Source: Phycisphaeraceae bacterium
GTDB taxonomy: Bacteria > Planctomycetota > Phycisphaerae > Phycisphaerales > UBA1924
DNA length: 64,000 nt
Direction: 5' to 3'
NCBI GenBank assembly: GCA_019636675.1
Contig: JAHBXC010000002.1
Coordinates: 124,001 to 188,000, forward strand
How positions within the stretch are numbered: the first letter of the stretch is position 1; every line of letters starts with the position of its first letter. Shown piece by piece: positions 1 through 64,000 of the stretch. The notes beneath the pieces are model-generated. The model saw only the letters and a program-made list of their open reading frames with translations, was not told the DNA's origin and searched no databases. Made by a program: the position numbers and the translations under genes.

Positions 1-2
1 CC

Positions 3-4989
<4,987 letters not shown>

Positions 4990-4993
<4 letters not shown>

Positions 4994-7116
4994 GCCGCGC
5001 CTCGCCCGAGCACGCGATGCGAGAGACGCTCGCGCCACTCTGCGCGTTGCTGGGCGTGCGCGACCGGTACACCGACGGGCTCGGGCAGCGCCGGCGCGCG
5101 CCGCTTGACTCGACGCTCGCGACGGTGCGCGCGATGGGCGTGGAAGCTGTGACCGTCGAGGGGCTGTCGCGCGCGACGCGCGCGCTGGCGGTGGAGCGAC
5201 TTGACCGGACTCTCGAGCCCGTGACGCTGGCGTGGGGCGGGAAACTCTCGGGCATCGCGGTTCGCCTGCCTCGCGGCGAGCGCGCCCGCGACGCGCACTG
5301 CGAGCTGGCGCTCGAGGACGGTGGCGTCGTGTCGTGGAAGGCGGCGCTGCGAGAGCGTGCCCCGTCGCGCGCCGAGCGGCAGGCCGTCGACGCCGGGGCG
5401 CGGATCCCGGTGCGGCTCTTCATCTGCCCTGGCCCGAAGGGCGCGGCCCCGATGGGGGTGCACACGCTGCGGATGCGCGTGGGCGCGATGCGGGCCGAGT
5501 CGCGCGTGATCGCGGCGCCTCGCAGGGCGTTCGGCGCGGAGCGCCCGTGGGACGCGTGGGGCGTGTTCCTGCCTCTGTACGCGCTGACGAGCGAGCGCAG
5601 CCCCGACATCGCGGACCTGACTGACCTGCGCGCGCTGCGAGACTGGGCGTCGTCGCTTGGGTCGTCGTTCGTGGGCACGCTGCCCCTGTTCGCGTCGTAT
5701 CTGGACGAGCCGTTCGACCCGAGCCCGTACGCGCCGGTCTCGCGCGCGTTCTGGAACGAGCTGTACCTCGACACGGGCGGTTCGCGCGGGTCGGGCCCGC
5801 CCGACACCGGATCGCTCGTGGAGTACCGCGGCGTATACGCGAGGAAGCGCGCGGAGATCGACGCGATCGCGGCGCGCGAGATGGATCGCGCCAGCGCCGG
5901 ATCGGGCGCGCTCTGGCAGCGTATCGAAGAGGACCGTCTGCTCGACCAGTACGCGTGTTTCCGTGCGCTCGTCGAGCGTCGGCGCGCCGGGTGGCGTTCG
6001 TGGCCCGACGCGTCCGACCGGGCCGTGCTGGACCAGGTCTCGCCGAGCGACCCGTCGTATCTTTCGCACGCGTACGCGCAGCTCGCGATGCGCGACCAGA
6101 TGGGCGCGTTGACCGGCGGGGAGGATCGCGGCGGGCTGTACCTGGACCTGCCTCTGGGCGTGCACTCGGACGGGTTCGACGCGTGGCGTTTCCGCGGGCA
6201 GCTGCTCGAGGGGCTGAGCGTCGGCGCGCCGCCCGACCCGCTGTTCACGGCAGGGCAGTCGTGGGGCTTTGCGCCGGCGTGCCCTCGCGTGGGGCGCGAG
6301 CGTTGCTACCCGATCCTGCGCGAGTCGCTCGAGACGCTGATGCGTGTGTCGTGCGGCGTGCGGATCGACCATGTGATGGGGTTGCACCGGCTTTTCGTGG
6401 TGCCGGCGGGATTCGGCGCGAAGGAGGGGCTGTACATCCAGCAGTCGCTGGACGAGCAGCTCGCGCTGGTGTGCCTGCTGTCGCACCGCGAGCGGTGCCG
6501 CGTCGTGGGCGAGAACCTCGGCGCTGTCCCGCCGGTGGTGACGCGCACGATGCGCACGCGCGGCGTGCTGGGGATGCATGTCGCGCAGTTCGCTGTGCGT
6601 GCAGACGCTCGTCGCGCGATGGACCCGGCGCCGGCCGGGACGCTGGCGAGTCTGAACACGCACGATGTGCCGCCCTTCGCGGCGTGGTGGCGCGGGGCCG
6701 ACATCGATATCTGGCGTTCGCTCGGGCTGATGGACGAGGCGCAGTGCGCCGCGGAGCGAGCCGGTCGTGTGAAGACGACGCGGGCGCTCTCGTCGTGGCT
6801 GGCCAGGCGAGCGGGGGGCTCCGGAGCGGTGGAGGGCGAGCTTCCGGCGATGCGCGCCGTGACGCGAGCGCTGGCGGGCGGCGACGCGGACGCGCTGCTG
6901 GTGACGCTGGAGGACCTGTGGGGGGAGACTCGGCCCCAGAACGTGCCGGGGACATCGTTCGAGCTGCCCAACTGGAGGCGGCGCGCGTCGCTGACGCTCG
7001 AGGGGATGATGGCGGATTCACGCGTCGCAGAAACGCTGCGCGAGGTTCACGACATCAGGGTTTCGCGGCGCAACAATACGAAGCGCACATCGCGCAGGAG
7101 GATCGCCCATGGCTGA
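4990..7116 (+). CDS. malQ: 4-alpha-glucanotransferase (amylomaltase, GH77)
   Basis: This enzyme disproportionates maltodextrins by moving glucan segments between chains, recycling the short glucans made around glycogen turnover. About 708 residues, close to the E. coli MalQ length. The three GH77 carboxylates are visible: D460 in [11 protein letters not shown]508 in VVGENLG and D559 in [12 protein letters not shown]. The N-terminal 60 residues resemble the MalQ-specific helical extension. I chose GTG at 4990 because it overlaps the previous stop (GTGA), as with glgE/treS; ATG at 5017 is the alternative. It is the third gene of the glucan cluster and overlaps glgB by 8 bases. The call rests on the GH77 motifs and length. 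Confidence 0.92.
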
Positions 7117-9106
7117 CCAGAAGCGAGCCGTCGCGCCGCGAGCGCCGAAGACCGTCGACGCGGATCGCGCCGTTGCCGCCGCGAACGCGGCGTTCAGTGT
7201 GCCCCCCGGGGCCGGGCCGAGCCGGGACGACCTGTGGCTGTTCAACGAGGGGAGCAATCTCGAGTTGCACGGATGCCTGGGGGCGCACCCGGTGACTCTG
7301 GACGGCGAGCGCGGCGTCGCGTTCGGGGTGTGGGCGCCGAACGCGGAGCGTGTGGCGGTCATCGGGGACTTCAACGGCTGGACGCGCCCCGGCGTGCCGC
7401 TGCGATCGCTTGGCGAGAGCGGCGTGTGGTGGGGCTTTGTTCCGGGGCTCGAGAAGGGCGCTGTGTACAAGTATCTCGTGCGTTCGCGCCACAACGGCTA
7501 TGAATCAGAGCGTTCCGATCCGATGGGGTTGCTTCACGAGATCCCGCCCAAGACGGCGAGCGTGGTGTGGGATCTTGAGTACGACTGGGGCGATGATTCG
7601 TGGATGCGCGAGCGTGCGGGCAGGCACGCGCTGCGCGAACCGATGTCGATCTACGAGTGTCATCTGGGTTCGTGGATGCGCGTGCCGGAGGAGGGGAACC
7701 GGTCGCTGACCTACCGCGAGCTGGCGCCGCGACTGGCGGATCACCTCGAGAAGCTGGGCTTCACGCACGTGGAGTTTCTTCCGGTGATGGAGCACCCGTT
7801 CGGCGGGTCGTGGGGGTATCAGGCGACGGGGTTCTTCGCGCCGACGAGCCGGTTCGGCACGCCGCAGGACTTCATGTTCCTGGTCGACACGCTGCACCAG
7901 AGAGGGATCGGGGTGATCCTGGACTGGTCGCCCTCGCACTTCCCCAGCGACGGGCACGGGCTGGCGTATTTCGACGGGACGCACCTGTACGAGCACGCGG
8001 AGGAGAGCCAGCGGATCCATCCGGACTGGAAGAGTTACATCTTCAATCTCGGGCGCAACGAGGTGAAGTCGTTCCTTCTCAGCAGCGCGATGCTGTGGCT
8101 GAAGAAGTACCACATCGACGGGCTGCGCGTGGACGCGGTGGCGTCGATGCTGTATCTGGACTACTCGCGCAAGCACGGGGAGTGGGTCCCCAACGAGCAC
8201 GGCGGTCGGGAGAACCTCGATTCGATCCGCTTCCTGCGCACGCTGAACGAGGCGGTGTACCGCGAGGTCCCCGGCGCGCAGACGATCGCGGAGGAATCGA
8301 CGGCGTGGCCCATGGTGAGCCGCCCGACGAGCAGCGGGGGGCTCGGCTTCGGGTTCAAGTGGGACATGGGGTGGATGCACGACACGCTGGTGTACATGTC
8401 GCGCGACCCGATCCACCGGCGTCACCACCACAACGAGATCACCTTCCGGATGATCTACGCGTTCAACGAGAACTTCGTGATGCCTCTCTCGCACGACGAG
8501 GTGGTGCACGGCAAGGGTTCGCTGCTGCGCAAGATGCCGGGCGACGACTGGCAGAAATTCGCGAATCTGCGCCTGCTGTACGCGTACATGTTCGCGCAGC
8601 CCGGGAAGAAGCTGCTCTTCCAGGGGGCCGAGGTGGCGCAGTGGGACGAGTGGAACCACGAGTCGAGCGTGGACTGGCACCTGCTGCAGTTCCCGCTGCA
8701 CAGGGGGGTGCGCGACCTGTTGTCGCGACTGAACGAGGTCTACCGGAGCGAGCCGGCGCTGCACGCGCGCGACTGCGACCCTTCCGGGTACGAGTGGATC
8801 GACGGGGGCGACGCCGCGAACAGCGTCCTGTCGTTCCTTCGTCGCAGCGGCGACCCGAAGGACGACGTGGTGGTGGTGTGCAACTTCACGCCGATCCCGC
8901 GCGAGAGTTATCGTGTCGGCGTGCCAACTGCCGGGTTCTGGCGCGAGATCGTCAACAGCGACGCGAAGGAGTACGCCGGCGCCGGGTGGGGGAGCATGGG
9001 CGGCGCGGCGAGCTCGCCGACCCCGTGGCACGGGCGTCCCCATTCGGTCAGTCTGACGCTGCCCCCGCTGGGCGTGGTGTTCCTCAAGCGGGAGGGGAAC
9101 GGCTGA
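7109..9106 (+). CDS. glgB: 1,4-alpha-glucan branching enzyme
   Basis: GlgB introduces alpha-1,6 branches into linear glucan. The protein has 665 residues: an N-terminal CBM48-type sandwich domain (around 65-160, with GVWAPNAERVAVIGDFNGW), then a GH13_9 barrel. LRVDAVASMLYLDY holds the nucleophile D342, IAEESTAWP the acid/base Glu (the pair at 395-396), and MPLSHDEVVHGKGSLL the third catalytic Asp. It lacks the extra N-terminal domain found in some longer GlgBs. A strong AGGAGG at 7096-7101 lies 7 bases before the ATG and settles the start, even though the gene overlaps malQ by 8 bases. With glgE it completes the machinery for building a branched glucan from maltose-1-phosphate. Confidence 0.96.
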   Translation: MADQKRAVAPRAPKTVDADRAVAAANAAFSVPPGAGPSRDDLWLFNEGSNLELHGCLGAHPVTLDGERGVAFGVWAPNAERVAVIGDFNGWTRPGVPLRSLGESGVWWGFVPGLEKGAVYKYLVRSRHNGYESERSDPMGLLHEIPPKTASVVWDLEYDWGDDSWMRERAGRHALREPMSIYECHLGSWMRVPEEGNRSLTYRELAPRLADHLEKLGFTHVEFLPVMEHPFGGSWGYQATGFFAPTSRFGTPQDFMFLVDTLHQRGIGVILDWSPSHFPSDGHGLAYFDGTHLYEHAEESQRIHPDWKSYIFNLGRNEVKSFLLSSAMLWLKKYHIDGLRVDAVASMLYLDYSRKHGEWVPNEHGGRENLDSIRFLRTLNEAVYREVPGAQTIAEESTAWPMVSRPTSSGGLGFGFKWDMGWMHDTLVYMSRDPIHRRHHHNEITFRMIYAFNENFVMPLSHDEVVHGKGSLLRKMPGDDWQKFANLRLLYAYMFAQPGKKLLFQGAEVAQWDEWNHESSVDWHLLQFPLHRGVRDLLSRLNEVYRSEPALHARDCDPSGYEWIDGGDAANSVLSFLRRSGDPKDDVVVVCNFTPIPRESYRVGVPTAGFWREIVNSDAKEYAGAGWGSMGGAASSPTPWHGRPHSVSLTLPPLGVVFLKREGNG

Positions 9107-9217
9107 TCGCGCCCCGGTTTGCTGGGCGCGCGCCCGTCGCGGGCCGATGAGGTATCTTCCCGCACGCCCGAGCGTCCGCCCGACCCGCACCTTTCCCGTC
9201 GCGCCCCGGTCATCCAT

Positions 9218-11635
9218 ATGGATCGATTCGTCTGCATCCACGGCCACTTCTACCAGCCCCCGAGGGAGAACCCGTGGCTGGAGGAGGTCGAGCTCCAGGA
9301 CAGCGCGTACCCCTACCACGACTGGAACGAACGCATCACGGCGGAGTGCTACGCGCCGAACGCGGCGTCGCGTCTGCTCGACGACGAGGGGCTGATCCGC
9401 GAGATCGTCAGCAACTACGAGAAGACGAGCTTCAACTTCGGGCCGACGCTGCTGTCGTGGATGGAGCGCCACGCGCCGGCGACGCTCGCGGCGATCGTCG
9501 AGGCGGACAAGAGGAGCCAGAAGCGGTTCTCCGGGCACGGCAGCGCGATCGCGCAGACCTACAACCACATCATCGCGCCGCTGGCGAACTCGCGCGACAA
9601 GCGGACGCAGGTGCTGTGGGGCGTCGCGGACTTCGTGAAGCGGTTCGGGCGTCGCCCGGAGGGGATGTGGCTGGCGGAGACGGCGGTGGACGTCGAGACG
9701 CTGGATTTCATGGCGGAGCAGGGGATCGCGTTCACGGTGCTGGCGCCGCAGCAGGCGGCGCGCGTGCGAGCCGTTGGTGAGAACCTGTGGCACGACGTGA
9801 GCGGCGGGCGGATCGACCCGACGCGTCCGTACCTGCAGCGTCTGCCCTCGGGGCGGAGCATCGCGCTGTTCTTCTACGACGGGCCGGTGTCGCGGGCCGT
9901 GGCGTTCGAGGGCATCCTGAAGCAGGGCGAGCGGTTCGCCGAGCGCCTGATGAGCGGGTTCAACGACTCTCGCCCTTGGGCGCAGCTGATGCACATCGCC
10001 GCCGACGGCGAGACCTACGGGCATCACCACAAGCACGGCGAGATGGCGCTGTCGTACGCGCTGGAGTACATCGAGCGCACCGGGTCCGCGAGACTGACGA
10101 ACTACGCGGAGTATCTCGAGCGCTTCCCCCCCGAGATGGAGGTGGAGGTCTTCGAGAACACGGCCTGGAGCTGCGCGCACGGCGTGGAGCGCTGGCGGAG
10201 CGACTGCGGCTGCACGACGGGGGGGCTGCCCGGGTGGAACCAGAAGTGGCGCGCGCCCCTGCGCCAGGCGCTCGACTGGCTGCGAGACCGCCTCGGCGAG
10301 GTCTTCGAGCGCGAGAGCGGCGGGCTGCTGCGCGACTGCTGGGCGGCGCGCGACGCCTACATCGCGGTGGTGCTCGATCGCAACGAGGCGACCATCGGCG
10401 CGTTCCTCACCGAGCACGGGGTGGGTGATGTCGTCGGCGACCGGCGGATCAAGGCGCTCAAGCTGCTCGAGATGGCGCGCCAGTCGATGCTGATGTTCAC
10501 GAGCTGCGGCTGGTTCTTCGACGACCTGTCGCGGATCGAGACCACGCAGGTGATGCGCTACGCCTGTCGCGCGATGCAGCTCGCCAGCGATGTCGGGGGG
10601 AAGGACTTCGAGCCCGAGTTCCTGGACCGCGTGTCGGCGGCCGTGAGCAATGTCCCCGAGAACGGCGACGGGCGCGAGGTGTACGACCGGTTCGTGCGCC
10701 CGGCGAAGATCGATCTGCACACGGTGGGGGCGCACTTCGCGATGAGCTCGCTCTTCGAGGAGTACGCGCAGCGGGACAGTCTTTACTGCTATTCGGTGGA
10801 GGTGGAAGACTACCAGGGGTTCGTCGCCGGGCGGTCGAAGCTCGCGGTCGGGCGTGTCCGGATCGCGTCGACGATCGTCGAGGAGAGCGAGATCATCTCG
10901 TTCGGCGTGCTGCACCTGGGCGATCAGAACCTCACGGCGTCGGTGCGGCGCTACCAGGGCGAGGTCGCGTACAAGGAGATGCTGCACGACCTGTCCGGCG
11001 CGTTCTCGCGGGCGGACTTCGCGGACACGATCCGCTCGCTCGACAAGCATTTCCAGGAAGAGCGATGCTCGGTGAAGCTGCTCTTCCAGGACGAGCAGCG
11101 CCGGATCCTCGACGAGATCCTCGACGCGACGCTGTCGCAGGTGGAGGCGTCGTACCGGAGGATGTTCGACGACCACGCGCCGCTCATGCGGTTCCTGCTC
11201 GACTCAGGCGTGCCGATGCCCCGCGCGCTGCGTCTGGCGGCGGAGTTCGTCGTCAACATCGAACTGCGCCGGCTTCTCGAGATCGACGAGCTGGACGAGC
11301 CGTCGCTGGACCGGATGATCGGCGCGGCTCGGGACTACGCGCTCGAGCTGGACAAGCCGGCGCTGAGTTTCGCGAGCCAGCGCGCCATCGAGCGGCGCGC
11401 GTTCGCGTTCCTGGATAAGCCCGACAACTTCTCGCTGCTGCGAGACTGTGACCGCATACTCGCGGTCGCGGAGCGGATGCCCTTCGACGCGAGTCTGTGG
11501 ACGACGCAGAACGTGTTCTACACGCTGCTGCGGACCCATTACCCGCAGCAGCAGGCGAGGGGAGACGAGGCGTCGCAGAAGTGGACGCACAAGTTCCGCG
11601 AGATGTGCACGCGCCTGCGCATCAGGGTGGGCTGA
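9218..11635 (+). CDS. GH57-fold glycoside hydrolase with DUF3536 region
   Basis: About 805 residues. The N-terminal 350 look like a GH57 domain: HGHFYQPP at 8-15 is the family's first conserved block, E154 in WLAETAVD is a candidate nucleophile and D263 in AADGETYGHHH a candidate acid/base. The rest matches what I know as DUF3536, an uncharacterised helical region attached to such domains. GH57 enzymes act on alpha-glucans (amylase, 4-alpha-glucanotransferase or branching activity), and the position between glgB and treY fits, but the exact reaction is unknown. ATG at 9218 (IHMDRFVCIHGH) is preferred over an in-frame upstream start at 9119 because the conserved sequence begins there. It lies 111 bases after glgB, so it may have its own start site. 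Confidence 0.82.
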   Translation: MDRFVCIHGHFYQPPRENPWLEEVELQDSAYPYHDWNERITAECYAPNAASRLLDDEGLIREIVSNYEKTSFNFGPTLLSWMERHAPATLAAIVEADKRSQKRFSGHGSAIAQTYNHIIAPLANSRDKRTQVLWGVADFVKRFGRRPEGMWLAETAVDVETLDFMAEQGIAFTVLAPQQAARVRAVGENLWHDVSGGRIDPTRPYLQRLPSGRSIALFFYDGPVSRAVAFEGILKQGERFAERLMSGFNDSRPWAQLMHIAADGETYGHHHKHGEMALSYALEYIERTGSARLTNYAEYLERFPPEMEVEVFENTAWSCAHGVERWRSDCGCTTGGLPGWNQKWRAPLRQALDWLRDRLGEVFERESGGLLRDCWAARDAYIAVVLDRNEATIGAFLTEHGVGDVVGDRRIKALKLLEMARQSMLMFTSCGWFFDDLSRIETTQVMRYACRAMQLASDVGGKDFEPEFLDRVSAAVSNVPENGDGREVYDRFVRPAKIDLHTVGAHFAMSSLFEEYAQRDSLYCYSVEVEDYQGFVAGRSKLAVGRVRIASTIVEESEIISFGVLHLGDQNLTASVRRYQGEVAYKEMLHDLSGAFSRADFADTIRSLDKHFQEERCSVKLLFQDEQRRILDEILDATLSQVEASYRRMFDDHAPLMRFLLDSGVPMPRALRLAAEFVVNIELRRLLEIDELDEPSLDRMIGAARDYALELDKPALSFASQRAIERRAFAFLDKPDNFSLLRDCDRILAVAERMPFDASLWTTQNVFYTLLRTHYPQQQARGDEASQKWTHKFREMCTRLRIRVG

Positions 11636-11639
11636 CGGG

Positions 11640-14204
11640 ATGGGCTCGACCGATCCGATCGCGTTCTACCGGCTTCAGCTGACGCCCGACTTCGGCTTTG
11701 AGCACGCCGCGCGCACGCTGGATCTGATCGCCGGGCTGGGGTGTTCGCACGCGTACCTTTCACCGATCTTCGAGGCGGTCCCGGGCAGCCGGCACGGGTA
11801 CGACGTGACGGACCCGACGCGCGTGCGCTCCGAGTTCGGTGGGCGCGAGGGGTTCGAGCGTTTCGTGCGCGCCTGCCGCGAGCGCGGGCTCGGGGTGCTG
11901 ATCGACATCGTGCCGAACCACATGGCCAGCAGCGAGCACGGCCCGCAGTGGCGCGACGTTCTCGCGCGGGGCGAGTCCTCGCGGTTCGCGAAGTGGTTCG
12001 ACCTGCGCTGGCGACCGTTCGGGGCGGCGGGTCATCGGCGTCTTCTGCTCCCGATCCTCGGCGCGCCGCTCCGACGCGCCGTGGAGGAGGGCCAGGTGCG
12101 CGTGGTTCGAGACGGGGCGTCGGTCGCGATCGAGGCGCACGGCAGGCGCCTGCCGCTGCGCGACGACCCGGCGCACGCGTCCGACGAGCTCGACGAGCTG
12201 CTCGAGTCCCAGCACTACGCGCTGGTGCACTGGGAACTGGCGCGCGAGCTGGTGGCGTACCGGCGGTACTTCGACATCGGCGATCTGGTCGCGCTGCGCA
12301 TGGACGACGAGGAAGTCTTCCGCGAGACGCACGCGCTGGTGGGCGATCTGGCGTCGGAGGGCCTGATCGACGGCGTGCGCGTCGACCACATCGACGGGCT
12401 GGCGGACCCGGCGGAGTACACGCGCCGCCTTCGGGGGCTGCTGAGAGACGCCTATTCGCGCGGCTCGCGCGAGGGCGCGGCGTTGATCTATGTCGAGAAA
12501 ACGCTCGGCGAGGGCGAGCGTCTGCCGCGCGACTGGCCCGTGGACGGGACGACCGGCTACGACCTGCTCTCGTCGCTGACCGGCGTGCTGGCGGACCCGG
12601 GCGGGCTCGCGACCATCGGGAGCTGGTACGCGCGCGCGACGGGCTCGACCCCCGACCTCGAGAACGCCGCACTCGCGAAGAAGCTCGAGGTGAGCGAGCG
12701 GCTGTTCCGCGGCGAGACCGATGAGCTGGTGGACGCGGCGGTCGTGCTGGCGTGGGCGTCGCCCTCGACGCGCGACATCCGGCCCAGCGACGTGCGCCGG
12801 GCGGTGATCGCGTCCGCGGCGCGCTGCCCCGTGGTGAGGACCTATCTGACGCCCGATCACGCGAGCGACGACGATGTCCGCGCGGCGCACGCCGCCTGCG
12901 ACGCGGCGGCGCAGATCCTGGGCGACTCCGACGCGCTGCGCGCGTTGGAGTTCGTGCGCGACGCGCTGGTCGGGCCGTCCCGCCCGGGCGACGACGCGGG
13001 GCGCGAGCGTCTGCGCTGGGCGTTCGTGACGATGTGGCAGCGGATGACGGTGCCCCTGGCGGCGAAGGGGTTCGAGGACGCGACGCTCTACAACGACGCG
13101 AGGTGCCTGGCGCTCAACGAGATCGGCGTGGAGGCGCGCGCGTGGGAGGGCGGCTGCACGGTGGGGGACTTCCACGACGCCAACGGGCGGCGCGTCGGCG
13201 ATCACCCGCTGGCGATGACCACGACCTCGACGCACGACACGAAGCGGAGCGAGGATGTGCGGGCGCGTCTGTTCGCGCTGACGACGCTCGGCGCGGAATG
13301 GGTTGCGCTCGCCGATGAATGGGCCGAGGCGAACGCGTCGCTGAAGGATCGCGTCGGGGGCGTTCCGGCGCCCGACGCGATTGACGAGTTGTTCACCTAC
13401 CAGACGCTGCTGGGGGCGTGGCCGCTGCACGGGGATGAGTTGCCCGAGTTCGTCCAGCGCGTGCGTCGGTACGTGGTGAAGGCGGCGCGGGAGTCGGGTC
13501 GTCACAGCAACTGGATCACGCCGAACGGCGAGTATGAGGCGGCGTGGGAGCGATTCGTGGAGCGTGTGTGCGCGCCGGGGGCGGCGAGGGAGTTCAGGGA
13601 CGGCTTCCACGCGCTGCGCGAGCGGGTCGCGCTGCGCGGGATGGAGAACTCGCTGACGCAGTGCGTGCTCAAGGCGTTCGCCCCGGGCGCGCCGGACATC
13701 TATTGGGGGAACGACCGCTGGGACTTCAGTCTGGTCGACCCGGACAACCGGCGGCCCGTCGACTTCGGCGCCGCCGGCCAGTCGCTCGCGACGGTCGGCG
13801 GCGCGAGCGTCGAGACGGCGCGCGAACTGCTGTCGTCGTGGCTCGACGGGCGCGTGAAGCAGTTCGTCGTGCGCGAGGCGCTGCGTGCGCGCCGGGCTTC
13901 GCCCGGGCTGTTCACGAGGGGCGGCGTCGTGGCGCTGTCGCGCCAGGGCGATCCGTTCGTGGCGTTCGAGCGCCGCCTTGGCGAGCGATGCGCCGTGGTC
14001 GTCGCGTCGCGCGGGTGGGGCCCGGCGTGCCCGATGGTCGGGGCGGCGTGGGGCGACGCGTCGGTCGAGATCGAGGGCGGGAACGGCGGCGCGTGGCGCG
14101 AGGTGTTCACCGGGCGTGAGCGGGCGCTCGGGGGGCGCGCGGCGCTGCGCGACCTGCTCGATGTGTTCCCGGTCGCGGCGTTTGTCAGAGGACCGGGGCG
14201 CTGA
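11640..14204 (+). CDS. treY: Malto-oligosyltrehalose synthase
   Basis: TreY (GH13_26) isomerises the reducing-end maltose of a maltodextrin into a trehalosyl unit, which TreZ normally releases as trehalose. The protein has 854 residues. It opens with FYRLQLTPDFGFEHAARTLD, the classic TreY N-terminus. Catalytic residues are D249 in GVRVDHIDGLADP, E286 in IYVEKTLGEGE and D533 in STHDTKRSEDVRARL. The ATG lies 4 bases after the GH57 gene stop, so it is part of the same transcript. No treZ lies in the window; it may be upstream, elsewhere, or replaced by the GH57 enzyme. The last 20 bases overlap the 3' end of the convergent B12-binding gene. Confidence 0.95.
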   Translation: MGSTDPIAFYRLQLTPDFGFEHAARTLDLIAGLGCSHAYLSPIFEAVPGSRHGYDVTDPTRVRSEFGGREGFERFVRACRERGLGVLIDIVPNHMASSEHGPQWRDVLARGESSRFAKWFDLRWRPFGAAGHRRLLLPILGAPLRRAVEEGQVRVVRDGASVAIEAHGRRLPLRDDPAHASDELDELLESQHYALVHWELARELVAYRRYFDIGDLVALRMDDEEVFRETHALVGDLASEGLIDGVRVDHIDGLADPAEYTRRLRGLLRDAYSRGSREGAALIYVEKTLGEGERLPRDWPVDGTTGYDLLSSLTGVLADPGGLATIGSWYARATGSTPDLENAALAKKLEVSERLFRGETDELVDAAVVLAWASPSTRDIRPSDVRRAVIASAARCPVVRTYLTPDHASDDDVRAAHAACDAAAQILGDSDALRALEFVRDALVGPSRPGDDAGRERLRWAFVTMWQRMTVPLAAKGFEDATLYNDARCLALNEIGVEARAWEGGCTVGDFHDANGRRVGDHPLAMTTTSTHDTKRSEDVRARLFALTTLGAEWVALADEWAEANASLKDRVGGVPAPDAIDELFTYQTLLGAWPLHGDELPEFVQRVRRYVVKAARESGRHSNWITPNGEYEAAWERFVERVCAPGAAREFRDGFHALRERVALRGMENSLTQCVLKAFAPGAPDIYWGNDRWDFSLVDPDNRRPVDFGAAGQSLATVGGASVETARELLSSWLDGRVKQFVVREALRARRASPGLFTRGGVVALSRQGDPFVAFERRLGERCAVVVASRGWGPACPMVGAAWGDASVEIEGGNGGAWREVFTGRERALGGRAALRDLLDVFPVAAFVRGPGR

Positions 14205-15273
14205 GCCCGACGAGCGAGCGCGCGACGCGGACCGCGTCGTGGGCGTCGCAGGCGATGGCGTCGGCGCCGGCGTCCTTCCACGCGGTCTCGTCGTTGCAGA
14301 ACGCGCGCCCGCCCACCAGCACGGGCACGCGAGCGATCTCGGGGCGTTCGCGCAGCATGCGGATCGCCTTGGCGACGTTGCGGCGCTGCGAGGGAAGCGT
14401 GGCGGAGAGCGCGAGCAGGTCTGCGCGGAAGTCGGAAACCGCCTGGACGAGGTCGGTCGCGGGCATGTTGTTGCCGAGGTAGATCACGCGCCACCCGTCG
14501 ATGTCGAGGAAGTCCGACGCGACGCGCAGGCCGACGTCGTGCGTGTCGCCTTCGACGGCGGACGCGATGACCGTCCTGCCGTTGGCTGGCGACTTGGGCG
14601 CCCGGGCCAGGAGCTGCGACATGATCATCTTCGACGTCGCGGTGACGAAGTGCTCCTCGGCGACGGAGATCTCGTTCATGTGCCACATCCGCCCAAGCTC
14701 CTGCTGCGCAGGAACGAGCACGCTCAGGTAGGCGTCGTGCAGCGAGACCCGGTTGGCGTCCACGGCGTCGAGCACCATCGCGCTCGCGGCGCGGCGGTCG
14801 CCTTCGAGCAGCGCGAGCACGTACTTCGCGGCCAGGCGCCCGTGCGGCGTGTCGACCGACAGCGCCGAGGGCGCTTCGTCGGGCGCCGCCTCGAGCGCGT
14901 CGAGCGACATCTGGATGATCTGCAGCGGCTTGGCGCGCTCCGCTTCGGGGAGCTCGTCGGTGAGCACCTCACGCAGCGCGACGAGACTCTCACGCAGGTC
15001 GCCCAGGGGCACGCCGCGCGCCGCGAAGGCGATCTTGCCCCACAGCACCTGATCGATGAAGAGACTCGGGCGACCCTGCTGGATCGCGTCCGACAGGTCG
15101 TACAGCCGGCCAGTCAGATTCTCTTTCCACGCCAGGCGCGGGTGCGGCGCGAAGCGGTGCGCGACCTCGGGCCGGCGCAGCATCAGGCGTTCCGTCGCCA
15201 GGACGGCGTAGCCGGACGCCGAGGCGTCGAGGATCTGCGCAAGGAACGGACTGGGGGGCATTCTAACGGACAT
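14185..15273 (-). CDS. Cobalamin-binding protein with CarH-like helical and Rossmann B12 domains
   Basis: About 362 residues from the ATG at 15271-15273; a GTG at 15292-15294 and an ATG 12 bases downstream are alternatives. Residues 145-230 look like the four-helix cap of adenosylcobalamin sensors, with the exact spacing W197-x9-E207-H208 (Wx9EH) of CarH/LitR photoreceptors. Residues 233-362 form the B12-binding Rossmann fold: D243-T-H245-x-x-G, then SATL and VLVGG, where H245 would be the lower axial ligand. The first 140 residues match nothing I recognise and contain no obvious MerR helix-turn-helix or kinase. It may be a B12-based light or cofactor sensor that acts through a partner; a corrinoid carrier role is possible but less likely. 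Confidence 0.8.
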   Translation of the reverse strand: MSVRMPPSPFLAQILDASASGYAVLATERLMLRRPEVAHRFAPHPRLAWKENLTGRLYDLSDAIQQGRPSLFIDQVLWGKIAFAARGVPLGDLRESLVALREVLTDELPEAERAKPLQIIQMSLDALEAAPDEAPSALSVDTPHGRLAAKYVLALLEGDRRAASAMVLDAVDANRVSLHDAYLSVLVPAQQELGRMWHMNEISVAEEHFVTATSKMIMSQLLARAPKSPANGRTVIASAVEGDTHDVGLRVASDFLDIDGWRVIYLGNNMPATDLVQAVSDFRADLLALSATLPSQRRNVAKAIRMLRERPEIARVPVLVGGRAFCNDETAWKDAGADAIACDAHDAVRVARSLVGLSAPVL

Positions 15274-15425
15274 TGTTACCCGATTTTGTCGCACGGAGCG
15301 CGAGGTCGTGAGGATTTGTTCGGGCTTTCGCGGGTCGCGCTTCGCTGGATGCCGGGAAAGACGCGCCGACGCCGGACCGGGGCTTCTGGGTCGATTCCGC
15401 CCCCTCCCGGCCTACGCTGGGGGCC

Positions 15426-16742
15426 ATGAGCGAGGCGCGAGCCGACATCGTGGTCGTCGGGGCCGGGGCCGCCGGTCTGATGGCGGCGATCTGGGCGGGC
15501 CGGGCCGCCCGCGGCGCCGGGGCTCGCCCCCGGATCGTCGCGCTCGACGGCGCCAGATCTCTGGGGGCCAAAATCCTCGTCGCAGGGGGTGGGCGCTGCA
15601 ATGTGACCCACCACACCGTCTCCGAGGGCGACTACGCCGGCTCCAGCCGCAACGCGATCCGCAAGGTGCTGCTCCGCTACCCGGTCGAGCGGACGGTCGG
15701 GTTCTTCCGCGAGCTCGGCGTGCACCTCAAACTCGAGGACACCGGGAAGCTCTTCCCCACGACCGACAGCGCGCGGACCGTGCTCGACGCGCTGCTGGGC
15801 GCGGCCCGAGACGCCGGCGTCGAGGTGCTCCACCCCCGGCGCGTCGGGGGCGTGCGCGTGCTCGACGAGGGCTGGTTCGGCGTCGACGAGGACCCGGGCG
15901 CCGAGCACGGGAAGGGGTGGGGGGGCATCCTCGCGCGACGCGTGATCCTCGCGACCGGGGGGCGTTCGCTGCCGCGCAGCGGCTCGGACGGGCTGGGCCA
16001 CGAGGTGGCGCGCTCGCTGGGGCACACGATCACGAAGCGCGTGTTCCCGTCGCTCGTGCCTCTGACGATGCCCAAGGACCACCCGCTGTGCGCGCTGTCG
16101 GGGCTGTCGGTGCGCGCGACGCTCGAGGTGCGATCAGGCGCCGGCAAGCGACTCGAGTCGTTCACCGACTCGCTGTTGTTCACGCACTTCGGGCTGTCCG
16201 GCCCCTGCGCGATGAACATCAGCCGCTACTACACCGACGCGCTCCGCGACGACCAGTCGTCCTCGCTCGTCGCCAGCTTCCTGCCCGAGCGCCGCGAGCA
16301 GCAGGTCGAGGAATCACTCCTCGCGCTCGGGAAATCGACCGTCGCTTCGTTCCTGCGCGACGAGTTGCCCGAGCGCCTCGCGCGCACGCTTTGCGACCTG
16401 GCGCGCGTCGATCCCTCGTCCACCGGCGCATCGCTCTCGCGCGACGCGCGGAAGTCGCTCGCCAACGCCCTCTGCGCACTCCGCCTGCCTGTTACCGGCG
16501 ACAGGGGCTGGAACTACGCCGAGGTCACCGCCGGGGGCGTGCCGCTGAGCGAGATCCGCCTCGAGACCATGGAGTCCCGAATCGTGCCCGGGCTGCACCT
16601 CTGCGGCGAGATCTGCGACGTCGACGGGCGCATCGGTGGCTTCAACTTCCAGTGGGCCTGGGCGAGCGGGTTCGTCGCCGGATCCGCCGCGGCGGCGGGC
16701 GTCGCCGCCCCGCCGGCTCCCGCGCTCCCGGGCGGCGCGTGA
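15426..16742 (+). CDS. BaiN/HI0933-family NAD(P)/FAD-dependent oxidoreductase
   Basis: A 438-residue flavoprotein. The dinucleotide-binding motif VVVGAGAAGLMAA starts at residue 9, followed by the family signature GAKILVAGGGRCNVTH around 48-63. The C-terminus ends in the typical LHLCGEICDVDGRIGGFNFQWAWASG, which closes the FAD site. Members of this family include BaiN and aminoacetone-oxidase-like proteins, but the substrate of most is unknown and nothing here narrows it. It is transcribed away from the B12-binding gene across about 150 bases and is followed 29 bases later by a membrane protein on the same strand, so those two may be co-transcribed. The family call is firm; the function is open. 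Confidence 0.88.
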   Translation: MSEARADIVVVGAGAAGLMAAIWAGRAARGAGARPRIVALDGARSLGAKILVAGGGRCNVTHHTVSEGDYAGSSRNAIRKVLLRYPVERTVGFFRELGVHLKLEDTGKLFPTTDSARTVLDALLGAARDAGVEVLHPRRVGGVRVLDEGWFGVDEDPGAEHGKGWGGILARRVILATGGRSLPRSGSDGLGHEVARSLGHTITKRVFPSLVPLTMPKDHPLCALSGLSVRATLEVRSGAGKRLESFTDSLLFTHFGLSGPCAMNISRYYTDALRDDQSSSLVASFLPERREQQVEESLLALGKSTVASFLRDELPERLARTLCDLARVDPSSTGASLSRDARKSLANALCALRLPVTGDRGWNYAEVTAGGVPLSEIRLETMESRIVPGLHLCGEICDVDGRIGGFNFQWAWASGFVAGSAAAAGVAAPPAPALPGGA

Positions 16743-16771
16743 CGCGTCGGGGCGCCCCTAGCATCGCCCCC

Positions 16772-17575
16772 ATGACCACCGACCAGCCCACGACCCCCGA
16801 GTATCCCAAGCCCCTGCCGGCCGAGAAGCGCTCGCTCCTCCAGCGACTCGGGCCCGCCGGCCTGCTCGGGCTGCTGTGGACGGTCGCCCCGGCGCTGGGA
16901 GGCATCTTCCTGCTCGCGCGCATCGACTACGCCAGCGAGTGGCTCCAGACGCACGGGCTGGCGATGTCCGTCTTCGTCTATGTCTCGATCTTCATCGTCA
17001 GCGCCGGGCTCGGCTTCCTGCCGACCTACGCGCAGTCCATCCTCGCGGGATGGGTCTTCGGAATCTGGATCGGAATCCCCGCCGCCCTCGCCGGTTTCGG
17101 CGGCGCATCCCTCATCGGCTACGCGATCGCGCGCACCGTCTCGAGAGGGCGCGTCGAGCGCGTCATCGAAGAGAACATCAAGGCCCGCGCCGTGCGCGAC
17201 GCGCTCATCGGTCAGGGCTTCTGGAAGACCCTCGGCATCGTCACGCTCGTTCGCGTGCCCCCCAACTCGCCCTTCGCGCTCACCAACGGCGTGCTCGCGT
17301 CCAGCGGCGTGAAGCTCCTCCCGTACTTCATCGGCACCGTCGTCGGCATGACGCCGCGCACCTCCGCCGCCGTCATCCTCGCCAACCACTGGTCATCCCA
17401 GGGCGCCAAGAACATCCAGGAAGCCGTCAAGGACCGCGGCATGATGACGATCGTCGTCGGGCTCGTCACCGCGTTCATCGTGCTGGGCATCATCGGCTAC
17501 ATCGCGAACAAGGCCCTCGACCGCGTGACCAACGGCAAGGGTCAGCGCCCCGCGACGAGCAACCCCGCCGCCTGA
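16772..17575 (+). CDS. TVP38/TMEM64 (DedA-like) membrane protein
   Basis: A 267-residue inner-membrane protein with about five or six hydrophobic segments (roughly residues 28-50, 67-90, 95-125, 170-215 and 230-250). The central part GLGFLPTYAQSILAGWVFG followed by a glycine-rich helix and RVPPNSPFALTNGVLA matches the SNARE-associated/VTT domain of TVP38/TMEM64 proteins, which are related to DedA lipid transporters. A role in lipid or polyprenyl-phosphate flipping is known for some relatives and is only inferred here. It follows the flavoprotein gene closely. Its last 34 bases overlap the 3' end of the convergent AbgT gene. Confidence 0.82.
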   Translation: MTTDQPTTPEYPKPLPAEKRSLLQRLGPAGLLGLLWTVAPALGGIFLLARIDYASEWLQTHGLAMSVFVYVSIFIVSAGLGFLPTYAQSILAGWVFGIWIGIPAALAGFGGASLIGYAIARTVSRGRVERVIEENIKARAVRDALIGQGFWKTLGIVTLVRVPPNSPFALTNGVLASSGVKLLPYFIGTVVGMTPRTSAAVILANHWSSQGAKNIQEAVKDRGMMTIVVGLVTAFIVLGIIGYIANKALDRVTNGKGQRPATSNPAA

Positions 17576-19278
17576 ACCGCCGACACCGCGCCGTCGATGA
17601 CCTCCTTCGGCGCCAGCTCCGACGGGTAACGCGTCGGAGCGCCGGGCCCGACCGGCAGCCCGAACCCGAAGATCCAGACATAGAACAGGATCGTCCACCC
17701 GATCAGGAACACGATCGTGTAGGGCAGCATGGTGCTCACCATCGTGCCGATGCCCAGCTTCTTGTCGTAGCGGGTCGCCATCGCGAGGATCAGCCCGAAG
17801 TACGACATCATCGGGGTGATGATGTTCGTCGTGCTGTCGCCCACGCGATACGCGGTCTGGATGACCTCCGGGCTGTACCCGATCTGCATCAGCATCGGCA
17901 CGAAGATCGGCGCCGTCACCGCCCACTTCGCGCTCGCCGAGCCGATCACCAGGTTCACCGCGGCGCACAGCAGGATGAAGGGCACGAAGATCACAGGGTT
18001 GTCCAGGCGCATCGCGATCAGCGCGTCGGCCCCCAGCACCGCGAGGATCGTCCCCAGGCCCGAATAGTTGAAGTACGCCACGAACTGCGCCGCGAAGAAC
18101 ACCAGCACGATGTAGAGCCCCATGCTCTTCATCGCGTCCGCCATCGCGTTGATCACGTCCACGTCGTTCTTCATCGTCCCGACGATCTTCCCGTACACCA
18201 CGCCGGGGATCAGGAAGAAGATCAGGATCAGCGCCACCACGCTGTTGAGCAGGGGCTTGAACGCGTCGGCGCCCGTCGCCGCCGGGTTCGGGTTGCGCAG
18301 CACGCCGTAGCCGGGGATGTGTTGCATCCACGACGCCAGCCACGACGCCTGCGGCCCGGCGAGCACCACCGTCAGCAGCGTCACCAGCGCCACGCTCACC
18401 GCCGCCCAGATCAGCCCCTTGCGCTCCTGCGCGCTCAGACGACCGAGTTTCGGCGTGCGATCCACCGTTTCGTCGGCGTTGTTGACATCGTACTTGCCAA
18501 GACGCGGCTCCACGATCTTCGCCGTCACCAGCCACCCGGCGATCGTGATCAGGAAGGTGCTCGCGATCATGAAGTACCAGTTGACCGCGGCGTGCACCTC
18601 GTAATCGGGGTCGATCAGGCGCGCTGCTTCCTGCGTGATGCCCGCCAGCAGCGGGTCGATCGTGCCGATCAGCAGGTTCGCCGAGTACCCGCCCGAGACG
18701 CCCGCGAACGCCGCAGCCATCCCGGCGAACGGGTGCCTGCCCAGCGAGTGGAAGATCACCATCGCGAGCGGGATGAGCACCACGTACCCCATCTCGCTCG
18801 CCGTGTTGCTCAGGATGCCGGCGAACACGATGACCAGCGTGACGAGGTTCTTCGGCGCCGACAGCACCAGCGCGCGGATCGCCGCCGACAACAGACCCGA
18901 CTTGTCCGCAACCCCCACGCCCAGCAGCGCGACGAGCACCGTGCCCAGGGGCACGAACTCGACGAAGATCTTGACCATGCTCTCGCTCATCCAGCGGACG
19001 CCCTCCGCCGTCAGCAGACTCCGCGCGACCATCTGCGCGCCGTCCGGCGCGTTGGGGCGCGGGTCCGCGACCGCCACGCCGAAGTGCGCCGCGATCGCGC
19101 TGATCACGATCACACCCAGCGCGAACAGCGCGAACAGCGTCACCGGGTTCGGCAGCTTGTTCCCCACCCACTCGATCCCGCTCAGGAAGCGGTCGAAGAC
19201 ATTCCGCTTCTTCGGGGGGGCGGGTGCGTCCGGGACCTCGGGAACGGGCGTGTGCGGCGGTTTGGGGCGTTCGGTCAT
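17542..19278 (-). CDS. AbgT-family transporter
   Basis: A 578-residue membrane protein with about 11 to 13 hydrophobic segments and a short hydrophilic N-terminus. Family features include FDRFLSGIEWVGNKLPNPVTLF near the start, the glycine- and serine-rich SGGYSANLLIGTIDPLL, and YRVGDSTTNIITPMMSYFGL near residue 490. AbgT proteins import p-aminobenzoyl-glutamate in E. coli or export antimetabolites such as sulfonamides in some pathogens; dipeptide-like substrates are also plausible. It is divergent from a secreted amidohydrolase, with a 17-bp dyad between them, so the pair may handle a common substrate. The start is the only ATG that precedes the conserved N-terminus. Confidence 0.93.
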   Translation of the reverse strand: MTERPKPPHTPVPEVPDAPAPPKKRNVFDRFLSGIEWVGNKLPNPVTLFALFALGVIVISAIAAHFGVAVADPRPNAPDGAQMVARSLLTAEGVRWMSESMVKIFVEFVPLGTVLVALLGVGVADKSGLLSAAIRALVLSAPKNLVTLVIVFAGILSNTASEMGYVVLIPLAMVIFHSLGRHPFAGMAAAFAGVSGGYSANLLIGTIDPLLAGITQEAARLIDPDYEVHAAVNWYFMIASTFLITIAGWLVTAKIVEPRLGKYDVNNADETVDRTPKLGRLSAQERKGLIWAAVSVALVTLLTVVLAGPQASWLASWMQHIPGYGVLRNPNPAATGADAFKPLLNSVVALILIFFLIPGVVYGKIVGTMKNDVDVINAMADAMKSMGLYIVLVFFAAQFVAYFNYSGLGTILAVLGADALIAMRLDNPVIFVPFILLCAAVNLVIGSASAKWAVTAPIFVPMLMQIGYSPEVIQTAYRVGDSTTNIITPMMSYFGLILAMATRYDKKLGIGTMVSTMLPYTIVFLIGWTILFYVWIFGFGLPVGPGAPTRYPSELAPKEVIDGAVSAVQAAGLLVAGR

Positions 19279-19353
19279 GGCGAGAGCAACATAGCGTCGC
19301 GCACGCCGCGCAGGGGGAGTCCGACGCCGGAATCCCGCTCCGAACGCGACCCG

Positions 19354-19370
19354 ACCGCCGATTCGGCGGT
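19354..19370. promoter_or_regulatory. Perfect 17-bp dyad (8-1-8) in divergent intergenic region
   Basis: ACCGCCGA, one T, then TCGGCGGT: two perfectly inverted 8-base arms with a single-base centre. It lies between the AbgT gene (start 19278, minus) and the amidohydrolase gene (start 19421, plus), about 75 bases from one start and 50 from the other. A one-base centre is typical of a protein-binding operator, not an RNA hairpin, since no loop can form without opening the stem. The arms are G+C-rich, so chance is less easily dismissed than for an A+T-rich palindrome here. The binding protein is unknown. Confidence 0.45.
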
Positions 19371-19420
19371 ACGCTTGGCGTCCGCCGTTTCGTCCTGTTC
19401 CGTCTTTCGCGAGGACCTCC

Positions 19421-22400
19421 ATGCCGCGCTCACGCCCGATCTCCGCCACGCTCCGCACGCTCGTCGCCCTCGCCGGCCTCTCGCTCCTCGTCCACCCCGC
19501 CCTCGCGTCCGACGACAAGGACGCCAAGAAGTGGGATGTCGACAAGGGCCTCACCGGCAAGACGCGCGAGCAGCGCATCGACACCACCGAGGGCACCTGG
19601 ATGTCCCTGGATGTCTCTCCCGACGGGCGCGACATCGTCTTCGACATGCTGGGCGACCTCTACATCATGCCCATCACCGGCGCCCCCGGCGCCGAGCCCC
19701 GCAAACTCACCTCGGGCGTCGCCTGGGACATGCAGCCACGCTTCTCGCCCAACGGAGAGTGGGTCGCCTTCACCTCCGACCGCACCGGCAAGAACGGCAA
19801 GGGCGGCGACAACATCTGGATCATCAAACGCGACGCCGACCCCGAGTCCCTCCGCCAGATCACCCAGGAAACCTTCCGCCTTCTCAACGGCCCGAACTGG
19901 CACCCCTCCGGCGAGTACATCGTCGCGCGCAAGCACTTCACAAGCAGGCGCTCGCTCGGCGCGGGCGAGATGTGGCTCTACCACATCAGCGGCGTCGAGG
20001 GCGGCGGCGCCGGCGGGCTCCAACTCACCGAGAAGCCCACCGATCAGAAAGACGTCAACGAGCCCATCTTCTCCCCCGACGGGAAATACCTCTACTTCTC
20101 CGAGGATGTCGCGCCGGGCTCCAACTTCGAGTACGACAAGGACTCCAACAGCCAGATCTACGTCGTCAACCGCCTCGAGCTCGAGACCGGACGCAGCGAG
20201 CGATACATCACCGGACCCGGCGGCGCGGCGAGACCCACGCCCTCGCCCGACGGCAAGACCATCGCCTTCGTCCGTCGACACGACGGCAAGAGCACCCTCC
20301 ACCTCTTCGACACCCAGACCGGCAGGATCACCCGCCTCTACGACGACCTCGAGCGCGATATGCAGGAGGCCTGGGCCATCCACGGCGTCTACCCCGCGTT
20401 CGCGTGGACGCCCGACGCGAAGTCCATCGTCATCTGGGCCCGCGGCAAGATCCGCAAGGTCGATGTCGCCTCGGGGCGCGCCGAAGAGATCCCCTTCCGC
20501 GTCCGCGACACACGCACCATGGCCGAAGCCGTCCGCTTCCCCATCGAGGTCGCGCCCGAGCAGTTCGACGTCCGCGCCATCCGCTGGACGAATGTCTCCC
20601 CCATGGGCGACAAGGTCGCCTTCCAGGCGCTCGGCAAGATCTACATCAAGGACCTCCCCAGCGGCCAGCCCCGGCGCCTGACGACGCAGAACGACCACTT
20701 CGAGATGTACCCGTCGTTCTCGCGCGACGGGCGCTCCATCGTCTACACGACCTGGAACGACGAAACCATGGGCTCCGTGCGCGTCGCGCCCGTGGTCACC
20801 GGCGCCAACGCGCCGCTCCCGCGCACCCTGACCCGAACCCCCGGCCACTACATCGACCCCGTGTTCTCGCCCGATGGCAAGACCGTCGTCTTCTCCAAGG
20901 TCGGCGGCGGCTGGCTCACCTCGCCACTCCACAGCCACGACACCGGCGTCTTCCGCGTTTCCTCCGAGGGCTCCGAACCCACCCTCGTCACGCGCAGCGG
21001 GTCGCGACCCCAGTTCGCCGATCGCTCCGACCGCGTCTTCGTCGAGCGCGCCTCCGGCGGGCGCGACGCCGACAACCGCACGCTGGTCTCCATGAACCTC
21101 GACGGCAGCGAGGAGCGCACCCACTTCACCAGCGACTGGGCCACGCGCTACGCGGTGTCTCCCAACGGCGCGTGGGTCGCCTTCATCGAGCGTTTCAACG
21201 TGCACGTCGCGCCCTTCGTCCAGACCGGCAAGACCGTGAAGGTCGGCCCCTCCGGATCGTCCACGCCCATGGCCAAGGTCACCACCGACGCCGGCGAGTG
21301 GATCCACTTCTCGGGCGACTCCAAAACGCTCCACTGGTCCCTCGGGCCCACGCTCTCCTCGCGCCGCCTCTCCGACACCTTCGCGTTCCTCAACGAGAAC
21401 CGCAAGATCCCCGACGAGCCCGTCACCACGACTGCCATCGGCTTCAAGCAGGCGCACGCGAAACCCCAGGGCCCCGCGGTCGTTCTGACCGGCGGGCGCG
21501 TCGTCACGATGAACGACAACAACGACGTCATCGAGAACGGCGCCGTCGTCATCGAGGGCAACCGCATCACGCAGGTCGGCAAGGCGTCCGACATCATCAC
21601 CCCGCGCGGCGCGAAGATCATCGATGTGGACGGGCAGGTCATCCTCCCCGGCTTCGTCGACACACACGCGCACGGCAGCCAGGGCGTCGCCGGCATCATC
21701 CCCCAGCAGAACTGGGTCAACACCGCGCAGCTCGCGATGGGCGTCACCACCATCCACGATCCCAGCAACGACACCAACACCATCTTCGCCAGCAGCGAGA
21801 TGGTGAAGGCCGGCCTCGTCCCCGGCCCGCGCACCTTCAGCACCGGCACGATCCTCTACGGCGCCGCCGGCTCGTTCAAGGCAGAGGTCGACTCCCTCGA
21901 CGACGCGAAGTTCCACCTCCGGCGCATGCAGGCCATCGGCGCGTGGAGCGTCAAGAGCTACAACCAGCCCCGGCGCGACCAGCGCCAGCAGGTCCTCGCC
22001 GGCGCGCGCGAACTCGGCATGATGGTCGTCCCCGAGGGCGGCTCCACCTTCATGCACAACATGACCATGATCGTCGACGGCCACACCGGCGTCGAGCACA
22101 CCCTCCCCGTCGAACGCGTCTACAAAGACGTCCTCGATATGTGGAAGGGCGCGCAGGTCGGCTACACGCCAACCCTCTGCGTCGCCTACGGCGGCCTGGG
22201 CGGCGAGAACTACTGGTACGACAAGACCGAGGTCTGGCGCAACGAGCGCGTCACCAACTTCATCCCCATGCACATCGTCGAGCCGCGCGCTCGCCGGCGC
22301 ACCACCGCCCCCGACGAGGACTACAACCACATCCGGCAGGCCGCCCTCGCCAAGCAGATCTACGACATCGGCGAGACCGTCCACGCCGGCGGCCACGGCC

Positions 22401-22819
22401 AGCTCCCCGGCATCTGCACCCACTGGGAGATGTGGATGTTCGAGCAGGGCGGCATGACCCCCATGGAAGCGCTCCGCTCCGGCACCATGCACGGCGCGAG
22501 GTACCTCGGCCTCGACAAGGACATCGGCTCCCTCGAGGTCGGCAAACTCGCCGACATCATCGTCATCCAGAAGGGCAAGGACCCAACCGCCGACATCCGC
22601 GATTCGGAATTCATCCAGTACACCGTCGCCAACGGGCTCGTCTACGACGCGAGCAACCTCAACATCGTCGCCCCCGTCGAACGCGCACGCAAACCCTTCT
22701 ACTTCGAGATCGCCGGCGCCGACACCCTCAGCGCGCCGCTCCCGGCCGACGCCATCATGCACGGCGCCTGCGCCGGCTGCGGGCGCCCCGGCCTGGGCGC
22801 GTCGCTCATGCAGCCCTGA
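19421..22819 (+). CDS. Secreted PD40 beta-propeller / amidohydrolase fusion
   Basis: A 1132-residue exported protein. Residues 1-29 are a Sec signal peptide ending in HPALAS. From about 55 to 660 there are repeated TolB/PD40-type units (LDVSPDGRDIVFD, PRFSPNGEWVAFTSD, PIFSPDGKYLYFSED, PVFSPDGKTVVFSK), forming one or two beta-propellers. From about 690 to the end is an imidazolonepropionase-like amidohydrolase: the metal pair H749 and H751 in FVDTHAHGSQ, a possible carbamylated lysine K845 in WSVKSYNQP, then DGHTGVEHTL and GTMHGARYLGLDKDIGSLE. Such fusions are thought to cleave peptides or cyclic amides outside the cytoplasm; the substrate is unknown. GAGG before the ATG supports the start. 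It is divergent from the AbgT transporter. Confidence 0.88.
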   Translation: MPRSRPISATLRTLVALAGLSLLVHPALASDDKDAKKWDVDKGLTGKTREQRIDTTEGTWMSLDVSPDGRDIVFDMLGDLYIMPITGAPGAEPRKLTSGVAWDMQPRFSPNGEWVAFTSDRTGKNGKGGDNIWIIKRDADPESLRQITQETFRLLNGPNWHPSGEYIVARKHFTSRRSLGAGEMWLYHISGVEGGGAGGLQLTEKPTDQKDVNEPIFSPDGKYLYFSEDVAPGSNFEYDKDSNSQIYVVNRLELETGRSERYITGPGGAARPTPSPDGKTIAFVRRHDGKSTLHLFDTQTGRITRLYDDLERDMQEAWAIHGVYPAFAWTPDAKSIVIWARGKIRKVDVASGRAEEIPFRVRDTRTMAEAVRFPIEVAPEQFDVRAIRWTNVSPMGDKVAFQALGKIYIKDLPSGQPRRLTTQNDHFEMYPSFSRDGRSIVYTTWNDETMGSVRVAPVVTGANAPLPRTLTRTPGHYIDPVFSPDGKTVVFSKVGGGWLTSPLHSHDTGVFRVSSEGSEPTLVTRSGSRPQFADRSDRVFVERASGGRDADNRTLVSMNLDGSEERTHFTSDWATRYAVSPNGAWVAFIERFNVHVAPFVQTGKTVKVGPSGSSTPMAKVTTDAGEWIHFSGDSKTLHWSLGPTLSSRRLSDTFAFLNENRKIPDEPVTTTAIGFKQAHAKPQGPAVVLTGGRVVTMNDNNDVIENGAVVIEGNRITQVGKASDIITPRGAKIIDVDGQVILPGFVDTHAHGSQGVAGIIPQQNWVNTAQLAMGVTTIHDPSNDTNTIFASSEMVKAGLVPGPRTFSTGTILYGAAGSFKAEVDSLDDAKFHLRRMQAIGAWSVKSYNQPRRDQRQQVLAGARELGMMVVPEGGSTFMHNMTMIVDGHTGVEHTLPVERVYKDVLDMWKGAQVGYTPTLCVAYGGLGGENYWYDKTEVWRNERVTNFIPMHIVEPRARRRTTAPDEDYNHIRQAALAKQIYDIGETVHAGGHGQLPGICTHWEMWMFEQGGMTPMEALRSGTMHGARYLGLDKDIGSLEVGKLADIIVIQKGKDPTADIRDSEFIQYTVANGLVYDASNLNIVAPVERARKPFYFEIAGADTLSAPLPADAIMHGACAGCGRPGLGASLMQP

Positions 22820-22850
22820 CCAACCCCGCTCGACCGCGACATCCACGAGC

Positions 22851-22894
22851 AAAAAACGGCACGACCGGATCTCTCTCAGGGTCCGGTCGTGCCG
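22851..22894 (-). terminator. Intrinsic terminator reading on the minus strand
   Basis: A perfect 13-bp stem (22857-22869 with 22882-22894, arms CGGCACGACCGGA and its complement) with a 12-base loop. Six A residues on the plus strand immediately before it become a U-tract after the stem on the minus strand, so it should stop minus-strand transcripts coming from the csbD-like gene. On the plus strand no T-run follows, so it would be a weak stop for the amidohydrolase message, although the stem may still protect that 3' end. Confidence 0.75.
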
Positions 22895-22964
22895 CATCGG
22901 GATGCGCCGGCTCGCGGCGATCCCGCCCTCGCGAGTGAACGCGCGGGCAACGAATGAGGCGATT

Positions 22965-23378
22965 CGGTGAATCCCGCCGCGACCCTGTGCCGCCGCGGCG
23001 GGAGATCGGGAGTGGCAGTTCGTTCTCGCTGTCCCGTGGCAGCGCGGTGAATGCAACGGTCAGGTCATCCTGTCGGCCGCTCGCTTGGTGGTCTTCTCGA
23101 CGCCCTCGCGCGCGTCCCCGACCTTCTTCTCGAAGTGACCCTTGGCGCGGTCGGCCTTGCCCTCGGCCTGCAGTTTCTCGCTGCCAGTGGCGCGACCCGC
23201 GGCCTCTTTGACCTTGCCCTTGGCCTTGTTCACGGTCCCTTTGGTCTGCTGTTTATTCGGCATGGCTCGTCTCCAAAGTTGTCCGGCAGTGGGGGAGGGG
23301 GCTCGTCGCCCCGTGTCCCGTGTCTCACAGCAGGATCTTCGCCCCGGCGCGTGGTCATCCGGTGAATATGCGGTGAAT
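22965..23378. repeat. Four dispersed copies of octamer CGGTGAAT around the csbD-like gene
   Basis: The octamer CGGTGAAT occurs at 22965-22972, 23045-23052, 23360-23367 and 23371-23378, all on the plus strand. Two lie downstream of the csbD-like gene and two upstream. The upstream pair start 11 bases apart, one helical turn, as expected for a protein binding two adjacent half-sites upstream of that gene. Four copies in 414 bases is far more than expected in DNA this G+C-rich. Whether it is an operator or a relic of duplication cannot be told from sequence. Confidence 0.4.
23060..23263 (-). CDS. CsbD-like small stress protein
   Basis: A 67-residue hydrophilic protein, rich in Lys, Ala, Gly and Glu, with the CsbD pattern: TKGTVNKAKGKVKEAAGRATG followed by KLQAEGKADRAKGHFEKK and a second amphipathic segment. 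CsbD-like proteins are abundant general-stress proteins of unknown mechanism; B. subtilis CsbD is under the general stress sigma factor. GGAG lies 7 bases before the ATG. The gene stands alone between the amidohydrolase and argR, with its own likely terminator downstream and a pair of CGGTGAAT octamers about 100 bases upstream. The family call is firm despite the small size. Confidence 0.9.
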   Translation of the reverse strand: MPNKQQTKGTVNKAKGKVKEAAGRATGSEKLQAEGKADRAKGHFEKKVGDAREGVEKTTKRAADRMT

Positions 23379-23481
23379 CCACCCTCATTCCGCCTGGTCC
23401 CGCGTGCCGCTCCCCGGGCCAGGCCTCGCAGTTCCGAACGCCCAGCCAGCGCAGGCCCGAAAAATCCGCGCGCACCGCTCA

Positions 23482-23511
23482 TTGACATGACTATTCATGC
23501 CGATGTATAAT
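23482..23511 (+). promoter_or_regulatory. Consensus sigma-70 promoter of argR (arg operon)
   Basis: TTGACA at 23482-23487 and TATAAT at 23506-23511, both perfect, separated by 18 bases. Transcription should begin 6 to 8 bases after the -10 box, at about 23518-23519, which is exactly the A of the third in-frame ATG of argR. The first in-frame ATG (23510) lies inside the -10 box and cannot be on this transcript. The spacer carries TATTCAT, the half-site seen in many ArgR boxes, and ATGACTATTCAT is partly palindromic, so autorepression by ArgR is plausible. Confidence 0.85.
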
Positions 23512-23518
23512 GATGCAC

Positions 23519-23986
23519 ATGGTCGCGCAGAAAGCCCGTCGAGGGCGCCTCATCTCGGACATCATCGCCCACGGCGGCGTGCACTCGCAGGAGCAGCTCC
23601 GCGAGTTGCTCCGCGCCGAGGGCGTCGATGTCACCCAGGCCACCCTCTCGCGCGACCTCCGCGATCTGGGCGTCGCCAAAGGCCCCGAGGGCTATGTCCT
23701 CCCCGAACCCGGCGCGCAGCCCGCCCTCGCCCGCACCGACCGCCAGCAGGCCGTTGAACGCGCCATCCGCCAGCACCTCATCGAGGCCGAGCAGGCCGGC
23801 AACCTCGTCGTCCTCAAGACCGCCCCGGGCCACGCGCAGGCCCTCGCCGTCGTCCTCGACGGCGCCGGCATCGACGGCGTCGTCGGAACCATCGCCGGCG
23901 ACGACACCCTCTTCCTCGCCTGCCGCAGCGGCGAGCGAGCCAGATCGATCGTGCACCGTTTCCGCGTCTTCGCCGGTCTCGAGTGA
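23519..23986 (+). CDS. argR: Arginine repressor ArgR, probably leaderless
   Basis: ArgR is the hexameric arginine-sensing repressor of arginine synthesis. From the ATG at 23519 the protein has 155 residues. The N-terminal winged helix-turn-helix includes HSQEQLRELL and VTQATLSRDLRDLGV, the DNA-recognition helix. The C-terminal arginine-binding and oligomerisation domain includes GHAQALAVVLDGAG and VVGTIAGDDTLFLACR, where the GTIAGDDT loop holds the Asp pair that contacts arginine. In-frame ATGs at 23510 and 23513 overlap the -10 box, so the start at 23519, at or next to the predicted transcription start, is preferred. There is no room for a Shine-Dalgarno, hence leaderless translation. It heads the arg operon it should control. 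Confidence 0.93.
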   Translation: MVAQKARRGRLISDIIAHGGVHSQEQLRELLRAEGVDVTQATLSRDLRDLGVAKGPEGYVLPEPGAQPALARTDRQQAVERAIRQHLIEAEQAGNLVVLKTAPGHAQALAVVLDGAGIDGVVGTIAGDDTLFLACRSGERARSIVHRFRVFAGLE

Positions 23987-23996
23987 CCCGCGAATC

Positions 23997-24014
23997 GACG
24001 CGTTGAAACGCGTC
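23997..24014. promoter_or_regulatory. Perfect 18-bp dyad between argR and argC
   Basis: GACGCGTT, GA, AACGCGTC: two perfect 8-base arms around a 2-base centre, 10 bases after the argR stop and about 83 bases before argC. The length equals a standard ArgR box (18 bp), although the sequence is more G+C-rich than known boxes. As RNA it could form a short hairpin only by opening the centre, and no T-run follows, so a protein-binding operator or a weak attenuator are the two readings. It may separate argR expression from the biosynthetic genes. Confidence 0.45.
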
Positions 24015-24097
24015 CGGGCCCCCTCCGAATCATTCCTTTCGCGTCACCCTCGCCACGCGTCGCGTCAGCCGCGACCCATGACCCGCCCGTTTGTCCG

Positions 24098-25183
24098 ATG
24101 ACCAACTCCCCCTCCACAATCCGCGTCGCCGTCGTCGGCGCCTCCGGCTACAGCGGGCGAGAACTCGTGCGCATCCTCCTCGCGCACCCTTCGGTCGAAC
24201 TCGTCGGCCTCTTCGGCTCCGACAAGCGCGGCAGCGAGTCCGCAGGCGACGCCCAGCACTACCACCAGCTCTTCCCCCAGTTCCGCGGCCTCATCACGCT
24301 CCCCATCGTCGCCGGAACCCCCGACGCCATCCTCGCCACCCGCCCCGATGTCGTCTTCCTCGCCACCCCCGTCCCCGCCAGTCTCACCCTCGCCCCATCT
24401 CTCCTCGACGCCCCCGGCGCCCCCGGCGCCCCCGGCGCCCCCGTCGTCATCGACATCGCCGCCGCCTTCCGCCTCAAGGACCCCGCGATCTTCGAGGCCC
24501 ACTACGCACAGCCCCACCCCGCCCTGAACTGGCTTGAGCGCGCCGTCTACGGCCTGCCCGAACTCCACCGCGCTCACCTCGCCAAGGCCCAGCTCATCGC
24601 CTGCGCCGGCTGCTACCCCACCTCCTCGATCATCCCCCTCGCGCCCCTCGTCAAGGCCGGCGCGATCGAGAAGGGCCGGGCGCCCATCATCGACTCCACC
24701 AGCGGCGTCAGCGGCGCCGGACGCGCCGCCTCCCTCAAGACCTCCTTCTGCGAGCTCTCCCTCCAGCCCTACGCCGTCCTCTCTCACCGCCACCAGCCCG
24801 AGATCGACGCCTACGCCAACACGAAAACCATCTTCACGCCCCACCTGGGCCAGTTCGATCGCGGCATCCTGTCCACCATCCACGTCGACCTCGCCCCGGG
24901 CTGGACCGGCGCCAGGGTCCGCGACCTCTACGACTCTCTCTACGCCAACGAGCCCTTCGTCCGGCTCCTCCCTCAGGGCGAGTGGCCCACTATCAACGCC
25001 GTCGCCCACACCAACTTCTGCGACCTCGCGCTCGCCAGCGACGACGCGAGCCGCCACCTGATCGTCGTCAGCGCCATCGACAACCTCGTCAAGGGCGCCG
25101 CCGGCCAGGCCGTGCAGTGCATGAACATCCGCACCAACCAGCCGGAGGGCGCGGGCTTGACGCCGCGCGTCAACCGCCCATGA
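24098..25183 (+). CDS. argC: N-acetyl-gamma-glutamyl-phosphate reductase
   Basis: ArgC catalyses the NADPH-dependent reduction of N-acetylglutamyl phosphate to the semialdehyde. The protein has 361 residues. The Rossmann motif VAVVGASGYSGRELVRILL is at the N-terminus, the active-site C172 is in ACAGCYPTSSI, and DSTSGVSGAGR and SHRHQPEI follow as expected for the family. Residues near 107-115 contain a GAPGAPGAP run encoded by a small tandem repeat of nine bases, in a surface loop before the strand VVIDIAAAFR; this is probably harmless. The stop overlaps the argB start by ATGA. No clear Shine-Dalgarno precedes the ATG. Second gene of the arg operon. Confidence 0.96.
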   Translation: MTNSPSTIRVAVVGASGYSGRELVRILLAHPSVELVGLFGSDKRGSESAGDAQHYHQLFPQFRGLITLPIVAGTPDAILATRPDVVFLATPVPASLTLAPSLLDAPGAPGAPGAPVVIDIAAAFRLKDPAIFEAHYAQPHPALNWLERAVYGLPELHRAHLAKAQLIACAGCYPTSSIIPLAPLVKAGAIEKGRAPIIDSTSGVSGAGRAASLKTSFCELSLQPYAVLSHRHQPEIDAYANTKTIFTPHLGQFDRGILSTIHVDLAPGWTGARVRDLYDSLYANEPFVRLLPQGEWPTINAVAHTNFCDLALASDDASRHLIVVSAIDNLVKGAAGQAVQCMNIRTNQPEGAGLTPRVNRP

Positions 25184-26049
25184 TGATCTCCTTCGATATG
25201 GACAACCCCCTCGCCCACGCGAACGGCCCCCTCGTCGTGAAACTCGGCGGCGCCGCCGTCGACAATCCGGACGCCGGGTCCGCCCTGTGGGACGCCATCG
25301 CGCGCCTCCACCAGACCCAGTCGCGCGGGATCATCCTCGTCCACGGCGGCGGGACCGCCATCGACCGGCGCCTCGCCGCGCTCGGCATGAAGTCCGACCG
25401 CAAGGAAGGCATTCGCATCACCCCCGACGAGCACATCGGCGAGGTCGTCGCAACCCTCAACGGCGTCATCAACACCGGCGTCGTTGCCCAGCTCCAGGTC
25501 CGAGGCGTCCCCGCCGTCGGCCTCACCCTCGCCGACGGCATGTTCGCCCGCTGCGTCAAGTCCACCAAGTTCTCCTTCGACCCCGGTCGCGTCGGCGAGG
25601 TCGTGGGCGGCGATCCGCGCCTCCCCCTCTCCCTCATCCGCACCGGCTTCCTCCCCGTCTTCTCCTCGATCGGCTTCGACGATCAGGGCGGAGCCCTCAA
25701 CGTCAACGCCGACGAAGCCGCCGCCGCCGTCGCCTGGATCGTCGGCGCTCGGGGCCTCGTCCTTCTCACCGATGTCGAGGGCATCCTCGACCAGCGCGGC
25801 GCCCTCGTCGCTTCCATGCGCGCCGATCAGGTCGAGCACATGATCGACTCCGGCGTCATCGGCAACGGGATGATCCCCAAGGCCCGCGGCGCCGTGCACG
25901 CCGCCAACGCCTCCGGCGCGCCCACCGTCATCGCGTCGTGGAAGGACGCGCACAACCTCCAGCGCATCGCCGAGGGCGAACTCGTCGGCACGCGCATCCT
26001 GCCCGGCGTCCGAAGAGCCGAGCACGCCGAACTCACGCTCGGCGTGTAA
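25180..26049 (+). CDS. argB: Acetylglutamate kinase
   Basis: ArgB phosphorylates N-acetylglutamate, usually the feedback-controlled step of arginine synthesis. The protein has 289 residues. Family motifs visible are VVKLGGAAVDNP (ATP phosphate binding), ILVHGGGTAIDRRL (substrate loop), INVNADEAAAAVAW-like ALNVNADEAAAAVA and LLTDVEGIL. The start ATG at 25180 overlaps the argC stop (ATGA); a second ATG follows at once at 25183 and another at 25198, so the first few residues are uncertain. The N-terminal helix typical of arginine-inhibited hexameric forms is not evident, so the type of feedback control is unclear. It is followed by a 99-base gap before argF. Confidence 0.93.
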   Translation: MMISFDMDNPLAHANGPLVVKLGGAAVDNPDAGSALWDAIARLHQTQSRGIILVHGGGTAIDRRLAALGMKSDRKEGIRITPDEHIGEVVATLNGVINTGVVAQLQVRGVPAVGLTLADGMFARCVKSTKFSFDPGRVGEVVGGDPRLPLSLIRTGFLPVFSSIGFDDQGGALNVNADEAAAAVAWIVGARGLVLLTDVEGILDQRGALVASMRADQVEHMIDSGVIGNGMIPKARGAVHAANASGAPTVIASWKDAHNLQRIAEGELVGTRILPGVRRAEHAELTLGV

Positions 26050-26148
26050 GCAACCCGCCGCGCTCCGGCCCCATCATCGCGTCACGACGCTCCCCACCGA
26101 CCCGCATCCGCGCGCGCCGCGCTCCCATTCGGCGCTCAGGAGGCTGCC

Positions 26149-27108
26149 ATGATCATCGCCGCCCCGGACATGAAGACGACCATCTCCCCGCTCGCCGCCA
26201 CCGACATCCTCTCCGTCGGCGAACTCTCGGCGACTGAACTCAACGCCCTGCTCGACACCGCGATCCGCGTCAAGGCCGAGCCCCTCGCCTACGAAGACGC
26301 CCTGCGAGGCAAGTCCCTCGTCATGCTCTTCGAGAAGCCCTCGCTGCGCACACGCGTCTCCTTCGAAATCGGCGCCGCCAAACTCGGCGCCAAGGTCGTC
26401 TACTTCGACCACTCCTCCTCCCGCATCGGCCAGCGCGAGCCCGTCGCCGACTACGGCAGCAACCTGTCCCTCTGGACCGACTGCGTCGTCGCGCGCGTCT
26501 TCCAGCACTCCGTCATCGAGAACCTCGCGAAGCACTCCACCGTCCCCGTCATCAACGCGCTCTCCGACCTCTATCACCCCTGCCAGGCCCTCGCCGATCT
26601 GCTCTCTCTTAAGGAGAAACTCGGCGATCTCAAGGGCGCCAAGCTCGCCTTCGTCGGCGACGGCAACAATGTGTGCAACTCCCTCATGCTCGGCGCTGCC
26701 ACCCTCGGCATGGGCTTCACCGCCGTCTGCCCCCCCGGCTACGAGCCCGACGAGCAGACCGTCAAGGCGGCCGGCAAACTCCTCAAAGACAGCGGCGGCA
26801 CGCTCACCATCACCGACGAGATCGAAGCCGTCTACGGCAACGACGCCGTCTACACCGACACATGGACCAGCATGGGCCAGGAGTCCGAGCAGGCCCAGCG
26901 CGTCAAGACCTTCGCGCCCTACCAGGTCAACGAACACCTCATGAACATCGCGGGCGACGACGCCCTCTTCATGCACTGCCTCCCCGCCCATCGCGGCGAA
27001 GAGGTCGCCCCCGAAGTCATCGACGGGCCCCGCTCCATCGTCCTCCGCCAGGCAGAGAACCGCATGCACGCCCAGAACGCGCTCCTGCTCCACCTCCTCG
27101 CCCCGTAA
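26149..27108 (+). CDS. argF: Ornithine carbamoyltransferase
   Basis: ArgF makes citrulline from ornithine and carbamoyl phosphate. The protein has 319 residues. The carbamoyl-phosphate loop SLRTR is at 65-69 (FEKPSLRTRVSFEIG), HPCQALADLL around 143, the ornithine loop TDTWTSMGQE near 240 and MHCLPAHRGEEV near 275. The SMG loop points to ornithine and not to the acetyl- or succinyl-ornithine used by related enzymes. A strong AGGAGG lies about 6 bases before the ATG at 26149, which fixes the start, although an internal ATG eight residues later could also serve. It sits between argB and argG in the same operon. Confidence 0.95.
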   Translation: MIIAAPDMKTTISPLAATDILSVGELSATELNALLDTAIRVKAEPLAYEDALRGKSLVMLFEKPSLRTRVSFEIGAAKLGAKVVYFDHSSSRIGQREPVADYGSNLSLWTDCVVARVFQHSVIENLAKHSTVPVINALSDLYHPCQALADLLSLKEKLGDLKGAKLAFVGDGNNVCNSLMLGAATLGMGFTAVCPPGYEPDEQTVKAAGKLLKDSGGTLTITDEIEAVYGNDAVYTDTWTSMGQESEQAQRVKTFAPYQVNEHLMNIAGDDALFMHCLPAHRGEEVAPEVIDGPRSIVLRQAENRMHAQNALLLHLLAP

Positions 27109-27195
27109 GATCCAACGACGCCCGCCGCCCGGCCCCTTCCGGCCCACGCACAGAGAGACGCGCGGCACGCACGCCGCCGAAAGAGAGAGAGATCC

Positions 27196-28395
<1,200 letters not shown>

Positions 28396-28397
28396 CG

Positions 28398-29792
28398 ATG
28401 GCCACCCTCTGGGGCGGACGCTTCGAGGGATCGCGCGCCGAACTCTTCCGCGCGATCAACGACTCGCTGCCCTTCGACATCGCGCTCCTCGAACAGGATG
28501 TCCGCGGCTCCATCGCCTGGGCCAACGCCCTCGCGCGCGCAGCCGTTATCACCGACGACGAACGCGACGCGCTCGTCAACGGCCTGCGCGAGGTCCTCGA
28601 CGAAGGCATGGCAGACCCTGCCAGCGTCCTCGCCAGCGCCGAAGAGGATGTCCACTCCTGGGTCGAGGCGCGCCTGACCACGAAGATCGGCGCGACGGGA
28701 AAGAAACTCCACACCGGGCGCAGCCGCAACGACCAGGTGGCCACCGACCTGCGACTCTGGGTGCGCGACGCGCTGGCGGCGCGCGTCGAAGAACTCCGCG
28801 CCGCCCAATACGCCATCCTCGCGGTCGCCGCCCGCGAGTGCGACTCCCCGTTCCCCGCCTACACCCATCTCCAGCGCGCCCAGCCCGTCACCTTCGGCCA
28901 CTGGTGCATGGCCCATGTCGAGGCCCTCGCACGCGACGCGTCGCGCTTCGAGGACGCCGCACGGCGCGCCAACGAGTGCCCCCTCGGCTCCGCGGCCCTC
29001 GCCGGGACCGCCTACCCCATCGACCGTGAAGCCCTCGCGCGCGAACTCGGCTTCGATCGCCCGACCGCCAACTCCCTCGACGCCGTCAGCGACCGCGACT
29101 TCGTCGTTGAGGCCCTCGCCGCCGCCGCCCTCTGCGCCACGCACCTCTCGCGCCTCGCCGAAGACCTCATCATCTACTCCAGCGCCGAGTTCGCGTATGT
29201 CTCCCTCAGCGACGCCGTCACCAGCGGTTCGTCGCTCATGCCCCAGAAGAAGAACCCAGACGCGCTCGAACTCCTCCGCGGCAAAGCCGGTCGGATCATC
29301 GGCGCGCACACCGCCCTCGTCGTCACGCTCAAGGGCCTTCCCCTCGCGTACAACAAGGACCTGCAGGAAGACAAGGAACCCCTCTTCGACGCGATGGCGC
29401 ACCTCTCGATCTGTCTGCGCCTCGTGCCCGAGGTGTTCAACGGCCTCACGCTCCACCGCGAACGCGCCGCCGCGGCGTCCATCGCCGGCTACGCCAACGC
29501 GACGGAGCTCGCCGACTTCCTCGTCCGCGAGGGCATGCCCTTCCGCGACGCGCACCACGCCGTCGGCGTGCTCGTGCGACTCGCCATCGAGCAAGGCGTG
29601 GAACTGCAGGGCCTCTCTCTCGAACAACTGCGCTCGGTGGTCCCGACGATCACCCAGGGCGTGTACGAATCTCTGACGGTCGGCGCGGCCCTGTCGCGCC
29701 GGGATGTCCCGGGCGGCGCGTCGCCGACCCGGGTTCGCGAAGCAATCGAGAGCGCCTCGAAGCGTCTCTCGGCGCAGGAAAGGAGGTCGTGA
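28398..29792 (+). CDS. argH: Argininosuccinate lyase
   Basis: ArgH splits argininosuccinate into arginine and fumarate. The protein has 464 residues, the typical length. The fumarase/aspartase signature GSSLMPQKKNPD is at 277-288, with the catalytic serine at about 279; other superfamily blocks are HTGRSRNDQVATDLRLW near 105-121 and AYTHLQRAQPVTFGHW near 154-169. The ATG lies 2 bases after the argG stop. The stop overlaps the first possible start of argJ (GTGA), with AGGAGG just upstream inside the argH coding sequence. Confidence 0.97.
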   Translation: MATLWGGRFEGSRAELFRAINDSLPFDIALLEQDVRGSIAWANALARAAVITDDERDALVNGLREVLDEGMADPASVLASAEEDVHSWVEARLTTKIGATGKKLHTGRSRNDQVATDLRLWVRDALAARVEELRAAQYAILAVAARECDSPFPAYTHLQRAQPVTFGHWCMAHVEALARDASRFEDAARRANECPLGSAALAGTAYPIDREALARELGFDRPTANSLDAVSDRDFVVEALAAAALCATHLSRLAEDLIIYSSAEFAYVSLSDAVTSGSSLMPQKKNPDALELLRGKAGRIIGAHTALVVTLKGLPLAYNKDLQEDKEPLFDAMAHLSICLRLVPEVFNGLTLHRERAAAASIAGYANATELADFLVREGMPFRDAHHAVGVLVRLAIEQGVELQGLSLEQLRSVVPTITQGVYESLTVGAALSRRDVPGGASPTRVREAIESASKRLSAQERRS

Positions 29793-29794
29793 AG

Positions 29795-31021
29795 GTGATC
29801 ATGAGTTCGCTCCACGACAACGGCATCGAGATGGCGACGCTCGACCTTTCGTCGCTCCGCTGCCCCACGGGGTTCGAGGCCGCCGGCCTCGCGGTCGGCC
29901 TGCGCAAGAGCGGGCGACGCGACCTCGCGCTCTTCCTCTGCCGAGAGGGCGCCTCCGCCGCCGGCGTGTTCACGATGAATGTCGTGCGCGCCGCGCCGGT
30001 CACCATCTCCGAGGACCACCTCAAGGCAACCGGGGGCAAGGCCCGCGCCGTGCTCATCAACTCCGGCATGGCCAACGCGTGCACCGGCGCCGAGGGCTTC
30101 GCGCGCGCCCAGCGCACCGCCGAGAAACTCGCCTCCACCCTCGGCTGCGCACGCGAAGAGATCCTGCTCGCCTCCACCGGCGTCATCGGCATGCAGATGC
30201 CCGACCAGAAGATGATCGAGGCCTACAACCCCCTCATCAACGCCCTCGCGCCAGACCGCCTCGACGACGCCGCCGCCGCCATCCTCACCACCGACACCTG
30301 CGAGAAGTACGCGGAAGCCCGCGTGCACTTCGGCGGGCGCACCGCGCGCTTCGTCGGCGTCGCCAAGGGCTCGGGCATGATCCACCCCAACATGGCCACC
30401 ATGCTGGGCGTCGTCATGACCGACGCCGCGATCGAATCAAACGACCTCGCCGACATGCTGCGCACCGCGACGAAGCGCACCTTCAACCGCGTCACCGTCG
30501 ACGGCGACACCTCCACCAACGACTGCGTCTTCGCCATGGCCTCCGGCGCCGCCGGCGAGTTCCCGCGCGAGATGCTCCAGGAAGCGCTCGAGCGCGTCTG
30601 CGCCGAACTCTCCCTCCTCATCGTCCGCGACGGCGAGGGCGCCAAGAAGGTCGTCCGCGTCCGCGTCACCGACGCCGACACCGAAACCGACGCCGAGAAG
30701 GTCGCCCAGACCGTCGCCTCGTCGTTGCTTGTGCGCACCGCGATCGCGGGGGGCGACCCCAACTGGGGGCGCATCGTCGCCGCCGTCGGACGCGCCGGCG
30801 CTCCCTTCGACCTCGACCGCATCGAGGTCCTCGTGGGCGGCGCCTCGCTCTTTGTCCATGGTGCGCCAGCAGATACGGCGCGCGACGTGCTCAAACGCGC
30901 CTTCGCCGGACCCGATGTCGACATCGAGATTCGCCTGAACACGGGAGGCGAAGAGGCGACATTTTTCACGTGCGACCTCACCGAGGGCTACATCCGCATT
31001 AATGCTGACTACACCACCTGA
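29795..31021 (+). CDS. argJ: Glutamate N-acetyltransferase / ornithine acetyltransferase
   Basis: ArgJ moves the acetyl group from N-acetylornithine to glutamate, allowing the cyclic arginine pathway; many also use acetyl-CoA. About 408 residues. The self-cleavage site is in KGSGMIHPNMATML, where T202 becomes the N-terminal nucleophile of the beta chain. AGGAGG at 29781-29786 is only 2 bases before GTG 29789 but 8 bases before GTG 29795, so I prefer 29795; ATG 29801 is possible. It is the last gene of the operon, followed by a strong terminator. With argJ present and argA and argE absent, recycling of the acetyl group is expected; argD and the carbamoyl-phosphate synthase genes must lie elsewhere. 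Confidence 0.95.
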   Translation: MIMSSLHDNGIEMATLDLSSLRCPTGFEAAGLAVGLRKSGRRDLALFLCREGASAAGVFTMNVVRAAPVTISEDHLKATGGKARAVLINSGMANACTGAEGFARAQRTAEKLASTLGCAREEILLASTGVIGMQMPDQKMIEAYNPLINALAPDRLDDAAAAILTTDTCEKYAEARVHFGGRTARFVGVAKGSGMIHPNMATMLGVVMTDAAIESNDLADMLRTATKRTFNRVTVDGDTSTNDCVFAMASGAAGEFPREMLQEALERVCAELSLLIVRDGEGAKKVVRVRVTDADTETDAEKVAQTVASSLLVRTAIAGGDPNWGRIVAAVGRAGAPFDLDRIEVLVGGASLFVHGAPADTARDVLKRAFAGPDVDIEIRLNTGGEEATFFTCDLTEGYIRINADYTT

Positions 31022-31096
31022 CGCGACCATCCTCAACCGATAGAACTCTCGTTCTTCGTCGCTGACCACGCCGTCAGCGGCGCGAGCAACACGCGC

Positions 31097-31131
31097 ACGC
31101 GGCTCGTCCTCCGGGGCGGGCCGCGTCTTTT
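31097..31131 (+). terminator. Intrinsic terminator of the arg operon
   Basis: A 13-bp stem: 31097-31109 pairs with 31114-31126 around the 4-base loop TCCG, with three G-U pairs, followed by TCTTTTC. The T-run is short but the stem is long and G+C-rich. It lies 76 bases after the argJ stop and about 100 bases before the transporter gene, so it should insulate the operon from its neighbour. A weaker 6-bp hairpin (GCTGAC/GTCAGC, 31061-31078) precedes it and has no T-run. Confidence 0.75.
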
Positions 31132-31232
31132 CATTCCCCTCCGCACGCCGCGCTCCGCCCGCATCCCGCTGCCGGACAGGCGGTAAGCGTCACGGCGCAC
31201 GACGCGCCGCCCACGACGACACGGAGCATCCC

Positions 31233-32618
31233 ATCTCCCCGCCCTCGCCCATCCGATCCCTCTTCAACATCCGCGAGGGCGAGGCCGCGCCCGTCGCGTG
31301 GTCCGCCGCCGGCTACTTTCTCGTGCTCGCCGCGTGGTACATCATCCGCCCAGTCCGCGAGCAGATGGGCGTGCAGGCCGGCGTCGAAGACCTCAACTAC
31401 CTCTTCCTCGGCACCCTCGCCGCCACCCTGCTCTTCACGCCTGTCTACGGCGCCCTGGTCCATCTCGCCCCCCGCCGCGTCATCCTCGTCGCGCTCTATT
31501 CGTTCCTCGCGATCAACCTCATCGCGTTCACCTTCGTCCTGCGCGCGCAGCCCGAGGTCGGCCCATGGACGGCGCGACTCTTCTATGTCTGGGCCAGCGC
31601 GTTCAACCTCTTCGTCATGGCCGCGTTCACCTCGCTGATGGCCGATGTCTGGACCCTCGAACAGGCCAAACGCGTCTTCGGGGGCATAGCAGTGGGGGGG
31701 ACCGCCGGCGCGATCCTCGGGTCGACCATCACCGCCACGCTCACGCGCCACATCGGGCAGGAGCACCTCCCCCTCGCGTCCGCCGCGTTCCTCGTCGGCG
31801 CGATCGTCGTCCTCCTTCAGGCCGAACGCGCCTCAGCCCGCGCACACGCGAAGCGAAACGAACCCGCCACCGACCCGGCCCCCTCGCCCTTCTCGTGGAA
31901 GTCTCTCGTCGAGGGCGTCACCATGACCGCGCGGTCGCCCTACCTCCTGGGCATCGCGGTCTTCATGCTCTGCCAGACCATCACCGGGAGTTTCTTCTAC
32001 TTCCAGCAGGCGCGCATCGTCGACCGCTTCGTCGACGGGCGCGCGGCGCAGACACAGCTCTTCGCCAGCATCAACCTCTGGACGAACATCCTCACCATCG
32101 TCGTGCAGATCTTCCTCACGGGGCGAGTGATCCGCGCGCTCGGCGTCGGCCCGACACTCCTGCTCTTGCCCATCATCTTCACCCTCGGCTTCCTCGCCCT
32201 CGAACTCGCGCCCGACGAAGCGCTCCTCACCACCATGGTCGTCGTCCTCGTCGCGACGCGCGCCTCGAACTTCGCCCTCTCCAAACCCGCGAGAGAAACG
32301 CTCTTCACCGTCATCCCGCGCAACGAAAAATACAAGGCCAAGGGCTTCGTCGACACCTTCATCTATCGCGGCGGCGACGCGATCGGCGCCGTCGCCGACA
32401 AGGCCGTCAAAGGCGCTGAGTTCGGCATCGTGTGGATCGCGCTGCCCATCACCACCCTCTGGGGCGCCACGGCCATCTTCCTCGGGGCGCGACAGCGCCG
32501 CCTCGCGCACGCGACAAACCGCGAAAACACCCTGCATCCCGGCCCGATCGAGCCGGTTGATCTAGCGGCCACGCCCGTCGCGGGCGCCGCCCGGTCGCCC
32601 CGAGGAGAGCCGCTATGA
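31233..32618 (+). CDS. ATP/ADP-translocase-like (NTT/MFS-fold) transporter, start codon unclear
   Basis: A membrane protein of about 460 residues with 10 to 12 hydrophobic segments. The N-terminal sequence SLFNIREGEAAPVAWSAAGY followed by AWYIIRPVREQMGV resembles the NTP/NDP exchange transporter group that includes plastid ATP/ADP translocases; free-living bacteria have relatives of unknown substrate. The earliest ATG, GTG or TTG in frame is GTG 31323, which would cut into the first membrane segment and drop this conserved part. The frame is open upstream without any standard start; the best-placed codon is ATC 31233, 6 bases after GGAG, so I mark that position provisionally. The stop overlaps the next start (ATGA). 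Confidence 0.65.
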   Translation: MSPPSPIRSLFNIREGEAAPVAWSAAGYFLVLAAWYIIRPVREQMGVQAGVEDLNYLFLGTLAATLLFTPVYGALVHLAPRRVILVALYSFLAINLIAFTFVLRAQPEVGPWTARLFYVWASAFNLFVMAAFTSLMADVWTLEQAKRVFGGIAVGGTAGAILGSTITATLTRHIGQEHLPLASAAFLVGAIVVLLQAERASARAHAKRNEPATDPAPSPFSWKSLVEGVTMTARSPYLLGIAVFMLCQTITGSFFYFQQARIVDRFVDGRAAQTQLFASINLWTNILTIVVQIFLTGRVIRALGVGPTLLLLPIIFTLGFLALELAPDEALLTTMVVVLVATRASNFALSKPARETLFTVIPRNEKYKAKGFVDTFIYRGGDAIGAVADKAVKGAEFGIVWIALPITTLWGATAIFLGARQRRLAHATNRENTLHPGPIEPVDLAATPVAGAARSPRGEPL

Positions 32619-33766
32619 ACCACCCCCAGTCCGAAGCCCGCCGCCTGTTCCTCAAGTCCGCCGCCGCAGTGAGCGCGCTCGCCGCCATGGGCGGCGCGGG
32701 CGCGATCGCCAACGCCGCCATGCTCCAGCAGCGCGCAGGCGCCACCGGCGACCGCAAACTCAAGATCCTCTTCCTCGGAGGCACCGGCTTCCTCGGGCCG
32801 CACACCGTCCGCGCCGCGATGGCCAACGGCCACGAGGTCACCCTCTTCAACCGAGGGCGCACCAACGCCGACCTCTTCCCCGAACTCGAGAAGATCCAGG
32901 GCGACCGCAACGCCGACCTCGACAAACTCAAGGGCCGCGACTGGGACTGCGTCATCGACACCAGCGCCTATTACCCGCGACAGGTCCGCGACGCAGCCGG
33001 CATACTCAAAGACCGCGTCGGACAGTACATCATGATCTCCACCATCTCCGTGTACGCGTCGTACCCGACGCCGGGCATGGACGAGACCTCGCCCGTCGGC
33101 ACGATCGAGGACGAAACGATCGAACAGGTCACCGGCGCAACCTACGGCCCGCTCAAGGCCCTCTGCGAGCAGGCCGCCGAAGCGCAGATGCCCGGGCGCG
33201 CCACCAACATCCGGCCCGGCCTCATCGTCGGCCCCGGCGACACCACCGACCGCTTCACCTACTGGCCCGCGCGCGTCGCGCGCGGCGGCGAGGTCCTCGC
33301 CCCCGGCGACGGCTCCAACTACATCCAGCACATGGATGTCCGCGACCTGGGCGCGTGGATCGTCCACTGCGCAGAAAGGCGCATCGTGGGCGTCTACAAC
33401 GCCGACTCCGCGATGCGCGAGCGCACCATCAAGGGCCTCCTCGACGCCTGCAAGACCGCCAGCAACTCCGACGCGAAGTTCGTCTATGTGCCCCTCGCCT
33501 TCCTTACAGAGCAGGGCATCCGCCCCTGGCAGGACATGCCCTGCTACGCGCCCGCCGAGGGCGCCTTCGCCGCCTTCGGGCAGGTCAGCAGCGCCAAGGC
33601 GCTCGCCAACGGGCTCAAGCCCCGCCCCATGCTCGACACCGTCCGCGACACCCTCGAGTGGTGGAAGCAGCAGCCCGAGGAACGGCGCAAGACCATGCGC
33701 GCCGGGCTCACGCCCGAGCGAGAGGCAAAGGCCCTCGAAGCGTGGCGGGCGCGCGACGCCGGCTGA
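32615..33766 (+). CDS. Tat-exported NAD-dependent epimerase/dehydratase family protein
   Basis: A 383-residue protein. The N-terminus EARRLFLKSAAAVSALAAMGG is a twin-arginine signal, so folded protein with its nucleotide should leave the cytoplasm. The SDR-type Rossmann motif ILFLGGTGFLGPHTVRAA begins at about residue 50, with the acidic-free FNRGRTN after the second strand that suggests NADP preference. The catalytic block differs from classic YxxxK: TYGPLKALCEQAA, in which Tyr and Lys are 4 apart (Y-G-P-L-K), is the probable active site. The substrate is unknown; exported epimerase-like proteins of this kind are common in planctomycetes. It overlaps the transporter gene by ATGA, so the two may work together. 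Confidence 0.85.
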   Translation: MNHPQSEARRLFLKSAAAVSALAAMGGAGAIANAAMLQQRAGATGDRKLKILFLGGTGFLGPHTVRAAMANGHEVTLFNRGRTNADLFPELEKIQGDRNADLDKLKGRDWDCVIDTSAYYPRQVRDAAGILKDRVGQYIMISTISVYASYPTPGMDETSPVGTIEDETIEQVTGATYGPLKALCEQAAEAQMPGRATNIRPGLIVGPGDTTDRFTYWPARVARGGEVLAPGDGSNYIQHMDVRDLGAWIVHCAERRIVGVYNADSAMRERTIKGLLDACKTASNSDAKFVYVPLAFLTEQGIRPWQDMPCYAPAEGAFAAFGQVSSAKALANGLKPRPMLDTVRDTLEWWKQQPEERRKTMRAGLTPEREAKALEAWRARDAG

Positions 33767-33823
33767 CCGCACCACCCGATCGCACACAGCGCGGGCCGGC
33801 GAGCGTCCGGGTACCCTTCCCCC

Positions 33824-35275
33824 ATGCTCTCGTGGGTCCCACTCGCCATCTTCCTCGCGGACTACGCGCTGCGGATCGGCCTGATCGCGCGAGTGCTCGT
33901 CCGCAAACTCAATGTGTCGACCACGCTCGCGTGGTCGTTCATCCTCCTCTTCCTCCCGCTGTTCGGCGTCCCGCTCTACCTGCTCATCGGCGAGAACCGC
34001 CTGGGCCTGAAACGCAGCCGCCTCCACAGCCAGGTCGACGCAGACCTCGAAGAACGCGCGATCGGCGCGTGGAAGGGCGGCGCGACCGACTGGACCCACG
34101 AGAGCGAACCCTTCGATCACGTCGCCCGGCTCTGCGGCGCCGTCTCGGGCCTCCCGCCCCTCAAGGGCAACCGCCTCTCGCTCATCAGCGACAGCGACGA
34201 ACTCCTCGACTCCCTCGTCCGGGACATCGAGACCGCGAAGCATCACGCCCACCTCATGTACTACATCTGGTCCACGCAGGGCCAAGGCCCTCGCAAGGTG
34301 GGCGAAGCGCTCATCGGCGCTGCGCAGCGAGGGATCAACGCGCGAGTCCTCGTCGACGCCGTCGGCAGCGCCGACTTCCTCCGATCGCCCCTCGCGTCGT
34401 CGATGCGCAAGGCGGGCGTGCAGATCGTCGCCGCGCTCCCGGCCAACCCGTTCCGCGCGCTCTTCGCACGCGTCGACCTGCGCAACCACCGCAAGGCCGC
34501 CGTCATCGACGGACGAGTCGCCTACATCGGGAGTCAGAACCTCAACGACTCAGCGTTCAATGTGAAGGGCTCCGGAGGCCCGGGCCCCTGGATCGATGCG
34601 ACCGTGCGCATGGAAGGCCCCGCTGCGCAGGCAGTCAGCGTCATGTTCATCCGCGACTGGGACATGGACGCGCGGCACAGGATCGGGCCAGACACCGAAT
34701 ACCTCCCCGAATTCGAGATCGCCGAGGGTGGCGTGGTCCAGCTCGCGCCGTCCGGCCCGCAGTCCGGCCCTCTCGCGATCCAGCAGTCGATCCTGACCGC
34801 GATCTATTCGGCGCGCGAAGAGCTCATCATCACGACGCCCTACTTCGTCCCGGACGACCCCACGCGCCTCGCCCTCCAGGCCGCCGCGATGCGCGGCGTC
34901 CAGGTCACACTCGTCGTCCCCAAGAAGGTCAACTCCCCGCTCGTCGGCTTCGCGGGCAAGTCAGAGTTCGGGGGGCTGCTCGCCTCCGGGGTGCGCATCC
35001 GGCTCCATCGGCGAGGCCTCCTCCACGCCAAGACCATCACCGTCGACCGGCGGTTCGGCATGATCGGCTCCGTCAACATCGATATGCGATCCTTCTGGCT
35101 GAACTTCGAGGCGACGCTCTTCGTCTACGACGACGACTTCGCCAGCCAGCTCCGCTGGCTCCAGACCGGCTACATCGAAGAGTCCGACTCGCTCACCCAG
35201 GAAGAATGGCGCCGCAGGCCCTTCGCCGAGAAGGCGGTCGAGCACGTCGCGCGCCTCTTCGGCCCGCTGCTCTGA
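33824..35275 (+). CDS. cls: Cardiolipin synthase (phospholipase D family)
   Basis: Cls makes cardiolipin by phosphatidyl transfer between phosphatidylglycerol molecules in the inner membrane. The protein has 483 residues, the usual length. Two N-terminal membrane segments (about 3-22 and 34-53, ending LLIGENRLG) precede two HKD motifs: H222 in NHRKAAVIDGRVAYIGSQN and H401 in LHAKTITVDRRFGMIGSVN. The domain order and two membrane segments are those of ClsA-type enzymes. It lies 57 bases after the epimerase gene on the same strand and ends one base before the end of the convergent metallo-hydrolase gene. Confidence 0.93.
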   Translation: MLSWVPLAIFLADYALRIGLIARVLVRKLNVSTTLAWSFILLFLPLFGVPLYLLIGENRLGLKRSRLHSQVDADLEERAIGAWKGGATDWTHESEPFDHVARLCGAVSGLPPLKGNRLSLISDSDELLDSLVRDIETAKHHAHLMYYIWSTQGQGPRKVGEALIGAAQRGINARVLVDAVGSADFLRSPLASSMRKAGVQIVAALPANPFRALFARVDLRNHRKAAVIDGRVAYIGSQNLNDSAFNVKGSGGPGPWIDATVRMEGPAAQAVSVMFIRDWDMDARHRIGPDTEYLPEFEIAEGGVVQLAPSGPQSGPLAIQQSILTAIYSAREELIITTPYFVPDDPTRLALQAAAMRGVQVTLVVPKKVNSPLVGFAGKSEFGGLLASGVRIRLHRRGLLHAKTITVDRRFGMIGSVNIDMRSFWLNFEATLFVYDDDFASQLRWLQTGYIEESDSLTQEEWRRRPFAEKAVEHVARLFGPLL

Positions 35276-35276
35276 C

Positions 35277-36251
35277 TCACCGATCGTCAGCCGCCGGACC
35301 CCGCGCCCGCAGCTCGAACACATCCCCCGGCCGCGCGCGCAGCACATGATCCGAGCGATCGCCCGCCGCCTCGAGCAGACGGCGCATCGGTTCCTCCACC
35401 GGCTCGTCCGAGAGCTCGAACGTCGAGTGGTGCACCGGCAGCAGCAGCCCGTTGCGCGACGCGACCCCGCCGATCGCGGTGAACATGTCCCACACCTGCT
35501 CCGGCGTCGCGTGCTGATGCTCCCACGGGTCGTACGCGCCGATCCCGAAGATCGCCAGGTCGATTGGGTCCAGCGCGTCGAAGACGCGCGTGTGCGCCGT
35601 ATCGCCCGCCGCCAGCGACAGCCCGGCGTCCGACTCGATCACGTACGCGTTGAAACCGCGCCCCCGATCGAACGCCGTTCGCGCGCCCCAGTGCGCCGGC
35701 TCGACGGCGCGCACCGCGAACCCGTCCAGCTCGAACCGACCGCCCCAGTCCAGCTCGATCACCTCCCGGAACCCGCGAGGCATCAACGATCGCAGCCCGC
35801 GCGCCACGATCGCCACCGTCCTGGCCGACGCGATCGCCTCCAGCGTCGGCCGATCCAGGTGATCAAAGTGCGCGTGCGTGATCAGCACGGCTTCCGAGGC
35901 GCGGAGGTCCTCGGCCCGCACCGGGCAGGGCGTCAGCCGGCTCGGACCGATCACCCTCCCCGCGATGCGCGGGCCGATCCGCGACGACAGCACCGGATCG
36001 ACGAGCGCCGTGCGCCGATCGAACCGCAGCAGCACCGACGCGTGACCGAGCCACGCCGCCGCGTTCTCAAGGTCGTACACACCGAGGAACTCCGCCCGGG
36101 ACGCCGCGGCGTCGGGGGGGCTGGCGGGGCCGGCCGCGCCACCGGCCATCTCGCGCAGCGATCGGGCGATCACGCCCGGGTACCGGCGAACGCCCGACCG
36201 GGTCGCGGCGGCGGCGAGTCTCACTCTTTCGGGGATCGACCGGCTCTGCAT
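35277..36251 (-). CDS. Metallo-beta-lactamase-fold hydrolase (UlaG/NAPE-PLD-like)
   Basis: A 324-residue protein. The metal motif THAHFDHLD (H126, H128, D130, H131) is complete, preceded by AAWLGHASVLLRFD and TALVDPVLSS, which mark the group that includes UlaG and N-acylphosphatidylethanolamine phospholipase D. SLAAGDTAHT and IGAYDPWEHQHATPEQ supply further ligands and the typical product-side loop. Its position beside cardiolipin synthase, ending one base away, would suit a phospholipid substrate but this is only a guess. The ATG at 36251 is preferred because longer in-frame starts add a low-complexity stretch that overlaps the divergent gene. Confidence 0.85.
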   Translation of the reverse strand: MQSRSIPERVRLAAAATRSGVRRYPGVIARSLREMAGGAAGPASPPDAAASRAEFLGVYDLENAAAWLGHASVLLRFDRRTALVDPVLSSRIGPRIAGRVIGPSRLTPCPVRAEDLRASEAVLITHAHFDHLDRPTLEAIASARTVAIVARGLRSLMPRGFREVIELDWGGRFELDGFAVRAVEPAHWGARTAFDRGRGFNAYVIESDAGLSLAAGDTAHTRVFDALDPIDLAIFGIGAYDPWEHQHATPEQVWDMFTAIGGVASRNGLLLPVHHSTFELSDEPVEEPMRRLLEAAGDRSDHVLRARPGDVFELRARGPAADDR

Positions 36252-36333
36252 ACGCGTACAGCCTATGGACGAGCCGGCGCCCCCGGAGGTTCCTGAACGA
36301 CGCTCGTCCACCCGTCTGCGGTAAGGTATCGCC

Positions 36334-37083
36334 ATGGCTCGCTCGCATATCTGCCCACGCTGCGGCCAGGAACTCTCGGGAATCCCGGCCCGGCTCGGCA
36401 GCGTCGTCGCGCAGCCCGTGGTCGTCTGCCCCCGCTGCGCCTCCGGCTGGGCCCGCGCTCCACGCGCCCAGCGCAACGCGTTCCGCAACGCTCGGCGCAC
36501 CGTCTGCGCCGCCGCGGCGCTCGTCGGGCAGACCGTCCTGGTGGTCATCCTCGCCCTCGTCTGCGTCGCCATGTCGCACTCGCTCGCGCGCGGCGCCGTC
36601 GAAGCCGGGCCGTCGCCTCGCCTCTTCGGCCTGGAACACGACGATCGCTGGTTCGATCAGCACGTCTCCGTCACCGATTCGTGGCTCGTCATCGCCGGGC
36701 GACGCTTCCCGGTCGGGGGCGTCATCGTGCTTGGATTCGTCTCGGCGTGCATCGCCGGGTGGTCTTCCATCGCGTGCGTCCACCGGCGCACGCTCCGCGC
36801 GTGGGGCGACTGGCTCGCGATCCTCGCGATCGTCCTCGCGTGCTTCCTTGTCGTGCACGCGATCGAGGCGAGCCGAGCCCCGCACACGCCGCGATCCGAT
36901 CCGATCCGCGTCTTCGAACAGACCGTGATCCTCTCGCTTGTCGTTGTCTCGCTGTCCACGCTCACGATCCTCGCCGCATCGCCTGTCAGATCGCTTTTCC
37001 GGCGAACCCACGCGCGCTCCCTCGGCGCCCGGCGACGATCGCTCCTCCGAAGGTCCCGCGCACGACGAAGGGGTTTCGCATGA
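36334..37083 (+). CDS. Zinc-ribbon membrane protein, function unknown
   Basis: A 249-residue protein I do not recognise. It starts with a short zinc-ribbon: C7-P-R-C10 and C32-P-R-C35, a spacing typical of rubredoxin-like knuckles. Hydrophobic segments lie at about 57-80, 128-150 and 160-180, with another near 200-220, so it is a multi-pass membrane protein with a cytoplasmic ribbon. The C-terminus is very Arg-rich (RSLFRRTHARSLGARRRSL). Its stop overlaps the start of a second protein of similar layout (ATGA), so the two are surely made together. Gene-sized coding signal and good codon use support it as real. Confidence 0.75.
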   Translation: MARSHICPRCGQELSGIPARLGSVVAQPVVVCPRCASGWARAPRAQRNAFRNARRTVCAAAALVGQTVLVVILALVCVAMSHSLARGAVEAGPSPRLFGLEHDDRWFDQHVSVTDSWLVIAGRRFPVGGVIVLGFVSACIAGWSSIACVHRRTLRAWGDWLAILAIVLACFLVVHAIEASRAPHTPRSDPIRVFEQTVILSLVVVSLSTLTILAASPVRSLFRRTHARSLGARRRSLLRRSRARRRGFA

Positions 37084-38039
37084 CCAGCCCGGGCGACAAC
37101 GCCGTGACCATGCAGCGCGTCTCGATCATCACCGGCGATCGGTGCTGCATCTCCTGCGGGTTCAACCTGCACGGCCAGCCGATCCTCCGCGAGCCCGTCT
37201 ACCAGATGCTCATCGTGCGATGCCCGGAGTGCGCGACCTGCGTCGCGATCCAGGAATACCCGGCGCTGGGCGTGTGGGCGCGCCGGTGGGCCTCGGCGCT
37301 CGTCGCCACCTGGATCGTCGGGATCCTCGTCCTCGTGCTCGCCAGCTCGATCATCGTCAACGCGATCAGCTCCGCGATGGTCGACTCGGCTTCGACCACC
37401 TACGGGAAGGAAATCTCCCGCGAGTTCCTGGGCACGGAGGCCGGCAGAGAGCATGTGACCACCCGGTACGGCGGGGCCGGCGCCGTCGCGCCGCAGCACC
37501 TCACGCCGAACCCATGGACGCCCATCGACGACGCGTGGTGGAGAGCGTTCGACCGCAAGGACGAGCTCTTCGCTCGCGCAGGGGGTTACCCCGCGATGCT
37601 GCGCGACGTGACCATGCACCTCTTCGGCATCGCGCTCACGGCCACGGTCTGCGGCGTGCTGCTGGCAGGGCTCGTACCGCACCTTCGGGGCAGACGGCTT
37701 CTGCTGCCGGCGCTCGCGTGGGGCGCCGTCGCGGCCTTGATCGCGTGGTTCGTCCTGCGACAGTCCCAGGTCTTCTTGTATTGGGGCAGCTGGGTGTCGG
37801 CGCAACAATTCGCGGCTGAACGCCTCGCGAGGCCCCTGACCGCGATCGGCGTCGGGCTCGGGCTCGTCGTTCTGGCCTTGGCCCTGCAGGTCGGGCGCCC
37901 CTTCCTGCGATGGCTCGCGAACGCCTTCACGCCGCCGCGTCTGCGCGTCGGGCTCGCGGCGCTGTGGATCTGCGACGGGAAAGCCCCGCCCAGCGCCGGG
38001 CCGCCGGTCAGCGCGCCGCCGCCGCGTCGATCTGCCTGA
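37080..38039 (+). CDS. Second zinc-ribbon membrane protein, function unknown
   Basis: A 319-residue protein coupled to the previous gene by ATGA. The N-terminus has cysteines at 22, 23 and 26 (RCCISCGFNLHGQ), then RCPECATC at 47-54, again a zinc-ribbon. Membrane segments lie at about 72-95, 190-210, 215-235 and 262-282, with a soluble part of about 90 residues between the first two. It resembles its neighbour in plan but not clearly in sequence. A role as a small membrane complex is the simplest reading. The last 32 bases overlap the 3' end of the convergent CCxxC-repeat gene. Confidence 0.72.
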   Translation: MTSPGDNAVTMQRVSIITGDRCCISCGFNLHGQPILREPVYQMLIVRCPECATCVAIQEYPALGVWARRWASALVATWIVGILVLVLASSIIVNAISSAMVDSASTTYGKEISREFLGTEAGREHVTTRYGGAGAVAPQHLTPNPWTPIDDAWWRAFDRKDELFARAGGYPAMLRDVTMHLFGIALTATVCGVLLAGLVPHLRGRRLLLPALAWGAVAALIAWFVLRQSQVFLYWGSWVSAQQFAAERLARPLTAIGVGLGLVVLALALQVGRPFLRWLANAFTPPRLRVGLAALWICDGKAPPSAGPPVSAPPPRRSA

Positions 38040-38664
38040 GGTACTTCAGGGGCTCCTTCTCGAAGTCCTCGATGCACGGGGCGCAGCAGAACCGCACCAG
38101 CCGGTTCGCGAAGACATAGTCAACGACATGCCCCATCGACCCGAGCTTCCCGCCCGAGATCACGCACGTGTTCATCGGGTACGAGTCCTTCTGCGCAGCG
38201 ATCACCGCGTCGTTCTGCACCCGGATGAACTTCTCAGGATCGGCGAGGAACTTCTCCTCGCAGCCCGGGCAGCACAGCCGAACCAGCCGGTTGTTCCACA
38301 CGAGCGTCATCGACACGTCGTGCGCGCCCTCGATCTCGAGAGGGTCCTCGGGCTTCACCACGCAGTGCGTGAGGGGGTACGAGCCGATCTGCTGGCGGAT
38401 GATCGCCTTGTCGAGCGCCGCGAGGTGCTTCTCCGGGCCTTTCTCGAAGGTCTCGACGCACGCGTCGCAGCAGAACCGCAGCTCGCGACGGTTGTGCATG
38501 AACACCACCGGGTTGCCCATCTGGGTCAGCCGAACGCCGGACACGATGCAGGTCTCGAGCGGGTAGGGGTCCCCAAGGCGGGTCTGCGCGTCCTGAGGCG
38601 CCGCGGTCAGCCCGAGCGCGCCGAGGAGGAACAGAGGAGCGAGCATCGCGACGAATCGTTTCAT
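38008..38664 (-). CDS. Secreted protein with three CCxxC (YHS/TRASH-like) metal-binding repeats
   Basis: A 218-residue exported protein with a signal peptide (1-22, ending LTAA). The mature part is three repeats of about 50-55 residues at 34-84, 96-150 and 162-213. Each has YPL/MxTC or YPLTHC at its start and RF/LCCxxCxxxF later: C39 with C65, C66, C69; C101 with C131, C132, C135; C167 with C193, C194, C197. This resembles the TRASH and YHS domains that bind copper or other soft metals. The protein probably buffers or senses metal outside the cytoplasm. The repeats differ enough to be old. Its ATG is preceded by a spaced AGG. Confidence 0.8.
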   Translation of the reverse strand: MKRFVAMLAPLFLLGALGLTAAPQDAQTRLGDPYPLETCIVSGVRLTQMGNPVVFMHNRRELRFCCDACVETFEKGPEKHLAALDKAIIRQQIGSYPLTHCVVKPEDPLEIEGAHDVSMTLVWNNRLVRLCCPGCEEKFLADPEKFIRVQNDAVIAAQKDSYPMNTCVISGGKLGSMGHVVDYVFANRLVRFCCAPCIEDFEKEPLKYLRQIDAAAAR

Positions 38665-38736
38665 GGCATGACCTTTCGCAAAGGGATCTGGGCGACGGGA
38701 ATGGTACCGTCCCATCCCGGGCTGGGGGAAAGACGA

Positions 38737-38763
38737 ACGCCCCGGCGTGGCCCGCCGGGGCGT
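38737..38763 (-). terminator. Hairpin after the beta-helix gene, probable terminator
   Basis: A perfect 10-bp stem, ACGCCCCGGC at 37-46 past 38700 pairing with GCCGGGGCGT at 54-63, with a 7-base loop. On the minus strand it follows the beta-helix/dockerin gene stop by about 30 bases and is followed by TCGTCTTTCC, a poor U-tract. It would separate that gene from the metal-binding-repeat gene downstream. The stem is strong; the terminator reading is moderate because of the weak T-run. Confidence 0.5.
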
Positions 38764-38792
38764 CGTGGGTCAGGGGGTGTGGCAAGATCGCG

Positions 38793-40859
38793 TCAGTTCG
38801 CCGGGCAGTTCGCGCCGAAGGCGGTCAGAACCGCGTTGAGGTCGGCGAAGTTCACCACGCCGTCGGCGTTGGTGTCGGCAGGGGGGAACGCGTCGCCGAA
38901 GTTCGAGAGCACGATGTTGAGGTCGGCGAAGTTCACGACCCCGTCGCCGTTGAGGTCCGCGGCGCAGGTGGGCTGATGCTCGAAGGCGCCCATGTCGACC
39001 GGGCTGGGGTGCACGCCGGCAGGGGCGTAGGGGGTGCGGACGGCGCGGGCGACGCCGTTGAGGTCGACGGGCACCGTCTCCGAGGTGTTGTTGTTGCTGT
39101 TGAGATCGAAGATGTCGGCGACGAGGAACGCGTTCTCACCCGAGTCGATCGCCGGGGAGCCGCGCCGCAGGCGGAAGTCATCGTCGAAGTCGCCGTAGAC
39201 GTTGTTCGCCCCGCGCGGGTTGGCGAACATCGGGTCGGCGTTGCTGTTGGTCGAGCCGATCGGGAAGAAGAAGCCCTGCAGCGTGCTGCGCTCGACCGCG
39301 AGCTGCCCTGTCGCCCCGCCCACCGAGGGGGCGGCGGCGGTGTCGGCGTTGTCCCACATGATGGTGTTGCGGACCGCCATCTGCACGCTGTTCATCATGT
39401 GCACCGCGCCGCTCGTCCCGCCGGAGGTGTTGCCGGCGAAGGTGCAGTTGATGAACTCACGGACGCCGCTGGTCGCGCTGACGAGCGCCGCGCCGCCGTT
39501 GTTCACCGCGGTGTTGCCCGAGAACAGGCAGTTCACGAACCGCGCCCCGCCGCCGATGTTGAGCGCCCCGCCGTGGCTCGCCGCGTCGTTGCGCTGGAAG
39601 CGGGTGTTGTGCGCGACGACCGTGGCGTTGCCGGTCGAGGCCAGCGCCGCGCCGGCGCCGAGGCCCGTGGTGTTGGTGTAGAACAGGCACTCGGCGAAGC
39701 GCGCCTCGCCGCTCTTCACATAGACGCCGGCGCCGTCGATCGTCGCGTAGTTGCTGATGAACTTGGTCTTGCGGAAGGTCGGGGACGAGTTGATCACCCG
39801 CACGCCGCCGCCGTTGGCGTCGATTCCCAGCACGTCGTTCGAGCCGCGAGAGATCGTGAACCCGTCGATGAGCGTCTGGTTCGACGCGTTCTCGACCGTC
39901 ACGACCGTGTACGAGTTGTCGTTCTGGGCGGAGGTCCCGATCGCGCCCGACAGGTTCGTGATGTAGAACTCGGGGAAGGTCCGCTGCGCCAGCGTGGTCT
40001 CGTTCGCCGCGAACCCGCCGTAGAGCTTCAGCCCGCTGGGGACGCGGAACGTCGCGCCGCGGTCCGTGCCCGTGGTGGGCTTATAGATGCCCTGCGCGAC
40101 CCAGATCTCGCACTTTTCGCCGCCCGCCATCTTCGCGGTCCGCAGCGCGATCTGCAGGTCGCGCAGCGCGCCCACCCACGAGAAGCCCAGCGGCTCGCCC
40201 TCCGCGTTGTCGTTCACGTAGATCCGCATCCGGGGCTGGTCGTCGGGCAGCTTCTTGATCTGAATGCCCGCGCAGACCGCCGCGCCCGTGAAGGGCTCCA
40301 CGCGGATCGTCATCGAGTTGCTCAGCTGCAGGTTCACGACGTGCACGCTGTAGAGGTTCTCAGGATCGACCTGCACGCCGCTCAGCGCGCCGCCCACGAC
40401 CTGCGTGTTCTGCCAGCCGTCGGCGTAGACCTTCACCTGCGCCCGGTTCGCCGCGTCGTTCGGGTGCGCCGCGTAGGTATAGATCGCGTACCGGCCGTAC
40501 TGCAGGTTGTTGATCTCGTAGGTGATCTGACCGGTGCTCGCCCGGTGGAAGTCGTTCATCAGCAGCGCGAGGTTGCTCGACAGCCCCGGCGTCGGAGAGG
40601 TCGTGATTACGCCCTGCCCCGAGACCGTCAGCGTCGCCGGCGTGTTGTTGCCGAAGCGGTCGCGCAGCGTGTAGCTGTTCGACCCCGAGTGCACGATGTT
40701 CCAGCTCCCCGGCTCGGCCGCGGCGCCCGCGAAGATGACCGAGGGCACGCCCACGGTCGTCGAGGTCGAGTTCACCTCGATGTTGATGGACTGGGCGGAC
40801 GCGACCCCGGCGAGCGTGCCGGCGAGCAGGGTGAGAGCGGCGATCTTCGTGCGGTTCAT
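38793..40859 (-). CDS. Secreted right-handed beta-helix protein with dockerin-like C-terminus
   Basis: A 688-residue exported protein. Signal peptide 1-23 (ending GVASA). The middle (about 260-600) has the pattern of a parallel beta-helix with choice-of-anchor-Q-type repeats: NGGGVRVINSSPTFRKTKF, GAGVYVKSGEARFAECLF, HGGALNIGGGARFVNCLFSG, NGGAALVSATSGVREFINCT. The last 57 residues hold two copies of a calcium-loop motif, DLNGDGVVNFADLNIVL and DTNADGVVNFADLNAVL, as in dockerins. In Phycisphaerae this tail is common on secreted proteins; whether it binds a cohesin or acts as a sorting tag is unknown. GAGGAAA before the ATG supports the start. A surface role, perhaps on polysaccharide, is likely. 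Confidence 0.85.
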   Translation of the reverse strand: MNRTKIAALTLLAGTLAGVASAQSINIEVNSTSTTVGVPSVIFAGAAAEPGSWNIVHSGSNSYTLRDRFGNNTPATLTVSGQGVITTSPTPGLSSNLALLMNDFHRASTGQITYEINNLQYGRYAIYTYAAHPNDAANRAQVKVYADGWQNTQVVGGALSGVQVDPENLYSVHVVNLQLSNSMTIRVEPFTGAAVCAGIQIKKLPDDQPRMRIYVNDNAEGEPLGFSWVGALRDLQIALRTAKMAGGEKCEIWVAQGIYKPTTGTDRGATFRVPSGLKLYGGFAANETTLAQRTFPEFYITNLSGAIGTSAQNDNSYTVVTVENASNQTLIDGFTISRGSNDVLGIDANGGGVRVINSSPTFRKTKFISNYATIDGAGVYVKSGEARFAECLFYTNTTGLGAGAALASTGNATVVAHNTRFQRNDAASHGGALNIGGGARFVNCLFSGNTAVNNGGAALVSATSGVREFINCTFAGNTSGGTSGAVHMMNSVQMAVRNTIMWDNADTAAAPSVGGATGQLAVERSTLQGFFFPIGSTNSNADPMFANPRGANNVYGDFDDDFRLRRGSPAIDSGENAFLVADIFDLNSNNNTSETVPVDLNGVARAVRTPYAPAGVHPSPVDMGAFEHQPTCAADLNGDGVVNFADLNIVLSNFGDAFPPADTNADGVVNFADLNAVLTAFGANCPAN

Positions 40860-41124
40860 GGCGTTTCCTCGTGAGGTGTCGTGCGTGAGAGAACGCGAGC
40901 GCACCGACAGCGCGTGCCGCGCCGACAACCGGCGTGGACGATGTCCATGGTGAATCACTCACTCGCGTCGGGACGCCCCGGTCGCATCCGTGCGCGACCG
41001 CGGGCCACTCCGAATCGGCGCCCTTCGGCTTTCGCCGCCGGGGCCGTCTCCTCGTCATCTCCCTGTCCGGTCAGTCATGCGACACGCCAGGAACGGGTGG
41101 CTGACGATCCCGAAAGATTTTCGA

Positions 41125-41577
41125 TCAGCCCTTCACGCCGGCAGCGATCCGGTCCGCCGCCGACTGCGCCGCTCTCGCGGCGCCCTTGAGCATCAGCTCC
41201 GCGACGCGCGACAGCGCCGCCCGCCACGCCCCCTCGACCTCGTCCGTCCACGCCCCGGAGTCCGCCACGCGCAGCGACTCGAGCAGCCCCTCCAGCACCA
41301 GCGGGTAGTGCTCCGCCATCGCGCCGATCGACGCGTGGTGCGCTCCAAGGTCCATGAGGGGCTCCTCCAGTGTGTCCAGACGGTCGGCGTTCTTGGCCAC
41401 CAGCGCCACGGTCGCGAGCAGATGCCCGCGCTGTCGAGTCATGTCCGCCGGGAACAAAGACCGAACAGCCGGGTATCGCTCGAACAGCGTCCGATAGAAG
41501 TGCTCGACAGCCCCGGCCATGCCCGGCTCGAGCCGTCTCGCGTGCTCTCGGAGGATCGTCGCCTGCGTGTGGTTCAT
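41125..41577 (-). CDS. Single-domain globin (Vitreoscilla haemoglobin/flavohaemoglobin type)
   Basis: A 150-residue haem protein that binds O2 or NO. The CD-region FP is at 42-43 (RSLFPADMTRQR), the proximal histidine is H81 in GAHHASIGAMAEHYPLVLEGLL, which aligns with KHCQAGV..HYPIV of bacterial haemoglobins. The length covers the globin domain only; there is no reductase domain. A role in NO detoxification or oxygen handling is inferred. An in-frame ATG 42 bases upstream is an alternative start but would place extra residues before the conserved helix A. It is divergent from the ECF sigma gene, with an inverted repeat between them. Confidence 0.88.
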   Translation of the reverse strand: MNHTQATILREHARRLEPGMAGAVEHFYRTLFERYPAVRSLFPADMTRQRGHLLATVALVAKNADRLDTLEEPLMDLGAHHASIGAMAEHYPLVLEGLLESLRVADSGAWTDEVEGAWRAALSRVAELMLKGAARAAQSAADRIAAGVKG

Positions 41578-41617
41578 GAGACTCTCGGTCGGAAGTGCGG
41601 AAAGTGACCCGATACCC

Positions 41618-41647
41618 ATCCATGCGTCGTCCGGTTGTCGCATGGAT
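41618..41647. promoter_or_regulatory. Inverted repeat ATCCATGCG-N12-CGCATGGAT between globin and ECF sigma genes
   Basis: Two perfect 9-base arms (41618-41626 and 41639-41647) with a 12-base spacer, so the arm centres are 21 bases apart, two helical turns. That geometry suits a dimeric regulator bound to one DNA face. It lies 41 bases upstream of the globin ATG and 85 bases upstream of the sigma factor ATG, so it could control either or both. It could also form an RNA hairpin in a transcript, but no T-run follows on either strand. Confidence 0.5.
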
Positions 41648-41731
41648 AGAGAATCTTCGACCCGCCCGCGAGACCGTGTTGCTCTCGCCCCGATCAGGCG
41701 GGAGAATCGAAACGGCCCCCGGAGATCTGCC

Positions 41732-42352
41732 ATGAGCGCCGCCGGCATGGACCTGCCCGAAGAGCATGTGACGATGCTGCTCCGCGAGATCGCCGGGGGC
41801 GACGCGCAGGCCGCCGACCGTCTCCTCCCCGCCGTCTACGACGAGCTGCGCCGGCTCGCGCGCTCGCGCATGTCCAAAGAACGCGCCGGGCTCACCCTCG
41901 AACCCACCGCTCTCGTCCACGAGGCCTACCTCCGCGTCATCGGCTCCGCCAAAGACCAGCCCTGGGACCATCGCGGCCACTTCTTCGCCGCCGCCGCCCT
42001 CGCCATGCGCAGGATCCTCGTCGAACGCGCCCGCCACGCCAAACGCCTGAAGCACGGCGGCGGGCGCGACCGCGAAGACCTCGGCGAGCACGCCGTCCGC
42101 GTCGACTCCGAGGAGCAGATCGACCTCATCGAGCTCGACGCCGCCCTCAAGAAACTCGAGCTCTACGACGATCGCAAAGCGCAGATCGTCAGTCTCCGCT
42201 TCTTCGGCGGCCTCTCCATCGAAGAAACCGCCGCCGCGATGGGTCTCTCACCGGCCACAGTCAAAACCGAGTGGGCCTTCGCCCGCGCCTGGCTCCGTCG
42301 TGCGATGGTCGGCGCGCGCGACCCCGACGCCACGTCCGGAGGCGGTGCGTGA
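41732..42352 (+). CDS. ECF-type RNA polymerase sigma factor (planctomycete Sig70_X6 type)
   Basis: A 206-residue sigma factor. Region 2 spans about 15-95 (VYDELRRLARSRM, LVHEAYLRVIG, HFFAAAALAMRRILVERARH); this form, with HFFAAAA and MRRILVERAR, is typical of a planctomycete-expanded ECF group. Region 4 spans about 135-195 with the helix-turn-helix GLSIEETAAAMGLSPATVKTEWAFARAWLRR. There is no separate anti-sigma gene; instead the stop overlaps the GTG start of a large Ser/Thr kinase, which is the expected partner for this group. The kinase may free or phosphorylate the sigma factor. The globin gene diverges upstream. Confidence 0.92.
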   Translation: MSAAGMDLPEEHVTMLLREIAGGDAQAADRLLPAVYDELRRLARSRMSKERAGLTLEPTALVHEAYLRVIGSAKDQPWDHRGHFFAAAALAMRRILVERARHAKRLKHGGGRDREDLGEHAVRVDSEEQIDLIELDAALKKLELYDDRKAQIVSLRFFGGLSIEETAAAMGLSPATVKTEWAFARAWLRRAMVGARDPDATSGGGA

Positions 42353-45300
42353 GGGACACGCGCGAGGCTCGCATCGAGGAACTCTTCGCCCTCGCCTCGG
42401 CGCTCCCGCCTTCCGAGCGAACGCGCGCCGTGCGCGACGCCGCCAGCGACGACCCATCCCTCGCCGGCGAGGTCTTCGCGCTCCTCGAGCACCTCGACGA
42501 CGAGTTCCTCGACCCGGACCGCTTCGCGTCCGAACGCGCGGGCCTCGCCCTCGAGGGCATGCTGCCCGTCGCAGCACGCATCGGACGCTACACAGTCCTC
42601 GGCACGCTCGGCAGCGGCGGCATGGGCGTCGTCTACCTCGCCGAGCAAGAGAAGCCCCGCCGACAGGTCGCCCTCAAGGTCATCGCCGGCGCCTTCGTGC
42701 GCGACTCCTCCCTCGCCCGCTTCGAGCGCGAGGCCGAACTCCTCGGGCGCCTCCAGCACCCGGGCATCACGCACATCTACGAAGCGGGCGTCGCCGACTA
42801 CGGCTTCGGCCCACGACCCTTCATCGCCATGGAGCGCATCGAGGGCGAGCCCATCACCGTCCACGCGCGCAAGGCGTCCCTCGACACCCGCCAGCGCGTC
42901 GCGCTCATGGCCCAGGTCTGCGACGCCGTCGAGCACGCCCACCAGCGAGGCGTCATCCATCGCGACATCAAGCCCGGCAACATCTTCGTCGACACCCACG
43001 GCAACCCGAAGGTCCTCGACTTCGGCATCGGACGCGCCCTCGACGACGCCGGCAACGCGACCGCCACCGGCGGCGTCCTCGGCACGCTCGCCTACATCGC
43101 GCCCGAGCAGCTCGGCGATTCATCGCAGGCCGGCGTGCGATCCGACGTCTACGCGCTCGGCGCCGTGCTCTTCGAACTCCTCGCCGGGAGGACTCCCCAC
43201 CTCGTGCGCGAGATGACCCTCACCGAAGCGATCCGCGTCATCTCGGAGCAGGGCGCGCCTCGGCTCAGCGCCGTCAACCCCGAGATGAAGGGCGACCTCG
43301 ACGCCGTCGTGGGCAAGGCCCTCGACCGCGAACCCGATCGCCGGTACCGCTCCGCAGGCGAACTCGCCGATGACCTGCGCCGCTGGCTCGAAGGCGAGCC
43401 CATCCTCGCGCGCCGCGACAGCCTTCTCGACGCGCTCGGACGCACCGCCCAGCGAAACACCGTCGCCCTCCGCGCCGGCGCCGCCGTGCTCGTGGCGCTC
43501 GCGATCGCCGGCGCAGGCGCGGCGTCGCTGGCGTGGCGAAACTCCGCACTGGCCGCGAAAGAGCTCGACGCCCGACGCAGCGCCGAGAGCATGCTCGAAA
43601 CCGCCCGGCGCGAGCGCGCCCGGGCCGACGACGAAGCACGCCGCCTGCGCGAACGCCTCTATTCCAGCAACATCGGCCACGCGCACGCGGCATTGATCAA
43701 CGCCGACATCGCGCGCGTCCGCCAGCTCCTCGACGCCTGCCCTGAAGATCTCGCCGGCTGGGAGCATCGGTACCTCCGCGCCGCAAGCGACCAGAGCGAT
43801 CGCAGCGTCACCACACAGGCGCCGGGTCAGGCCTACCTCGCCGCCGATCCGTCGAGCGATCTGCTCGTCACGCTCCTGATCGGACTGGACGCGCAGGTAC
43901 GGTCCCTCGCGACCGGCGAAGAGCGCGCTGCGCTGCCGATGCCCGGCGGCGTATTCCGTGTCGCCGTGCCGCCCGGCGGCGGGGCGGTGTTCCTCGGCGC
44001 AGGCGGCGGTCGCGTCGATCTCGTGCACATCGACGACGCAACGGGCGCCGAACTGGCTCGTGTCACGCTCGACGATGGGGGCGCGGGCCTGCGCTCGCTC
44101 ATCGCCGCACGCGACGGAACACGTGACGCGTTCCGCATCGACGGCGCCGGCGCTGTCGCCCGCATCGGCGCCGACGAGCAGCGGCGCTGGCGCCACACGG
44201 GGTTCGATGCCGCGGTCATCGCGGCCAGCGCCGACGCCGGCGCGATCGTGCTGGCAGGGCGCCAGAGCGTCCTCCGCGCGGTGGACGCGCACTCCGGCGC
44301 GACCCTGTGGGAAGCCCCCACGCCCGCCGCGGACATCCGCGGCGTCTCGTTCAGCCCCGCGGGCGACCTCGTCGCGGCGGTCTCGGTCACAGGCGAGGTC
44401 ATGCTCTTCAACGCGACAACGGGGGACGCTGTCTCACAGGCCAGAGCGCCCCTCGCGCGCGCGTCGTTCCTCGCATGGACAGACGACCCGCGAACGCTCG
44501 TGGTCGGCGCGTCGACCGGCATGCTCTGTCTCTTCGACCACACGAGCGGCGCTTTCACGCAGATCCGCGGCCACACCGCCCCGGTCACCTCGCTCGTGCC
44601 GCTCGGGGGCGACCGAGCGGTCACCACCGGGCGCGACGGTGAAACGCGATGGTGGTCGCTGCGCAGCGCGTCACGCGCGTCGGAGCATGTCCATCACGCG
44701 ACGAGCGCCGCGGCCATGGGCATCGGCGCCGTCGGTGAACGCTTCTATGTCGGGGCGTTCAACGGCGAAATCGTCAACGTCGACGACGACTCCCTCGCCC
44801 ACTTCTCGACGGGCGCCGCGCGGGCCGGCGTCTGGAGGTCGCACACGAACGCGCCCACCGGAACGCTCGCTCGCTCGTTCGCGGACGGCGCGGTCGATCT
44901 CCGATCACTCGCCGACCCCGCTTCCGCGCGGACATTCAGGGTCAGCGAGGCGCGCGTCGCCAAGGCGCCGCTGTCGCCCGATGGCGCGCTGCTCGCCTGC
45001 GTCGACGATCGCGGAGAGCTGCACATCGTCGACGCGCGATCCGGCGCGCCGATCATGCGCACGCGCGCGCACGAGGGCCAGGCCGTAGGCGCCGCGTGGG
45101 ACGCGAGCGGAAAGACTGTCTGGACCTGCGGCACGGACAGTGCGCTGCGCCGCTGGGCGATCGGCGACACGCTCGAACTGGTCCGCGAATGGAAATTCGC
45201 CGGCTCGTCGCTCTACGAGGTCGCGGCGTCGGCCGACGGCGCGTTCGTCGCCGCGGGAGGCGAGGACGCCCGCATCTTCCTTCTCGACGCGCGGACCGGC

Positions 45301-45561
45301 GACACGCACACCCTCGTCGGGCACTCGGGCCCGGTCTTCGGCCTCGCCTTCAATCCCGACGGGCTCCGCCTCGCCAGCGTCGGCTACGACGGCCGCCTGC
45401 GCCTGTGGGACACACGACTCGGGGAAGAGGTGCTGCAGCTCTCGGGCGCCGGCGCGTCGCTCTTCGATGTCGCGTTCAGCGAGAGCGGGGAGCGCCTCGC
45501 CGCGAGCGCCGCCGATGGCAAGGTGTTCGTCTGGAGCGCGGCGCACGCCCCGGGTCGCTGA
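42349..45561 (+). CDS. Membrane Ser/Thr protein kinase with WD40-like sensor domain
   Basis: A 1070-residue protein starting at GTG overlapping the sigma factor stop (GTGA). Residues 1-75 are the helical lead-in usual in planctomycete kinases (RIEELFALASALPPSERTRAV). The kinase domain covers about 80-345: glycine loop LGSGGMGVVYLAEQ, K110 in VALKVI, HRDIKPGN near 204 and DFGIGRA at 224-230, so it should be active. One membrane helix lies near 375-397, then a coiled coil (to about 445), then a region of WD40/propeller-like repeats to the end (GVSFSPAGDLVAAVS, GLAFNPDGLRLASVGYDGRLRLWD, VAFSESGERLAASAADGKVFVW). The external propeller may sense a ligand. It pairs with the upstream ECF sigma factor. 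Confidence 0.92.
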   Translation: MRDTREARIEELFALASALPPSERTRAVRDAASDDPSLAGEVFALLEHLDDEFLDPDRFASERAGLALEGMLPVAARIGRYTVLGTLGSGGMGVVYLAEQEKPRRQVALKVIAGAFVRDSSLARFEREAELLGRLQHPGITHIYEAGVADYGFGPRPFIAMERIEGEPITVHARKASLDTRQRVALMAQVCDAVEHAHQRGVIHRDIKPGNIFVDTHGNPKVLDFGIGRALDDAGNATATGGVLGTLAYIAPEQLGDSSQAGVRSDVYALGAVLFELLAGRTPHLVREMTLTEAIRVISEQGAPRLSAVNPEMKGDLDAVVGKALDREPDRRYRSAGELADDLRRWLEGEPILARRDSLLDALGRTAQRNTVALRAGAAVLVALAIAGAGAASLAWRNSALAAKELDARRSAESMLETARRERARADDEARRLRERLYSSNIGHAHAALINADIARVRQLLDACPEDLAGWEHRYLRAASDQSDRSVTTQAPGQAYLAADPSSDLLVTLLIGLDAQVRSLATGEERAALPMPGGVFRVAVPPGGGAVFLGAGGGRVDLVHIDDATGAELARVTLDDGGAGLRSLIAARDGTRDAFRIDGAGAVARIGADEQRRWRHTGFDAAVIAASADAGAIVLAGRQSVLRAVDAHSGATLWEAPTPAADIRGVSFSPAGDLVAAVSVTGEVMLFNATTGDAVSQARAPLARASFLAWTDDPRTLVVGASTGMLCLFDHTSGAFTQIRGHTAPVTSLVPLGGDRAVTTGRDGETRWWSLRSASRASEHVHHATSAAAMGIGAVGERFYVGAFNGEIVNVDDDSLAHFSTGAARAGVWRSHTNAPTGTLARSFADGAVDLRSLADPASARTFRVSEARVAKAPLSPDGALLACVDDRGELHIVDARSGAPIMRTRAHEGQAVGAAWDASGKTVWTCGTDSALRRWAIGDTLELVREWKFAGSSLYEVAASADGAFVAAGGEDARIFLLDARTGDTHTLVGHSGPVFGLAFNPDGLRLASVGYDGRLRLWDTRLGEEVLQLSGAGASLFDVAFSESGERLAASAADGKVFVWSAAHAPGR

Positions 45562-45954
45562 TCACGGCTTCGTCGGCTTGCGCCCGATGGTCAGGCGCGC
45601 GCCGCGCCCGCCCGAATGATCGTTCGGCCGGCGCGGGTCGATCCCCAGCGCTTCCAGCTCGATCTGCGCTTCCTCAGACATCATGTCCGTCGTCCAGGGC
45701 GGATCGAAAGTGAGCGTCACGGATACATCCTCAACGCCCTCGACGCCCCGCACCGCCTTCTCGACATCGCGGGGGATCTGGTCCGCCACCGGGCAGTTCG
45801 GCGCCGTCAGCGTCATCACGATGCGCACGCCGCCGGCGTCGTCGAGGTCGATCGAGTACATCAGGCCGAGGTCGTAGAGATTCACCGGAAGTTCCGGGTC
45901 GCGCACCGTGCGAAGGGCCTTGATCACACGGGCTCGCAGGTCACTCGTGGTCAT
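45562..45954 (-). CDS. sufT: SufT/MIP18-family (DUF59) iron-sulfur assembly protein
   Basis: A 130-residue protein whose first 100 residues are a DUF59/MIP18 domain: VRDPELPVNLYDLGLMYSIDL, then MTLTAPNCPVADQIPRDVEKAV with the conserved cysteine, then VSVTLTFDPPWTTDMMSEEAQ. SufT helps maturation of Fe-S proteins under high demand. Its C-terminal 25 residues are unusual and end RLTIGRKPTKP. Start ATG overlaps the sufU stop (ATGA), and it is the last gene of the SUF operon. Its stop directly abuts the stop of the convergent kinase gene. Confidence 0.9.
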   Translation of the reverse strand: MTTSDLRARVIKALRTVRDPELPVNLYDLGLMYSIDLDDAGGVRIVMTLTAPNCPVADQIPRDVEKAVRGVEGVEDVSVTLTFDPPWTTDMMSEEAQIELEALGIDPRRPNDHSGGRGARLTIGRKPTKP

Positions 45955-46400
45955 CTCGCGCTCTCCTGGTGCGATCTGGACGATTCGACCGCTTCTCGCA
46001 TCGCGTGCCACGCGAGGGTGGCGCACTTCACGCGCATCGGGAACCCGCGCACGCCCGACAGCGCCGCGAGATCCTCGGGAAGTTCGGGCGAATCGGGCGA
46101 GGTCATCGCACGCACGAACCCGTGGACGCGTGCAAGCGCGTCCTCCACCGGAAGCCCGCGCACCGCGACGGTCGCGAGCGACGCCGACGCGATCGAGATC
46201 GCGCACCCGCTGCCCTCGAAACTCGCGTCGGCGATCGAGCCGTTGTCGATGGTGATGAAGAAGCGCACCCGGTCGCCGCAGAGCGGGTTGTCGCCTTCCA
46301 CCATGCACGCCGGCGGGCAGGGCTGTGCGCGATGGTTGCGTGGCTTGCGCCCGTGGTCGAGCAGGATCTCGCTGTACAACTCGCGGAGTTCGGGGTTCAT
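45951..46400 (-). CDS. sufU: Zinc-dependent sulfurtransferase / scaffold-like SufU
   Basis: A 149-residue protein. SufU accepts sulfur from SufS by zinc-ligand exchange in Gram-positive bacteria. The zinc ligands of B. subtilis SufU are conserved here in place: C41 and D43 in NPLCGDRV, C66 in GSGCAIS and C126 in VKCATLAWHA. The insert between the second and third ligands is longer than in IscU, as in SufU. It overlaps both neighbours by ATGA. The operon also carries sufE, the other known partner of SufS, so there may be two sulfur routes. Confidence 0.93.
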   Translation of the reverse strand: MNPELRELYSEILLDHGRKPRNHRAQPCPPACMVEGDNPLCGDRVRFFITIDNGSIADASFEGSGCAISIASASLATVAVRGLPVEDALARVHGFVRAMTSPDSPELPEDLAALSGVRGFPMRVKCATLAWHAMREAVESSRSHQESAR

Positions 46401-47653
46401 CGGAGCGCCTCCGCCGCGTCGCGCAGCGCGCTCAGGAACGCGTCGATCTCCGTTTCAGTGTTATACACGCCGATCGACGCTCGCAGCGTCGAGTTCACTC
46501 CGAAACGGTCCATGAGCGGCTGCGCGCAGTGGTGGCCAGCGCGCACCGCGACGCCCGACATGTCGAGCACCGTCGCCAGGTCGTGCGGGTGCGCTCCCCC
46601 GACGGTGAAACTCTGCAGCGGCGCCCGCCCGTTGTGGTCGCCCATCAGCGTCACGCCCGGGATCGCGCGAAGACCCTCGACCATCCGCGCGTGCAGCGTG
46701 CGCTCGTGCGCCGCGATGCGATCGACGCCGAGCGATTCGAGGTAGTCGATCGCCGCCGCCAGGCCGACAGCGCCCGCGATGTTGGGCGTCCCCGGCTCGA
46801 ACCGAGCGGGGGGTTCGGCGAAGGTCGTGCCCTCGAAGGACACGCGTCGGATCATCCCGCCGCCGGTCTGATAGGGGGGCATCGCGCGCAGCAGGTCCCC
46901 GCGGCGCCACGTCGCGCCGATCCCCATCGGCCCGTATACCTTGTGCGCGCCGAAGCAGTACGCGTCGCACCCCAGCGCCGCGACATCAACCGGCGTATGG
47001 CTCACCGCCTGGCACCCGTCGACGACGACCTCCGCGCCGACGCCGTGCGCCAGACGCGCAATCTCCGCCACCGGGTTCACCGTGCCAAGCACATTCGAGA
47101 TGTGCGCCACCGAGACGATCTTCGTCCGCTCGTTGAGCATCGACGCGAGCGCGTCCATGTCCAGCCGCCCGTCGTCGAGCACCGGGACGGCGCGGACCAG
47201 CGCCTCTGCGCGCTGCGCCGCCATCTGCCAAGGCACGATGTTCGCGTGGTGCTCCATCTCGGTCAGCAGAATCTCATCACCTTCGCGCAGCAGCAGCAGC
47301 GAGCCCATCGAGTGCGCCATCATATTCAGCGCGTGCGTCGCGCCGCCCGTGAAGACGATCTCGTCCGCAGATCCGGCGCCCACAAAGCGGGCGACGCGCG
47401 ACCGCGCCTGCTCGAGCGCCAGGGTGGCCTCGTGCCCGAGAGCGTGCACCCCCCGGTGCGCGTTCGCGTTGCTCTCGAGGTAGTACTCGGACATCGCGTC
47501 GAGCACGCTCGTTGGCTTCTGCGTCGTCGCGGCGTTGTCGAGGTACACCAGTGGGCGACCGTTGACCCGTCGCGCCAGGATCGGGAAATCGTCGCGCACG
47601 CGAGCGACATCGAGCATCGCTCCGTGCTCGGGATGGTCCGTCGCTGCGCCCAT
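46397..47653 (-). CDS. sufS: SufS cysteine desulfurase
   Basis: SufS is the PLP enzyme that takes sulfur from cysteine for Fe-S clusters. The protein has 418 residues from ATG 47653, which shares an A with the sufE stop (TGATG); the conserved sequence MLDVARVRDDFP starts 12 residues later, so that later ATG is an option. K238 in CFGAHKVYGPMG binds PLP, and C376 in RAGHHCAQPLM is the persulfide cysteine of group II enzymes. FTGGATHALN near 101 and HHANIVPWQ near 135 are in place. It overlaps sufU by ATGA. Confidence 0.96.
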   Translation of the reverse strand: MGAATDHPEHGAMLDVARVRDDFPILARRVNGRPLVYLDNAATTQKPTSVLDAMSEYYLESNANAHRGVHALGHEATLALEQARSRVARFVGAGSADEIVFTGGATHALNMMAHSMGSLLLLREGDEILLTEMEHHANIVPWQMAAQRAEALVRAVPVLDDGRLDMDALASMLNERTKIVSVAHISNVLGTVNPVAEIARLAHGVGAEVVVDGCQAVSHTPVDVAALGCDAYCFGAHKVYGPMGIGATWRRGDLLRAMPPYQTGGGMIRRVSFEGTTFAEPPARFEPGTPNIAGAVGLAAAIDYLESLGVDRIAAHERTLHARMVEGLRAIPGVTLMGDHNGRAPLQSFTVGGAHPHDLATVLDMSGVAVRAGHHCAQPLMDRFGVNSTLRASIGVYNTETEIDAFLSALRDAAEALR

Positions 47654-48108
47654 CACGCCGGACCCGCCCCAGGCGCCCCCGGCGCCACGCGCGCCGCCTC
47701 GCGCTTGATGCGCCCGATGATCGCGTTCAGCCCCACCGCGCGGTTCATGCGGATGCACCCCGTCAGCCCCAGGCGCGACAGCAGGTCCGACGGGATCTGC
47801 GCGATCTCCCCGGGCGTCTTCCGGTCGTACGCGTGCGCGATGATCGAGAGCATCCCCTTCACCGTGGGCGCCTCTTCAGCGACGTCCAGCAGCAGACGCA
47901 CCGACCCCGGCTTCTCGTCGTCGGGCTTCACCCACAGGAACACCGGCGTCATGCACTCGGGCACGCGGTGCGCCTCGCGGTCGCGCGCCGACGCGAGCTC
48001 CTCGGGCAGCGCCGGCAGTTTCTTTGCGAAGTCCAGCAGCATCGCCAGACGCAGTTCCTCGTCGACCGATGCGAAGTCCGCCGCGATGTCGTCGATGCTG
48101 CGCGCCAT
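47653..48108 (-). CDS. sufE: SufE-type sulfur acceptor
   Basis: A 151-residue protein. SufE takes persulfide sulfur from SufS and passes it to SufBC2D. The core motif VPECMTPVFLWV holds the acceptor C52 (E. coli SufE C51), preceded by LPALPEELASARDREAHR, and later SDLLSRLGLTGCIRMNR. The C-terminal tail is Ala/Gly/Pro-rich. The ATG lies 9 bases after the rhodanese stop. Nothing is missing from the fold as far as motifs show. Few SUF operons carry both sufE and sufU. Confidence 0.93.
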   Translation of the reverse strand: MARSIDDIAADFASVDEELRLAMLLDFAKKLPALPEELASARDREAHRVPECMTPVFLWVKPDDEKPGSVRLLLDVAEEAPTVKGMLSIIAHAYDRKTPGEIAQIPSDLLSRLGLTGCIRMNRAVGLNAIIGRIKREAARVAPGAPGAGPA

Positions 48109-48116
48109 GCGGGATC

Positions 48117-48989
48117 TTAGGTTCGACTCGGGCCCTCGCCCGTCTCGATGGGCATGCCCACCAGGTTGCCCCACTCCGTCCACGACCCGTCGTAGTTCCG
48201 CACATTCCGCATCCCAAGCAGGTAGTGCAGCACGAACCAGGTGTGGCTCGAGCGCTCGCCGATGCGGCAGTACGCGATCACCTCGTCCTTGGGCGTCAGC
48301 CCCGCTTCCTCGAAATAGATCTTCTCGAGGTCGTCGCGGCTCTTGAAGGTCCCGTCGTCGCGCGCCGCCCTCGCCCAGGGCACGCTCTTCGCGCCGGGGA
48401 TGTGCCCGCCGCGCAGCGCGCCCTCCTGGGGATAGTCGGGCATGTGCAGCGTCTTGCCCGTGTACTCGCCCGGCGAACGCACATCGATGAGCGGCAGCCC
48501 CGCCTGCGACTGGCGCAGCGCATCGTCGCGGAACGCGCGGTAGCGCAGGTCGGGCGCCTTCGGCGCGACATACATCGCGGGCGGGTACGACGGCTTCTCC
48601 GTCGAGGTCGCGCGCCGTTCCGCCATCCACTTCGTGCGCCCGCCGTTCATCAGGCGACAGTCACGGTGCCCGTACATCTTGAACGCCCAGAACGCGTAGC
48701 ACGCCCACCAGTTCGACTTGTCGCCGTAGAACACGACCGTGGTGTCGTTCGAGATCCCCAGACGCGTGCACATCGCCGCGAACGCCTCCGGCTCGATGTA
48801 GTCGCGTTTGACCGGGTGCTGCAGGTCGTTGTGCCAGTCGATCTTCACCGCCTCGGGGATGTGCCCGGTGTCGTAGAGAAGCACATCCTCGTCCGACTCG
48901 ACGATGCGGATGTTCTTCGTGTCGGCGCGATGGTCGTCGACCCACTGCGTGGAGACCAGGACCTCGGGGGTGGCGTAGTCGCGGCTCAT
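48117..48989 (-). CDS. sseA: Two-domain rhodanese (thiosulfate/mercaptopyruvate sulfurtransferase)
   Basis: A 290-residue protein with two rhodanese domains, an inactive N-terminal one (VSTQWVDDH to about 130) and a catalytic C-terminal one. [14 protein letters not shown] and [12 protein letters not shown] show the C241 persulfide site; the CRxGxR loop is of the thiosulfate-sulfurtransferase type, not the CG[ST]GVT of mercaptopyruvate enzymes. The N-terminal domain lacks an active cysteine. It lies between sufD and sufE in the SUF operon, so it may supply or scavenge sulfur for cluster assembly. ATG lies 20 bases after the sufD stop. Confidence 0.9.
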
Positions 48990-49009
48990 GCAGTCCTTCC
49001 GTTGGTGTG

Positions 49010-50380
49010 TCAGGCGGGCAGCAGGCCGCGGGCGACGGCGCCGCGCAGGCGCGTCTCGATCAGTTCCTGCACGAAGGTGCGGAGCGACTCGACGGGCAGG
49101 CGGTCGAGGTTCTCCTCCGCGAAGGCGAACAGCAGCATCAGGCGCGCGTCGGCCTCGGCGATGCCGCGGGCGCGCAGGTAGAACAACGCGTCGTCGTTCA
49201 TCTCGCCCGTGGTGGCGCCGTGCGAGCACTTGACATCGTCGGCGTAGATCTCGAGCTGGGGCCGAGAGGTCGCCTGCGCGTCGTGCGACAGCAGCAGGTT
49301 GGCGTTGTTCTGGTAGGCGTCGGTCTTCTGCGCCGGCCTGGCGACGAAGATGCGCCCGGTGAACACGCCGCGCGCCTTGTCGCCAAGGATGCCGCGGTAG
49401 TACTGGCGGCTGGGACAGTTCGGCGCCATGTGGCTGACGCGCATGTGGTTGTCCATGTGCTGCGAGCCGATCCCGATGTAGAGCCCGTCGAGCGACGACT
49501 CGGCGCGCTCGCCGTCGAGGATCGACCAGACATTGTTCCGCGTCACGCGCCCCCCGGTGAGCACGCGATGGCTGGCAAAGTGCGAGTCCGCCTCCTGGTG
49601 CGCACGCAGCGTGGCGATGTGGTACGCCTCCTCGCTGTCACGCCCGAGCAGGCAGTGATCGACGCGAGCGTCCTTTGCGACGCGCACGTCCGTCACGCCG
49701 GCGGTCAGGTACACGGCGCCCTGCGCCCCGAGGTGCTCCTCGACGACCGTCACCGACGACGACGCCTGCGCAAGGATCGCCGTGCGCGGCGCGTTGAGCA
49801 GGGGCTTCTCGGCGACGCCCGTGGCGTAGGTGATCGCGACCGGGCGCTCGATCGACGCGCCCTCCGCGACGCGCACGACCACCCCGTCGCGCAGCAGCGC
49901 GCCGGCGAGGGCCTCGAAGCCGTCTCGCGCGCTGCGGATCGAGTCGGTCAGCGCGTGACGCAGACCCTCGTCGGCGTCGGCGAGCGCCTCGCGCAGCGCC
50001 GTGACCGTCAGCCCCTCGGGCAGCGAGTCGAGGTCCGACAGCTCGGGCACGATGCGCCCGTTGAGCACGAACACGCGCAGCGCGTCGTCGACTGGCGCCG
50101 CCAGATCGCGCAGCGCCATCATGTCCTGTGGGTCGTCCGCCTCGAGCGCGAAGGTCATCCCGAGCAGGGGCTTGAGGTTGGTGTAGCGCCACTCCTCGTG
50201 CTTCGTGGTGGGCAGCCCGTGCTCGCGGAAGCGTTCGAGGGCCTCGGTGCGCAGCGTCACGAGCCACGCCGGGTCGCTCGCGTCGTGGGAGCGCTGCAGC
50301 GCGTCGGCGATGTTGTCCATCGTGAGGGCGCCCAGATCCGCGCTCCCTGTCGTGTCGTGTCGCATGGCGATGGTGCTCAT
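49010..50380 (-). CDS. sufD: SufD, Fe-S cluster scaffold subunit
   Basis: A 456-residue protein of the SufB/SufD beta-helix family. The N-terminal [17 protein letters not shown] is typical of SufD and the C-terminal region contains [26 protein letters not shown], with the conserved histidine that SufD contributes to the cluster site in SufBC2D. The smaller size and this sequence separate it from SufB. It follows sufC by 23 bases. No anomalies seen. Confidence 0.94.
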
Positions 50381-50403
50381 AGGGGGTCTGCCTCCAGAAA
50401 GGA

Positions 50404-51183
<780 letters not shown>

Positions 51184-51236
51184 GTGGTGTGTCTCTCTCG
51201 GGTCAGAATGCGCTCGCGGCGCAGGAATGGTTCGTG

Positions 51237-51554
51237 TCAGAGTTTCACGCAGACGCGCCCGTCGACGATCTTCGTCTCGTAGGTGCGCAGGCAGGTCTCG
51301 GGGTTGTCGGCGTACTCGCCGGATTTCAGATCAAACTCCCAGAAGTGCAACGGGCAGGTCACCGAGCAGCCCGAGACCGGCCCGTCCGAGAGCGATCCCC
51401 CGGCGTGGGGGCACTCGTCGTCGCACACGAAGAAGCCCTCGTCGGTGTGGAACACCGCCAGGCGCTTCTCGCCCAGCACCACGAGGCGCCCCTCGCCCCG
51501 AGGCGCCTCGCTCACCCGCAAAATCGGCTCGAAGCCGTCGGTCATGTCGGTCAT
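51237..51554 (-). CDS. Small Rieske [2Fe-2S] ferredoxin
   Basis: A 105-residue single-domain protein. The Rieske cluster ligands are C48 and H50 in ECPHAGGSL and C67 and H70 in TCPLHFWEFD. It resembles the NirD/bphF type ferredoxins that serve as electron carriers for oxygenases or reductases. Its place between sufB and sufC suggests it takes part in Fe-S assembly as an electron donor, although simple co-regulation is possible. Two ATGs nine bases apart are available; I use the first (51554), close behind the sufB stop. Confidence 0.93.
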   Translation of the reverse strand: MTDMTDGFEPILRVSEAPRGEGRLVVLGEKRLAVFHTDEGFFVCDDECPHAGGSLSDGPVSGCSVTCPLHFWEFDLKSGEYADNPETCLRTYETKIVDGRVCVKL

Positions 51555-51558
51555 GGGC

Positions 51559-53004
51559 TCAGCCCACGCTCCCTTCCAGCGAGATCTCGAGAAGTTTCGT
51601 CGCCTCGACCGCGAACTCCATGGGCAATTCACGGAAGACCTCGCGGCAGAAGCCGTTCACGATCATCGACACCGCCTGCTCGGGGTTCAGCCCGCGCTGC
51701 TGCAGATAGAACATCTGGTCCTCGCCCACCTTGCTGGTGGTGGCCTCGTGCTCGAGTTTGGCGCTGGGGTTGGCGGTCTCGATGTAGGGGAAGGTGTGGG
51801 CGCCGCAGCGGTCGCCGATGAGCAGCGAGTCGCACTGCGTGTAGTTGCGCGCGTTCGTCGCGCCCTTCATGATCTTCACCAGCCCGCGGTAGGTGTTCTG
51901 CCCCTCCTGCGCGCTGATGCCCTTGGAGACGATGTTCGACCGGGTGTTCTTGCCGATGTGCACCATCTTCGTGCCCGTGTCGGCCTGCTGGCGGAGTTTG
52001 GTGAGCGCGACCGAGTAGAACTCCCCGATGCTCTCGTCGCCCTGCAGGATGCACGAGGGGTACTTCCAGGTGATCGACGAGCCGGTCTCGACCTGCGTCC
52101 ACGAGATGTGCGAGCGCTTGCCCTTGCACAGCCCGCGCTTCGTCACGAAGTTGTAGATCCCGCCCTTGCCCTTCTCGTCGCCGGGGTACCAGTTCTGGAT
52201 CGTGGAGTACTTGATCCGCGCGTTCTCGAGCGCGACGAGTTCCACCACCGCGGCGTGCAATTGGTTCTCGTCGCGCATCGGCGCCGTGCACCCCTCGAGG
52301 TACGACACGTACGAGTCGTCCTCCGCGATGATCAGCGTGCGCTCGAACTGACCGGTGTTCGACGCGTTGATGCGGAAATAGGTGGACAGCTCCATCGGGC
52401 AGCGCACGCCCTTGGGGATGTACACGAACGAACCGTCCGTGAACACCGCGGAGTTCAGCGCGGCGAAGTAGTTGTCGCCCGCCGGCACCACCGAACCGAG
52501 ATACTTGCGCAGCAGCTCGGGGTGCTCGCGGGCCGCCTCCGAGATCGAGCAGAAGATCACGCCGGCCTTCGCCAGCTCCTCTTTGAAGGTCGTCGCGACG
52601 GACACGCTGTCGAACACCGCGTCGACGGCCACGCCCGCGAGGCGCTTCTGCTCCTCGAGCGGGATGCCCAGCCGGTCATAGGTCTCGAGCAGTTTCGGAT
52701 CGACCTGGTCGATCGACTCGTACTTGGGGGCGTTCTTCGGCGCCGAGTAGTACGAGATCGCCTGGTAATCGATGGGGGGGTACTCGACCTTGGGCCAGGT
52801 CGGCTCCTCCATCGTCAGCCACGCGCGAAACGCCTTCAGGCGCCACTCGGTGAGCCACTCGGGCTCCTCCTTCTTGGCGGAGATCGCCCGGATGACGTCC
52901 TCGTTGAGCCCGGGCGGGAACGTGTCGGCGTCCAGCTCCGTCACGAAGCCGTAGCGGTAGCGCTGCTGCTCCCAGTGTTCGAGTTCGGGCATCGTCGTCG
53001 TCAT
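51559..53004 (-). CDS. sufB: SufB, Fe-S cluster scaffold subunit
   Basis: A 481-residue protein, the normal length. Family sequences visible are [20 protein letters not shown] near 18, [30 protein letters not shown], and [11 protein letters not shown]-like [20 protein letters not shown] with the conserved cysteine that takes sulfur from SufE/SufS (C in TQCDS). SufB is where the nascent cluster is built. It is the first gene of the operon, with a likely promoter about 125-155 bases upstream. The gene behind it starts 4 bases after its stop. Confidence 0.97.
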
Positions 53005-53374
53005 GGTGGGTCGGGCCTCTCGGGAAGGGCTCGGAAGTTCGGAGCGGCGGCGTCGCCGCGTGGCGACCCGGGGTCTCAAGGGAGGGCGCCACAGGGGCAG
53101 GGAGTGGAGGGTGTCTTCGCTCCTGACCCATTGTGGATGATTCTTAGAATCATTCCAAGAAAGGCAAGGAGGCCTCGATCGGAATCGCACCGCCGGCTGG
53201 GAGATCACCGGGTCCGGAGCCCTCCCCCGGCCCCCCGGCCCCCGGTATCCCGGCCTCTTGAGCCCCGGACCCCGGACCCCGGACCTCCGAGATCAGGGTT
53301 TTCTTCCCGAAGTGTTTCCCGCTCCGCCGGTTGGGGGTAGATTGGAAGGGTCCGGGTGGAGACAGGAGCGGCGT
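53005..53374. other. 370-base divergent intergenic region between sufB and the second sigma gene
   Basis: No gene is supported here. It holds the SUF promoter and palindrome (53130-53158), then, beyond it, a very C/G-rich stretch with the heptamer CCCCGGA three times in tandem (53263-53283). An open frame continues upstream of the sigma start to 53258, but the added residues ([12 protein letters not shown]) look like translated repeat, so I start that gene at 53375. Confidence 0.6.
53130..53158 (-). promoter_or_regulatory. Likely SUF operon promoter with 17-bp palindrome in the spacer
   Basis: On the minus strand TTGGAA (53158-53153) and CACAAT (53135-53130) are 17 bases apart, a fair -35/-10 pair. 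Almost the whole spacer is a perfect palindrome, ATGATTCT-T-AGAATCAT on the plus strand (53137-53153), 8-1-8. It is A+T-rich in a G+C-rich region and its shape resembles Fur/PerR-type (7-1-7) sites. It lies about 126-154 bases before the sufB ATG. A repressor bound there would block the polymerase, as expected for iron- or oxidant-controlled SUF genes. Confidence 0.65.
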
Positions 53375-53974
53375 GTGCTCGGGGAGTGGGTGACGACTTC
53401 GACCATCCTGACGCGACTGGAACGCCACGACGACCCCGTCTGGTCGATGTTTGTTGACCGTTTCCGTCGCCCGATCCTCGCGTTCGCGCGAGAAGCGGGC
53501 CTGCCCGGGGAAGCCGCCGAGGACATCGCCCAGGAAACCCTCCTGACCTTTACGGAGGCCTTTCGCGCCGGCAAGTATGTCCGCGCCGAGGGGCGCCTGT
53601 CCTCGTGGCTCTTCGGCATCGCCAACAACAAGGTCCGCGAGGAGCGACGCAGGGCAGCCCGCCCCGACCGCGCCCCCGGCGAGCCGGGCGGCTCCGACCG
53701 GATCGCGTCGATCCCCTGGGACGACGCCCACGCGGCGTCGCGCTGGGAGGACGCCTGGCGGCGCGAGGTCCTCGCGATCTGCCTGGAGCGGGTCCGCGAG
53801 GAAGTGGGGGAGAACACCTACCTCGCGTTCGAGGCCCACGCGCTGCGCAACCAGCCGGCCGACGCCGTCGCGCAGGACCTGGGCATCGCGCGCAGCACCG
53901 TCTTCGTCGCCAAGCATCGCGTGCTGACGCGCATCCGCGAGCTGCGCCGGGATTACGAGCGGGTCGAGCTGTGA
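53375..53974 (+). CDS. ECF-type sigma factor paired with TPR kinase
   Basis: A 199-residue sigma factor. Region 2 (about 15-85) includes MFVDRFRRPILAFAREAGL and EDIAQETLLTFTEAF, then SSWLFGIANNKVREERRR. Region 4 (about 125-190) has AFEAHALRNQPADAVAQDLGIARSTVFVAKHRVLTRIRELRR. It is not close to the other sigma factor here. The start GTG 53375 is 7 bases after AGGAG; GTG 53390 is an alternative. Its stop overlaps the kinase start (GTGA). The neighbour carries an anti-sigma-like zinc motif, which suggests it directly restrains this sigma factor. Confidence 0.87.
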   Translation: MLGEWVTTSTILTRLERHDDPVWSMFVDRFRRPILAFAREAGLPGEAAEDIAQETLLTFTEAFRAGKYVRAEGRLSSWLFGIANNKVREERRRAARPDRAPGEPGGSDRIASIPWDDAHAASRWEDAWRREVLAICLERVREEVGENTYLAFEAHALRNQPADAVAQDLGIARSTVFVAKHRVLTRIRELRRDYERVEL

Positions 53975-56304
53975 CGCGTCTGTCCGCCTGCCCGCCCCTC
54001 GAAGACCTCGAGCTCTTTCGCTCCGACGCGATCGACGACGAGTCGCGCGCCGGCGTCGACGCGCACCTCGCCGCCTGCGCCAAGTGCCGCGCGCGCCTCG
54101 ACGACCTCGCGACCAACGATTCGCTCCTGGGCGAGATCGCCTCGGTCTTTCACTCGCCCACCGGGGAGCTCGTCCTCGGGAAAGCATCGGACGCGCCGAG
54201 CATTCCCGGCTTCACCGATGTCCGCGTCATGCACAGCGGCGGGCAGGGCGTCGTCTACAAGGCCCACCAGCGCAGCACCGGGCGAGAAGTCGCGATCAAG
54301 GTCCTCCTCCCCTCCGCTGAGGACAACGCGCGCCGGCGCGCGCGATTCGAGCGAGAGATCGAGCTCGTCTCCTCCCTGCGTCACCCGGGCATCGTCACCG
54401 TGTTCGACACCGGACGCGCCCAGGACGGGCGCGTCTACCTCGTCATGGAGTGGATCGAGGGCCTCCCCATCGACGCCTTCGTGCGCACCAACCGCTGCGA
54501 TGCGCACCAGATCGTCACCCTCGTCGCGAAGGTCGCCGACGCCGTCGCCGCCGCCCACCGGCGAGGGCTCATCCATCGCGACCTCAAACCCAGCAACATC
54601 CTCGTCGACGCGAACGCCGAGCCCAAGGTCGTCGACTTCGGGCTGGCGCGCGGCATCGCGACCGACACCGGCGCGACCCGCACCGGCGAGTTCCTGGGCA
54701 CACTCGCCTTCGCGTCCCCCGAGCAGGTCTCGGGCGACCCGACCTCCATCGACACACGCAGCGATGTCTACTCCCTTGGCGTGCTGCTCTACATCCTGCT
54801 CGCCGGGCGATTCCCGTACACGATCGACGGGCCCATCGCCCAGGTCTGCAACAACATCCGCGCCGCGCCCCCTGCGCCGCTGTCGCTCGCTTCGGTCCGA
54901 CGCGCCGACGACCTGAGCGCCATCGTGTCCTGCGCGCTCGCCAAAGAGGCGCATCGGCGATACCAGTCCGCCGCCGACATGAGCGCCGATCTCGATCGCT
55001 GGCTGAAGGACGAGCCGATCATGGCCCGCTCCGACAGCGGGTGGTACCTGCTCCGTCGCGCCGTCCGGCGTCATCGCGTCTGGGTCGGCGCAGGCGCGGT
55101 CGTCGCCGCCGCGCTCGTCGCGACAGCCGGCGTCTCGTTCGCGTTCTGGAGGCAGTCGCTTCGCGATCGGGACGAGGCGATCCGCGCCGCGCAGTCGCGC
55201 GAGACCGTCGTCGAGTTTCTCTCGAAGATGCTCGCCGCCGCGTCGCCCTACGAGTCCGGGCGAGAGGTCCGCGTCGCCGACCTCCTCGACGACGCCGCCT
55301 CGTCCATCGCCACCGACTTCGCCGACCAGCCCGAGGTCCGGCGCCAGCTCCGCTCCGTTCTCAGCGACGCGTTCCTCTCCCTCGGGCTCGTCGACGAAGC
55401 CGAGCCCCACCTCGAGGAAGCCATCGCCCTCTCCCGCCAGCTGCTGGGCGAAGAACATCGCGAAACCATCCTGAATCGGGCCGTCTACGGGCGCATGCAG
55501 TCCGAGCGCGGCCAATACGACGCCGCCGCCCAGACGCTCCGCGACTCGCTCGAGCGCGCCATGCGCGTCATGGGCCCCGATTCCGCCGACACGCTCAGCA
55601 TCCAGCTCAGTCTCGCCGTCGCGCTCGCGCAGGGCGTGGGCCTCGAAGAATCCGAGACCCACTACCGCGCCGTCATCGACGGGCGCACCCGACTCGACGG
55701 GCCCAACGCGCCAGAAACCCTCGGCCCGCGCGTCTCGCTCGGCATGCTCCTGATCACGCTCGGACGACTCGACGAAGCCGAGGCCGAACTCACCGTCGCG
55801 CGCGCCGGACTCCTCGAGGTCCTCGGCCCCGACCACGCGCGCACCCTCGCGGCCGGATCGAACCTGGGCCACGTCCTCATCGCGCGCAGGAACTTCGAGG
55901 AAGCCGAGACGCTCTATCGCGACCTCGTCGAACGCTCCGTCCGGGTCTTCGGAGAGGACCACTCGCGCACCCTCACCATCATGAACAACCACGCCGGCGC
56001 GCTCTGGAACCTCCAGCGCTACGACGAGGTGGCGCAGGTGCTCGAACGCACCTACGCCTCGCAGCGCCGCACCCTGGGCGACGAGCACCCCCTGACCCTC
56101 ACCAGCATGGGCAACCTGGGCGTGCTCAAGATGCGCCTGGGCCGGCTCGACGAGGCCGAGACCATCCTCACCGCCTGCCTCGACGCGCGCGTCCGGGTCC
56201 TCGGAGAGGACCACCGAGAGACCGCCATGGCGCGAAGCCGGCTCGACCAGCTCGCCGCCGCCCGGAAAGCCGCCGCCGAAACCACAGAGGGCGACGCCCC
56301 CTGA
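53971..56304 (+). CDS. Ser/Thr protein kinase with N-terminal anti-sigma-like zinc motif and C-terminal TPRs
   Basis: A 777-residue protein that starts at GTG overlapping the sigma factor stop. Residues 25-45 contain H32-x3-C36-x2-C39 (AHLAACAKCRARL), the zinc motif of ZAS-type anti-sigma factors. The kinase domain covers about 80-345: GGQGVVYKAHQ, K110 in VAIKVL, HRDLKPSN near 202 and DFGLARG at 222-228. A membrane helix lies near 371-393. Residues from about 420 to 765 are tetratricopeptide-like repeats with the GxxHpxTL pattern (LGEEHRETIL, LGPDHARTLAAGSNLG, FGEDHSRTLTIMNNHA, LGDEHPLTLTSMGNLG), probably outside the membrane. It should bind the sigma factor and release it on a signal. Confidence 0.92.
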   Translation: MTRLSACPPLEDLELFRSDAIDDESRAGVDAHLAACAKCRARLDDLATNDSLLGEIASVFHSPTGELVLGKASDAPSIPGFTDVRVMHSGGQGVVYKAHQRSTGREVAIKVLLPSAEDNARRRARFEREIELVSSLRHPGIVTVFDTGRAQDGRVYLVMEWIEGLPIDAFVRTNRCDAHQIVTLVAKVADAVAAAHRRGLIHRDLKPSNILVDANAEPKVVDFGLARGIATDTGATRTGEFLGTLAFASPEQVSGDPTSIDTRSDVYSLGVLLYILLAGRFPYTIDGPIAQVCNNIRAAPPAPLSLASVRRADDLSAIVSCALAKEAHRRYQSAADMSADLDRWLKDEPIMARSDSGWYLLRRAVRRHRVWVGAGAVVAAALVATAGVSFAFWRQSLRDRDEAIRAAQSRETVVEFLSKMLAAASPYESGREVRVADLLDDAASSIATDFADQPEVRRQLRSVLSDAFLSLGLVDEAEPHLEEAIALSRQLLGEEHRETILNRAVYGRMQSERGQYDAAAQTLRDSLERAMRVMGPDSADTLSIQLSLAVALAQGVGLEESETHYRAVIDGRTRLDGPNAPETLGPRVSLGMLLITLGRLDEAEAELTVARAGLLEVLGPDHARTLAAGSNLGHVLIARRNFEEAETLYRDLVERSVRVFGEDHSRTLTIMNNHAGALWNLQRYDEVAQVLERTYASQRRTLGDEHPLTLTSMGNLGVLKMRLGRLDEAETILTACLDARVRVLGEDHRETAMARSRLDQLAAARKAAAETTEGDAP

Positions 56305-56608
56305 CGCGCCGGTCGCGCCGCCAGAAAAATCCGCGACACCCTGAAAGATCCGCCCCGGACGCGACAACCCCCAGTGACGGCCGCACGACCGACGGGTCGA
56401 CGCACGCCGGCGCGCAGGGATACGCGCCGCTGCCGCGCCGTCACCACCGACCGCCCGCGACACGGGTCGCGGCGGGTCAAAGGGGAATGGATGGGAGAGA
56501 CGGCCCGCCCGGGACACCGGGCGGGCTGTATTTCAGCCCCGGAGCCCCCATTCCCACCCCCCGACCTTGACCCGGGCCCCCCCAAGTCCTAACCATTGGC
56601 TCACAGTT
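56305..56608. other. 304-base intergenic region between kinase and tRNA gene
   Basis: No gene is supported. It holds a strong hairpin (see the terminator at 56503) and, nearer the tRNA, TTGACC at 56567-56572 as a possible -35 with no good -10 (the best, AACCAT or TAACCA at 56590-56596, matches three bases at most). The first 190 bases show nothing recognisable. Confidence 0.5.
56503..56526 (+). terminator. Hairpin after the TPR-kinase gene, probable terminator
   Basis: A perfect 10-bp stem (GCCCGCCCGG at 56503-56512 with its complement at 56517-56526) closed by the 4-base loop GACA, followed by TGTATTTC. The stem is very stable; the T-run is broken. It lies 199 bases after the kinase stop and 83 bases before the tRNA, so it probably ends the kinase transcript. 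Confidence 0.55.
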
Positions 56609-56682
<74 letters not shown>

Positions 56683-56699
56683 TTTTGCATGCTGAAAGG

Positions 56700-56721
56700 A
56701 CCCGCGTTGAGCGGGTTTTTT
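56700..56721 (+). terminator. Intrinsic terminator of the tRNA gene
   Basis: ACCCGC, loop GTTGA, GCGGGT followed by six T residues in all. A classical rho-independent terminator 18 bases after the tRNA. On the minus strand it lies just after the hsdR stop and, with few A residues before the stem, would work poorly for that transcript. Confidence 0.85.
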
Positions 56722-56740
56722 CATTCCTGCGCGATGTCCC

Positions 56741-59089
56741 TCACGCCGCCCCGTCCGGTTGGTACAGGTACCGCTGGAAACCCACGAACGCATCCCGGAT
56801 CGTCGGGACGCCGCCCAGTTCTCGCACCGCGTCCTCGACCGCGTGGTATTTCAGCACCAGCAGCACCGGCAGTTTCTCGTCGTCCAGTTCGGTCACGCCC
56901 TGCTCGATGTAGTGGCCCAGCACGAAGTCCAGAAACTCGCTCTGCTTCCCCGCGTACCTCGCGAAGATCATCCCCCGACGCCCACGCACCCGCTCCTCCC
57001 GACTCATCGTCGGCAGCGCGAACGCGATGTACGCCAGCACATCGAACAGATCGCTCCGCTCCGCGTCGATCACCCGCGCCACATCCGCCAACTGCTCGCG
57101 CGAGTACCCCTTCTCCTCCAGACCCGCCAGGAGCGCGCGACGCGTGTCGGGCTTGCTCCAGATCTCGCGCAACTGCGCCTCGCTCGTGAATAGCGCGGGC
57201 AGATCACCGAACAGCCGCTCGATGAACTGGGTAGCCGACATGGGCGTCCCGTCCGGGCTCCAGAAACTCGTCGACGCCATGTGCTGGATCGTCCGCTCCT
57301 TCCCGTCCGCCAGTTTCACGCGCACACGCTCACGCCGTCCCGGGGGCTCGCGAGGGGTCGGCTCCTTCGGCTCCGGCTCCGGCCGGGGCGGTGCCGGAAC
57401 AACGGGCTCCGGCTCCACCGGCTCGCCGTCCCACTCCGGGTCGCTGAAGTGTTCGTACGCCTTCACGAAGTCATAGATCGTGAAGTAATCCTTCCCGTCG
57501 TACAGGCGCGTGCCGCGACCGATGATCTGCTTGAACTCGATCATCGAGTTGATCGGGCGCATCAGCACGATGTTGCGGATGTTCCTCGCGTCCACGCCCG
57601 TCGAGAGTTTCTGCGAGGTCGTCAGGACCGTCGGCAGCGTCTTCTCGTTGTCCTGGAACACGCGAAGGAACCGCTCGCCCTCGTCGCCGTCTTGCGCCGT
57701 GACGCGCACGCAATAGTCCGGGTGCTTCTGCGTCGCCATCTGGTTGATCAGGTCCCGCACCGCCAGCGTGTGGTCCTGCGTCGCGCAGAACACCAGCGTC
57801 TTCTCGCGCTGGTCGATCATCCCCATGAAGATCTCGACGCGCTTCCGCTCGCGCGCCGCGATCTCGATCACCCGGTTGAAGTCCGACTCCGTGTACCGCC
57901 GCCCCTGCTCGATCTCCCCCTCCACCACATCGTCGTCGGGCGTCCAGATGTACTCGTCCAGCGTCGTCTGGACCTGCACCACCTTGAAGGGCGTCAGGAA
58001 GCCGTCGTTGATCCCTTCCTTCAGCGAGTACACATACACCGGCTCGCCGAAATACGCGTAGGTGTCGGCGTTGATCTCGCGCTTGGGCGTCGCCGTCAGC
58101 CCCAACTGCACCGCGGGGCTGAAATACTCGAGGATCGCGCGCCAGGTGCTCTCGTCCTTCGCCCCGCCCCGGTGGCACTCGTCCACGACGATGAAGTCGA
58201 AGAAGTCCGGCGGGTAATCCCCGAACACGGGCGACGCGTTGCCCTCGCCGTCCTCGCCCGTCATGAAGGTCTGAAAGATGGTGAAGAACACGCTCCCGTT
58301 CTTCGGCGCGCCGCCCTTCTTGCTGATCTCCCTGGGGTTGATCCGTACCAGCCCGCCGTCCGGGAACGCGCCGAACGAGTCAAACTCGTTGAAGGCCTGA
58401 TTCGCCAGGATGTTCCTGTCCGCCAGGAACAGCACCCGGGGGCGGCGCGACGCGTCGGCGTCCCCGGGCGTGGGCCACGAACGCAGCGACCAGCGGCTCT
58501 CGTACAACTTCCACGCGATCTGCGCCGCGATCGAGGTCTTGCCCGTCCCCGTTGCCAGGGTAAGCAGCACCCGCCGCTCCCCGCTCGCGATCGCCTCCAG
58601 CACCGCGTTGATCGCGTTGCGCTGGTAGTACCGCGGCGTCCACAGCCCGCCCTTATCCTTCAATCCCACCGCCGCGAAGCGATCGCGCCACGCGTTCGCC
58701 TCCGCGAACGCCTCGCCCCACAAGTCAGCCGGCGTGGGCCACCCGGGCAGCGCGCCCTCGACGCCCGTCTCCATGTCGGCGCGATACACGCCGTCGCCAT
58801 TCGTTGAGAACGCGAACCTGGCGCGGATCTTCGCCGCGTACCGCTTCGCCTGCGACAGCCCCTCGGTGACCGCGGCGGCGCGCTTCTTCGCCTCGATCAC
58901 CCCCAGCGTGTGCCCCCGATAGACCAGCAGAAAGTCCGCGACCTCGCGCGTCGCACGCGTCCCCGCGCCCTGCAGACGCCCGAGCGTGATGCCCTCCTCG
59001 CGCGCCACGCGACTGCCCTCGACCACGCCCCACCCAGCGGCGCGAAGCGCGGGATCGATCAGTTCCGCTCTGGTCTGGGTCTCGTTCAT
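56741..59089 (-). CDS. hsdR: Type I restriction enzyme R subunit (HsdR, EcoEI-like)
   Basis: A 782-residue restriction and translocation subunit. The N-terminal PD-(D/E)xK nuclease has D52 in VADFLLVYRGH and E66-A-K68 in GVIEAKK. The helicase motor has Walker A LATGTGKTS at 178-186, DECH at 303-306, GLTATPKRE near 335, and TSQKLSTGVD and QIIGRGTRLYDGKDYF further on. Its length and plan fit the EcoEI (type IB) group. The C-terminus (YIAFALPTMSREERVRGRR) is the domain that docks on the methylase. It is the last gene of the hsdM-hsdS-hsdR set, 7 bases after hsdS. Confidence 0.95.
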   Translation of the reverse strand: MNETQTRAELIDPALRAAGWGVVEGSRVAREEGITLGRLQGAGTRATREVADFLLVYRGHTLGVIEAKKRAAAVTEGLSQAKRYAAKIRARFAFSTNGDGVYRADMETGVEGALPGWPTPADLWGEAFAEANAWRDRFAAVGLKDKGGLWTPRYYQRNAINAVLEAIASGERRVLLTLATGTGKTSIAAQIAWKLYESRWSLRSWPTPGDADASRRPRVLFLADRNILANQAFNEFDSFGAFPDGGLVRINPREISKKGGAPKNGSVFFTIFQTFMTGEDGEGNASPVFGDYPPDFFDFIVVDECHRGGAKDESTWRAILEYFSPAVQLGLTATPKREINADTYAYFGEPVYVYSLKEGINDGFLTPFKVVQVQTTLDEYIWTPDDDVVEGEIEQGRRYTESDFNRVIEIAARERKRVEIFMGMIDQREKTLVFCATQDHTLAVRDLINQMATQKHPDYCVRVTAQDGDEGERFLRVFQDNEKTLPTVLTTSQKLSTGVDARNIRNIVLMRPINSMIEFKQIIGRGTRLYDGKDYFTIYDFVKAYEHFSDPEWDGEPVEPEPVVPAPPRPEPEPKEPTPREPPGRRERVRVKLADGKERTIQHMASTSFWSPDGTPMSATQFIERLFGDLPALFTSEAQLREIWSKPDTRRALLAGLEEKGYSREQLADVARVIDAERSDLFDVLAYIAFALPTMSREERVRGRRGMIFARYAGKQSEFLDFVLGHYIEQGVTELDDEKLPVLLVLKYHAVEDAVRELGGVPTIRDAFVGFQRYLYQPDGAA

Positions 59090-59096
59090 GGCCGGG

Positions 59097-60314
59097 TCAC
59101 ACCGCCTCCGCCAGCAGGCGGTCGGCGCCCTTGGAAGTCAGTTGGCCGGTGAAGGCGTGGTGGAGGAGGGACTGCTTAAGGCCGTGGAGAAGTGTGATCT
59201 TTTGTCGAAAGGAGCCTGATAGACGCTGTGAGGCCTGATCGATCTGGTCAATCTCTCGGCAGATCACGCGTTGCTGATCCAAGGAAGGCAATGGAATGCG
59301 GAATTGCTGCATCTGAGATTTGGTAATTGCCTGCCGGGTGCTACCACCGTCATCGCCGATGCCTAGAAGTGCTCGCTTTGCGAGTGAGGTTGTCAGGGCG
59401 TTGCAAAGGTAATCGCTCAGAATCGCATCCCGCCGCGGCCTCAAGATAAGTACATGCTGATTGACTCGTGCCGGGAGTGGCACATGCTTGGCCGTACAGC
59501 ATCGTGCAATGGACGCGCCCGTGATGTTGAAGAGTACATCATCAGCTTCAACAGTGACGATCGCTAGTCGCTGGGCCTGGGTGTCGTCAAGATAAGCCAG
59601 TCCTTCGAGCCGAAACTCTCGGTCGTAGACATTCATGCTCCGTATAAGCGACGTGCCCGATTTCTTGTAGGTCTTCGATCCACCGAGCGGGGTGGCGCCG
59701 CTGCCGATCTTGCTGGTGAGCGATGCAAGGTCTCGCAGGGGATGTCGTGCGGCGATGTTTCGAAAGCTGTCGCCGATCATGCTTTCGGCAAGTGTCTTCG
59801 CATTCTCCCGATTCCGCTCCGCGTTCTCCATCGCCTTTCCGATTGCCGCGAACGCTTCGTCGAGGATCGCGACGATCCGCCTCTGCTCGGGGAGAGAGGG
59901 GAGGGGAAAATCAAATCGCATGAGGGCATCAACATTGGCGCGTGGCATTCTCGCGCCCGTGCATGTTCGATCGATGGCATCAACCGTGGAAGACTGGATC
60001 AGCCAGTAGAACAGAAAGCGTCGGTCGAGTTGCTCGCCAGGGCGCAGCGGAAAGATCTCGGTGGAGCAGTGGCCGCTGAAATCTGGAAGGTAGACCTTGT
60101 TGAGATATGGGCGAAGTCGTCCGTATAAGACATGCCTGTTGTCGAATGAAAAAGTGCTGCTCTGGACCGCTTGTCGTCGCACTTCGCCCACGAGTCGCCC
60201 GGTCGCACTCTCGATGTTTTCCATGCCCACATACATCGCGACACTGCCAGAGTGTCGCGTTCGGTCCTGCGTGCACACATCGCCGAGCCTGACAATCCGC
60301 CACCCCTGTATCAC
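59097..60314 (-). CDS. hsdS: Type I restriction specificity subunit HsdS
   Basis: A 405-residue subunit that reads the two halves of the DNA target. Two target-recognition domains (about 1-150 and 200-360) are each followed by a conserved helix region: FDFPLPSLPEQRRIVAILDEAFAAIGKAMENAE near 150-190, and IPLPSLDQQRVICREIDQI near 350, both the normal HsdS form. The sequence is plainly lower in G+C and uses less GC-biased codons than its neighbours, as expected when recognition domains are swapped. GTG start overlaps the hsdM stop (GTGA). The target sequence cannot be predicted. Confidence 0.93.
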   Translation of the reverse strand: MIQGWRIVRLGDVCTQDRTRHSGSVAMYVGMENIESATGRLVGEVRRQAVQSSTFSFDNRHVLYGRLRPYLNKVYLPDFSGHCSTEIFPLRPGEQLDRRFLFYWLIQSSTVDAIDRTCTGARMPRANVDALMRFDFPLPSLPEQRRIVAILDEAFAAIGKAMENAERNRENAKTLAESMIGDSFRNIAARHPLRDLASLTSKIGSGATPLGGSKTYKKSGTSLIRSMNVYDREFRLEGLAYLDDTQAQRLAIVTVEADDVLFNITGASIARCCTAKHVPLPARVNQHVLILRPRRDAILSDYLCNALTTSLAKRALLGIGDDGGSTRQAITKSQMQQFRIPLPSLDQQRVICREIDQIDQASQRLSGSFRQKITLLHGLKQSLLHHAFTGQLTSKGADRLLAEAV

Positions 60315-61765
60315 AGCATCCCCCTGATCGTCGCCAGTAACTCCGCCGACTCCGCGTCCAGCGCCTCGATCTCGTCGAGGATCTCGCGCGGCGAGCGCAC
60401 CGCGTCCGCTTCCGGCGCGTGGGGGTTCTTCACCGACAGGTCGCAGGTCTTCGGGTCGAGGCCCTTCACCGGCACCGTCCACGACCGGGGCGAATCGGCC
60501 CGCGTCTTCTGCAGCGCGACGAACTCCTCCATGTCCCTGTCGTTGAGCGGGTCGGTCTTGCCCATGCTCCGCCCCGGGTCGAGTTGATAGAACCAGATGT
60601 CGCGCGTGGGCGCGCCCTTCTCGAAGAACAGCACCACCGTCTTCACCCCCGCCCCGAGAAAGGTGCCCTGGGGGCAGTCGAGCACCGTGTGCAGGTTGCA
60701 GGACTCCAGCAGTTCCTTGCGCAGCGCGCGGCTGGCGTTGTCGGAGTTGCTGAGGAAGGTGTTCTTGATCACCACGCCCGCGCGCCCGCCCGGCTTGAGC
60801 ATCTTGATGAAGTGCTGCAGGAAGAGGAACGCCGTCTCGCCGGTCTTGATCGCGAAGTTCTGCTGGACCTCGCTGCGCTCCTTCCCGCCGAAGGGCGGGT
60901 TGGCGAGCACGATGTCGTGCCGGTCCTTGTTCTGGATGTCGGCGAGGTTCTCGGCGAGGGTGTTGGTGTGGACGATGTTGGGCGCCTCGACCCCGTGCAG
61001 GATCATGTTCATGATCCCGATGACATACGCGAGGGACTTTTTCTCCTTGCCGTAGAAGGTGCGGGTCTGAAGGGTCTCGAGTTGTCTGGTCGTGAGTTTG
61101 CCGCCGGCGCGCAGGTAGTCGTGGGCCTCGCACAAGAAGCCGCACGAGCCGCAGGCCGGGTCGTAGATGGTCTCGCCGATCTTCGGATCGACAACGCGGA
61201 CGATGGCGCGGATGAGCGGGCGGGGGGTGTAGTACTGCCCGCCGTTGCGCCCCGCGTTGCCCATGTTGCGGATGCGTGACTCGTAGAGGTCGGAGAGTTC
61301 GTGCTTTTGGTCCTGCGAGCGGAACTGGAGGGCGTCCATGGCTTCGAGGATGTCGCGCAGGCCGTAGCCGCTTTTGATCTTGTTGTCGGTCTCGCCGAAG
61401 ATCTCGCCGATCTTGTACTCGATGGTGCCCGGACCCGAGGCGCGCTGCTTGAAGCCCCGGAGGTAGGGAAACAGGTCCTGGTTGACGAAGCGGACGAGGT
61501 CGTCGCCGGTGAGGGCGTTGTCGTGGTCGAAGGCGCCGGAAGCGTTCCTGGGCGCCGCCCAGGCGGACCAGCGATGGGGGGGATCGAGGAGGTAGGTGTA
61601 CCGCTTGCCCGAGAGTTCGGCCCGGGTGGCGCGATCGCGCTCCAGGTCGTCGAGGTACTTGAGGAAGAGCAGCCACGAGGTCTGCTCGGCGTAGTCCAGT
61701 TCGGAGTTGCAGCCGGCATCCTTATACAGGATGTCGTCGATGTTCCTGAAGATCTGCTCGAACAT
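60311..61765 (-). CDS. hsdM: Type I DNA adenine methyltransferase subunit HsdM
   Basis: A 484-residue N6-adenine methylase. The N-terminal helical part starts MFEQIFRNIDDILYKDAGC and is typical. AdoMet motif I is IYDPACGSCGFL near 200-211, the catalytic motif NPPFGG is at 289-294, and GGQYYTPRPLIRAIV near 175 is the segment that marks type I HsdM. It is first in the operon and divergent from the AlkD-like gene over about 127 bases, in which a small dyad GAGCCC-GAA-GGGCTC sits at 61848-61862. The set looks intact, so the strain should modify its DNA. Confidence 0.96.
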   Translation of the reverse strand: MFEQIFRNIDDILYKDAGCNSELDYAEQTSWLLFLKYLDDLERDRATRAELSGKRYTYLLDPPHRWSAWAAPRNASGAFDHDNALTGDDLVRFVNQDLFPYLRGFKQRASGPGTIEYKIGEIFGETDNKIKSGYGLRDILEAMDALQFRSQDQKHELSDLYESRIRNMGNAGRNGGQYYTPRPLIRAIVRVVDPKIGETIYDPACGSCGFLCEAHDYLRAGGKLTTRQLETLQTRTFYGKEKKSLAYVIGIMNMILHGVEAPNIVHTNTLAENLADIQNKDRHDIVLANPPFGGKERSEVQQNFAIKTGETAFLFLQHFIKMLKPGGRAGVVIKNTFLSNSDNASRALRKELLESCNLHTVLDCPQGTFLGAGVKTVVLFFEKGAPTRDIWFYQLDPGRSMGKTDPLNDRDMEEFVALQKTRADSPRSWTVPVKGLDPKTCDLSVKNPHAPEADAVRSPREILDEIEALDAESAELLATIRGML

Positions 61766-61847
61766 GGGGGCTGCTCTGGGGTTGGTCTCGGCTGGGAAGC
61801 CCAGATCGGGCACCGCTCGGGGCGACCAGTCTACCACAATCACCCAT

Positions 61848-61862
61848 GAGCCCGAAGGGCTC
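61848..61862. promoter_or_regulatory. Small dyad between hsdM and the AlkD-like gene
   Basis: GAGCCC, GAA, GGGCTC: a perfect 6-3-6 inverted repeat, 83 bases upstream of hsdM and 31 bases upstream of the AlkD-like gene. It could be an operator for either gene or a short RNA hairpin in the leader of the plus-strand gene. At six bases it could easily be chance. Confidence 0.25.
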
Positions 61863-61892
61863 GCAGGACAAAACCGGTCGGTACGATCCCCC

Positions 61893-62453
61893 ATGTCCCT
61901 CCCCCAAATCCTCTCCGAACTCGAATCCCTCGGCGACCCCGCGCGGCGGAAGCACAACGCCAGGGCCGGGGCCCCCGACAACCAGTTCGGCGTGAAACTC
62001 GGCGACCTCCGCGCCGTCGCGAAGCGGCTCAAGACCGACCACGCCCTCGCGCTCGAACTCTGGGACACGGGCAATGTCGAGGCCCAGCTGCTCGCCGCGC
62101 TCCTCATGAAGCCGGCGTCGCTCTCCGCCGCCGAGGTCGACCGGCTGACGCGCTCCACCACCTGCGCCCAGGTCGCCGACTGGCTGAACTCGTATGTCGT
62201 CGCCAAGCACCCCGAGAAGGACGCGCTGCGCGAGAAGTGGATGACCTCGAAGGAGCGCTGGACGGCGCGCGCCGGCTGGGCGCTCACCGCGAGCCGCGTG
62301 GGCAAAGGCGCCGAGGGCCTCGACCTGCCCGGCCTGCTCGACCCCATCGAGACCGAGATGCCTAAGGCCGCGCCCGGTGAGTACTTCTTTTCACGCGCGG
62401 GGCCCGCCTGGTGCGCCCGGGTCCGAACCGCGGACGAAGCACCACCATCATGA
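61893..62453 (+). CDS. DNA alkylation repair (AlkD-like HEAT) protein, C-terminus probably missing
   Basis: A 186-residue protein. SLPQILSELESLGDPARRKHNARAGA followed by NQFGVKLGDLRAVAKRLKTDHALALELW is the form seen in an AlkD-like family of alkylation repair proteins of about 230 residues, and the next helices VEAQLLAALLM and CAQVADWLNSYVV fit too. In that family a further 50 residues follow the DLDRIE-like point; here, after LLDPIETEMPKAAPG, the sequence turns to something unlike the family and stops. The stop overlaps the next start (ATGA). It could be a truncated or frameshifted protein; the missing C-terminal repeats may reduce function. The ATG is preceded by no clear Shine-Dalgarno. 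Confidence 0.75.
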   Translation: MSLPQILSELESLGDPARRKHNARAGAPDNQFGVKLGDLRAVAKRLKTDHALALELWDTGNVEAQLLAALLMKPASLSAAEVDRLTRSTTCAQVADWLNSYVVAKHPEKDALREKWMTSKERWTARAGWALTASRVGKGAEGLDLPGLLDPIETEMPKAAPGEYFFSRAGPAWCARVRTADEAPPS

Positions 62454-63013
62454 CACGCCACGCCCTCCTCGCCGTCTCGTTGTTTGGAACCCTCCTCCTC
62501 GCCGGCTGCTCGCGCGTCCCGGGGTCGTCGGACTCTGACGGTCCGAGCGCGGCGGCCGCTCCGCCGCCGGAGATGCGGGCGTGGATGGACCGCCTCACGG
62601 TGGCGCACGAATACGACCCGGCGACGGGGTTCATCGTCGCGCGCGAGACGGTCTCGCTCCCGCCGCTCCTCGCCGAGGCGCCGGCGCTGGACGCCGCGAT
62701 CGCGCAGGCGGGGGCTGACCTGGGGAACGCCCGCACGGTGATCGCGTTCGTCACGGCGGATCGTTGCGCGCCGTGCCAGCAGTACAAGCGCGACGCGCTC
62801 AACGACGCCGCGGTGATCGCGAAACTCTCCGAGTCCCGTTTCCTGCCCACGCACCTCGAGGTCGACCGCGCGCCCGAGCTCGCGGAGGCCATCCTCGGGA
62901 CGAGGGCGATCCCCATGACCTACGCGCTGCGAGGCGGCAAGGTCGTCGCGGAACTGCGAGGCCAGCGCTCGGCCGCCGAACTGATCGCGTGGCTCGAAGC
63001 GCTGACCGAATAG
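62450..63013 (+). CDS. Thioredoxin-fold lipoprotein
   Basis: A 187-residue exported protein. The signal peptide has the lipobox LLLAGC with C20, so it is lipid-anchored. A low-complexity linker (25-40) is followed by a region of unknown form and then a thioredoxin-like domain from about 85: VIAFVTADRCAPCQQYKRDAL with a C106-A-P-C109 redox pair, then AIPMTYALRGGKVVAELRGQ with the conserved cis-proline. It resembles DsbD-gamma or thiol-disulfide chaperones of the outer cell wall. Its start overlaps the AlkD-like stop (ATGA). Substrate unknown. Confidence 0.82.
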   Translation: MTRHALLAVSLFGTLLLAGCSRVPGSSDSDGPSAAAAPPPEMRAWMDRLTVAHEYDPATGFIVARETVSLPPLLAEAPALDAAIAQAGADLGNARTVIAFVTADRCAPCQQYKRDALNDAAVIAKLSESRFLPTHLEVDRAPELAEAILGTRAIPMTYALRGGKVVAELRGQRSAAELIAWLEALTE

Positions 63014-63032
63014 GGACGCAGTGTGCGGGCGC

Positions 63033-64000
63033 TCACCGCGCGCGGGCATCGAGCGGGAAGCCGCGGACGAGCGACGTCGGGATGGGGGGGTACGCCATCT
63101 CGAAGCGCGTCCCGGTGAACTCTTCCGGCGTGTGTCCGGTGCGCTCGGTGACGAAGGTCACGAGTCGCGAGTACCACGGGATGTGCGGCGTGATGGCGCC
63201 GCTCGCGCCGCGTCCGAGTGTCTGGACGCCTTCCGCGATCGGCAGCGCGAGCCGCACGATCTCGTCGTCGTTGGGCGCGTGTGGATGCGTCAGTTTCTCG
63301 CAGAGGTGGGCCGCGGGCTCTTCGTCCAGCGCGATGTCGCGGTGCACGAACATATCGAAGATGACGCGCTCGACCGGCGTCTCGAGGAGCACGGTGAAGT
63401 TCGCGTTTGCGTGTTCCTCGCTGGCCGCCCGAGGGTAGAGGTGGCGGAGGTACGTTCCGAAGACCACGTTGGCGGCGCCGGCGTTGCCCACAGGGCCCGG
63501 CGCGAGTTCGAAGCGCTTGAGGTCGCCGAGCGTTGACACGCGGATGTCCGGATTGGTGGGATCGCAGAAGCGCTTGATGAGTTGGAGTTGGCCTTCGGAG
63601 GCGCCCATCGGGTCGAGCGGCTCTTTGGTGAATCGCACCGGAGCCCCGCCGCGCGAACGCACCGCTTCATACGACATCGGCCAGGGGATGGCGCGGAGGC
63701 GTTTGAAGCCCAGATACCCAGTCACATGCGCGACATCGAGCATCGCCGGTTCGTCCGACGCGGGGAAGAGGAACACGGACACGAAGCGCACCGAGGCGTG
63801 CACTCCCCAGACGGCGGCGCCGCCCTCGAAAAGTTTGCGGCGCTCGCGCTCGTGCGCGGCGGCGTCGGGACGCCCGCTCTGGTTCGCCATGAGCGCCGCG
63901 AGCGTCTTGCGATTTCCCGAGATCGCTTCGATCGCGTGCTCGAAGGACTCGGCCGCCTTCAGCAGGGCCGAAACGTTCTCTTCGGGCGCGCCGAGATCGC
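63033..64000 (-). CDS. Unrecognised protein, 5' end beyond the window
   Basis: At least 320 residues. The frame stays open and protein-like to the last base (ENVSALLKAAESFEHAIEAI before the ATG at 63890), so the start is outside. I do not recognise it. The sequence is soluble, with no signal or membrane segment seen; landmarks are HVTGYLGFKRLRAIPWPMSYEAV, GNAGAANVVFGTYLRHLYPRAA and the C-terminal PPIPTSLVRGFPLDARAR. It is convergent with the lipoprotein gene, with 19 bases between stops. The coding signal is good. Confidence 0.75.
   Translation of the reverse strand, partial: DLGAPEENVSALLKAAESFEHAIEAISGNRKTLAALMANQSGRPDAAAHERERRKLFEGGAAVWGVHASVRFVSVFLFPASDEPAMLDVAHVTGYLGFKRLRAIPWPMSYEAVRSRGGAPVRFTKEPLDPMGASEGQLQLIKRFCDPTNPDIRVSTLGDLKRFELAPGPVGNAGAANVVFGTYLRHLYPRAASEEHANANFTVLLETPVERVIFDMFVHRDIALDEEPAAHLCEKLTHPHAPNDDEIVRLALPIAEGVQTLGRGASGAITPHIPWYSRLVTFVTERTGHTPEEFTGTRFEMAYPPIPTSLVRGFPLDARAR

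Follow-up and report, generated by a model that had tools for sequence, protein, structure and literature searches.

What does a protein sense that carries the cobalamin-binding motif of the light sensors CarH and LitR but not their MerR domain, and through what does it act? This question is raised by a gene in the 64,000-nucleotide stretch of a Phycisphaeraceae genome analysed here (the window). A sequence-only reading of the locus recognized W197-x9-E207-H208 and DTHxxG, found nothing familiar in the first 140 residues, and proposed a light- or B12-responsive regulator with a new output. As judged from sequence comparison and structure prediction, the gene very probably encodes a stand-alone photoglobin-B12 (photocobilin-type) photoreceptor, in which the globin precedes the cobalamin-binding domain (CBD), and the protein is a probable green-light sensor using vitamin B12. 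Thus, a CarH-like adenosylcobalamin light sensor without MerR, as proposed, is supported by the sequence, but no new type of regulator is involved, since the architecture is that of the photoglobins/photocobilins, a kind described in 2022–2024; the usual bilin-binding residues are missing.

The reading frame is counted from an ATG, and a GTG located 7 codons upstream is a possible alternative start (Table 1). Homologues are encoded in 43 of the 150 sampled genomes of the same taxonomic family (the window genome counted), and nearly all are full length, the exceptions being one CBD-only and one partial protein. Residue conservation is given below for an alignment of 27 homologues, all from the taxonomic family of the source genome, and for a wider-phylum sample of 26 homologues.

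Table 1. Features of the photoreceptor gene, in window coordinates
Feature	Position	Strand	Basis
Globin-CBD gene, protein P0001	14185..15273	minus	ORF of 362 aa; Pfam and homologues
Phycobiliprotein-like globin (photoglobin / biliverdin-binding-domain homologue), residues 9-129	14887..15249	minus	Profile, Pfam, model, fold comparison
Four-helix CBD cap (B12-binding_2), residues 143-224	14602..14847	minus	Pfam and predicted model
Rossmann B12-binding domain, residues 233-355	14209..14577	minus	Pfam, predicted model, fold comparison
W197-H198-x8-E207-H208, predicted adenosyl-binding motif	14650..14685	minus	Sequence and family alignment
G242-D-T-H245; H245, predicted lower-axial cobalt ligand (CarH H177)	14539..14550	minus	Sequence and family alignment
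W49-K-E-N52, aligned with phycobiliprotein CxRD	15118..15129	minus	Profile, family and phylum alignments
W78 (SasPcob W296), invariant	15040..15042	minus	Profile and family alignment

In the C-terminal half, the Pfam families B12-binding_2 (PF02607) and B12-binding (PF02310) match residues 148-221 and 234-348, respectively (5e-13 and 4e-19). These matches cover the W-x9-EH motif, so that it sits in a true CBD rather than occurring by chance and, by sequence, belongs to a genuine CarH-type domain; this motif and DTHxxG (G242-D-T-H245-x-x-G) are present as first described and conserved in the family. All four elements of the signature by which light-responsive cobalamin domains are recognized, GxxW, EH, GxxH and GxxxP (PMC11796333), occur in the window protein, namely G194RMW197, E207H208, G242DTH245 and G267NNMP271, and none of the 27 family members deviates at G194, W197, E207, H208, H245, G267 or P271. 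H198, which corresponds to CarH H132, the bis-His ligand of the light state (PMC11796333), is retained in 23 of the 27. Identity with CarH itself was rejected: no MerR or helix-turn-helix family is found by Pfam, in agreement with the sequence-only reading, and the NCBIfam CarH model NF052513 scores 67.9 bits against a cut-off of 400, over the CBD part only.

For the N-terminal half, the window protein alone gives only a hint, namely a faint allophycocyanin match (E 0.12) and one stretch that aligns with the C-terminal globin of the photocobilin SasPcob. The identity of this region is settled by the profile of the alignment of 27 homologues (A2): when compared with the PDB, it matches the SasPcob globin best (8j2x/8j2w, E 4e-8), followed by smURFP (5e-4), allophycocyanins and AbPcob, and no protein kinds beyond photocobilins, smURFP and allophycocyanins appear at E<0.01. 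The Pfam family Phycobilisome is matched individually by 8 of the 27 members (best 2e-4) but not by the window protein itself. The AlphaFold2 model, computed from two input sequences only, contains five long helices spanning residues 9 to 129. Fold comparison aligns model residues 5-129 with allophycocyanin (Z 16.3, rmsd 2.1, 125 residues) and the model with smURFP (Z 15.4); the globin modelled alone (pLDDT 66) retrieves allophycocyanins with Z up to 14.2 and the SasPcob globin with Z 12.7 over 121 residues. Residues ~9-129, in which nothing had been recognized and for which structure prediction with fold comparison had been suggested, are thus predicted to be a five-helix, allophycocyanin-like globin of the phycobiliprotein type. 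The combination of such a globin with a CarH-type CBD in one chain defines the photoglobin/photocobilin architecture, and the whole-family profile indeed finds photocobilins as the best PDB matches (8j2x/8j2w, E 2e-46), to which the two domains align in the opposite order.

Photocobilins respond to green light by cleavage of the Co-C bond in adenosylcobalamin, and biliverdin bound to the globin makes them sensitive to red as well (PMC10979010). The site of D270, the key biliverdin contact of SasPcob (PMC10979010), is occupied by N52 in the window protein, which makes bilin binding in the SasPcob manner doubtful (SasPcob numbering was fixed by W61 and H108, whose numbers exceed the chain index of the alignments by 6). 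Among the 27 family members, this position is Asn in 9, His in 6, Gln and Ala in 3 each, Cys and Glu in 2 each, and Ser and Leu in 1 each, and it is never Asp (0/27); the adjacent position 51 carries an acidic residue in 23 of the 27, so that the bilin contact may be shifted by one residue. W49, a tryptophan throughout the family (27/27), occupies the site of the bilin-attaching cysteine, which in phycobiliproteins lies in CxRD (PMC10151467). W78 is likewise tryptophan in all 27 members and aligns with the SasPcob residue that makes contact with both the corrin and ring D of the bilin (PMC10979010), and R86, the equivalent of the AbPcob pocket residue R297, is conserved. In the wider-phylum sample, W49 is present in 14 of 26 homologues, none of which has D52 (0/14); among the 10 homologues that lack W49 and cover both positions, D52 is found in 8 and C49 in 3. 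Altogether, D52 occurs in 0 of 41 W49 types against 8 of 10 others (Fisher 7e-8, for sequences that are not independent). As far as the aligned sequences go, W49 and D52 are mutually exclusive across the phylum sample and mark two photoglobin types. The possibility that the W49 type is a single clade was rejected, as the tree requires two changes and its base is left unresolved.

With regard to cofactor supply, the genome encodes a cobalamin adenosyltransferase (PF01923, 5e-58) and a heme oxygenase; a search for the phytochrome PHY domain gave no match in it. Within the family, heme oxygenase, searched as PF01126, is present in 32 of the 43 genomes with the gene and in 77 of the 107 without it (Fisher p 0.84); given this lack of association, it was rejected as support for a bilin. 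Only 4 of the 25 gene-bearing genomes from other planctomycete families possess the enzyme, and the four gene-bearing genomes of genus g13 have no PF01126 match. PF01126 is likewise missing from the genomes that carry Asp-type relatives, so that heme oxygenase cannot separate the W49 type from the Asp type. The genomic evidence thus lends no support to an obligatory bilin, although, with this one heme oxygenase family searched, it still allows for one.

The absence of Asp from all 27 members, the invariant Trp at the attachment site and the untracked heme oxygenase together suggest that the sensor may be B12-only, its globin having lost the bilin. It appears possible, albeit somewhat short of probable, that this applies to a broad planctomycete W49-type photoglobin-B12 subfamily, in which Trp would fill the chromophore site, the pyrrole-binding Asp would be lost, and the globin would serve only to relay the signal or to dock a partner, in a light switch that depends on B12 alone and retains the bis-His mechanism of CarH. 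The opposite reading, a variant of the same photoreceptor explanation, is a full photocobilin that would bind biliverdin in another pose, with N52 or E51 in the place of D270, and pass red light to B12. The conservation of W78 and R86 and the occurrence of heme oxygenase in a genome without phytochrome are compatible with this reading, as is the case of AbDPcob, which has His at the D270 site yet retains partial biliverdin binding (~20%) and a red-light response (PMC10979010). Against these points stand the variability of the D270 site in the family and the distribution of heme oxygenase, including the four genus g13 carriers; we regard biliverdin binding as a realistic option, to be held tentatively.

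Two further explanations would remove light from the picture. That the protein serves a methyltransferase as corrinoid carrier or a mutase as subunit, and is no sensor at all, is suggested by weak matches of the Rossmann part, in profile and in fold, to MtbC, MtgC, MetH and glutamate mutase. However, all NCBIfam methyltransferase and mutase scores are far under their cut-offs (for the carrier models MtbC/MtaC/MtgC, 65 against 370, 59 against 350 and 36-40 against 420-450 bits), on which grounds this identity, named in the sequence-only reading as the alternative that a homology search could reveal, was rejected; besides, those families have neither the adenosyl-specific W-x9-EH cap nor the globin, and no methyltransferase is found among the genes flanking the photoreceptor gene in the window, all of which renders a carrier role highly improbable. 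A B12 or redox sensor of the same fold whose activity in the cell is independent of light would fit an immediate neighbourhood in which, as observed earlier for carotenoid genes, there are no light-related or carotenoid genes. This is unlikely, although less so than a carrier, given that all four light-signature elements are kept and that the proteins with this signature tested to date are photoactive (PMC11796333).

The mechanism that we infer for the photoreceptor from the computed homology, predicted fold and conserved residues involves B12 binding, a light response, a change of oligomeric state and a partner. In the dark, adenosylcobalamin would be in the base-off form, its cobalt ligated from below by H245 and its adenosyl group surrounded by W197, E207 and H208, and would hold an oligomer together. 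Green light would break the Co-C bond and the adenosyl group would depart, whereupon H198 may ligate the cobalt like CarH H132. The helical cap would then move, altering the oligomer or the globin/CBD interface, and the globin, packed on the corrin via W78, might relay or tune the change. Since no output domain is attached, signalling most likely proceeds in trans through a bound partner, for which a kinase, a cyclase or another signalling enzyme is plausible; a cyclase can be switched on in this way by published photocobilins of the stand-alone kind (PMC10979010).

The genomic context was examined for such a partner. In the window, the gene is flanked by a glycogen/alpha-glucan cluster and by a divergently oriented gene for an HI0933-like flavoprotein. 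The cluster (4936-14204) encodes a 4-alpha-glucanotransferase (GH77), a branching-enzyme-type alpha-amylase, a GH57-DUF3536 protein and an alpha-amylase-family protein that reads as maltooligosyl trehalose synthase; it is convergent with the photoreceptor gene, the 3' ends overlapping by 20 bases. No conserved neighbour was found in the 19 neighbourhoods compared, and no Pfam family occurs in more than 3 of the 72 neighbouring proteins; an adjacent output partner was rejected because the neighbours are not conserved among relatives. Elsewhere, two homologues from another class of the phylum (L083:1021-3417 and L091:1495-3906) are hybrid kinases with the order globin-CBD-HisKA-HATPase-receiver (Pfam on one). 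In another genome of the same taxonomic family (L051, G130:C4), three tandem paralogous genes of ~230-250 aa lie on the same strand upstream of a globin-CBD homologue, and the one that was scanned encodes a PAS-LuxR (GerE) regulator. The kinase fusions and the PAS-LuxR neighbour hint at two-component or LuxR-type regulation as the pathway that receives the signal. The genome of the window also encodes a second stand-alone protein with the B12-binding fold (P0002, 237 aa, C1:718487-719101), in which TDADEL replaces DxHxxG and the cobalt-ligating His is lost; judging from these substitutions, it is unlikely to bind B12 in the canonical manner.

With these observations, a large planctomycete family gains a probable B12-globin light sensor, in a phylum for which our literature search found no B12 photoreceptors described. 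They also provide a natural test of the role of the globin in photocobilins, with the globin kept, the known bilin contacts missing and the CarH light-state His kept in the CBD; set against SasPcob, such a protein would allow the roles of the globin that depend on a bilin to be told apart from those that do not.

Among the known systems, SasPcob from Saccharothrix syringae (8J2W/8J2X) is, like the window protein, a stand-alone combination of a CBD and a phycobiliprotein-like globin, with W-x9-EH, GxxH and the W78 equivalent W296 in common and about 30% identity between the CBDs. The two differ in that SasPcob has its globin at the C-terminus, D270 in the place of N52, and Gln in the place of the CarH-like H198. 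For photocobilins, structures have been solved and the photochemistry measured, and the light state of SasPcob is a monomer (PMC10979010); the groups described have the B12 domain at either end, the C-terminus included (PMC10979010), so that the globin-first order is not new. AbDPcob (8J2Y), a photocobilin-diguanylate cyclase, has the same two domains and has also lost the D270 site (to His), with reduced biliverdin occupancy, but differs in the fused GGDEF output, the domain order and Tyr in the place of H198. CarH and LitR have in common with the window protein a CBD with a complete adenosyl pocket (H132 or its equivalent included), and they have a MerR DNA-binding domain where the window protein has its globin. 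A further known group is that of the photoglobin-B12 proteins, in which, reportedly (Schneider et al., 2022), the globin is coupled to the B12 domain as a sensory hub, the same coupling as in the window protein. The motif reported for photoglobins is CxQD (PMC10151467), whereas the subfamily of the window protein has W-x-E/D-N/H.
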